37,621 bases of DNA from NCBI GenBank assembly GCA_028278405.1, contig JANQEK010000028.1, forward strand, positions 1 to 37,621, in the 5' to 3' direction. Position 1 is the stretch's first letter; every line of letters begins with the position of its first letter. This document shows, piece by piece, positions 1 through 37,621 of the stretch. The translations under genes and the position numbers were made by a program. This DNA is from Nitrospinaceae bacterium. Its GTDB lineage: Bacteria; Nitrospinota; Nitrospinia; Nitrospinales; Nitrospinaceae. The notes beneath the pieces are model-generated. The model was not told where the DNA came from. It was given only the letters and a program-made list of their open reading frames with translations, and did not search any database.

Positions 1-1
1 T

Positions 2-142
2 AATATGATGAGTGTCATGAACGGCGAGAAGACCACGTACTGTGCCGCCTGCTTTGATGGGAACTATGCGGTGCCGGTGGACGGCAAAGGACCCCAACCG
101 ATCCAACTCAACCTGTTCGGAAGTGAAGCCAAAGATGTCTGA
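2..142 (+). CDS. purF: Amidophosphoribosyltransferase, C-terminal end (partial)
   Basis: Only the last 46 codons are inside the window; the gene begins upstream of base 1. The frame contains the motif YCAACFDGNYAVPV and then a short polar tail to a TGA stop. A cysteine-containing 'C-x-A-C-F-x-G-x-Y-P/A' segment is typical of the extreme C-terminus of PurF, where two cysteines help bind an iron-sulfur cluster in the Bacillus-type enzyme. PurF makes phosphoribosylamine from PRPP and glutamine, the first step of purine synthesis. The assignment rests on this short segment alone, so it is good but not certain. The gene converges on the thioredoxin-like gene, with 24 bases between the two stop codons and no obvious terminator hairpin. 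Confidence 0.75.
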   Translation, partial: NMMSVMNGEKTTYCAACFDGNYAVPVDGKGPQPIQLNLFGSEAKDV

Positions 143-166
143 ACGGTTGATCCCTGCCTTAACGGT

Positions 167-718
167 TTATTCTTTCCACTTGATGGTACAACCCATGGAT
201 GAGACCTGGTCGTCGCTGACCGGTTGACCGGTGAGGATGGCCTCGATGGCGTCTCTCAAATCGTGGCGGGTGATTTCATCCGGGTGTTGCCAGTTGTCGT
301 CGACGCGGCCCCGGTAAAGCAGTTTTCTTTCCTCTCCGTAGACATAAATATCCGGAGTGCATACCGCGTCATAAGCCCGGGCGATATCTTGAGTGGCATC
401 AAAAAGGTAGGGGAACGGAAGGTTTTTTTTCTCAGCCAAGATCTTCATGTTCTCCGGGGAGTCATCGGGGTATTTGTCTATGTCATTGACGTTGATGCCC
501 ACCAGCTGCACGGATCGCTCCGCGTAGTCGTTCTGCAGGTTGATCAAACGTCTCAGTACAGCCTTCACGTAAGGGCAGTGGTTGCACATGAAGATCACCA
601 CCAGTACCTTCTTGTCCTTAAAACTTTCCAGGGAATAGACTTTGTTGTCCGTGCCGGGAAGGTTGAAGTCGGGCGCCGGTGTACCCAGCGGTACCATTGC
701 GGAGTTTACTGCGGGCAT
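167..718 (-). CDS. Thioredoxin-fold (AhpC/TSA-like) redox protein
   Basis: A 183-residue protein with the redoxin layout: an N-terminal 'G-x-x-A-P-D-F-x-L-P' strand at residues 12-21, then a CxxC active site (C45-N-H-C48) followed by P-Y-V-K. A cis-Pro-like segment 'VCTPDIYVY' lies near residue 117. The family reduces or oxidises disulfides or peroxides. There is no signal peptide, so it is probably cytoplasmic. An extra cysteine sits in the last seven residues (CTIKWKE), which is unusual and might form a resolving disulfide. It lies 21 bases downstream of the radical SAM gene on the same strand, so the two are probably co-transcribed. The natural partner is not visible from sequence. Confidence 0.85.
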   Translation of the reverse strand: MPAVNSAMVPLGTPAPDFNLPGTDNKVYSLESFKDKKVLVVIFMCNHCPYVKAVLRRLINLQNDYAERSVQLVGINVNDIDKYPDDSPENMKILAEKKNLPFPYLFDATQDIARAYDAVCTPDIYVYGEERKLLYRGRVDDNWQHPDEITRHDLRDAIEAILTGQPVSDDQVSSMGCTIKWKE

Positions 719-739
719 AGTTCAATCCCCTTGAGAAAG

Positions 740-1648
740 TTAGCTTTTGCAACTCATGCCGGATACTCTACAAGTATAGCATGCAGAATGATAAAGCGGG
801 AAGGGACGCAGGGTCTCTTCAACCGTGTCACCCATACGCGCCGGTTCTTCTTCAATCAGAATCGGGCACACATAAACGCCCTTGGCTGTGACCATCCGCG
901 AGTTGGCGCATTGCAGATTGGTGATGGGAAAATTATCGAAACATTGCTCGGTGACGCGTTCGTGGGGATGATATTCACGCTCGTTCACCGCCAGTTCTCC
1001 CAACAAAAATCCCGGCAGGAATTTCACCTGCGGGTTGGGAATATCGTGTTCCCGCATGAAGGTCAGAGCCTTCGCTTCCATTTCCTGATCGTCATCCTCA
1101 TCCCAGCTGCGCACCATGGTCAGGTGCGTGGGAAATCCGGCTTCCGCCAGGTAGCGCATCCCGCGCAGGGCCAGTTTGAAACAGTTGTGTCCGCGTATTT
1201 TGTCGTTTTCTTCTTCGTCGAGGCTGTCGAGACTGACCCGGAAATACAGTTTATTTTTGGAGCGTGCCTGTAGCTCCGCCAGGGCCTGGGAATTTTCCCT
1301 GTTGATGAGCATTCCGTTGGTCAACGAGGTGCAGGGGCCGTATTCGAGTATTGCCTCGTATATTTCCAGTAGTTCCGGATTGAGAAACACCTCGCCGCCG
1401 GTGATGTAATAATCCTGAATACCGAGATGCCTGGATTCTTCCAGATGTTTTTTTACCTGAGCCAGTGTCATCAGCGGATGGTTGTTGTTTTGCGGCGTGC
1501 AACTGATGAAACAGTGCGTGCAGGTCAGGTTACAGACGGTGCCCCCCACCTGAAGCCACAGGGTATCGAGACCCGCCATTGGGACTTCGGGAATTTTCGG
1601 AATATCAGGTTTTTTTTCCGGAATCGGTATATGCGGCGCAAGATTCAT
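740..1648 (-). CDS. Radical SAM protein with SPASM-like cysteine tail
   Basis: A 302-residue protein. The radical SAM cluster motif CxxxCxxC is at C39, C43 and C46, and a 'GGE' SAM-binding motif follows in 'YITGGEVFLNP'. The last 56 residues hold five cysteines (C247, C261, C290, C293, C300), resembling a SPASM or twitch auxiliary-cluster domain that would bind a second iron-sulfur cluster. Such enzymes often modify peptides or act as sulfatase maturases, but no precursor peptide is visible nearby. The ATG at 1648 has no convincing Shine-Dalgarno sequence; a -10-like TAGGCT ends 7 bases before it, so the mRNA may be leaderless. It probably forms an operon with the downstream thioredoxin-fold gene. 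Confidence 0.85.
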   Translation of the reverse strand: MNLAPHIPIPEKKPDIPKIPEVPMAGLDTLWLQVGGTVCNLTCTHCFISCTPQNNNHPLMTLAQVKKHLEESRHLGIQDYYITGGEVFLNPELLEIYEAILEYGPCTSLTNGMLINRENSQALAELQARSKNKLYFRVSLDSLDEEENDKIRGHNCFKLALRGMRYLAEAGFPTHLTMVRSWDEDDDQEMEAKALTFMREHDIPNPQVKFLPGFLLGELAVNEREYHPHERVTEQCFDNFPITNLQCANSRMVTAKGVYVCPILIEEEPARMGDTVEETLRPFPLYHSACYTCRVSGMSCKS

Positions 1649-1654
1649 AACATC

Positions 1655-1682
1655 AGCCTAACAAAATGCATTGGAAAATCAA
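1655..1682 (-). promoter_or_regulatory. Putative sigma70-type promoter for the radical SAM gene
   Basis: On the minus strand there is a -35-like TTGATT (1677-1682), a 16-base spacer and a -10-like TAGGCT (1655-1660). Transcription would be expected to start at about base 1648, which is the A of the start codon. This is a pattern match only; the -10 box is weak. Confidence 0.4.
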
Positions 1683-1698
1683 ACAATACATCGAATGA

Positions 1699-1739
1699 AA
1701 TCCTTCTCACGATATTGAAAATAAACAGCGAGAAGGATT
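1699..1739. repeat. Perfect 10-bp inverted repeat between divergent genes
   Basis: AATCCTTCTC at 1699-1708 is matched exactly by GAGAAGGATT at 1730-1739, with 21 bases between the arms. It lies in the AT-rich stretch between the radical SAM gene (minus) and the lipoprotein gene (plus), upstream of the proposed -35 box of the former. It could be an operator. The centre-to-centre arm spacing of 31 bases is about three helical turns, consistent with a protein dimer binding one face of the DNA. The rest of the 1649-1891 interval shows only short AT-rich palindromes such as GTTAAA/TTTAAC at 1786-1800. Confidence 0.55.
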
Positions 1740-1891
1740 GATATTGCCCTAATTTGCGTTTTTCAATAATATGACACAGTCGTACGTTAAAGTTTTTAAC
1801 ACATCAAGCACACGTTAATGAGTCGGGGAAAAGGTGAAATCCTTTCTTTAAAAATGGACGATTTAACCCTGATTCAAGAGAGACGTTGAAA

Positions 1892-2557
1892 ATGCGGATT
1901 CTCCTAGTCATTATTTTGATATTGTTAGCCGGGTGCGGCACGCGTCATTACAAGCAGTTTGATCTTGCCGATATCAAAGAAAACCAAGGCGTTATCATCG
2001 GCAAAATTGATGTTAAATATAATTACCTGCCTTTTGATACAACAGGGTGTAAATTTTGTGCCGGTTTTGCTTGTCAGTCTCTGCTTGATGACGGATATGT
2101 TTTTATGTCTGTAGAGAAAGGGCCATTGACTCAAGGACGTTTGTCCTGCTCGAATCCGGATATTTCTTATTTAGTGGAATCGTTCGAAGTGGGATCGGAT
2201 ATCGTCTATTTCGGTAATTTGATTTTTACTGTAATTGATACCTCACCTAACCCTGGCGCTGTTCCAGTACGTAGTACTGCACGTACCATTAAGTTAATCA
2301 AAGAGGCGCCTGAGGATTATTATGTCGATGACTTTGGAAAGGCGGCAATTCGTGATTTTGCATCATGGCTGACTTCCGTTGAAGTTACACCCAACCAGCG
2401 TGCGCCGTATAAAATTTATTTTGATGTATCGGTTAAGGACGACATGAAGGATGTTCTTGAGGTATTTCGTGCACAGGTCAAAAACAAAGAGGTAAAGGTT
2501 GAGAAAAATATTTTTAACATCAAGTTGGAAGCAGAGCATACAACCGTTTACAGGTAA
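1892..2557 (+). CDS. Lipoprotein of unknown function
   Basis: A 221-residue protein that starts with a basic residue, a hydrophobic stretch and a lipobox LAGC with the lipidated cysteine at residue 15, so it is expected to be a membrane-anchored lipoprotein. The ATG at 1892 is preferred over an in-frame TTG at 1886 because a GAGAG purine run lies at a normal distance upstream. The mature part has a cysteine group (C-K-F-C...C) about 30 residues after the lipobox, and otherwise looks like a mixed alpha/beta domain. I do not recognise a family. It stands alone between divergent and convergent neighbours and is more AT-rich than they are, which may mean recent acquisition. Confidence 0.75.
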   Translation: MRILLVIILILLAGCGTRHYKQFDLADIKENQGVIIGKIDVKYNYLPFDTTGCKFCAGFACQSLLDDGYVFMSVEKGPLTQGRLSCSNPDISYLVESFEVGSDIVYFGNLIFTVIDTSPNPGAVPVRSTARTIKLIKEAPEDYYVDDFGKAAIRDFASWLTSVEVTPNQRAPYKIYFDVSVKDDMKDVLEVFRAQVKNKEVKVEKNIFNIKLEAEHTTVYR

Positions 2558-2592
2558 AGTGAAATCAGGAGATAAGAATTTCTGTTGTGAAT

Positions 2593-3714
2593 TTATAACC
2601 CGGCAGATTCATACGAGTCGCTGATGTTCTTGACGCGTAGTTTACGGCGCAGGGCGGCAAAACCTTCAGACGCGGTTTTGCCGAGTGTCGATTGATACAC
2701 CGGACGCTGGGCGAGGCGGGCGGTTTGGGGTTTGTCGGTATAGAAGGGCGCGTCCAGCGGGCTGATCCATTCCGCCGCGGGGTACAGCCACTTCAGATTC
2801 AAGCGTTCCTTCTGGGCGGTTTGATGCAGGTGCTTAGCCACTCGCTCCACTTCCTGCAGTTCTTCTTTCAGATGCAGACCCTGTCTGGGAATTTGCACCA
2901 GAGGCACAATGCCCTGCTTGCACAATGCGGTAATCTTTTCACGTAGCGGTTGCGGATGTTTGCAGTCCAGCGCCAGCTCGGTGGCGACGGTCCCGGGTCC
3001 AAACACGTCCGCCGCGTATTCCAGTCCCTTGGTTCCCTGTTTGGCCGAAACGGCGGGTTGCGGTAATCCATCCTCGGTGTATTGTTCCAGCGGGAACACG
3101 ATCAGATCCACCCCCGCCGCGTAAAACGAATCGATCACCCCGAGGTCATCCGGGGGGTATCCGCGCAGGGCGACAAAGGTTCGAAAGTTTTTCTTGATGC
3201 TTTGCACCAGCGGGGCAAGGCGGGAGAATCCCCGGTCCTTTTCCGCGCAGTGGTCCATGTTGAGCTGCACCAGGTCCGCCACGCCTTCCTGAAACGCGGC
3301 GCGAACGAGACTCACCGTATCTTCCAAGCTCAGGTTCAACTGGCGCGTCGGGTCTTCCAGGCACAGGTTGACATTCAAGCAGTAGCCGTTGAGCTGAATG
3401 CAAGAAGCAGCCGGATTGCGCGACGCTTTCGGGTCTTTGATAAACAGGGGCGCAGGGATCACACCGACTTCCAGCGGATCCTTTCCCATGTCCAGGATCA
3501 CTTTATTGTCCCGGATGTTCATCAAAATAGCGGTGTTCTTGTCCGGATTCACTCGCGGGCGTGCGAAAAAATTCTCGGCCAGTGACAGGACGACACTCTG
3601 CCCGTCTTCTTCCGAAAAAATCCCCGGCGCGACGAGATCATGGCTCCGCACATTTTGGGCGAAAGCAACGCCGCGGTGTAAAAGTTCCAGTTTGAGTTGT
3701 CCCAGTGTGTTCAT
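2593..3714 (-). CDS. Radical-SAM-like TIM-barrel protein lacking the canonical CxxxCxxC
   Basis: A 373-residue cytoplasmic protein. Segments from about residue 112 to 300 follow the repeated strand-helix pattern of radical SAM barrels: 'LSLEDTVSLVRAAFQEGV', then 'LVQSIKK...VALRGYPPDDLGVIDSFYAAGVDLIV', then 'VFGPGTVATELAL' and 'GIVPLVQIPR'. Where the cluster-binding loop should be, the sequence has C105-x6-C112-x5-C118 instead of CxxxCxxC, and no GGE-type SAM motif follows. It is therefore either a non-canonical iron-sulfur protein or a degenerate paralog. Its ATG begins one base after the mpl stop codon, so translation is probably coupled to mpl. Function is unknown; the barrel assignment is my inference. 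Confidence 0.7.
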   Translation of the reverse strand: MNTLGQLKLELLHRGVAFAQNVRSHDLVAPGIFSEEDGQSVVLSLAENFFARPRVNPDKNTAILMNIRDNKVILDMGKDPLEVGVIPAPLFIKDPKASRNPAASCIQLNGYCLNVNLCLEDPTRQLNLSLEDTVSLVRAAFQEGVADLVQLNMDHCAEKDRGFSRLAPLVQSIKKNFRTFVALRGYPPDDLGVIDSFYAAGVDLIVFPLEQYTEDGLPQPAVSAKQGTKGLEYAADVFGPGTVATELALDCKHPQPLREKITALCKQGIVPLVQIPRQGLHLKEELQEVERVAKHLHQTAQKERLNLKWLYPAAEWISPLDAPFYTDKPQTARLAQRPVYQSTLGKTASEGFAALRRKLRVKNISDSYESAGL

Positions 3715-3715
3715 A

Positions 3716-5119
3716 TTATAAACGGTCCAGCAGTTTCTGATGAATCCCGCCGAATCCTCCGGAGGACATGATCATCACCACGTCACCCGGCTGTTGATGC
3801 TCGGCGATAAAATCAACGATTGTTTCGACTGTCGGCAGAAACCGGGCCTCGCCTCCTTGAGCCTGAATGGTTTCGACCACCTTTTTCGGATCGAGCCGCT
3901 CCTCTTCTTTCAACTTTTCCGGCGCGAACAGATCGGTGATGATGGTCCAGTCCGCCATCTTAAAACTTTCCGGCAGGGATTGCTCAAACGTTTTGCGCCT
4001 CGAAGTGGCGGAGCGCGGTTCGAATACCGCCCAGATCCGGTGCCCCGGCCAGGCGTCCTTCGCTCCTTCCAGCGTCAGGTGGATCGCAGTGGGGTGATGC
4101 GCAAAATCGTCGATCACCGTTACCCCGTTTTTTTCTCCTACCACTTCCTGCCGGCGTTTGATTCCCTTAAAATCCTTCAAGCCTCGGGCTACAGCATCTG
4201 CGGGCAATCCGCATTTGAGAGCCATGGCCGTCACTGCCGCGGAGTTGAGTATGTTGTGCCGGCCGATCATCGGCAGATGGAACCGCCCCACCTCTTTCCC
4301 GTGATGGTTCAAGGTGAACTGGCCGTGACCGTCCTCGAACCGGTAATCAGCGACCTGCCAGTCAGCCCCGTCCGAAAACCCGTAAGTCTCCACTTCGCAT
4401 TGTGCCTTGTTGATAACATCTTTCGTGTTTTTATCGGAAAATTCAACCAAAAGAAAACCTTTGGGGTCGATTATTTCCATGAATTTCCGAAATGACTCTT
4501 TTATATGGTCCAAATCCCGGTAAATATCCGCGTGGTCGAATTCGATACTCGTCAGAATCGCCGCGTAGGGCCGATAGTGGAGAAACTTGGGGCCCTTGTC
4601 GAAAAAGGCCGTATCGTACTCGTCGCCTTCCGTGACGAACCAGTCGCCTTCCGGAAGTTTGTGATTGGTATCAAAATTCTTGAGCCAGCCCCCCACCATG
4701 AACCCCGGTTTTTTTCCGCAGGCCTCGAATACCCAGCTCAGTATCGACGTGGTGGTAGTTTTGCCGTGGGTGCCGGTGACCACCAGCGATTTCCTCCCCT
4801 CCAGAAAAAACCGCGACAACGCCTGCGGCATGGAAATGTACGGAATCTCAGCCGCCTGTACCGCCAGCACTTCCTCGTTGTCCTTAGACACCGCGTTGCC
4901 GACCACGACGAGGTCGATCTCGCCGGTGATGTTTTCCTTTTTATAACCGGGTTTGATTTCGATCCCGGCGTTTTCCAACAGGGTGCTCATCGGAGGATAC
5001 ACATTGGTATCTGACCCGGTGACCCGGTATCCTGCCTCTTGTAGCAGGCCGGCGAGGGAAGCCATGCCGGTTCCGCAAATGGCGATAATGTATATGTTTT
5101 TGATCTCTTTGGAATTCAT
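3716..5119 (-). CDS. mpl: UDP-N-acetylmuramate:L-alanyl-gamma-D-glutamyl-meso-diaminopimelate ligase
   Basis: A 467-residue Mur-ligase-family enzyme that joins the recycled murein tripeptide to UDP-MurNAc in the cytoplasm. It starts with a nucleotide-binding 'AICGTGMASLAG' loop near residue 13, as Mpl and MurC do, and has the ATP-binding P-loop GTHGKTTTTS at about 116-125. Further family features are 'EGDEYDTAFFDKGPKF', 'GRHNILNSAA', 'GIKRRQEVVGEKNGVTVIDDFAHHPTAI' and 'FEPRSATSRR'. The wording EGDEYDTAFFD separates Mpl from MurC. Start choice: an upstream in-frame TTG at 5131 overlaps the proposed -10 box, so the ATG at 5119 is preferred. It is followed one base later by the radical-SAM-like gene. 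Confidence 0.93.
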   Translation of the reverse strand: MNSKEIKNIYIIAICGTGMASLAGLLQEAGYRVTGSDTNVYPPMSTLLENAGIEIKPGYKKENITGEIDLVVVGNAVSKDNEEVLAVQAAEIPYISMPQALSRFFLEGRKSLVVTGTHGKTTTTSILSWVFEACGKKPGFMVGGWLKNFDTNHKLPEGDWFVTEGDEYDTAFFDKGPKFLHYRPYAAILTSIEFDHADIYRDLDHIKESFRKFMEIIDPKGFLLVEFSDKNTKDVINKAQCEVETYGFSDGADWQVADYRFEDGHGQFTLNHHGKEVGRFHLPMIGRHNILNSAAVTAMALKCGLPADAVARGLKDFKGIKRRQEVVGEKNGVTVIDDFAHHPTAIHLTLEGAKDAWPGHRIWAVFEPRSATSRRKTFEQSLPESFKMADWTIITDLFAPEKLKEEERLDPKKVVETIQAQGGEARFLPTVETIVDFIAEHQQPGDVVMIMSSGGFGGIHQKLLDRL

Positions 5120-5130
5120 AGGAATCGGCA

Positions 5131-5159
5131 ATTGTAGGTTTTAGCCGGATTAAAGTCAA
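5131..5159 (-). promoter_or_regulatory. Strong sigma70-type promoter for mpl
   Basis: On the minus strand, TTGACT (5154-5159), a 17-base spacer and TACAAT (5131-5136) closely match the consensus. The predicted start of transcription is about 5124, leaving only about 5 bases before the ATG at 5119 and no room for a Shine-Dalgarno sequence. Confidence 0.65.
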
Positions 5160-5267
5160 ATAGACCTTTGGGATAGCGTCTGAATTTATGGAGGGCTTTA
5201 CTTGGGAAGACATTTTGTCTTATCATCATCTATTTGCCGGACTACCTCTTGTAATAGGAGCTGAAGA

Positions 5268-5663
5268 ATGACGAAAGTTGGCGAGTGTATGAGCACCACC
5301 CTTTATTCCACCACGCCGGATAAAAATGCCTACGAAGCATTGGATGAAATGTATCAAAACAAGGTCAATGCGCTTCTGGTTAAGGAGAATGGAGAGTTCG
5401 TGGGGATTTTCACCAAAACGGATTGGATGATCCTGGCCTTGAAAGGGGAATGCGACATTAAAACCGTTAAGGTTTCAACGTTGATGACAGACATCAAATG
5501 TACTATTGATAAAAACCAGACCATCGCCGAGGCGAGCGCCTTGATGGAACAGGGGAAAGTCCGCCACCTGCCTGTAACCGAGAATGGGAAAATTGTCGGC
5601 ATGTTTTCCGTCAAGGATATGGAAAAATATTACCTCAGCCTTCACAAGAAAACAGATTTTTAA
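5268..5663 (+). CDS. Two-CBS-domain protein
   Basis: A 131-residue protein made of two consecutive CBS motifs and nothing else, at about residues 1-60 and 68-127. Each ends with the characteristic 'G-x-x-V/I-G-x-F/M' turn: 'ENGEFVGIFTKTDW' and 'ENGKIVGMFSVKDM'. A CBS pair forms a Bateman module that binds adenosine nucleotides and normally regulates a partner domain; stand-alone ones may regulate a separate protein. An AGGAG ribosome binding site lies 10 bases upstream of the ATG. It is monocistronic: it diverges from mpl and converges on the HAD gene. Confidence 0.88.
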   Translation: MTKVGECMSTTLYSTTPDKNAYEALDEMYQNKVNALLVKENGEFVGIFTKTDWMILALKGECDIKTVKVSTLMTDIKCTIDKNQTIAEASALMEQGKVRHLPVTENGKIVGMFSVKDMEKYYLSLHKKTDF

Positions 5664-5688
5664 CAAAATACTTTCAATACCGTAACGA

Positions 5689-6354
5689 TCAATTAACGAT
5701 TTGCTTCAATTCCAACAAATCGTCAATGATCCAGTCGGGTTGAACGGATTCGAGCGTTTCCCGTCCCGCATGCCCGTAAGTGACACCGCAGGTTTTAACC
5801 CCCGCCCGTTTGCCGGTATCGACATCTACCAGGCTGTCGCCGATCATCAAAGCATCTTCCGGACGCACGTTATGTTGCTCGAGAATGTGGAGCAATCCAC
5901 CGGGATCGGGTTTTTTGGCAGGCATCAAGTCACCGCCGATGATGGTTGAAAAGGGTTCACAGCAGTCCAGTGCATCCAGAATCTGTGTGATGAAGCGGGT
6001 CGGTTTGTTGGAGAGGATGGTATTCTCTTTTTCGGAAAAATGCTCGAGAGTTTCGCGGCAGTTCGGGAACAGGCTGGTCTGATCCATCAGGTGTTCCTCA
6101 TAATGCCGCATGAAGGCGTCGATGGCAGAGGGCAGGTCGGTGTATCCTGTTCCTTCCAGCGATCGGGTCATCAGGTGATTGACGCCCTTGCCGATAAAGG
6201 TGTGTAGCGTTTCCCGGTCGAGTGTGCGCAGTTTCAACTCGGTCAATGCCCGGTTGACCGAATCGGCGATGTCCTGTTTGGTGTCGACTAGCGTGCCGTC
6301 GAAATCGAACACGAGCAGTTGGAAGGAAGTCATCGGATCAACGCCAAAGGACAT
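5689..6354 (-). CDS. HAD-family phosphatase, phosphoglycolate-phosphatase-like
   Basis: A 221-residue haloacid dehalogenase superfamily protein. Motif I DFDGT (with the nucleophile and acid aspartates) is near residue 17, followed by a helical cap, motif II 'ILSNKPTRF', a motif III lysine in 'AKKPDPGGL', and motif IV 'MIGDSLVDVDTGKRAG'. This is the order seen in Gph, which hydrolyses 2-phosphoglycolate, but PpaX and other small-molecule HAD phosphatases look similar, so the substrate is not certain. Translation could begin at 6354 or at the internal ATG 6333, seven codons later; neither has a strong ribosome binding site. It lies 21 bases after the small lipoprotein gene, probably in the same transcript. 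Confidence 0.85.
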   Translation of the reverse strand: MSFGVDPMTSFQLLVFDFDGTLVDTKQDIADSVNRALTELKLRTLDRETLHTFIGKGVNHLMTRSLEGTGYTDLPSAIDAFMRHYEEHLMDQTSLFPNCRETLEHFSEKENTILSNKPTRFITQILDALDCCEPFSTIIGGDLMPAKKPDPGGLLHILEQHNVRPEDALMIGDSLVDVDTGKRAGVKTCGVTYGHAGRETLESVQPDWIIDDLLELKQIVN

Positions 6355-6375
6355 TCAACGGAACAGAGACTCCGC

Positions 6376-6684
6376 TCAATCCATGTTGGAGGCGTACCGG
6401 TAGGCCTGGACGATATTTTTGTCATCGAACAGGATCACCAGTTCCTTGGACTCATCATCTCCAAGGGAATGCCATCGGTCGAACTGATACGTCCACATGG
6501 GATTGCCATTGCGCAGGCCTTCTTTAAAGGCGACCCCGAACCATTCAAGAATCTGGGTCTGGGTGGTCACGCCGTTTTGAATATCATCGATATGGACGGA
6601 AGGGAAATTTTTGCCCGCCGCCCCGCATCCGGCCAGAACCAGAGTAAGGAACAATGCAGAAAAGAGAGAAACCCAACGCTTCAT
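6376..6684 (-). CDS. Small BamE/SmpA-like lipoprotein
   Basis: A 102-residue protein with a short basic N-terminus, a hydrophobic core and a lipobox LAGC near residue 20. The mature part has 'GVTTQTQILEWFGVAF' followed by 'PMWTYQF', which matches the helix-then-strand pattern of the SmpA/OmlA (BamE) fold found in outer-membrane-assembly and related lipoproteins. It may be a paralog rather than BamE itself. A GGAGG ribosome binding site is 8 bases upstream of the ATG. It heads a two-gene unit with the HAD phosphatase. Confidence 0.75.
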   Translation of the reverse strand: MKRWVSLFSALFLTLVLAGCGAAGKNFPSVHIDDIQNGVTTQTQILEWFGVAFKEGLRNGNPMWTYQFDRWHSLGDDESKELVILFDDKNIVQAYRYASNMD

Positions 6685-6757
6685 ACCAAACCTCCGTGGA
6701 TAGGGATTGAATATTATTTTTCAAACCTGTAAAAGAGTTAAATCAGCGTGGCTGAAA

Positions 6758-6788
6758 GTTATTTTCGCCACCTGCCGGCGAAAGTAAC
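6758..6788. repeat. Long intergenic hairpin
   Basis: A 12-base-pair stem (6758-6769 with 6777-6788, one G-T wobble) closes a 7-base loop; its core is TTTCGCC/GGCGAAA. CAGC at 6744-6747 and GCTG at 6789-6792 can extend the stem across a 10-base bulge. No T-run follows on the plus strand, so it is not a typical terminator. A second, GC-rich block with GGGGG (6829-6833) opposite CCCCC (6850-6854) follows before the metallo-hydrolase gene. It may be a REP-like element or part of a structured leader. Confidence 0.6.
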
Positions 6789-6890
6789 GCTGGCCCTGAG
6801 CTCCGAACAGCGCCCAGTGCATTCTTTTGGGGGCGAAGGTCAGCCCATTCCCCCTCCGGGCAGGAGGCGGCCCAAGTTTATCAAATTGGA

Positions 6891-7952
6891 ATGCAAATGT
6901 ATAACCACTCCGCAAAACTCTTCGCGCCCTGTTATTGTTCCCTGTTTTTATTAGGTTTATTTCTCTGGGTCGGCGTCGGTTGCGTTCCCGTTCCGGAGCC
7001 TACCCCGCCGGAAACCGTTGTTCCCCCAAAAGCGGTGAAAGCCCCGGCTCCCAAGATGAAGGTGCCCGATGGCTATGTGGAAGCGATTCCTCCCCTCCCA
7101 AAAAAAGGGTACCTGCTGAAAGAACTGGCGAAGGACGTTTATTTTTTTTCGAACGGGGTTTACAACAACATGTTCATTGTGACCACGGAGGGGGTGATTC
7201 TCATCGATCCCATTCGCGGCGCCGGTCCTCTGATCAAGAAGGCAATGAAGGAAGTGACGACGTTTCCCGTCAAAGTCATGATTTATACCCACCCACATCT
7301 GGATCACATCGGCGATGCTTCCCAGTTTCAAGACGGGGTTAAGATTATCGCGCAAAAGGAAACGCAAAAACTGCTGCGGCGGTACAGAGACCCAGCGCGG
7401 CCGGTGCCTCAGATCACCTTCGGTGAAAGGTCGGCTATCGAGCTGGGCGGTGTGCGGGTCGAGATGATTTATCCCGGCGACGGGCACGTCAAGGGCAACA
7501 TCATGGTCTACCTGCCCCAGAAAAAAATCCTCATGTTTGTCGACGTAGCCACGCCGAAAGCGGTGCCGTTCAAGAATTTTTCAACAGTCGATATCTACGG
7601 CCAGGTGGTGGGATTGAAACGGGCCCTGCAGCTGGATTTCGAAACTTATGTCGCCGGGCACCTGTACCGTCCCGGCAAACGCAGTGAAATGAAGGAAGTG
7701 CTGAAGTACTACCTGGCCTCCAAGCGCGCCAACGCTGAAGCGATGCGACGCGTCAAGATTCGTGAAGTGTTCCAAAAATCGTTGTCAAAAGATATCGAGC
7801 GCAAGATGGGGGAATACTACGAAGCGGTAGCCGAGGAGTGTTATCGTCTGCTGAAGCCAAAGTGGAAACCGCGGCTGATGGGATTCGAAGCCTTCGCCCG
7901 CGGCCATTGCGACACCTGGACCGCTTTTCATCGTACTCACAAGGCTCCTTGA
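6891..7952 (+). CDS. Exported metallo-beta-lactamase-fold hydrolase
   Basis: A 353-residue protein. The N-terminus has a hydrophobic stretch ending at C31 (VGVGC, an imperfect lipobox), then a proline-rich linker, so it is probably periplasmic and perhaps lipid-anchored. The catalytic domain has the zinc motif HxHxDH (H134-P-H136-L-D138-H139), the third-strand histidine H199 in 'GDGHVKGN', and H257 in 'VAGHLYRPG', so all expected metal ligands are present. The family includes lactonases, thiol hydrolases and quinoprotein-associated hydrolases; the substrate cannot be told. A helical tail of about 90 residues follows. The start is uncertain: ATG codons at 6891 and 6897 both have weak upstream purines. 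Confidence 0.82.
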   Translation: MQMYNHSAKLFAPCYCSLFLLGLFLWVGVGCVPVPEPTPPETVVPPKAVKAPAPKMKVPDGYVEAIPPLPKKGYLLKELAKDVYFFSNGVYNNMFIVTTEGVILIDPIRGAGPLIKKAMKEVTTFPVKVMIYTHPHLDHIGDASQFQDGVKIIAQKETQKLLRRYRDPARPVPQITFGERSAIELGGVRVEMIYPGDGHVKGNIMVYLPQKKILMFVDVATPKAVPFKNFSTVDIYGQVVGLKRALQLDFETYVAGHLYRPGKRSEMKEVLKYYLASKRANAEAMRRVKIREVFQKSLSKDIERKMGEYYEAVAEECYRLLKPKWKPRLMGFEAFARGHCDTWTAFHRTHKAP

Positions 7953-7959
7953 GCGGGTG

Positions 7960-8994
7960 CTAGTGAGCTACAATTTTTCCCCCATCATCAGAAAGCTTCA
8001 GACGGTCCTTATTTTTCTGATACCACTCGATCCATTCTTTCTTTGTGTCGAAGTTCTGGTCTGTTACGTACTTTAACCGGTTAATGGTTCGGAGAGAAGG
8101 ACCCAGGGGTTTTTTAGGATTATTGAAGAATTCGATATGGCTCCTTATATATTCGATATAAGTCTTTTCTTTTGTTTTGATATGTTTTTTTAATAAAGAA
8201 CGATTGATTTTATACTGATAGATATTGGTTCGTGATGAGTTCAAATCAAAGCGGATACCCTTAAAAAATTTACCCGCCTTCCATTCGCTAAAAATCCATC
8301 CCATGGCTTTACTCCACCAATAAAATGCTCTATCCAAATCTGAGCTACTATCTTTCCCAAACTCATAAAATCTTCTTTTGGGATAGGAATTTCTATTTCT
8401 TTTTCTATCTTTATTCAAACGAAGTTTGCTGAGGGAGGGGTGCCAGAAAAGATAGGTTTCATTTTCTTTAAACCATTTTATCAACTCGATTTGGTTGCGG
8501 AAAGTGATCCCGGTAATATCTTTCAGTTTCATCCGGACGGTTTTACCTGGCGGCCAACCATCGGGAACTGAATCCAAATCGTCCTCGTGGATAACTTTTT
8601 CTATATAATCCAGATATCCAAATGTGCGAACTACATCTTCTAAAGGCAGGTTCGGATAATGTTGATAACCATATCCTACGTAAAACTGGTCCCACAAGAA
8701 ATAATAACACAATCCCTTTTGCTGGGTGGATTGGACGATGCCCGTATAAAGTTCTCCTTTGACTTTGTATTGTGCTTTTTGAAACCAGTAAGATCGCGGT
8801 GATGATACCCAGAACCATGTACAACCCAATGCCTTTCCCTGGGACTTCACATTCTTGTAGAGGGGTAGCTTTTTCGTGGTACTGAAAGCAGGGGGCAAGC
8901 GTGGGGAAGAGGCCTGCGATGAAGAAACCAGCAGGCCTGCCACCATTGCTGGAGATAAAGCGACAGCCAGGAACTTCCGAAGTAGAGAAAACAT
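7960..8994 (-). CDS. Secreted protein of unknown function with two W-x2-W repeats
   Basis: A 344-residue basic protein, AT-rich compared with its neighbours. The reading frame stays open as far as 9300, but the start is placed at ATG 8994 because it has a GGAGAAG ribosome binding site, a promoter upstream, and an immediate signal peptide (residues 1 to about 30, ending SSSQASS). The longer version would overlap the next gene's start. Two related segments, 'DITGITFRNQIELIKWFKENETYL' (quoted in part: ITGITF...WFKEN) and 'VTDQNFDTKKEWIEWYQKNKDRL' (in part: VTDQNF...WIEWYQKN), fit a 'T-G/D-x-x-F-x5-8-W-x2-W-x3-N' motif found in several bacterial exported or HEAT-associated proteins. No enzyme motif is recognised. 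The rest is rich in Trp, Tyr, Lys and Arg. Confidence 0.7.
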   Translation of the reverse strand: MFSLLRKFLAVALSPAMVAGLLVSSSQASSPRLPPAFSTTKKLPLYKNVKSQGKALGCTWFWVSSPRSYWFQKAQYKVKGELYTGIVQSTQQKGLCYYFLWDQFYVGYGYQHYPNLPLEDVVRTFGYLDYIEKVIHEDDLDSVPDGWPPGKTVRMKLKDITGITFRNQIELIKWFKENETYLFWHPSLSKLRLNKDRKRNRNSYPKRRFYEFGKDSSSDLDRAFYWWSKAMGWIFSEWKAGKFFKGIRFDLNSSRTNIYQYKINRSLLKKHIKTKEKTYIEYIRSHIEFFNNPKKPLGPSLRTINRLKYVTDQNFDTKKEWIEWYQKNKDRLKLSDDGGKIVAH

Positions 8995-9037
8995 AAAATA
9001 ACTTCTCCAGGGAGACGCCTTTTTTGACGATAAAATC

Positions 9038-9065
9038 ATTATAGCATGACCGGAATGAAAGTTAA
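9038..9065 (-). promoter_or_regulatory. Promoter for the secreted-protein gene
   Basis: On the minus strand, TTAACT (9060-9065), a 16-base spacer and a perfect TATAAT (9038-9043). Transcription would start near 9031, giving a leader of about 37 bases that contains the GGAGAAG ribosome binding site. Confidence 0.6.
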
Positions 9066-9093
9066 GAAGTGTTGATGGTATGATGACTTTATT

Positions 9094-9123
9094 TTGTAAG
9101 GTTTCAAGCGTTTCCCATACAAT
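9094..9123 (+). promoter_or_regulatory. Promoter for the acetolactate-synthase-like operon
   Basis: TTGTAA (9094-9099), an 18-base spacer and TACAAT (9118-9123). It diverges from the minus-strand promoter at 9038-9065, with only 28 bases between the two -35 boxes, so one bound regulator could affect both. Confidence 0.5.
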
Positions 9124-9181
9124 ACACACGTAGTAGTTACCCTTTTGATTTTTCTTTTGTATTGAACAGGAAGGTATGGTC

Positions 9182-10822
9182 ATGAAAGCGTCTGATTTGT
9201 TTGTCCGGTCTTTGGAGCAGGAGGGAGTGGAATATATTTTTGGGGTTCCGGGAGAGGAAAACCTGGACCTGCTCGAATCCCTGCGCAATTCAAAAATCAA
9301 ACTGATCCTGACGCGTCATGAACAGGGAGCGGGCTTCATGGCAGCAACCTTCGGCCGTTTGACGGGCAAAGTAGGGGTCTGTATGGCCACGCTGGGGCCG
9401 GGAGCGACCAACCTCGTGACGGCAGCGGCGTATGCGCAACTGGGTGCCATGCCGATCCTGATGATCTCCGGCCAGAAACCCATCAAGAAGAGCAAGCAGG
9501 GCCGCTTTCAGATTATCGATGTCGTGGAAATGATGCGGCCCATTACCAAATTCACCAAGCAGGTGGTGCACGGTAACAGCATCCCGGTACTGGTCCGCGA
9601 ATCGATACGTATTGCTCAAGAAGAACGACCGGGCGCCGTTCATCTGGAACTGCCGGAGGACATCGCCGCCGAAGAATGCACCGCAACGCCTTATGAGGTC
9701 AAACATGCCCGGCGGGCGCAGGCGGATGAAGCGGTGGTGCATCAGGCAGTCGCCATGATCCGGGCTGCAGAACGGCCGCTTTTACTCATCGGCGCCGGCG
9801 CCAACCGCAACCGGACGTGCCGGGCTCTGCGACAACTGATCGACAATACGGGAATTTATTTCTTCAACACGCAAATGGGAAAAGGAGTGGTCGACGAGCG
9901 ACACCCTCAGTTCCTTGGAACAGCGGCGTTGTCCAACCAGGATTACCTGCATTGCGCGATCGACCGCGCCGACCTGATCATCAATGTCGGTCATGACGTG
10001 ATCGAAAAACCGCCGTTCTTTATGGAAGAAGGCGGATCGAAAGTCATTCACATCAATTATTTTTCGGCGCAGGTCGACGAAGTGTATTTTCCCCAGGTGG
10101 AAGTGGTGGGCGATATTGCCGGCAGTATCGAGCGTCTTGCCACTCAACTCAAGAAAATGGAACACTGGGATTTCGATTATTTCGACCGGGTCAAAAAAGA
10201 AATCGAGCTGCATGTCGAGGAAAGAAGCAAGGACGCCAAGTTTCCCATCATTCCCCAGCATCTCGTGTCTCAAGTACGCGCCGCCATGCCGGACGACGGC
10301 ATCATTACACTCGACAACGGGGTTTACAAAATCTGGTTCGCGCGGAATTATAAAGCCTATTCCACAAATACCATCCTGCTGGACAATGCATTAGCCACCA
10401 TGGGGGCGGGGTTGCCCTCGGCGATGGGCGCCAAGATCGTTCATCCCGACCGGAAGGTCATGGCCATTTGCGGTGACGGCGGTTTTATGATGAACTCGCA
10501 GGAAATGGAAACGGCGGTTCGGCTGAAACTGGACCTCGTTGTTCTCATTCTGCGCGACAACGCGTATGGGATGATCAAATGGAAGCAGGCAGGAATGGGG
10601 TTCAAGGATTTCGGTCTGGATTACGGCAATCCCGATTTTGTGAAATACGCGCAATCCTACGGCGCCGAAGGGCACCGTCTGGAATCAACCGATGAACTCG
10701 CCGGTTGCCTGAAAAAGTGTCTCGACGCACCCGGCGTTCATCTGGTCGAGGTCCCCGTCGACTATTCCGAGAACGAACGGGTGTTGATCGAAGAGCTGAA
10801 CGCGAAAACCTGTATCTTATAA
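9182..10822 (+). CDS. Thiamine-diphosphate enzyme, acetolactate-synthase-like
   Basis: A 546-residue member of the TPP-dependent decarboxylase family. It has the N-terminal pyrimidine-binding domain with the catalytic glutamate in 'TRHEQGAGFMA', the 'TLGPGATNL' loop, a central domain, and the C-terminal TPP/Mg motif beginning GDGGFMMNSQE and ending in 'DNAYG'. The closest general match is the acetolactate synthase large subunit or catabolic AlsS, which condenses two pyruvates; no regulatory small subunit (IlvN) lies nearby, favouring a catabolic or specialised role. An in-frame ATG at 9176 abuts the AGGAAGG ribosome binding site, so ATG 9182, with normal spacing, is preferred. It heads a three-gene operon with an aldehyde dehydrogenase, which raises the possibility of a different ketoacid or aldehyde substrate. 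Confidence 0.85.
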   Translation: MKASDLFVRSLEQEGVEYIFGVPGEENLDLLESLRNSKIKLILTRHEQGAGFMAATFGRLTGKVGVCMATLGPGATNLVTAAAYAQLGAMPILMISGQKPIKKSKQGRFQIIDVVEMMRPITKFTKQVVHGNSIPVLVRESIRIAQEERPGAVHLELPEDIAAEECTATPYEVKHARRAQADEAVVHQAVAMIRAAERPLLLIGAGANRNRTCRALRQLIDNTGIYFFNTQMGKGVVDERHPQFLGTAALSNQDYLHCAIDRADLIINVGHDVIEKPPFFMEEGGSKVIHINYFSAQVDEVYFPQVEVVGDIAGSIERLATQLKKMEHWDFDYFDRVKKEIELHVEERSKDAKFPIIPQHLVSQVRAAMPDDGIITLDNGVYKIWFARNYKAYSTNTILLDNALATMGAGLPSAMGAKIVHPDRKVMAICGDGGFMMNSQEMETAVRLKLDLVVLILRDNAYGMIKWKQAGMGFKDFGLDYGNPDFVKYAQSYGAEGHRLESTDELAGCLKKCLDAPGVHLVEVPVDYSENERVLIEELNAKTCIL

Positions 10823-10847
10823 GTATTAACTTCTGCCGGGAGGGTGG

Positions 10848-12242
10848 ATGTCTGACAAGTTAAAAGTTCTTTCTCCGTACGACGGTCATCTGATTTCGGA
10901 GATTCCCTGGGACGACGCAAAGAAGTTGGAGCAGATGCTGACCACGGCGGATCGTTTGGCGGGAGACCCGGATAAGATGATTCCCGTTCCCCAACGCATC
11001 GAAATTCTGGAAAAGACGGCGAGCCTTGTCGAAAACCAGGCGGAGGAATTTGCCAGGGCAGCTGCCGAAGAAGGCGGCAAGCCGTTGATCGATTCCCGTG
11101 TCGAGCTGGATCGCGCGATCCAGGGTATTCGCGAAGCAGCCCAATCCATCAGCCAATTGACGGGCCGTGAGATACCGATGAACCTTGCGGATTCGTCAAT
11201 GCATCGGATGGCTTACACCCGGCGTGAGCCAATCGGCGTTGTCGCGGCGGTGAGTGCATTCAACCATCCGTTTAACCTGATCGTGCATCAGGTGGTCCCG
11301 GCTGTTGCCGTGGGCTGTCCTGTTATCATCAAACCGTCATTGACCACACCGATCTCCTGTTTCAATCTTGTTAACTGCCTGTACAAAGCCGGACTTCCTA
11401 GGGAGTGGTGCCAGATACTGGTGTGTGACAATGACGTCGCCGAAAAACTGGTGACCGATTCGCGCATTGCTTTTTTTTCGTTTATCGGTTCGGCCAGGGT
11501 GGGATGGCATCTCCGCTCCAAACTGGCGCCCGGTACCCGCTGCGCTTTGGAGCACGGCGGTGCGGCTCCGGTCATCGTCGATGCCGAAGCCGATTTGAAA
11601 GACGCGTTGCCGTTGCTGGCAAAGGGCGGTTTCTACCATGCCGGGCAGGTCTGTGTGTCCGTGCAGCGCGTCTTCGCGCATGAATCCATTGTTGATACAG
11701 TCGCCAAGGGATTAACCGACCTTGCACGAAAACTGAAAGTGGGCGATCCCACAGACGCTAAAACGGAGGTTGGTCCGCTCATCCTGGAGCGGGAAGTCGA
11801 TCGTGTGGCGGAATGGGTGGAAGAAGCCGAATCGGCCGGAACAAAAGTGCTGACGGGCGGCAAAAAAATTGGGACCACCTGTTATGCACCAACAGTTTTG
11901 CTGAACCCGCCGGATGACGTAAAAGTATCGCGGGAGGAAATCTTCGGTCCGGTAGTTTGTGTTTACTCCTACAAAGACCGTTTGGAAGCCATCGAACGTG
12001 CCAATCGTATTCCGTACGCGTTTCAGGCCGCAGTGTTCACCAAAAACATCGATGTTGCGCTCGACTCGGCGAATCGCTTGCATGCTGCTGCGGTCATGGT
12101 GAACGATCATACCGCTTTTCGCGTCGACTGGATGCCGTTCGCCGGACGCAAGGCCTCGGGTTTGGGTGTCGGCGGAATCATGCCGACGATGCTGGAGATG
12201 ACCGAAGAAAAAATGATCGTGTTCAAGTCGCCCGGTCTTTAA
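10848..12242 (+). CDS. NAD(P)-dependent aldehyde dehydrogenase family protein
   Basis: A 464-residue ALDH. Catalytic residues are in place: the general-base glutamate in 'LEHGGAAP' and the nucleophilic cysteine in 'GQVCVSVQR'. The cofactor-binding segment reads 'SAFNHPFNL' and 'VIIKPSLTTP', and 'EEIFGPVVCVY' is the conserved C-terminal block. The N-HPFN form is seen in the lactaldehyde/phosphonoacetaldehyde/non-phosphorylating glyceraldehyde-3-phosphate group. It oxidises an aldehyde to the acid in the cytoplasm; the substrate is not identifiable. A GGGAGGG ribosome binding site precedes the ATG, and only 25 bases separate it from the TPP enzyme, so the two are co-transcribed and may act in sequence. 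Confidence 0.87.
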   Translation: MSDKLKVLSPYDGHLISEIPWDDAKKLEQMLTTADRLAGDPDKMIPVPQRIEILEKTASLVENQAEEFARAAAEEGGKPLIDSRVELDRAIQGIREAAQSISQLTGREIPMNLADSSMHRMAYTRREPIGVVAAVSAFNHPFNLIVHQVVPAVAVGCPVIIKPSLTTPISCFNLVNCLYKAGLPREWCQILVCDNDVAEKLVTDSRIAFFSFIGSARVGWHLRSKLAPGTRCALEHGGAAPVIVDAEADLKDALPLLAKGGFYHAGQVCVSVQRVFAHESIVDTVAKGLTDLARKLKVGDPTDAKTEVGPLILEREVDRVAEWVEEAESAGTKVLTGGKKIGTTCYAPTVLLNPPDDVKVSREEIFGPVVCVYSYKDRLEAIERANRIPYAFQAAVFTKNIDVALDSANRLHAAAVMVNDHTAFRVDWMPFAGRKASGLGVGGIMPTMLEMTEEKMIVFKSPGL

Positions 12243-12264
12243 TCATATTAAAAAGGATCTATCC

Positions 12265-12720
12265 ATGAACAAGGAAAAACTGAAACCGTTGTCCAGGGAT
12301 TTAAGAAAAGGGCCGCCGCGTAGTCCGCGGGAAGTATTGGGTGGTTACGTGATTCTCGCCCGTTGTCTGGACAAAGGCCGCGCCGACCTTTTGGGAATCA
12401 ACGGCGAATATAATTACTGGTACTGCTCGTTGTGCGATCAGTTGGAACAATTCTCCGGAGTCGACCACGCCCTCATGAAAGAATACATCGCAACCGGCGC
12501 GACCGATGACGAAGTCGCCAAATGGTTCAATGAGCAGTCCAAAATCAAGGATCCGATGGAAGTCATCCACTGGAACAATAAAATGCGGGGCATGCGGTTG
12601 AGCGAAATGTCAAACGAAGGGCAGGAGTACCTCGAGGGCTATATCCAGGAATATCTACCGGTGCACCCACCGGTCTATGTCTGGTTCGATGTCTACGATA
12701 TTGAAGAGGGCAGGTTGTAG
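12265..12720 (+). CDS. DUF5069 protein
   Basis: A 151-residue soluble protein. The opening 'PPRSPREVLGGYVILARCLDKGRADLLG' region (key words PRSPRE, GGYVILAR, DKGRA) and the later 'GATDDEVAKWF' match what I recall of DUF5069, a small uncharacterised family. It begins 22 bases after the aldehyde dehydrogenase stop, with an AAGGA ribosome binding site, so it is the third gene of the operon. It has no signal peptide, membrane span or metal motif beyond two cysteines in 'WYCSLCDQ'. It may be an accessory or small-molecule-binding partner of the two enzymes; that is inference from position only. Confidence 0.8.
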   Translation: MNKEKLKPLSRDLRKGPPRSPREVLGGYVILARCLDKGRADLLGINGEYNYWYCSLCDQLEQFSGVDHALMKEYIATGATDDEVAKWFNEQSKIKDPMEVIHWNNKMRGMRLSEMSNEGQEYLEGYIQEYLPVHPPVYVWFDVYDIEEGRL

Positions 12721-12750
12721 TCTTGGATGTTTTTTGAGTCTTCCAGTTCT

Positions 12751-12990
12751 TTAAGGGGAGGTTGCGCCTTGAGAGAGGAGTTTCAAGTAGACGACAAGCA
12801 CGCAAACGATTTCAAAACTCATAAAAAATAAAGACATAAAAATATCAAAAATTACGCTCAAGATATTTGATTCCTTCCATTCTTCATAGCATTTTTTCCT
12901 GTATTTTCCAGAAAACAGAAACGCCCAGCCCCTATATAGATAAGGCATGCCTGTGCCGATTTCACTTATGATTTCGAAAATTTGCCACAT
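12751..12990 (-). CDS. Possible small membrane protein
   Basis: A 79-codon open frame. The C-terminal half contains one long hydrophobic segment (about residues 44-69, rich in Ile, Phe, Val, Leu), and the N-terminal half holds a short aromatic stretch and a Lys/Arg/Glu patch, which would suit a small inner-membrane protein. The ATG is preceded closely by AAGGG, at shorter than ideal spacing. The DNA is AT-rich. It converges on the DUF5069 gene, leaving 30 bases. No family is recognised and it could be a chance frame. Confidence 0.4.
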   Translation of the reverse strand: MWQIFEIISEIGTGMPYLYRGWAFLFSGKYRKKCYEEWKESNILSVIFDIFMSLFFMSFEIVCVLVVYLKLLSQGATSP

Positions 12991-13071
12991 ACCCTTAGTA
13001 TGCCCGAAAAAGATCTTGCTCGGGGGGCGAAAAGTCTGAGAAGTCAGCGTTTCGTAAGAGTCTTTTGATTC

Positions 13072-13132
13072 AACAACTTTGCTTGAAAGTTTTTCAAAGA
13101 GGGTCTTGGCAGGCTCAGGATGACAAGTTGTT
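13072..13132. repeat. Inverted-repeat element with a repeat-like core
   Basis: AACAACTT (13072-13079) and AAGTTGTT (13125-13132) are exact inverted copies around a 45-base interior that includes a smaller hairpin, TTGAAA/TTTCAA at 13083-13097. The right arm overlaps the stop codon of the PfkB gene. The segment 'GGCTCAGGATGACA' (13111-13124) resembles the end of a short dispersed repeat seen in many bacterial genomes, and AAGATCTTGCTC at 13012-13023 resembles its other end. On the minus strand it could act as a terminator for the kinase gene, though no T-run is present. Confidence 0.4.
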
Positions 13133-14132
13133 ACGCGCCGGGATACAACTCGAGAATAGTGGGGACGTGTGTGTGGGAGTGGGCGGGCATCCGGCCTCCT
13201 AGGTGGGTGACGACCTGTGCGGCGCAGTAGGAACCGAGAATAGCCGCCTCTTTCAGATCGTGCTTGTGAATGAGCCCGAGCAACGATCCGGCGGCATAAA
13301 GATCTCCGGCGCCGGTGGTGTCAACCGCGGCCACTTGAAACGAGTCGATGTGAATTTTGGGATGTTGGGAATTGGCGGCCCATGAGCCCTTGACCCCGCG
13401 CGTCATAAACAGGGTATCGACCATTCCCTTCAATTTGGCAAAGGCCTCTTCGTCCTTATCTTCGTTGGTCATGGCCCGCGCTTCAACGTTGTTGCAGAAT
13501 AATATATCCACCTTCCAGCGAATAAAATCGACCAGCGATTCCTTGTAGGTATTGACGACAAACGCGTCGCTTAATGTGAAAGCGACGGGTACGCCGGCCT
13601 GCCGCGCAGTATCCGCCATTTTCATGGCGGCGGCGCGGGTTTCTTCTCCGGTCCACAGATAACCTTCAATGTATACGGTTTTCGATTCCTTGATGATGGT
13701 TTCATCCACGTTTTCCGGATGGAGTTCCGATGAGATGCCGAGGTGTGTGAGCATGGTGCGTTCGCTGTCCGGCGTGACAAGGATCAGGCAGGTGCCGGTG
13801 CCGTTGGTTGCCGAGTCCGGACCAGGAAAACCGACGCCGCAGTCTTTCATGTCATCCGTATAATGCTTGCCGAAGGTGTCGTCTGCGACGCGTCCCAGAT
13901 AATACCCTTTACCGCCAAGTGCGGAGAAACCGTGAATGGTGTTGGCGGCGGATCCCCCGGAAACGATTTTCTGGCTGTGATTGGAGATGTGTTTAAGAAT
14001 CTCGTCCTGGTCTTCTTTGGTCGACAGTGTCATACCCCCTTTGACGATATCCAGATCCCGCACCAGGTTTTCGGAGACCTGTACTTCAATATCCACCAAA
14101 GCGTTGCCGATTCCCACCAGATCGTAATTCAT
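13131..14132 (-). CDS. PfkB-family kinase, adenosine-kinase-like
   Basis: A 333-residue ribokinase/PfkB-family protein. The N-terminal 'GIGNALVDIEVQV' strand, the 'GGSAANTIHGFSALGG' substrate-binding motif and the C-terminal 'DTTGAGDLYAAG' anion-hole/catalytic-aspartate motif are all present and in order. The GSAANT wording is common in bacterial proteins annotated as adenosine kinase, which would salvage adenosine to AMP, but inosine-guanosine or sugar kinases cannot be excluded. No signal peptide. It is transcribed alone and diverges from dacB; no strong ribosome binding site beyond a weak GGGAA is visible. Confidence 0.88.
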   Translation of the reverse strand: MNYDLVGIGNALVDIEVQVSENLVRDLDIVKGGMTLSTKEDQDEILKHISNHSQKIVSGGSAANTIHGFSALGGKGYYLGRVADDTFGKHYTDDMKDCGVGFPGPDSATNGTGTCLILVTPDSERTMLTHLGISSELHPENVDETIIKESKTVYIEGYLWTGEETRAAAMKMADTARQAGVPVAFTLSDAFVVNTYKESLVDFIRWKVDILFCNNVEARAMTNEDKDEEAFAKLKGMVDTLFMTRGVKGSWAANSQHPKIHIDSFQVAAVDTTGAGDLYAAGSLLGLIHKHDLKEAAILGSYCAAQVVTHLGGRMPAHSHTHVPTILELYPGA

Positions 14133-14258
14133 GTCGTTCCCAGTATTGAAATTAGGTAAACAAAATTTTTTGGACCTTACCTTATGAGAATGGCTCCGTC
14201 AATACGTCTTATTAGGGTAACGTTGAAAAAGGCTGCGGTGCATGACGTAAATTGTCAA

Positions 14259-14287
14259 TTGCATTGAAATTATTACGCTTGTACAAT
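14259..14287 (+). promoter_or_regulatory. Sigma70-type promoter for dacB, leaderless geometry
   Basis: TTGCAT (14259-14264), a 17-base spacer and TACAAT (14282-14287). The predicted first transcribed base, about 14294, coincides with the A of the dacB ATG. Confidence 0.6.
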
Positions 14288-14293
14288 TTAGAG

Positions 14294-15832
14294 ATGTGTT
14301 TAACTTCGATTAAAAAGCAATTCCTTTGCACCGTTCTCGGTTTGACGTTTTTGTGGGCGCCGGGTTTCAGCTTCGCCGGGGACAATGAGTTCGGTGAAGA
14401 TCCCGCGATCACAAACTTTCGCAATGCGGTCGATTCGATTTTAACGCGGTCCTGTCATAAGGGATTGCGTGTCGGAGCCAAGTTTTATTCGCTGGATCGT
14501 CAGCAGGTGATCTACGAACGCAACAGCGACAGCCTGTTCACCCCTGCGTCTAACATGAAAATGTTTACTTCCGCCATGGCGCTCAAAAAAGTGGGACCGG
14601 ATTACCGGTTCCATACCCGCCTGTACACGTTGGGAAAAATCACAGGCACGGTGCTCAAAGGCGATTTGTACATCAAAGGTTTTGGTGATCCCAGCCTGGT
14701 GACCGAGCAGATGTGGATTCTGGTGAACGAGTTGAAGAATCTGCCGATCACCAAAGTTGAAGGGAACATTATTGCCGATAACAGTTACTTCGATGGACAG
14801 GGAACGTTGAAGACCTGGACTTCTTACAAAGGTCCCGAAGCCTACCTGGCGCCGATAGGGGCGCTGTCGTTTAACTTTAATACTGTCACAGTTTACGTGG
14901 AACCGGGAAAAAATCCGGGTGATAGGCCTCGTGTAGTAATCGACCCCGATATCGATTACTTCCGTGTCAGAAATAAAGCGATAACGACCGGCAGCAAACG
15001 CAGTCGCAGAAAATTGATCGTCAATCGCCTGGGCCGCAAGGGCCACGACGAAATTCTCATCAAGGGACGCGTTCCGAAAAATGTGGCCCGCAAACGTTTT
15101 TTTCTAAACGTTACGGATCCTCAAAAATACACGGCTTCCGTGTTTAAACGATTTCTCGCTCAGGCCGGTGTGCGGGTGACAGGAAAGATTAAGAGAGGAT
15201 TCGTACCTGAAGGCGCCAGGCTGGTGGTGGACCATGAATCACCACCGCTGGGAAGGATTCTGCGCGGCCTCAACAAGTTCAGCAACAACTTTATTGCCGA
15301 ACAAATTCTCAGAACGCTTGCCGCCCAATTCATTGGTGAGCCGGGAACCACGGAAAACGGCGTTCTGCTGCTGCAGGAGTACATGCAGGAACTCGGCTTC
15401 ACTGCCGATCAGTATCGCATGGTCGATGGCTCCGGGTTATCCAAAACCAACCTGATCACTCCCGATCAGGTAATCGCTCTATTGGAAGATGCGCACTCCG
15501 ATCTCAGTATCTTTCCCGAGTTTATTTCTGCGCTGGGTGTGATGGGCCTCGACGGCAGTGTGATCGATCGCATGCATCACAAAAAAGAAGCCCATAAAAT
15601 CCGCGTGAAAACGGGAACGCTCAACCACGTCAGCGCGCTGTCCGGATATTTTCAATCACAGGATGGCGAACGATTTGCCTTCTCCATTTTGTTGAATGAT
15701 GTGAGATGTTCCAACGGTACGGCGACAAGACTGGAAGATGAAATTATGGAAATTGCCTTGAAGTTCCAGCGGGAGGAAACTGCGGAAGAAGAGGAGCCCC
15801 AGATTCAGTTTGGCGGGGGAATTCTGAAGTAG
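14294..15832 (+). CDS. dacB: D-alanyl-D-alanine carboxypeptidase/endopeptidase (PBP4 type)
   Basis: A 512-residue serine peptidase of family S13 that trims or cleaves peptidoglycan cross-links in the periplasm. A signal peptide ends near 'GFSFAGD'. The three penicillin-binding motifs are S86-x-x-K89 (in FTPASNMKMF), S-N-N in 'NKFSNNFIAEQ', and K-T-G in 'VKTGTLNHVSALSGY'. The large insertion between the first two motifs is typical of PBP4. An earlier in-frame TTG at 14252 lies upstream of the promoter's predicted start site, so ATG 14294 is chosen. No Shine-Dalgarno sequence precedes it. The gene ends two bases from the convergent disordered-tail gene. Confidence 0.93.
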   Translation: MCLTSIKKQFLCTVLGLTFLWAPGFSFAGDNEFGEDPAITNFRNAVDSILTRSCHKGLRVGAKFYSLDRQQVIYERNSDSLFTPASNMKMFTSAMALKKVGPDYRFHTRLYTLGKITGTVLKGDLYIKGFGDPSLVTEQMWILVNELKNLPITKVEGNIIADNSYFDGQGTLKTWTSYKGPEAYLAPIGALSFNFNTVTVYVEPGKNPGDRPRVVIDPDIDYFRVRNKAITTGSKRSRRKLIVNRLGRKGHDEILIKGRVPKNVARKRFFLNVTDPQKYTASVFKRFLAQAGVRVTGKIKRGFVPEGARLVVDHESPPLGRILRGLNKFSNNFIAEQILRTLAAQFIGEPGTTENGVLLLQEYMQELGFTADQYRMVDGSGLSKTNLITPDQVIALLEDAHSDLSIFPEFISALGVMGLDGSVIDRMHHKKEAHKIRVKTGTLNHVSALSGYFQSQDGERFAFSILLNDVRCSNGTATRLEDEIMEIALKFQREETAEEEEPQIQFGGGILK

Positions 15833-15834
15833 AG

Positions 15835-16644
15835 TCAGTTTCTGAAAATTTTCTGGTTTTCCTTGCGGTCTTCCTCAAGAATTTTGTTCCAATCACGCTT
15901 GATGCGCGGCGCATCCTTAAAATCCTGATAAATACCCTGAGCCAGTTCCAATCGATCCACCCCTTCCGGTGCCACCTGGATATCCAATTGTGCCAGTGCC
16001 ATATCGAAATCCCGGTCCAGCAGGGATTCAGGGTCCATATCGTATTCCTTTAAAGCCTGTTTGATCATTCCCGGTTCGGTACGGAACCGGTTCGCCACTT
16101 CATTGATGTTGGCAGTGCGATATCCCTTGTCCTTGGTGATACCCAAATGATAAGCGCAGAACAATTCAAATGGATCAATATTGCCGACTTGCTTGCCGCT
16201 CCCGCGGGAAGAATCTCTCTGGGTTGATGCCGTCTTCTTGGCAGAATCGTTGTTGGGCCGGGAATGCGGTTTATTCCGGTTTTGGTTCCGGTTGGATTTG
16301 TCGGGCCGGTTTTTGCCGTTGGACGTTTTGTTTCTTCCGCGCGACCCGGATCCGTTGCCGTTTTTGGAATCGGTTTTCTTCTTTCCCCATTCATTCTTTT
16401 TTACGGTCGGCAAATGGGAAGTCAGTGTGGAGGTATCGGAAGCCCACGCTTGTGAGACCTCGTTCCGGCTTCGTCCCCGGGATGAGGAGTTGCGCTGACC
16501 GTTCCCGGATCCCTGTCCGCTGCGGTTTCCGTTGGAGGCAGAGTTTCGCTGGTTGTTACCGCCGCGCTGCCCGTTCTTGCCGTTGGGTTTGCGATTCCTC
16601 TGACCCCGGCGTTGCGAAGAATTGGATTGGCCTGAATTTCTCAA
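15835..16644 (-). CDS. Protein with long N/S/G/R/K-rich disordered region and C-terminal helical domain
   Basis: A 269-residue protein. Residues 1 to about 155 are low-complexity, dominated by Asn, Ser, Gly, Arg, Lys and Gln, with several RG and GR/SR pairs; this part should be disordered and strongly basic. Residues about 157-269 form a compact, helical-looking domain: 'DPFELFCAYHLGIT', then 'NINEVANRFRTEPGMIKQALKEYDMDPESL', which has the spacing of a helix-turn-helix. Nucleic-acid binding is plausible, but no known RNA-binding motif is seen. It starts with TTG, supported by AAGGA seven bases upstream. It follows pepF by 39 bases and lies at the end of a minus-strand run that includes valS. 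Confidence 0.75.
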   Translation of the reverse strand: MRNSGQSNSSQRRGQRNRKPNGKNGQRGGNNQRNSASNGNRSGQGSGNGQRNSSSRGRSRNEVSQAWASDTSTLTSHLPTVKKNEWGKKKTDSKNGNGSGSRGRNKTSNGKNRPDKSNRNQNRNKPHSRPNNDSAKKTASTQRDSSRGSGKQVGNIDPFELFCAYHLGITKDKGYRTANINEVANRFRTEPGMIKQALKEYDMDPESLLDRDFDMALAQLDIQVAPEGVDRLELAQGIYQDFKDAPRIKRDWNKILEEDRKENQKIFRN

Positions 16645-16683
16645 AATAAATTCCTTTATAAAAAATGAAAAGCTAAACGGCTC

Positions 16684-18492
16684 TTACGCAGTTAAAGCCT
16701 GTAATTCACCGACCAGTTCCCCGAATTTCGCCAGGGCGGTTTCGATCGGCTCCGGAGAGCTCATGTCCACACCCGCATCTTTCAAAAGATCGATGGGGAA
16801 TTTGGAGCCTCCCGACTTCAAAAAGTTGAGGTATGCGCTCAGTTCCTTTTCGCCACCGTTGAGCACCTTGTCCGCCAGCGCATACGCGGCGGAAATACCT
16901 GTGGAGTATTTGTACACATAAAAACTGAAATAAAAATGCGGAATGCGAAAACACTCCAACGAAAGACAAGGATCGAGAACAACACCCTCGCCGAAATAAG
17001 TTTCAAGCAGGCTTTTATAAATTGCCTGGAACGCTTCCACCGTCATCGGTTGTCCCGACTCAGCGGCCTGATACATTTGATGTTCGAACTCGGCGAACAT
17101 GGTTTGCCGGATCAGCGTCCCGCGGATATTGTCAATCTCCCGGCAGATCAGGTAAATACGCATGTCGCGGTTGATGTCCTGATTCAAAAAGTACCGCGTC
17201 AACAGCGCTTCGTTGAATGTGGAAGCGACCTCTGCGACAAATATGGTGTAGTCGGCGTAAATATAGGGTTGATTCCTATTTGAGAAAAACGAATGCATGG
17301 AATGGCCGGCTTCGTGTGCAAGGGTGTAAACGCTGTTGATGTTGTCCTCCAGATAGTTCATCAGGATAAACGGGTTGGAGTCGTAGCAGCCGGAAGAATA
17401 GGCTCCGCTTCGTTTGCCCTTGTTTTCATAACGGTCCACCCAGCGGTTGTCGAGCAATCCGGCTCTCATGGTGCTGACGTAATCACTTCCCAGCGGAGCC
17501 AGCGCTTCGCATATCTTGTCCACTCCTTCGTCGTAGGGCATGTTCCACAGCAGGTCTTTCACCAGCGGAACGTTGTTGTCGTAGGCGTGAAGCGCATCCA
17601 ATCCCAAAATTCGCTTTCGTAAATCAAAGTATTCGTACAACGAGCCCAAGTGATTGCGTACGGTTTGTATCAAATTGTCGTACACTTCGACGGGTATATT
17701 TTCGTAGAACAGGTTCATTTCGCGGACAGAAGCGTAATTTCTCGCCTGCGCATAAAAAATATCTTTTTTGAGACTGGAAGCGAGCAAAGTCGAGTAGGTG
17801 AATTTATGTTCCTCGTAAGCCTGGTAGAAAGTTTCGAAGGCTTCTTTCCGGACCCGCCGGTCCTGCTTTTGCAGAAGGCTTTGCAGGTTGCCGTGGGTAA
17901 TGGCAATCTCTTTCCCGTTTTCATCTTTTACCGTACCCAGCTTTAGATCTGCGTTGTCCAGCATGCCGAAAGCACTTTGCGGCGCGCGTGCAATTTCCTG
18001 CGATGCCGCCAGGAGAGCTTCTTCCTTTTTTGAAAGTGTGTGTTTGCGGTAGCGCAGTTGCCGCTCGAGATACAATCGATACAGTTCCAGGTCCGGGTGA
18101 TCGAGAAATCCCTGCATTGTTCCTTCCGGGATTTCCATGATTTCCGAGTTGATAAAACTTCGCGCCTGTTGATACTGGGTCATGAGGCGGGTGACCTTTT
18201 CATAGTTGCCCTGATGCAGATTGTTTGTTTTATCTTCATCGTTGCGCAAATGAGCAAAGGTGTGCACCTTCTCCAGAGTTCGGGAAAACTCCATATCGAA
18301 GTCGAGACAGGCCTTGAGCTTTTCGGCGGATTCTGCCAGTGTTCCCTGGAATGAAGTGTACTGTTGCATTTGTGATTCCAGGGATTGAAAATCCGCCTGC
18401 CAGATTTCGCCTGAGGCATACAGGTTATCCAGGTCCCACGTGTCATTCGCCGGGATGGCGTCTCGGGTTATGAGTTCTTCGGTTGCTTCCAT
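16684..18492 (-). CDS. pepF: Oligoendopeptidase F
   Basis: A 602-residue cytoplasmic zinc metallopeptidase of family M3B. The zinc motif HExxH is H393-E-A-G-H397, followed by 'SMHSFFSNRNQPY', and the third ligand lies in the downstream 'EVASTFNEALL' segment, as expected for the family. It hydrolyses short peptides, typically 7-17 residues. Full length matches the family. The ATG is preceded by a T/A-rich stretch with no ribosome binding site. It lies 59 bases downstream of valS on the same strand. Confidence 0.93.
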   Translation of the reverse strand: MEATEELITRDAIPANDTWDLDNLYASGEIWQADFQSLESQMQQYTSFQGTLAESAEKLKACLDFDMEFSRTLEKVHTFAHLRNDEDKTNNLHQGNYEKVTRLMTQYQQARSFINSEIMEIPEGTMQGFLDHPDLELYRLYLERQLRYRKHTLSKKEEALLAASQEIARAPQSAFGMLDNADLKLGTVKDENGKEIAITHGNLQSLLQKQDRRVRKEAFETFYQAYEEHKFTYSTLLASSLKKDIFYAQARNYASVREMNLFYENIPVEVYDNLIQTVRNHLGSLYEYFDLRKRILGLDALHAYDNNVPLVKDLLWNMPYDEGVDKICEALAPLGSDYVSTMRAGLLDNRWVDRYENKGKRSGAYSSGCYDSNPFILMNYLEDNINSVYTLAHEAGHSMHSFFSNRNQPYIYADYTIFVAEVASTFNEALLTRYFLNQDINRDMRIYLICREIDNIRGTLIRQTMFAEFEHQMYQAAESGQPMTVEAFQAIYKSLLETYFGEGVVLDPCLSLECFRIPHFYFSFYVYKYSTGISAAYALADKVLNGGEKELSAYLNFLKSGGSKFPIDLLKDAGVDMSSPEPIETALAKFGELVGELQALTA

Positions 18493-18551
18493 GTATAAAA
18501 AATAAACCCAGTGGTTTTGGGAAAATACTCAACCAACTTCAGTAAGAAGGG

Positions 18552-21203
18552 TCAGGCCAGGGCCTGCTCGATGGTTTTGAGATGTACTTGAAGTTTGGTT
18601 TGCTTTTCCGACAGGTCCTTATGCTTCTGCCTGTCCTTTTCGATGACGTCCGGAGGTGCCTTGTCTACGAAATTGGGGTTGGAAAGCTTCTTACCTAAAA
18701 ATATGATCTCTTTTTCAACTTTTTTCAACTCTTTTTCGACACGCTTTTTTTCCTCACCAAAATCCATCAAACCCTCCAACGGTACGATGACTTCCGCATC
18801 GTTTAAAATCGAAGATGCGGAAACCTTGGGTTTGATCACCGAGGGACCGACTTCCAGGCCCTCAAGGCGCGCCAGTTCCACGATGTAATGTGCGGAAGTA
18901 TTGGCGATTAGCTCTTTTTCAGAGTCGTCCGTTTTGATTCGAAGCGGGATTTTGAGGCTGGGTTTCAGGTTCATTTCGCCGCGGATATTGCGGGCGGCGT
19001 TCACAATATTCATCACCCACTGTAAATGTGTTTCTGCTTCAGAATCCTCATTTTTGGGATCAAATTCAGGGAAGGGAGCCACCATGATGCTGGTCCCGTC
19101 CTTCGGAAGCTTCTGCCAAATCTCCTCCGTGATGAACGGCATAAAGGGATGCAGTAATTTCAATGTCGCTTCCAGTACATGAACCAGGACATTCTGAGTG
19201 GCACCTTTTTCATCCGCATTACTCGAATTCAGACGAGATTTGGAAAGCTCGATGTACCAGTCGCAGAATTCATTCCAGATGAACTTATACAGCGCGGTTG
19301 CCGCATCGTTAAAGCGGAATGCTTCCAGAGCCACTTCGACATCTTTCGCAGTACGATTGAGGCGGCTGAGGATCCAACGGTCGGCCAGACTCCGATGTTT
19401 GCTGGGTTCCAGTGTGCACGTGCCTTTGTAATCCTCCAAATTCATGAAGGCGAACCGCGACGCGTTCCACAGCTTGTTGCAAAAGTTGCGGTAACCATCG
19501 ATGCGGTCTTCGTCCAATTTAATATCGCGTCCCTGCGCGGCAAATGCCGCCAGCGTGAACCGAAGCGCATCGGTACCGTATCGATCCATAACTTCCAGAG
19601 GGTCGATGACATTACCCTTGGTCTTGCTCATCTTTTGTCCTTCCGCATCGCGGATCAGGGCGTGGATATAAACGTGGTGGAACGGTATGTCGTCCATAAA
19701 CTTCAAACCCATCATAATCATGCGGGCGACCCAGAAGAACAGGATATCGAATCCGGTGCACAGCACGGAGGTGGGATAGAATCGTTTCAATGACTCGGTT
19801 TGGTCCGGCCAGCCGAGAGTGGAAAACGGCCACAGGGCGGAGCTGAACCAGGTATCCAGGACGTCGGTTTCCTGCACGAGATCGGCGCTACCACAATGTT
19901 TACAGGCCGAAGGTGTTTCGCGAGCCACCGTGAATTCTTTGCATTGTCCACAGGTCCAGGCCGGTATCTGGTGGCCCCACCAGATTTGCCGGGAGATGCA
20001 CCAGTCGCGGATGTTCTCCATCCATTCAAAATACGTGTTCTCCCAGAATTTGGGAACAATCTGGATCGTTCCGTTACGCACCACATCGATTGCCGGTTTC
20101 GCCAGAGGTTCGGTTTTCACAAACCATTGTTTGGACAGATACGGTTCCACCACCGTTTTGCATCGGTAGCAGTGGCCTACCTTATGAATGTGATCTTCAA
20201 CCTTGACCAGTAAACTCTGCGCTTTCAAATCTTCGATAATGGTTTTGCGGGCTTGGAACCGGTCTTGTCCTTTATAAGGTCCGGCCTCATCGTTCATGCG
20301 CGCATCCGCATCCATGACGTTGACCGATTCCAGTTTGTGGCGCTGGCCGATTTCAAAATCGTTGGGATCGTGTGCCGGAGTCACTTTCAACGCGCCGGTA
20401 CCGAATTCGGTATCTACATAACTGTCTTCGATGACCGGTAATTCGCGTTTCAGCAGAGGCAGAATGACTTTCTTTCCGCCCTGTCCTTTGTGGCGTGGAT
20501 CTTCCGGATTGATGGCCACGGCGGTATCCCCCAGCATGGTTTCAGGTCGTGTCGTGGCTACGATCAGGGCACCGCTTCCGTCTTGCAATGGATACTTGAT
20601 ATGGTACAGGTGCCCGGGTTTTTCCTGATGTTCGACTTCGAGGTCGGACAATGCCGTGTGGCACCGGGGGCACCAGTTGATGATGTAGTCGCCTTTGTAG
20701 ATCAATCCTTCATCATAAAGAGAAACGAACACCTCGCGCACCGCACGCGATAATCCCTCATCCATTGTGAACCGGTCGCGTTCCCAGTCCAGCGAACATC
20801 CCAGTTGAACCAGTTGATGATTGATGTTGCCGCCGGATTCGTTTTTCCACTTCCAGACACGCTCGACGAATTTTTCGCGGCCGACTTCCTGACGATTGGT
20901 GCCCTCTGTTTTCAGTTGGCGTTCGACGACATTCTGCGTGGCGATGCCGGCGTGATCGGTGCCCGGCTGCCACAGGGTATTGACCCCAAGCATTCTCTTC
21001 CAGCGTGCCATAATGTCCTGCAACGTATTGTTGAACGCGTGGCCCATGTGCAGGGAGCCGGTAATATTGGGCGGCGGAATGGCCATGGAGAAAGTTTCAC
21101 CGTCCCGCGTTTCATCGGCATGCGACAGGCGGTGCTTGGCCCAATATTCGATCCATCGCTTTTCGACGTCATGGGGTTGATATTGTTTGTCCAGCTGAAT
21201 CAT
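18552..21203 (-). CDS. valS: Valyl-tRNA synthetase
   Basis: An 883-residue class I aminoacyl-tRNA synthetase that charges tRNA-Val. The HIGH-type motif is H52-M-G-H55 in 'PPPNITGSLHMGH', and the KMSKS motif is K524-M-S-K-T528 in 'GQKMSKTKGNVIDP'. An editing domain lies between them ('VATTRPETMLGDTAVAINPEDPR' region, with key words TTRPETMLGD). The C-terminal 65 residues form the charged coiled-coil arm typical of ValRS. Zinc-ribbon-like cysteine pairs 'CGQCKEF' and 'CKHCGSA' are also present. Length is normal. No T-box or other leader structure is obvious upstream. Confidence 0.97.
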   Translation of the reverse strand: MIQLDKQYQPHDVEKRWIEYWAKHRLSHADETRDGETFSMAIPPPNITGSLHMGHAFNNTLQDIMARWKRMLGVNTLWQPGTDHAGIATQNVVERQLKTEGTNRQEVGREKFVERVWKWKNESGGNINHQLVQLGCSLDWERDRFTMDEGLSRAVREVFVSLYDEGLIYKGDYIINWCPRCHTALSDLEVEHQEKPGHLYHIKYPLQDGSGALIVATTRPETMLGDTAVAINPEDPRHKGQGGKKVILPLLKRELPVIEDSYVDTEFGTGALKVTPAHDPNDFEIGQRHKLESVNVMDADARMNDEAGPYKGQDRFQARKTIIEDLKAQSLLVKVEDHIHKVGHCYRCKTVVEPYLSKQWFVKTEPLAKPAIDVVRNGTIQIVPKFWENTYFEWMENIRDWCISRQIWWGHQIPAWTCGQCKEFTVARETPSACKHCGSADLVQETDVLDTWFSSALWPFSTLGWPDQTESLKRFYPTSVLCTGFDILFFWVARMIMMGLKFMDDIPFHHVYIHALIRDAEGQKMSKTKGNVIDPLEVMDRYGTDALRFTLAAFAAQGRDIKLDEDRIDGYRNFCNKLWNASRFAFMNLEDYKGTCTLEPSKHRSLADRWILSRLNRTAKDVEVALEAFRFNDAATALYKFIWNEFCDWYIELSKSRLNSSNADEKGATQNVLVHVLEATLKLLHPFMPFITEEIWQKLPKDGTSIMVAPFPEFDPKNEDSEAETHLQWVMNIVNAARNIRGEMNLKPSLKIPLRIKTDDSEKELIANTSAHYIVELARLEGLEVGPSVIKPKVSASSILNDAEVIVPLEGLMDFGEEKKRVEKELKKVEKEIIFLGKKLSNPNFVDKAPPDVIEKDRQKHKDLSEKQTKLQVHLKTIEQALA

Positions 21204-21348
21204 AGACGGTCTTCTGTTTATCCTGCTTCAATAAAAATCCCACCGAGCCTCAAGGCGTTTTCGGAGTATTCAGAGAGAATATCGAAGGGGTTGCGTTTGC
21301 GGGAAAGGTGGGATGGTATCACAAAATCCGGGGAGCGGGAATCCCGTT

Positions 21349-22464
21349 TCAGGCTTCTTTCATTTTTTTAATCGTTTCAATTTCTTCCTGGATAACCTTC
21401 CGGATAATATTCGGGGCAACCTCTCCCAAAACTTCCCTTACGGTTTTTTCGAGAGCGAAATGGGAATTTCCCTGCTTCACGTCTTCCGGAAGCTGTTTGA
21501 TCACCTGGTCCAGGTGTTCTTTGATGATCTTGTTGCCTAGCGTATTGGAGTTTGAATCTCCGGTCACCGATTCCGGCTTTTCCCCGGTTTTCCGGCGAGC
21601 CATGAAAGTGAGGGTTTCTTCGATTAAGTTCGGCTTGGATCCGGGTTCCAGTTTGGGAGTATCTTCCAATCCGGATTCAGGGGAGGAGAGAACCGATTGA
21701 AACACCGCGTTTAAATCATCCGTCGATATCTTAATGGGGCGAGTTTCTGCCTGAAATGCTTCTTCAGGGAGATCCGCGAAGATTTCAGGCATTTCTTTAT
21801 CGGTTTCTGAATCATCCTGAGATAATTTTTTTACTTCTCCGGCTTTTTCCACAGTCTGGGTCTTTTCTTGCTGTGCTTCCTCTGCTTTTTCTTTGGAGGG
21901 AGCGTAGGATTCCAGGTCAATTTCGTCAATAGAAGATTTGGCTTTTTCGTCTTCATCGAAAAATTGTTGGATCGGATCCGAAGATTCTTTTTCCGGTTTA
22001 TTGAGGATATCCTCAAATTCGTTTTGGATCACTGCATTGCTCTCAATTTTTTTCGAGGATTGTTCAGTTTTGATCTTTGCTTTTTCTTTGGGTTCAGCCT
22101 GGTTTAATTGAGATTTGACTTTTTGGAGTATCTCTTCAGTCTTGAAGGGTTTTGAAATAAAATCATCCGCCTTCGAAACCTCCAGCTTCAGTTTGTCGAT
22201 ATCCTCAAAATCACTGGTGAGCAGAATGACCCGGATGCCTACGAAAGAAGGAAAATTTTTAATCTGCCGGCAAAGTTCATAGCCATCGATTCCAGGCAAG
22301 TGGACGTCTGCGAGCACGATATTGGGTTGATACTCCACCATATATTCCATGACGTGTTCGCCCCGGCTGATGCCTTCCACTGTGATGCCCTCATTTTCGA
22401 ACGCCATCGCCACAATTTTGTGGATGGTGGGGCTTTCATCAGCGACCAGTATTTTTATGCTCAT
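21349..22464 (-). CDS. Response regulator with long acidic linker and C-terminal helical domain
   Basis: A 371-residue protein. Residues 1-120 are a receiver domain with acidic pocket 'VADE', phospho-acceptor D53 in 'LADVHLPGIDGYELC', and the conserved lysine in 'FISKPFKTEE'. Residues about 125-300 are a charged, low-complexity linker rich in Glu and Lys. The last 60 residues are predicted helices ('VREVLGEVAPNIIRKVIQEEI'), resembling the oligomerising tail seen on some deltaproteobacterial regulators. There is no DNA-binding output domain. The start is ATG 22464, which has GAGGAA upstream. No histidine kinase is adjacent. It sits 145 bases upstream of valS. Confidence 0.85.
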   Translation of the reverse strand: MSIKILVADESPTIHKIVAMAFENEGITVEGISRGEHVMEYMVEYQPNIVLADVHLPGIDGYELCRQIKNFPSFVGIRVILLTSDFEDIDKLKLEVSKADDFISKPFKTEEILQKVKSQLNQAEPKEKAKIKTEQSSKKIESNAVIQNEFEDILNKPEKESSDPIQQFFDEDEKAKSSIDEIDLESYAPSKEKAEEAQQEKTQTVEKAGEVKKLSQDDSETDKEMPEIFADLPEEAFQAETRPIKISTDDLNAVFQSVLSSPESGLEDTPKLEPGSKPNLIEETLTFMARRKTGEKPESVTGDSNSNTLGNKIIKEHLDQVIKQLPEDVKQGNSHFALEKTVREVLGEVAPNIIRKVIQEEIETIKKMKEA

Positions 22465-22559
22465 GGAACATTCCTCAATCTGGAAAAGGGTGCGGATCCG
22501 CTTGAGAATCGTTGAATTGCCGCTCAATAACAGGCAGGAGGTCTGCTAACTACTTAAAA

Positions 22560-22589
22560 AGTATAACACAAGCCGTCTTCGGCGGGCAA
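22560..22589 (-). promoter_or_regulatory. Putative promoter for the response regulator
   Basis: On the minus strand, TTGCCC (22584-22589), an 18-base spacer and TATACT (22560-22565), giving a leader of about 90 bases before ATG 22464. A small hairpin GCCG-TCTT-CGGC (22572-22583) lies in the spacer. Confidence 0.45.
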
Positions 22590-22643
22590 TGTAGAGGACT
22601 CCAAACTCTCCGGTTTTTTCGACTCGTTGGGTGAGCGGAGTGG

Positions 22644-22649
22644 TAACAT
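22644..22649 (+). promoter_or_regulatory. Weak -10 box for the PHP-like gene
   Basis: TAACAT ends 8 bases before the ATG at 22657, in the same geometry as the dacB and Nif3 promoters, but no good -35 box is visible at 16-18 bases upstream. Low confidence. Confidence 0.3.
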
Positions 22650-22656
22650 AGCCGGA

Positions 22657-24423
22657 ATGGAAATTCGTTCGATGTGGACAAGGCGTAAGTTAAACCTCCC
22701 CGTTCTCGTGGCCCTGCTTTTCTTCTGGTCGCAGGGGGTGCAGGCGGAATACCAGCAATGGGATTTGGCGGCTGATATCAAAACGCGTTTCAGCACCGGC
22801 TGCTCTTCAGTCTCGGAGTTGATGACGCAAGCGGAACTCCGGGGGCTCGATACCCTTTTGTTTGGTGACCACGACCACAAATCCGTTCAATACGGAGTGC
22901 CTTATGTGGAGCGAATCCTCCGCACTCGTATGGGAAGCCGCTCATTGCTGGATAACGGCGCGGCCACTTACCTGAGCGAGATCAATCAGATCGACAAATC
23001 GGACGACACCCTCGTCCTGATACCCGGAGTTGAAAGTTCACCATTTTACTATTGGACCGGCAGTCCCCTGGATCACAATCTGGTGGCCCATAACTGGGAC
23101 AAACATCTGTTGATCGTCGGTCTTCCCAATTCCCGGGATTACGAAGAACTGCCCACGTTGAACAGCAGTTTCACCACTCGTTACCTGGAAGATGACTATC
23201 TGCTCTTTACGATATTCTGTATCGGTGCCCTAATCGGTTTATACGGTTTTCTAGGGAAACGCTGGCGCGGCATTTCTTTTGTTTTTGCGCTGATCATGAC
23301 CCTGCTGGCGGCCAACGCCCATCCTTTTAAAAGTTCTCCATTCGATCAATACCATGGCGATCAGGGAGTCGAACCCTATCAGTACTTGATTGATTATGCG
23401 GATTCCAAAGGGGCGCTGGTGTTTTGGAACCATTTGGAAATGCCGGTGAACGAAGAGCTCGACAGCGGCCTGATCCAGGTGAAAACCCGGACAGAAAGTC
23501 ACCCGCAGGACCTGTTGCTGACGCAACGTTATACCGGATTCCAGGCAATGAGCGATTCTCCGGTCTCCGCCGTTGAACCCGGGAAAGAATGGGACCAGGT
23601 GCTCATGCAGTATCTCAAAGGCAGGCGGGACCGTCCGGTGTGGGGTTATGGCCCTAACGATTTTCGTTGCGAGGGAAAGAATGGGGATTTTCTGGGCGAT
23701 GTTCGGACCATAGTGCTGACGAGCCGGAAAAGCCGTCCCGCCATGGTGAAAGCTCTTGGAGCGGGACGCATGTATGCCGTGAAACAGGGAGAAGGCAAGA
23801 GCCGCTTGTCGCTGGACTCGTTCGAGCTTATTGATTCCGCCTCAGGAAACCGGGCAGGAATGGGAGGTGAACTCAAAACCGCAGGTCCTCCGGGTATCCA
23901 CTTCAAGTTGAGTATGACCGGGGGTGAATCCGATGTCCGCGCCACGATCCGGCTCATCCATAATGGTAAAGCCGTGAGGCAGGGTTTGCTCAAACTGCCG
24001 TACGAGGGTGTGTGGAGGAATGCGCCTCTTTCACGGCGCGGGTATTACCGGTTACTTGTGGAGGTTGACGCTTACAACCAACTGGTTTCCAATCCCATAT
24101 TTTTCGAGTCCGGACACAGTCCGAGTGCTGATGTGGCTTCTTCAGAGACACAAACCTCAGCAACCCAGGTCACGGAAGAAAAAATGCCTGCTCCCGCAGA
24201 GAAATATGTGGAAGTGACAGGTCGCGTTGTTCGTTTGCGAAAAGGCCCCAGTATTCAGTTTCCGGTCGTAGGAAAAATCAACCGGGGTGAACGGTTGCTG
24301 TTTGTTCGCCGAACGGACGTCATCTGGAACGGCAAAGCCTGGATCGTAATAAAAAAGGAAGATGATCTTGCCTATGTGTGGGAAGGGCTCGTCAAGGAGC
24401 TGCCGCCGGATCAGCGAAACTGA
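22657..24423 (+). CDS. Exported PHP-like domain protein with membrane insert and SH3 domain
   Basis: A 588-residue protein. Residues 1-30 are a signal peptide or anchor ending 'GVQAEY'. From residue 38, 'AADIKTRFSTGCSSVSELMTQA' and 'GLDTLLFGDHDH' follow the order of a PHP phosphoesterase domain, and 'VLIPGVESS', 'VFWNHLEM' and 'GYGPNDF' match later PHP blocks. However, the first metal motif HxH is replaced by I-K-T-R, so the site is incomplete. Two hydrophobic spans (about residues 186-227) are inserted in the middle. A threonine/serine/alanine linker leads to a bacterial SH3 domain (about 517-580: 'VVRLRKGPSIQFPVVGKINRGE'), which often binds cell wall. ATG 22657 is chosen over TTG 22627. The 3' end overlaps the convergent methyltransferase by 13 bases. 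Confidence 0.7.
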   Translation: MEIRSMWTRRKLNLPVLVALLFFWSQGVQAEYQQWDLAADIKTRFSTGCSSVSELMTQAELRGLDTLLFGDHDHKSVQYGVPYVERILRTRMGSRSLLDNGAATYLSEINQIDKSDDTLVLIPGVESSPFYYWTGSPLDHNLVAHNWDKHLLIVGLPNSRDYEELPTLNSSFTTRYLEDDYLLFTIFCIGALIGLYGFLGKRWRGISFVFALIMTLLAANAHPFKSSPFDQYHGDQGVEPYQYLIDYADSKGALVFWNHLEMPVNEELDSGLIQVKTRTESHPQDLLLTQRYTGFQAMSDSPVSAVEPGKEWDQVLMQYLKGRRDRPVWGYGPNDFRCEGKNGDFLGDVRTIVLTSRKSRPAMVKALGAGRMYAVKQGEGKSRLSLDSFELIDSASGNRAGMGGELKTAGPPGIHFKLSMTGGESDVRATIRLIHNGKAVRQGLLKLPYEGVWRNAPLSRRGYYRLLVEVDAYNQLVSNPIFFESGHSPSADVASSETQTSATQVTEEKMPAPAEKYVEVTGRVVRLRKGPSIQFPVVGKINRGERLLFVRRTDVIWNGKAWIVIKKEDDLAYVWEGLVKELPPDQRN

Positions 24424-24959
24424 TTTACCCGCGTTCCCTTGTTCAGCGTGTATAGAAAGAGTGTTTTGTCAGCGTTGACTTTGTCCGGCGTCATGTTCCG
24501 AATGCAGAACCGGTAGCAGAGAATTTTTGCACTGGGTTTGAGCTGTTCGAGGATTTTCGGAAACAGTTGATCGATGGCCTGATGCGTGAGGTAGATAAAT
24601 AAAATGTCGGCTTCGCTGTAATCGGTGTCGTAAATATTAGCGCGCACAATCTTGACTTTGTCCGATACTCCCGCCAGGCGGACCCTTAAATTTGCCAGCC
24701 ATACTTTGATCGGGTCGATTTCAATGCCCGTTCCCGTTAGCCCGTAATCCTTTGCGGCGGTGATCAGCACCCGCCCGTCACCCGAACCCAGATCGATGAT
24801 GCGATCTCCCGTCCTCACTTCACAGAAATCCAATGCGCGTTTCAAATCCCTGCGCGAAATCGGATGCCACGGTGAGCCGAATAAAGCCGGACCGATGACG
24901 ATCAACGCCAATAGTAAAACGGCGGCAAGAGCAAATATTGAAATGAGAGTGCCTGTCAT
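24411..24959 (-). CDS. Membrane-anchored class I SAM-dependent methyltransferase, FAM173-like
   Basis: A 182-residue protein. Residues 3-27 are one hydrophobic span. After 'FGSPWHPISRRDLKRALDF' comes the SAM-binding motif I D56-L-G-S-G-D-G62, then motif II with the acidic 'GIEIDPIKV', and 'ADILFIYLTHQAIDQLFPKILEQLK' in the position of motif IV and the following helix. An N-terminal anchor plus D-L-G-S-G-D-G-R is the arrangement in the FAM173/ATPSC-KMT family, whose eukaryotic members methylate lysines on ATP synthase subunit c and the ADP/ATP carrier; the bacterial substrate is unknown. It starts three bases after the ABC-F stop, with no ribosome binding site of its own, so translation is probably coupled. 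Confidence 0.78.
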   Translation of the reverse strand: MTGTLISIFALAAVLLLALIVIGPALFGSPWHPISRRDLKRALDFCEVRTGDRIIDLGSGDGRVLITAAKDYGLTGTGIEIDPIKVWLANLRVRLAGVSDKVKIVRANIYDTDYSEADILFIYLTHQAIDQLFPKILEQLKPSAKILCYRFCIRNMTPDKVNADKTLFLYTLNKGTRVNQFR

Positions 24960-24962
24960 AGA

Positions 24963-26918
24963 TTATGAAGCAGTCGTGTTTTGAATGTCGTCGATTTTTT
25001 CGGTTAGTAAATCCCATTCCTTCATGAGTTTGCCTTCTTCCCATGTCAGGTTCTTTTGTTTCTCCAGAACTTCCTTGAGCTCTAGCTTCCTACTTTCCTG
25101 ATACAATTCGGAGTCCGCAAGTTTTGTTTCGATGGTTTGTTTTTCGTTCATGATGACTTCCAGTTTTTGCTCGACTCGTTTCAGTTGTTCCTGGAGAGGT
25201 TTGAGCTGCCGGTAGCGCTGATTGCGCGCTTCGGCTTCCTCGCGTTTGCGCTGTTTGTTCTTTTTTGAGGAACTCGTTTTTTCCGGTGCTGTGGTTTCCA
25301 CTTCTTCTGCAGTTTGGGCTTCCGCTTCGCGCGACTTCGCCCATTCGTAATCGGTGTAACTGCCGACATATTCTTTGACGCTCCCGGCATCCACTTCCCA
25401 CACGCGGTCGATGATGCCGTCCAGGAAAAACCGGTCATGTGAGATTGTGACCAATGTGCCTTCGTAATCCTTCAGTGCCGCCGCCAGCATTTCACAGGAT
25501 CGCATGTCGAGATGATTGGTCGGTTCGTCCAACAGTAAAAACGGTGCCGGAGAAGCCAGCATGCGTGCCAGCGACAGGCGCGATCGTTCGCCTCCTGAAA
25601 GCACTGAAACTTTTTTCTGTACGTCATCACCGGAAAACAGAAACGCCCCGAGAATATTCTGTTTGCGTGTGCGCAGCAGATGTCCCGCAACTTCTTCCAG
25701 CGATTCCAGAACCGTATGGCTGCCGTTCAGGGTTTCGATCTGGTGTTGCGCGAAATAAGCGCGCGTGACGTTTGTTCCCAGAATGATGTCGCCCTTGTCG
25801 TACTCGATCACCCCCGCCAGCAATTTCAGTAAGGTGGATTTGCCGGCGCCGTTTTCTCCGACCAAAGCGATCTTGAACCCGCGTTCCACCAGGATGGAGA
25901 AATCACGATACACCGTCACATCACCGTAGCTTTTGCTCAGGTTTTTAACCTCCGCGACCAAGCGGCCGGTGCGTTTCGGTTGCGGAAAACGGAATTGAAT
26001 CGTTTTCGATTGCTGGAAGGTCTCGACTTTATCCATTTTTTCCAGCATCTTGATTTTGCTTTTTACCTGAGTGGCCTTGGTGTTCTTGGCGCGGAAGCGT
26101 TCGATGAACCGCTCCACCTGTTCGATGCGCCGGGACTGGTTGGCGGCTTCCGATTCCAGTTGGGCGATCCGTTCTTCCTTTAGTCTTTCATAGATATCGT
26201 AGTCGCCTGTATAAACACCCAGCCTGCCGCGGTCGAGTTCGATGATGCGGCTCACCAGCGCGTTCAGAAAACGCCGGTCATGGGAGATGAGTAGAATGCT
26301 TCCATCATAATTTTTAAGAAACGATTCCAGCCATATGACCGATTGCAGATCAAGGTGGTTGGTCGGTTCGTCCAACAGGAGTACATCCGGATTCTGCAGC
26401 AGCAAGCGCGCCAGTTCGGCCCGCATGCGCCAGCCACCGGAAAACTGGGAGAGCGGTTGATCCAGTTGATCGATCTTGAAGGACAGCCCGAGAAGAATGG
26501 TTTTGGCGCGGGATTCGCGTTCGTAACCGCCCAGGCGTTCAAACTCGTGCTGCAGGCGGCCGTAACGTTTGCTCCATTCTTCCGGCTCACGCTCGTGATA
26601 ATCCGAATCGTTTTCCAGTTGATTCATTTCCTGTTGCACGTCGCTGAAATGAGAATCGCCGTGCACCACGCGTTCCAACACCGTGCCTTCCGCCACCTGG
26701 AGTTCCTGTTCCAGCATGGCGGCGCGTGCTCCCTTGCGCAAAACGATCTTGCCCTCGTCCAGTTCGCTCTGATTCACAATGGTACGGAAGAGTGTGGTTT
26801 TGCCCATCCCGTTTTCGCCGACCAGGCCGACGCGCTCCTTCGGTCTCAAATGAAAACTGATGTCATCGAACAGCACCTTGGGACCGAATTGCTTTTTGAG
26901 ATTCTGTAAATAAATCAT
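24963..26918 (-). CDS. ABC-F family ATPase
   Basis: A 651-residue protein with two ABC ATPase domains in one chain and no membrane spans. Walker A motifs are GENGMGKTT and GENGAGKST; signature motifs are FSGGWRMR and LSGGERSR; both Walker B motifs read LLLDEPTNHLD. The domains are joined by a charged P-site-type linker (about residues 230-310), and the C-terminal 100 residues form a coiled coil, as in Uup and YdiF-type proteins. ABC-F proteins act on the ribosome, relieving stalled elongation or conferring antibiotic protection. The reading frame extends upstream to 26984, but ATG 26918 gives the family's usual 'MIYLQNLKKQFG' start and avoids overlap with the permease gene. It lies 16 bases downstream of the DppC-like gene. 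Confidence 0.92.
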   Translation of the reverse strand: MIYLQNLKKQFGPKVLFDDISFHLRPKERVGLVGENGMGKTTLFRTIVNQSELDEGKIVLRKGARAAMLEQELQVAEGTVLERVVHGDSHFSDVQQEMNQLENDSDYHEREPEEWSKRYGRLQHEFERLGGYERESRAKTILLGLSFKIDQLDQPLSQFSGGWRMRAELARLLLQNPDVLLLDEPTNHLDLQSVIWLESFLKNYDGSILLISHDRRFLNALVSRIIELDRGRLGVYTGDYDIYERLKEERIAQLESEAANQSRRIEQVERFIERFRAKNTKATQVKSKIKMLEKMDKVETFQQSKTIQFRFPQPKRTGRLVAEVKNLSKSYGDVTVYRDFSILVERGFKIALVGENGAGKSTLLKLLAGVIEYDKGDIILGTNVTRAYFAQHQIETLNGSHTVLESLEEVAGHLLRTRKQNILGAFLFSGDDVQKKVSVLSGGERSRLSLARMLASPAPFLLLDEPTNHLDMRSCEMLAAALKDYEGTLVTISHDRFFLDGIIDRVWEVDAGSVKEYVGSYTDYEWAKSREAEAQTAEEVETTAPEKTSSSKKNKQRKREEAEARNQRYRQLKPLQEQLKRVEQKLEVIMNEKQTIETKLADSELYQESRKLELKEVLEKQKNLTWEEGKLMKEWDLLTEKIDDIQNTTAS

Positions 26919-26934
26919 GGAGTGATGAAACCGA

Positions 26935-27903
26935 TCACCGTTGTTGACGGAGTTTGGGGTTGTAGGCTTCGCGCAGCCCTTCACCGCAGAGATTGAAGGC
27001 TAACACCACGAACAGGATGGTGAATCCCGGTGTGAACGTCAACCACGGCGCGTCAAAGATATAACCCTTGCCGTCGGATAGAATGTTGCCCCAGGTTGCG
27101 TCCGGCGGCTGCACGCCGAAGCCGAGAAAACTGAGCGCCGACTCGGTGAGAATTGCCGTCGCCACGCCGATGGTGGCGGACACCAGGACCGGGGCGATGG
27201 CGTTGGGAACGATATGTTGAAAAATGATGCGCATTTCCGGAATGGCCTGACTGCGCGCAGCCATCACATAATCCTGTTCGCGCAGGGACAGGAATTCGGC
27301 ACGTACCAGACGCGCGGTGCCCATCCAACTGGTGAGGCCGATGACAATCATGATGTTATAAATGCTGGGTGGCAGCAACGCAACCACGGTTAAAATCAGG
27401 AAGAATGTGGGAAAACACAGCATGATGTCGACGAATCGCATGATCAAGGTGTCAATGGAAAGAGGTCCCAACCGGATACGGCCGTAAAATCCAGCCAGCC
27501 CGCCCAGCAGAATGCCGACAAAAACCGAAATGCCCACCGCCACAAAACCGATGGTGAGAGATACCGGTGTGCCCTCCAGCATACGCGAAAACACATCACG
27601 ACCCAGTTCGTCGGTTCCCAGCAGGTAAATGCCGAAGGGTGGTGCGTCTTCCGGTTTGACGAGATTGCTCGTAAAGGGCGTCATGGGTGGTAAAAACTTT
27701 TCGGATAGCCGTACGGTCGCCGGGTCGAATGGCGCGCTGTATTTTGTCAGGAGGATGGCGACGATGGACAGGACGAATAAAAAAACGAGAAACCACAAGC
27801 TGATCACCGCGCTCCGGTTTTTCCGGAACAGGTTCCATTTTTCCTGAAACGGGCTGATTTGCGTTTCCGCTAAAGTGCCGCCGGTTTGCTCTGCCAGATC
27901 CAT
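26935..27903 (-). CDS. Peptide/nickel-type ABC transporter permease, DppC/OppC-like
   Basis: A 322-residue inner-membrane protein. A cytoplasmic N-terminus and first span (about residues 33-55) are followed by a large periplasmic loop containing 'PFGIYLLGTDELGRDVFSRMLEGTPVSL' (key word LGTDELGRDVFSR), typical of DppC. Five further spans surround the EAA loop 'VMAARSQAIPEMRIIFQHIVPNAIAPVL', which contacts the ATPase. It pairs with the DppB-like permease just upstream, separated by 7 bases, with a GAGGAA ribosome binding site. The binding protein and ATPase genes are not in this window, so the substrate (peptide, nickel or other) is not determined. Confidence 0.9.
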   Translation of the reverse strand: MDLAEQTGGTLAETQISPFQEKWNLFRKNRSAVISLWFLVFLFVLSIVAILLTKYSAPFDPATVRLSEKFLPPMTPFTSNLVKPEDAPPFGIYLLGTDELGRDVFSRMLEGTPVSLTIGFVAVGISVFVGILLGGLAGFYGRIRLGPLSIDTLIMRFVDIMLCFPTFFLILTVVALLPPSIYNIMIVIGLTSWMGTARLVRAEFLSLREQDYVMAARSQAIPEMRIIFQHIVPNAIAPVLVSATIGVATAILTESALSFLGFGVQPPDATWGNILSDGKGYIFDAPWLTFTPGFTILFVVLAFNLCGEGLREAYNPKLRQQR

Positions 27904-27910
27904 GAGTTCC

Positions 27911-28873
27911 TCAGTTCAGTTTAATTCTCGGGTCCGCCACCGCATACAAAATGTCCGACAGGAACGTTCCCATCAGAGTCAGAATGGCAGCGATGAAGTT
28001 CAGGGTTAAGATGACAGGGAAGTCCCGGTTCATAATCGCTTCGAAGCCCAGGCGGCCCAGTCCCGGCCAGGAAAAAATGGTTTCGATGATGACCGAACCG
28101 CCGATGAGGCCGGGGATCATCAGGCCGAACATAGTGATGAACGGCAACAGTGCATTGCGCAGGCCGTGTTTGTAAATGACGGTTTCTTCCGACAAACCCT
28201 TGGCGCGGGCGGTGCGGATGTAATCCATGTGAATGACTTCCAGCATCTGCGACCGGACGTAGCGCGACAGTACGGCGATACTCCCGGACGCAAAAATCAG
28301 TGTAGGTATGGTGAGATGCCAGATGCGGTCCATCGACTGAAACCACAGGCCTGCGTCCTCCAGCCCGAACGTGTTGATTCCGATCACCGGAACGTCAAAC
28401 ACCTTCACCATGAAAATGATGCAGATGTACGCCAGAAAGAATCCCGGAAAGGAAATAAGAGTGTAGGACAGCAGAGTTCCTCCCTTGTCCAGCATCGAAC
28501 CGCGTTTGATCGCCGCCTGCACACCGAAGGGAAACGCGATGAACCAGGTAAGCAGCGTGGTCACCAGAAATAATGGAAGCGAGTTGAGAAAGCGGTCCCA
28601 TATTTTTTCCAGGACGGGCTGGTTGTCCTTGAACGATTTCAGTTGACCGGTAAACAGGTCGCGCATCCAGTAGGCGTATTGCGCGTACAGGGGATCGTCG
28701 AGATGGAACGCCGCACGGATGCGGGCGATATCCTCCGGTTTCATGCGCGGATTGGACGGGTCCACCAGGCTGGGGTCGCCGGGTGCGAGATGAACCACCG
28801 AATGCGCGATGATCGAAATAAACACCAGCAGGATCAGCCGTTGGCCGATGTTACGTACCAGAAATGTGGTCAT
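27911..28873 (-). CDS. Peptide/nickel-type ABC transporter permease, DppB/OppB-like
   Basis: A 320-residue inner-membrane protein that begins with a span at about residues 9-30, followed by the 'HLAPGDPSLVDPSNPRM' loop that marks DppB-type permeases. Four or five more spans follow, with the EAA loop 'IRTARAKGLSEETVIYKHGLRNALLPF'. It is the first gene of a minus-strand run that continues with DppC, ABC-F and the methyltransferase. The start is ATG 28873, with no clear ribosome binding site. It diverges from the Nif3-like gene across a 41-base gap, so the two promoters must overlap. Confidence 0.9.
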   Translation of the reverse strand: MTTFLVRNIGQRLILLVFISIIAHSVVHLAPGDPSLVDPSNPRMKPEDIARIRAAFHLDDPLYAQYAYWMRDLFTGQLKSFKDNQPVLEKIWDRFLNSLPLFLVTTLLTWFIAFPFGVQAAIKRGSMLDKGGTLLSYTLISFPGFFLAYICIIFMVKVFDVPVIGINTFGLEDAGLWFQSMDRIWHLTIPTLIFASGSIAVLSRYVRSQMLEVIHMDYIRTARAKGLSEETVIYKHGLRNALLPFITMFGLMIPGLIGGSVIIETIFSWPGLGRLGFEAIMNRDFPVILTLNFIAAILTLMGTFLSDILYAVADPRIKLN

Positions 28874-28880
28874 GGATGGG

Positions 28881-28907
28881 TTGCTTCCGTATAGGTTCTG
28901 CTATAAT
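28881..28907 (+). promoter_or_regulatory. Promoter with perfect TATAAT for the Nif3-like gene
   Basis: TATAAT lies at 28902-28907, with TTGCTT (28881-28886) at a short 15-base spacer. The predicted transcription start is about 28914, one base before the ATG, and there is no Shine-Dalgarno sequence, so the transcript would be leaderless. Confidence 0.55.
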
Positions 28908-28914
28908 CCGTCGC

Positions 28915-29664
28915 ATGGACATTATACAGATCGCCCGCTACCTCGACCAGCTATTGGATATCGAAAACATCAAGGACTCCTCCCGTGCGGTGAACGGCCT
29001 GCAGGTGCAGAATACAGGAGCCGTCCGCAAGGTGGGTCTGGCGGTGGACGCGTGTCAGGCGACCATCGAAATGGCCATCGAGCAGGATTGCCAGATGATG
29101 TTCGTCCACCACGGTATCTTCTGGGGCGGTCTGCAGCCCGTCCAGGGTCCGCATTACGACAAACTATCCATGATGATCCAGGCCAATCTGGGGCTGTACT
29201 CCGCGCATCTGCCGCTGGATATGCACCCTGTTCTCGGCAACAACCGCGCGCTGGCGGATAAGATCGGTCTTGAGCATCCCGAAGTCTTCGGGGAGTATGA
29301 AGGGCAACTCATCGGTCTCAAAGGCCGGGTGAAACGCCAATCGGCAGAGCAGTTGGGCCGGACACTCGAACAGCAATTGGGAGCCCCGGTAAAAGTGATC
29401 GGCGAAGGCGACGTGGAGCGGGTCGGGCTGGTCACCGGCGGTGCGGGGGACATCGTCGGCCAGGCGGTGAAGGAAGAGCTCGATTGCTACATCACCGGGG
29501 AAGGGGCGAACCATCAATATCACGAAGCGATCGAAGGCGGATGCGTGCTCATTTTTGCCGGCCACTACGCGACTGAAACCGGCGGCGTTCAGGCTGTCGG
29601 CAAGCACCTCGAACAACAATTTGGTCTCGAAACCGAATTCCTCGATTATCCGACCGGACTTTAG
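28915..29664 (+). CDS. Nif3-like dinuclear metal center protein
   Basis: A 249-residue protein of the Nif3/YbgI/GTP cyclohydrolase 1 type 2 family. The metal-binding motifs are present: 'MFVHHGIFWGG', 'LPLDMHPVLGNN', and near the C-terminus 'FAGHYATETGGVQAV'. Family members form hexameric toroids with two metal ions per subunit; the physiological reaction is not settled. An upstream in-frame ATG at 28864 would start before the promoter and overlap the divergent permease gene, so ATG 28915 is chosen. It is followed after 6 bases by a membrane-protein gene, probably in the same operon. Confidence 0.92.
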   Translation: MDIIQIARYLDQLLDIENIKDSSRAVNGLQVQNTGAVRKVGLAVDACQATIEMAIEQDCQMMFVHHGIFWGGLQPVQGPHYDKLSMMIQANLGLYSAHLPLDMHPVLGNNRALADKIGLEHPEVFGEYEGQLIGLKGRVKRQSAEQLGRTLEQQLGAPVKVIGEGDVERVGLVTGGAGDIVGQAVKEELDCYITGEGANHQYHEAIEGGCVLIFAGHYATETGGVQAVGKHLEQQFGLETEFLDYPTGL

Positions 29665-29670
29665 GGAATC

Positions 29671-30621
29671 ATGACACAAACTTCTCCCTCCCGTCTCCAG
29701 GCGTTGATGCGAAAAGTACTCTTTATTTTCGCAACCGGGCTCATATTCTGTCTGGTGTCGGAAGGGTTGTTCTACGGCCTGGTGCGTAGAGAGGATTCTT
29801 TCTTCGGCTATATGACGATGGCGGCGCTTTACGGTTGTGCGGCCTGGTTGTTTTTGATTGTCGTGACTTACTTCAACGTTAAAAGCAAAGCCGCTTTGTT
29901 TGTTGCGGCGGGTTTTTTCGGGTGGATGGTCGAAGGTGCACTACTCAACACCACGTACGGCGTACCCGATATGCCTTTTCCCTTGTCGATTCCGGTGACG
30001 GCGCTGTCCTGGCATGCCCTGGTCACGGTCATGTTCGGGTTGTACGCCACACGACTGGCTTTAAGGAAACGCGGCTCGATTTTTCGTTTCGCTATTTTAA
30101 CGGGTATTTTCTGGGGAATATGGGCCGCCACCTGGCGTTCGGCCGATGCCACTATTCAAATCGGGGCGGAAATGTTTTTTCTGTATGGATGCCTCCTGAT
30201 AGCGCTGTTTGTGGCCGGGCATCTGATTTGGGAGAGAATGGCGCGGACGCCTCTGGAGTTCGGCAAAGGAGAGATATGGACGGCGATTGTTGGGACGACG
30301 CTATGGTTTCTTGCGGTTACCGTGCCGCTGCGTCCTATTGCGATATTTGTTTTACCGCCGTTACTGGTCCTGATGTATTTTGTGCTTCAAAAAAACAAAA
30401 CCCGGGAAAGATCCGGGAGCCTGCTTCCTGAATTGGCGGATGACATTCCCCTGTCCCGCTACCTGCCGTTTGCCATGGTTCCACCGATCGCCAGTGTCAT
30501 TTACGCATTCACTGCAACCATCCCAAACCTTGAATACACCATGGTCGCGGTCACGGCGATCACCGGCTGTGTCGGCACGTGGATGTTTGTCGCAAGCGTG
30601 GTCAGGCTTCTAAAATCCTGA
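29671..30621 (+). CDS. Polytopic membrane protein of unknown function
   Basis: A 316-residue protein with about eight or nine hydrophobic spans, distributed along the whole length and separated by short loops, with one longer polar stretch near residues 240-262 containing Lys, Arg and acidic residues. A conserved-looking segment 'GFFGWMVEGALLNTTYG' in the third span region is unusual but I do not recognise the family. ATG 29671 has a weak TAGGGAA upstream and begins 6 bases after the Nif3-like stop, so the two are probably co-transcribed. It converges on the microprotein gene. Confidence 0.8.
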   Translation: MTQTSPSRLQALMRKVLFIFATGLIFCLVSEGLFYGLVRREDSFFGYMTMAALYGCAAWLFLIVVTYFNVKSKAALFVAAGFFGWMVEGALLNTTYGVPDMPFPLSIPVTALSWHALVTVMFGLYATRLALRKRGSIFRFAILTGIFWGIWAATWRSADATIQIGAEMFFLYGCLLIALFVAGHLIWERMARTPLEFGKGEIWTAIVGTTLWFLAVTVPLRPIAIFVLPPLLVLMYFVLQKNKTRERSGSLLPELADDIPLSRYLPFAMVPPIASVIYAFTATIPNLEYTMVAVTAITGCVGTWMFVASVVRLLKS

Positions 30622-30639
30622 ACATCCGAAAATTTACTT

Positions 30640-30756
30640 TTATCTTTTTTTTCTGATTTTTACTGGAACCGGAGCGCCTTTGAGGAGCAGCCAGAGGCTG
30701 GCGGAGAAGAGTAGTATTCCGAGCAGCAGCAGACCATCGATATTTGCGAATGTCAT
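30640..30756 (-). CDS. 38-residue single-span membrane microprotein
   Basis: An open frame from ATG 30756 to TAA 30640 codes for 38 residues. Residues 8-25 are almost purely hydrophobic (many Leu, with a Trp), and the last six residues K-I-R-K-K-R are strongly basic, which predicts a single membrane helix with the C-terminus in the cytoplasm by the positive-inside rule. AAAGGA lies 7 bases before the ATG. It begins 11 bases after the stop codon of the three-repeat PCP_red gene, so co-transcription is likely. Its small size, good ribosome binding site and hydrophobic-then-basic layout argue against a chance frame. No homolog is known to me. Confidence 0.65.
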   Translation of the reverse strand: MTFANIDGLLLLGILLFSASLWLLLKGAPVPVKIRKKR

Positions 30757-30767
30757 AATATTTTCCT

Positions 30768-31619
30768 TTAGAAACTAAATCGGTATTTGTCGAACATTTC
30801 CATTGAAACTTCGGTAACGTTTTCTTTTTTCACTTCGGATTCGATGCGCTTGATTGCCATCTCGCGGATGAACGGAATCGGGATTTTCATGACTTTTGCC
30901 TTGGCGTCGTCGTGCCATGTCAATTCGAAATCCGGTTCCTCGTCCTGTTGCGCTTCGTAGTCGACGTCCCTCTGTTTATCTTCTTCCGTTACTTCCATGC
31001 CCATCGCTTCTTTTGCAGAAGCGGGCATGACATTGTTGAACACTTCTTCGATGATATCGGGCGTGATCATTTTGTCGCCCCGCTGCCGTGCGCGGCCTTC
31101 GATGGTCTGCTTGGCCATACCGAGCACGAAAGGCGGCACCTTCTCCATTTTCTCTATGGCCTCCTTGGACCACGGCATGCCGCTGGTCGGAGCGGTTTCC
31201 ATATAATTCTTGAACTTGTCGACGATGTCTTCCTTCTTCTCGGTGCGCAGAGCGAGAAAATCCTGGATTTCCTCAATCACTTCCACCTTGCGCGGACTCT
31301 CGACCATTTTCTGTTTGGCGACATCGAATGCGCCCATGGACAGTTCTTCGAAGCCAAACTGCTTGACGCGCTTGGAGACCAGCATCATTGATTCGTTGCG
31401 GATTTCCGTGAGGAAGTCGGAGGTGATGTACTTGAAACCGCGTTTGACGGCGCGCTGAACCATGACCTTGCGGATACCGGGCCGCACGAATTCCGGGGCG
31501 TGCTTGACGCGTTCCCAGGCCTCGACCGTCCACTCCACGCCCATTTCGTCGGCGTAGGGATGATCGACGCGGTCGGATGCCTCGATTTCCTTTTCGTGTG
31601 CGGTATAATCCTCTGCCAT
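30768..31619 (-). CDS. Protein with three PCP_red (protochlorophyllide-reductase tail) repeats
   Basis: A 283-residue soluble protein. Three related segments fit the PCP_red domain, which normally forms the C-terminal tail of the B subunit of dark-operative protochlorophyllide reductase: residues 30-77 (W...A...APEFVRPGIRK...A..RG...IT), 150-197 (W...A...VPPFVLGMAKQ...A..RG...IT) and 235-279 (W...A...IPIPFIREMAI). The third is the most divergent. There are no cysteines at all and no oxidoreductase domain, so it cannot by itself ligate an iron-sulfur cluster. Stand-alone PCP_red proteins occur in non-photosynthetic bacteria; their role is unknown. ATG 31619 is chosen over an upstream extension because GGAAGG lies 9 bases before it. 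The microprotein gene follows directly. Confidence 0.78.
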   Translation of the reverse strand: MAEDYTAHEKEIEASDRVDHPYADEMGVEWTVEAWERVKHAPEFVRPGIRKVMVQRAVKRGFKYITSDFLTEIRNESMMLVSKRVKQFGFEELSMGAFDVAKQKMVESPRKVEVIEEIQDFLALRTEKKEDIVDKFKNYMETAPTSGMPWSKEAIEKMEKVPPFVLGMAKQTIEGRARQRGDKMITPDIIEEVFNNVMPASAKEAMGMEVTEEDKQRDVDYEAQQDEEPDFELTWHDDAKAKVMKIPIPFIREMAIKRIESEVKKENVTEVSMEMFDKYRFSF

Positions 31620-31746
31620 AAGGTGGTTCCTTCCGGATCGGGCTTGGCAAAACCCGCAATTTGATTTATGGTTGCGGAGTGTCCCCCTGTCCATAAAACT
31701 ACTGAAACACCGGTTTAATGTCAATCCATTTAAGGGATTTTTGAAC

Positions 31747-34700
31747 GTGACGACACCTGCCCAACCTTCCCGGCTGGTTTATCTCTATTTCTTCGTCTCC
31801 GGGATCACCGCCTTGGTTTACGAGATCATCTGGACGCGCCAGTTGACGCTGGTGTTCGGCCATACCGTGTATTCCGTATCCATTGTTCTTGCAGCGTTTA
31901 TGGCAGGGCTCGGGTTCGGCAGTTATATCTGGGGACATCATATCGACCAGGAGGTGACTCGGCAGAAGGAGACATCCCCTCTGCTCGTGTATGGGAGGAT
32001 CGAAATCCTCATATTTGCCTCCAGCGCCGTGTTGTCGCTGATCTTTTCGGAATTTGATGTAGTGTATGCCTGGATACACCGCGGGTTGCCGGAATCGCCG
32101 GCCCTGTTCAACACCGTCAAGGCTGTGTTGGCGTTTCTCCTGATGTTCATTCCGGCAACCTTCATGGGAGCCACGCTACCCATCATCAGCAAATACTACG
32201 TGACCGACAACAACCGCCTGGGGACGCAGATCGGGTATCTGTATTCCATCAATACCTTGGGCGCGGCGGTGGGTTGTGTGTTGACGGGCTTCATATTCAT
32301 TTCCATCTTTGGAGTATTGCAGACAGCGTTACTCGCCTCCTGTGCCAATCTCATTATTGGTATCGGGTGTATTCGCATTTATCAGGACGAACATCCGGGT
32401 GAGAAAGTACCGTGGCGTTTTCCAAAAATCGAATGGCCTTCGGTGACACTGAGTGCGGATCAAAAATTGTGGCTGGCTGTCAGTTTCGTGTGCGGATTTA
32501 CCGCGCTGGCTTATGAAGTGTTGTGGACACGCCTGCTGGTGTTCAGTATCGCCAGTACGGTGTACTCGTTCAGCCTGATGCTGGCGGTGTTCCTGCTCGG
32601 CATCTGTATCGGCAGTCTGGTAGTGGTCCCGCTGATGGCCCGTGTCTCTCCTTTACGAACGATCTTGATTGCCCTGCAGGCGGGGATCGGAGTTTATGTG
32701 CTGTTCACTTTGTTTGCAATGGAGAGCCTATTGTCCGCGCCCTGGAACAGCTACAACCTGATGAATCCCGGCAAAACCTTTTTGCGTTACTTCAAGGATT
32801 CGACGGCATTGATGTTACTGCCGACCCTGTTGTTCGGAATGAATTTCCCGGTACTCATCAAACTAGCGGCGGGCAGGCACGAGCATGTTGGAGGCGGTAC
32901 AGGCCAGGTCTATTCGGCGAACACGCTGGGCGCCATCCTCGGTTCGCTGGCAAGCGGGTTTGTGTTCCTCCCCTGGCTGGGCATGGAAAAAAGCCTGATG
33001 GTGGTGGCGACGCTCAATTTGTTGATGGTGCCCCTGTTATTTGGAACCGGAAGTTATTCCACACCTGCATTGCGTAAGGGGATTGCAGGCGTGACAGCGG
33101 CGGCGGTGCTCGCATTAAACGCTCTGTTGCCCGGAAACCTGCTCGACCGATTCTTCATGCGCGACAGCGCCGGACAACGGGATTCGAGCACGTTGTTGTA
33201 TTTCGAAGAGGGGCTGACGGATACAGTGGCTGTATTCAAGGATGAGTACGGAATCCTCGATCCCACCGCCAAACGGTTGATCACCAACGGTATTTCCATG
33301 TCGTCCTCGAACGTGATCGCTACCCGATATATGAAACTGTTGGCTCATGTGCCGATTTTGCTGTCCGATCATCCGGAAAACGTGATGGTGATCTGCTTTG
33401 GAACAGGGCAGACCACCGGCGCTGCCGGTATTCATCCGCTTGTCGAGCGGGTAGACAGTCTGGAGTTGTCGCCCAGCGTACTCAACGCCGCTCCCTCGTT
33501 CAAGACTGAGAACCATGACGTGGTGAACAATCCGAAAGTCCACTTTGTGGTACAGGACGGGCGCAACTTTCTTTTGACCACGCAGAAGTCCTATGACGTG
33601 ATTACCGGCGAACCACCCCCTCCGCGCACGGCGTTTACCGTGAATTTATATACCCGGGAATTCTATGAGTCCGCGCGGAACCGGCTTAAGCCGGGGGGCC
33701 TCATGGCGCAATGGATTCCCCTGCACAGCCAGAGTGCCGAAGAAGTCGACATGCACTTTAAAACGTTCCTTTCCGTATTTCCTCATGCCATCGCCTGGAT
33801 GCCCGTTGCCAACGAAATGTTGATTATCGGATCGGACCAGCCCATTACCATCGACTTTAAAAAACTGAAGAAGCGGATGGCGGAGCCCGCCGTGGCCCAG
33901 ACGTTGCGGGATATTTTTATTCCTGACGCCCATAGCCTGCTCAGCAACATTTGGTTTCTGGAGGAGGCCATGCAAAACCTCTCGGCGGGACGTTTCTTGA
34001 TTACCGACAACCGGCCGCGCATTGAGTTTTATCTCGATTATGGAAAGGTCATCGGTTCTGCCGGCCTGGAAAGACTGGTGTTTAACCGGACGCCCGTTAC
34101 CGAGATCCTCTCACGTATTTCAGGTATGGAGTATGAGGATACAAAGCGGTTCAAACACCAATATCGGGCGATGGGTTTGTATCAGCGGGGGGTGATGTAT
34201 TCCAATCGAGGGTTGCTGTTGGAAGCCATTCAATTATCCGGTAACGGAGATTTGCCCCGGTATCATCTGCAGGCGGGGAGGGATCAGATCAACCGCCTGC
34301 AGGCTCAACTCAAAAAGGATCCCGGCAACCTGGAGATGTTGCTGAATCTGGGCCACGCCTATTATCAAATCGGGGAATATGCGCGCAGCGTTGAGTATCT
34401 GGAACAAGCGTTGGAGCGGGAACCCAGACAGGGAATCGCCAACCTGTATCTGGGGTACAGCCTCATGGAGTTGGGGCAGTGGGCGGAGGCGCGGAAAAAA
34501 CTGGAGACCGCGGTCAAAAACGATACACGCCAATTGCGAACGGTTATGCAGGAAGTGGGCTTGATCGAGTTGATGGGCAAGGTGAAGGAGAATCCGGGAG
34601 ACCTGAACCTGCTGAACGCTCTGGCCCAATTTTATAATGTAAAGAATGAATACGGGAAATCTCTCGAATACTCCAACCGGGTTCTGGAAAATGATCCCAT

Positions 34701-34974
34701 GAATGAAGATGCATTGAAAAGCGCCTTATTCAGTTATCGGGGCAGGGGAGAGCCGCGGGAAGTGATCGGCGCAAGCATCCGCTACGAAATGGTGAAACCC
34801 GATGATATCCACTACCAATTCATTATGGCAGAAATCTATGTGAAACTTTTGAAATGCCACAAGGCCATCCCGTATCTTGAGAAAATCCTGAAAACAGATG
34901 ATACCTACCCGAAGGCGCAAAAACTGATGGACCATTGTCGAAGAAAGACAAGGGAGAACGTGCCGATGTCGTGA
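31747..34974 (+). CDS. Fusion of membrane domain, spermidine-synthase-like domain and TPR tail
   Basis: A 1075-residue protein. Residues 1 to about 490 hold roughly 13-14 hydrophobic spans arranged as two halves that begin with similar words, 'GITALVYEIIWTRQL' and 'GFTALAYEVLWTRLL', indicating internal duplication. Residues about 510-720 resemble spermidine synthase: 'VMVICFGTGQTTGAA' for the SAM-type loop, 'VERVDSLELSPSV', 'VHFVVQDGRNFL' and 'LKPGGLMAQW'. The family's catalytic D-S-T-D-P is replaced by G-E-P-P-P-P, so polyamine synthesis is unlikely. Residues about 840-1070 contain TPR-like repeats. The start is GTG 31747, nine bases after AAGGGA, rather than the upstream TTG 31672. It diverges from the PCP_red gene. 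Confidence 0.85.
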   Translation: MTTPAQPSRLVYLYFFVSGITALVYEIIWTRQLTLVFGHTVYSVSIVLAAFMAGLGFGSYIWGHHIDQEVTRQKETSPLLVYGRIEILIFASSAVLSLIFSEFDVVYAWIHRGLPESPALFNTVKAVLAFLLMFIPATFMGATLPIISKYYVTDNNRLGTQIGYLYSINTLGAAVGCVLTGFIFISIFGVLQTALLASCANLIIGIGCIRIYQDEHPGEKVPWRFPKIEWPSVTLSADQKLWLAVSFVCGFTALAYEVLWTRLLVFSIASTVYSFSLMLAVFLLGICIGSLVVVPLMARVSPLRTILIALQAGIGVYVLFTLFAMESLLSAPWNSYNLMNPGKTFLRYFKDSTALMLLPTLLFGMNFPVLIKLAAGRHEHVGGGTGQVYSANTLGAILGSLASGFVFLPWLGMEKSLMVVATLNLLMVPLLFGTGSYSTPALRKGIAGVTAAAVLALNALLPGNLLDRFFMRDSAGQRDSSTLLYFEEGLTDTVAVFKDEYGILDPTAKRLITNGISMSSSNVIATRYMKLLAHVPILLSDHPENVMVICFGTGQTTGAAGIHPLVERVDSLELSPSVLNAAPSFKTENHDVVNNPKVHFVVQDGRNFLLTTQKSYDVITGEPPPPRTAFTVNLYTREFYESARNRLKPGGLMAQWIPLHSQSAEEVDMHFKTFLSVFPHAIAWMPVANEMLIIGSDQPITIDFKKLKKRMAEPAVAQTLRDIFIPDAHSLLSNIWFLEEAMQNLSAGRFLITDNRPRIEFYLDYGKVIGSAGLERLVFNRTPVTEILSRISGMEYEDTKRFKHQYRAMGLYQRGVMYSNRGLLLEAIQLSGNGDLPRYHLQAGRDQINRLQAQLKKDPGNLEMLLNLGHAYYQIGEYARSVEYLEQALEREPRQGIANLYLGYSLMELGQWAEARKKLETAVKNDTRQLRTVMQEVGLIELMGKVKENPGDLNLLNALAQFYNVKNEYGKSLEYSNRVLENDPMNEDALKSALFSYRGRGEPREVIGASIRYEMVKPDDIHYQFIMAEIYVKLLKCHKAIPYLEKILKTDDTYPKAQKLMDHCRRKTRENVPMS

Positions 34975-34995
34975 GGGTCCGGAATATCCGCGGGA

Positions 34996-36105
34996 TCAGG
35001 AGGTTTTGCGTTGGGTGTGTATGACTTGGTGGGAAGTATCTGAGAACTGCTGGGCGATGTCGACCATTTCCGGCAGCATGTCCATAAAGGTCTTCAGGAC
35101 GTCCGGGTCGAATAGTTTACCGCTTTGTTTTTCCATTTCTGTAACTGCGTTTTCGATCGACCAGGCTTCTTTATAGGGGCGTTCGCTGGTCAGGGCGTCG
35201 AAGACATCGCACACCGCCACAATCCGTGATACCAGGGGGATATCTCCGGCCTTAAGACCCCTGGGATACCCATTGCCGTCCCATCGTTCGTGGTGCGAAC
35301 CGGCGATGACTTCAGCCATTTGCAGGAATTCGGATTCACTTCCCGACAATATCAGCGCCCCGATTTCCGCGTGGGTTTTCATGATCGACCATTCTTTTGC
35401 GGTAAGCCTCCCGGATTTAAGGAGGATATGGTCGGGAATGCCGATTTTCCCAATATCGTGCATGGGACTGGCATGGCGAATGAGGTTGCATTCGTGATCA
35501 CTCAATCCCATGCCGCGGGCAAGACGCTCGCAGAGTTTGCTGATCCGTATAACGTGCATGCCGGTTTCGTTGTCGCGGTATTCCGCCGCCCGGGCCAGAC
35601 GGTGGATGATTTCCACCTGGTATTGGCGCAATTCCTGAGAGCTTTCCACCACTTTGGTCTGGAGTGACTTTTTATCATTGTGAAGGGAATTGTGCAGCAT
35701 GCGGACTTCCAGAAGATTGTTGATGCGGGCCAGCATCTCTTCCATGATGAAGGGCTTGTTGACAAAGTCCTTGGCGCCTGCCTTGATCGCTCTCAATCGG
35801 GTTTCGGTATCCAGTTGGGCGGTAAGCACCAGGATGGGCAGGTAACTTTCCTTTTCCAGAGTGCTCAACGCGTCCATGACATCGAACCCGTTGAATCCCG
35901 GCATTCTGATATCCAAAAGAATCAGATCGGGTTGCATGGATCGGTAAAGCTCGGGAGTGGATCGGCCGTCGGTGGTGGATTTGATATTGCGATAGCCGGC
36001 GGAGTTCAGCATCCTTTCCAGGACGTGGATATTGCCGGGTTCATCGTCAACAATTAGAATCTTGGCTTCGGTAAATTTGGCGTCTCGGGATAACGAGGTA
36101 ATCAT
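34996..36105 (-). CDS. HD-GYP response regulator, putative cyclic-di-GMP phosphodiesterase
   Basis: A 369-residue protein. Residues about 14-130 are a receiver domain with 'VDDE', the phospho-acceptor in 'ILLDIRMPGFNGFD', and the lysine in 'FVNKPF'. After a coiled-coil linker comes an HD-GYP domain with 'HDIGKIGIP', 'HAEIGA', 'SHHERWDGNGYPRGLKAGDIP' and 'VCDVFDALTSERPYK', so the catalytic histidines, aspartate and GYP loop are present. This is the RpfG arrangement; it should hydrolyse cyclic-di-GMP when phosphorylated. No histidine kinase is adjacent. No ribosome binding site is apparent before ATG 36105. It converges on the fusion-protein gene. Confidence 0.93.
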   Translation of the reverse strand: MITSLSRDAKFTEAKILIVDDEPGNIHVLERMLNSAGYRNIKSTTDGRSTPELYRSMQPDLILLDIRMPGFNGFDVMDALSTLEKESYLPILVLTAQLDTETRLRAIKAGAKDFVNKPFIMEEMLARINNLLEVRMLHNSLHNDKKSLQTKVVESSQELRQYQVEIIHRLARAAEYRDNETGMHVIRISKLCERLARGMGLSDHECNLIRHASPMHDIGKIGIPDHILLKSGRLTAKEWSIMKTHAEIGALILSGSESEFLQMAEVIAGSHHERWDGNGYPRGLKAGDIPLVSRIVAVCDVFDALTSERPYKEAWSIENAVTEMEKQSGKLFDPDVLKTFMDMLPEMVDIAQQFSDTSHQVIHTQRKTS

Positions 36106-36125
36106 AAATCGGTCAGAGCCAGCGA

Positions 36126-36155
36126 TTAATAATGCTGTAATAATTTCTCGAGCAA
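36126..36155 (-). promoter_or_regulatory. Putative promoter for the HD-GYP gene
   Basis: On the minus strand, TTGCTC (36150-36155), an 18-base spacer and TATTAA (36126-36131), giving a leader of about 14 bases without a Shine-Dalgarno sequence. Confidence 0.35.
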
Positions 36156-36403
36156 CCCACCCAAGATAAAATTACCGTGAATCTCAATGTGATGATATAT
36201 GCTAGTCGAAAAACAACACCTCGTCAATCCTGCTTAATGTTAGCTCAACAAACTCAATTACTTAAATTTTTCGCACACTTAGAGATATTTTGGCCGCCGG
36301 TTACGTCGTTCAAAATTCCCCTAAAAACAGTGCTTTATAGAGGAAAAAAATTACCGGAGGATGATTTCAAAAATGAACAGATTTCAAAGGCTTAGGAAGG
36401 TAT
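36156..36403. other. Non-coding AT-rich interval
   Basis: This stretch lies between the HD-GYP gene's promoter and the 3' end of the aldo/keto reductase gene. I see no RNA gene, repeat or convincing reading frame in it; a 72-codon GTG-initiated frame at 36177-36395 has no ribosome binding site and no recognisable domain. Confidence 0.5.
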
Positions 36404-37621
36404 TTATGAAGCGAGCTTTAAAAAGATGCTTTTCACTCTTTTATAACTACTAACCAGGAAGTCCTCGATCCAGGATCGGGCAAAAGACTTTCTGTCGAAC
36501 AGCTTGTTGTGTGTCCCAAACAGTAATTTCGGAATTTCCAACTTTTCAGGGCATTTGGGTAGACAGTCGCCGCACTCGGTACAGGCGGAGGCGAACTCTC
36601 CAGGGAACCAATGGCCCTTGCCGCCCAGCATGTTGTAGCGGTATTTCCCGTAGGTCTGCATGTCATAGCCTTCCAGCAGATTACGAAAGCGGAGAATCTC
36701 GGGGATATTGATGTTTTCCGGACAGGGCAGACACTCACTGCAGTAGGTACAAAAGTCTGATATGGAACGGGCGGCACCATCCATGGAAATCTTTATCGCT
36801 GCATCCTCATTTGAAAAGTAATGGTCACCGTTCAATATGGCGAGGTTTTGATCGAAATGCTCTGGGGCGTGCATGCCCAGAGTCAGAGTCGTCACCTGCG
36901 GATGGCTCAGGCAGAAGCGTCCGTTGAACTGGACTGCGGTCAGGGGGTGACACAGTTCCCTTAACTTGTCCGATGGATTCCACAGCTGTCCTCCCTTGTC
37001 GTTGGGGGAGATAATGAGAATGCCTAGATCCTTTTTCCCCGCTAGTTCTACTGCAGGCCAGTTCCGTTGGAAAAAGTAATAGTAGTGCAGATTGACGAAA
37101 CTGAACAGGTCCGTGCGAATCGCTTTTTCAATGATGGATAGGGGGGCGTGAGTGGAGAACCCGATATGGCGGATCAGGCCTTCCTCCCGCAGGCGATGCA
37201 GGGTTTCCACCGGGCCACCGGGGGCTACCGCTGCCTGCAATCTTTCTTCATTATTGATTCCATGCCAGCCGTAAAAATCGATGGTGTCCAGTTGCAGCGC
37301 TTTCAACTGTTGCTCCACCAGTGTGCGAGTCTCGTCGCCGGTCATGGGGGCGCCCTTGGTCATCATTTTGAATTGGGTGCGCGGGGTTCCCAGTTCCTTG
37401 AGAACCTTTCCATACAGGTGCTCGCTTTTGACATAGCCATAGGCGGTTTCAATATGATTGATTCCTACTTCGAACGCTTGGCGCGTGGTTTCCAGACAAT
37501 TTTCAATCGCTGCTTTGGGAAGCCAGGTGCGCGGTGGAGTCCAGCCGTACTTGAACCGCATGCCTCCCAGGGTGAGAACGGAAATCATCTCCCCGGTTTT
37601 GCCGAACCGCCGGTACTCCAT
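36404..37621 (-). CDS. Aldo/keto reductase with two C-terminal ferredoxin-type cysteine clusters
   Basis: A 405-residue protein whose ATG occupies the last three bases of the window, so the start is complete only if no upstream start is used. Residues 1 to about 280 are an aldo/keto reductase barrel: 'LTLGGMRFKYGW', the catalytic tyrosine in 'ETAYGYVKSEHLYG', a lysine in 'MMTKGAP', and 'RHIGFSTHA'. The C-terminal part has two cysteine groups, 'CTYCSECLPCP' and 'CTECGDCLPKCP', each of which could bind a [4Fe-4S] cluster, suggesting electron exchange with ferredoxin. This fusion is a known family, commonly annotated as ferredoxin-containing aldo/keto reductase; the substrate is unknown. Confidence 0.9.
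   Translation of the reverse strand: MEYRRFGKTGEMISVLTLGGMRFKYGWTPPRTWLPKAAIENCLETTRQAFEVGINHIETAYGYVKSEHLYGKVLKELGTPRTQFKMMTKGAPMTGDETRTLVEQQLKALQLDTIDFYGWHGINNEERLQAAVAPGGPVETLHRLREEGLIRHIGFSTHAPLSIIEKAIRTDLFSFVNLHYYYFFQRNWPAVELAGKKDLGILIISPNDKGGQLWNPSDKLRELCHPLTAVQFNGRFCLSHPQVTTLTLGMHAPEHFDQNLAILNGDHYFSNEDAAIKISMDGAARSISDFCTYCSECLPCPENINIPEILRFRNLLEGYDMQTYGKYRYNMLGGKGHWFPGEFASACTECGDCLPKCPEKLEIPKLLFGTHNKLFDRKSFARSWIEDFLVSSYKRVKSIFLKLAS

Follow-up and report, generated by a model that had tools for sequence, protein, structure and literature searches.

A conserved protein of three PCP_red modules and a helical segment in Nitrospina-type bacteria, with a possible role in heme synthesis

Background

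Here we describe a bacterial protein that consists of three PCP_red modules (PF08369) and a conserved helical segment, an architecture that is new within this known domain family. Its gene lies in a 37,621-nucleotide contig of a Nitrospinaceae bacterium (JANQEK010000028.1 of assembly GCA_028278405.1), which was analyzed at its full length and is referred to as the window. In our preferred reading, to which we assign a probability of about 45 %, this triple protein is a non-catalytic adaptor that is recruited to the membrane and serves the final steps in the synthesis of heme b. We propose a role with heme enzymes because PCP_red is found fused to, or encoded with, enzymes of heme synthesis. 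More generally, the distribution of the domain suggests a membrane organization of heme synthesis, not of chlorophyll synthesis.

If this holds, PCP_red, so far familiar only from the end of a chlorophyll enzyme, would become the marker of a heme-assembly system in bacteria that account for a large share of marine nitrite oxidation and of anammox. A nearly universal and very slowly evolving gene would gain candidate partners (ChdC, a radical SAM protein, a Usp protein and a microprotein), and the tail of ChlB would have a possible reason to exist, as a docking module and not as part of the catalytic fold. Literature searches under the PCP_red domain name, the accession PF08369 and the full name of the domain returned no paper on such proteins, the domain receiving at most a passing mention. 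Among papers on protochlorophyllide and Nitrospina, or on protochlorophyllide reductase and Nitrospira, none treats the triple protein in its title or abstract, and the ChlB tail is not a topic of PMC4157233.

Results

Three PCP_red modules and a conserved helical segment

A preliminary description of the window, made from the sequence, had proposed that three PCP_red segments form a single protein free of cysteines and of any reductase or other catalytic domain, in a window devoid of chlorophyll-synthesis genes. Each of these points was borne out. Profile search with PF08369 gives a clear match to the 283-aa protein in three stretches (E 7.7e-29; score 99.9 bits, cut-off 32.5), and each of the modules exceeds this cut-off on its own (Table 1). 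By composition the protein has 0 Cys, a pI of 5.0 and a net charge of about -14. Nothing besides PCP_red reaches its cut-off in a Pfam scan of the protein, and its strong NCBIfam matches cover only the C-terminal tail, about positions 454-533, of BchB/ChlB models. All five matches to BchB models in the genome are confined to this tail and the BchB catalytic domain is absent from the whole genome, so that the absence of a chlorophyll gene extends genome-wide for the BchB subunit. By score and by fold, the triple protein is a member of PF08369. A tandem repeat at the DNA level was looked for in the gene and none was found; the modules are therefore not recent duplications. A terminator-like site 3′ of the gene was also looked for, and none was found.

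Table 1. Features of the window and other PCP_red genes of the same genome
Feature	Sequence	Position	Strand	Residues or length	Basis or remark
Triple PCP_red gene	window	30768..31619	-	283 aa	ATG at 31619; ORF and Pfam
PCP_red module 1	window	31401..31532	-	residues 30-73	33.2 bits, profile search of genome
Helical segment MID	window	31179..31388	-	residues about 78-147	alignment and model; starts at MM of R-N-E-S-M-M
PCP_red module 2	window	31044..31172	-	residues 150-192	48.4 bits, profile search of genome
PCP_red module 3	window	30786..30917	-	residues 235-278	35.7 bits, profile search of genome
Microprotein gene	window	30640..30756	-	38 aa	single TM, basic tail; starts 11 nt past stop codon of triple gene
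MFS-like/spermidine synthase/TPR fusion gene	window	31672-34974	+		divergent from triple gene
PCP_red (N-terminal) + Cld family, ChdC/HemQ (C11)	L012	6551-7513	+	320 aa	PF06778 E 3.7e-58
Radical SAM/SPASM + PCP_red (C36)				449 aa	best NCBIfam matches NirJ2 and AhbD
Usp-Usp-PCP-(zinc-ribbon-like)-PCP-PCP (C1)	L009	5704-7764	+	686 aa	
CxxC-bearing small protein + PCP_red (C44)	L010	5410-6750	+	145 aa	9 nt behind Mrp/NUBPL-type ATPase gene

The further idea that three repeats make up the whole protein held for the modules, but these are accompanied by a conserved extra segment spanning residues about 64-148, from the last helix of module 1 onward. The region beyond the end of module 1, named MID here, falls outside the coverage of PF08369, and the stretch that joins modules 1 and 2 shows the same degree of conservation as the modules themselves. 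In an alignment of 62 sequences from several phyla, W30, A34, R37, P42 and G48 of module 1 are invariant, as are R74 just ahead of MID and M79, R84, G89 and A101 within it; M78 is nearly so. No Cys or His is conserved across the phyla of this alignment.

Predicted fold

A first AlphaFold2 model, built with 30 close relatives, had a pLDDT of 68, with values under 50 over a large part of the helical segment, and was superseded by a model from the deeper alignment of 62 sequences (pLDDT 86.8, pTM 0.77). In the latter, MID forms helices at residues 95-104, 109-124 and 130-142. Superposition of the repeats on the BchB tail, proposed as a check in the preliminary description, was obtained for modules 2 and 3. 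When the model was compared by VIA-align, module 2 superposed on the tail of ChlB in 2YNM, the DPOR complex (rmsd 1.1 Å over 50 residues, 26 % identity). Module 3 superposed on the NMR structure 2KRU of the BchB PCP_red domain (Z 7.9, rmsd 2.1 Å). Module 2 also aligns to 2L09, and Foldseek gave probabilities of 1.00 for 2L09 and 0.99 for 2KRU. Module 1 shares its helix order with PCP_red, but among the matches listed for it there were only Clp-type AAA+ lids (Z about 5.9), and its assignment to PCP_red takes the Pfam score as its basis.

Relation to known systems

By profile and fold (2KRU, 2L09, 2YNM) the triple protein resembles the PF08369 domain that ends the 57 kD subunit (BchB/ChlB) of dark protochlorophyllide reductase. 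It differs from BchB/ChlB in having three modules and a helical segment, in lacking the nitrogenase-like catalytic part as well as the cysteine ligands of the DPOR Fe-S cluster, and in coming from a genome that encodes no BchB. The small Nostoc protein Asr4154 (PDB 2L09), a lone PCP_red domain, is likewise enzyme-free, but it has one module and no helical segment. The Nitrospinota version of ChdC/HemQ (PF06778) carries an N-terminal PCP_red, and module 1 plus MID form the C-terminus of AhbD/NirJ2-type radical SAM/SPASM proteins in Anammoxibacter and others, whereas the triple protein has neither a ChdC nor a radical SAM domain. Identification of the triple protein as a DPOR subunit, a ChdC or a radical SAM enzyme was rejected, since the required domains are absent according to Pfam.

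A core gene of Nitrospina-type bacteria

Full-length orthologues with 71-98 % identity are present in about 50 of 61 relatives, with contig-end fragments in a few more, and nearly all of these carriers are named Nitrospina, Nitrospinaceae or Nitrospinota in a GTDB scan. The triple gene is nearly universal in its order and is a core gene of nitrite-oxidizing Nitrospina-type bacteria. It is under very strong purifying selection, with a dN/dS of 0.02-0.07 between the window gene and those of congeners. In 18 of the 19 loci that were parsed, the triple gene and the fusion gene with MFS-like, spermidine synthase and TPR parts are transcribed divergently, and NIF3 is the other conserved neighbor; no heme gene adjoins the triple gene of the window.

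Directly downstream of the triple gene lies the gene of a membrane microprotein (Table 1). Comparable ORFs, defined by a length of 30-60 aa, a hydrophobic stretch, a tail charge of at least +3 and a start no more than 60 nt away, occur in 28 of 55 distinct regions downstream of orthologues, against a mean of 0.12 (maximum 1) in 50 shuffles. The remaining 27 regions failed these strict limits, and one of the 28 matches (L042) may be due to chance. The sequence is variable (dN/dS 0.26, from one pair), and a tail motif P-V-x-I-K/R or similar keeps recurring. Following the positive-inside rule, the tail is predicted to lie on the cytosolic side and might there retain the triple protein, which is acidic. 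Other Nitrospinota (L142-L146) have a gene for a small hydrophobic membrane protein directly upstream of a gene for module 1 and MID, and a probable homologue of that protein, with 28 % identity, is encoded in the HemY cluster of L229.

PCP_red on heme enzymes of the same genome

The window's genome encodes other proteins with PCP_red (Table 1). One belongs to the Cld family, has coproheme decarboxylases as its closest PDB chains and is the only coproheme decarboxylase of the genome. A Cld-family match was obtained in 28 relatives, and each of them has just one strong match, a protein of this kind; one genome has a second, weak match. All 11 Cld-family proteins checked have PCP_red at the N-terminus together with the Tyr of the YPF motif and the His of the DEH motif. 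Because ferrochelatase and HemY/CgoX, at one copy each, are present together with this PCP_red-bearing ChdC, the genome fits a coproporphyrin-dependent heme pathway whose last enzyme bears PCP_red.

The radical SAM/SPASM protein with PCP_red scores 327 bits with NirJ2 and 318 bits with AhbD, both under the equivalog cut-off of 500, and its family resemblance suggests that it may act on coproheme. The step from coproheme to heme b is carried out by HemQ (PMC5157759); AhbD makes heme from Fe-coproporphyrin III (PMC3942049). They are unrelated enzymes for one reaction, and here both HemQ and a relative of AhbD bear PCP_red. The carriers BchB/ChlB, ChdC/HemQ and NirJ2/AhbD-like radical SAM are otherwise unrelated, and they act on tetrapyrroles or resemble enzymes that do. 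ChdC has only the PCP_red module in common with the triple protein, and the fusions tie module 1 and MID more directly to radical SAM and Usp proteins than to ChdC. Since PCP_red is also borne by Usp proteins and by a protein encoded beside an Mrp/NUBPL ATPase, the domain may be a more general adaptor.

Module 1 and MID as a unit in other phyla

Other phyla were surveyed by the GTDB scan and by reading of gene regions. In fusion proteins module 1 and MID move as one unit, with or without module 2 depending on the protein. The unit stands alone as a protein of ~190 aa in other Nitrospinota (L142-L146, L149), and a bin labeled 'Deltaproteobacteria' (L152) has a stand-alone triple protein. In Nitrospirota (L153, L155-L159) it forms the C-terminus of a Usp-Usp-PCP protein whose gene overlaps or abuts that of a radical SAM-PCP protein (-8 to +2 nt). 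The radical SAM protein itself ends in the unit in Anammoxibacter, in two Nitrospirae bins and in a Nitrospinota bin, and there its gene follows one for Usp-PCP; the measured gaps between these genes are 1 nt (L150), 5 nt (L154) and 153 nt (L160). One Nitrospirota locus (G135) links the unit to heme synthesis: a radical SAM-PCP-MID gene, with Usp-PCP upstream, stops 1 nt ahead of a protoporphyrinogen oxidase gene (TIGR00562, 304 bits against a cut-off of 97.85), a neighbor also found in L229 and L230.

Other contexts are respiratory. In Anammoxibacter (L232, 6112-12484) a PCP-rubredoxin-PCP-PCP gene is divergent from an operon of NxrC-like (cyt c + EB_dh), NxrA-like and NxrB-like genes. In G085, genes for type-II DMSO-reductase alpha and beta subunits (TIGR03478 match of 503.6 bits, above its cut-off), a cyt bd-like protein, a cyt c, a metallo-beta-lactamase-fold protein, a Usp-PCP-MID protein and a radical SAM-PCP protein lie on one strand. 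Cyt c/EB_dh genes are neighbors in L231 and L234, and cyt c and cyt bd-like genes in L228.

Homologues occur in 100 of 246 Nitrospirota genomes. The largest homologue group consists of copies that are presumably of Nitrospira type; those in the regions read are stand-alone proteins of ~330 aa encoded behind cmk-plsC-rpsA-sppA-(IHF). Those of L218-L227 and L237 have four PCP_red stretches and MID, with an IHF/HU-like gene nearby in some. The survey of gene neighbors of multi-repeat homologs that the preliminary description had called for thus yielded heme-enzyme, Usp and respiratory contexts, the Nitrospira-type copies having no heme-gene neighbors in the regions read.

Discussion

In the adaptor mechanism that we infer, the PCP_red modules of the triple protein would dock with other bearers of PCP_red, namely ChdC/HemQ, the AhbD/NirJ2-like radical SAM protein and the tandem Usp protein, and MID would offer a second interaction surface. 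The basic microprotein would hold the acidic triple protein at the inner membrane. The steps from coproheme to heme b would be gathered near the membrane, from where heme would pass more readily to nitrite oxidoreductase and the rest of the heme-rich respiratory chain. The earlier suggestion of a scaffold or binding module for a tetrapyrrole agrees with the finding of related modules fused to or co-encoded with heme-synthesis enzymes. More tentatively, and with clear reservations, PCP_red could be a general docking module of tetrapyrrole-synthesis enzymes. It would then mark an unrecognized membrane-bound heme b assembly complex in Nitrospinota, Nitrospirota and anammox bacteria, composed of multi-PCP_red scaffolds, the microprotein, PCP_red-ChdC, PCP_red-radical SAM and Usp-PCP_red proteins and feeding nitrite oxidoreductase and cytochromes.

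The respiratory loci raise the alternative that the triple protein helps nitrite oxidoreductase and related type-II DMSO-reductase complexes to assemble or mature, acting for example on the heme b gamma or Mo/Fe-S subunits, and does not serve general heme synthesis. The divergent Nxr-like operon of Anammoxibacter, the Usp-PCP-MID and radical SAM-PCP genes behind the type-II DMSO-reductase genes of G085, and the cyt c/EB_dh and cyt bd-like neighbors of L231, L234 and L228 all favor it. However, no NXR gene lies beside the PCP_red genes of the window's own genome in the 14-kb stretches around them, and the ChdC fusion and the HemY operon indicate heme itself, which leaves this alternative unlikely. 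The 'unrelated metalloenzyme' of the preliminary description was half right: PCP_red genes accompany NXR/type-II DMSO-reductase alpha and beta genes at two sampled loci of other phyla. A co-occurrence test of NXR in Nitrospirota with TIGR03479 was set aside, since it scored just three candidates per genome and the genomes presumed to carry NXR belong to a single clade.

It is quite improbable, in our estimate, that the triple protein itself binds or carries a tetrapyrrole (coproheme or heme) with M78 and M79 as candidate ligands. The conservation of these residues across phyla is what such a carrier would lead one to expect, and BchB, which bears the module, acts on a tetrapyrrole; yet neither Cys nor His is conserved across phyla, and the fold is like that of AAA+ lids, which are interaction modules.

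Usp proteins suggest another function, that of a general adaptor in a stress or redox response of the Usp type, to which tetrapyrroles would have no special relevance. Usp-Usp-PCP proteins match the triple protein in their spread across the phylum and are paired with the radical SAM gene in Nitrospirota, and the Nitrospira-type copies sit in the rpsA-sppA-IHF cluster. This function would leave the ChdC fusions, the HemY operons and the BchB tail unexplained, and we regard it as distinctly unlikely. A relic of a chlorophyll-synthesis (DPOR) gene, for which the common module and nothing else speaks, can be dismissed almost entirely: it is contradicted by the strong purifying selection (dN/dS 0.02-0.07), by near universality in the order, by the absence of the BchB catalytic domain from the genome, and by occurrence in phyla with other gene contexts.

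At residues 224-283 the PCP_red fold of the model also resembles the small lid of the AAA+ ATPases RuvB and Clp, with Z scores reaching about 8. An identity as an AAA+ ATPase of the RuvB or Clp kind was rejected, as Pfam finds no AAA domain and the likeness is limited to the small helical fold. Matches to histones and AAA+ lids in Foldseek and VIA are read as a common small helical arrangement, and we claim no DNA role. Among the database records, one titled Emcibacteraceae (L126) carries a Nitrospinota-type triple gene with 74 % identity and is likely a mislabeled or mixed bin.
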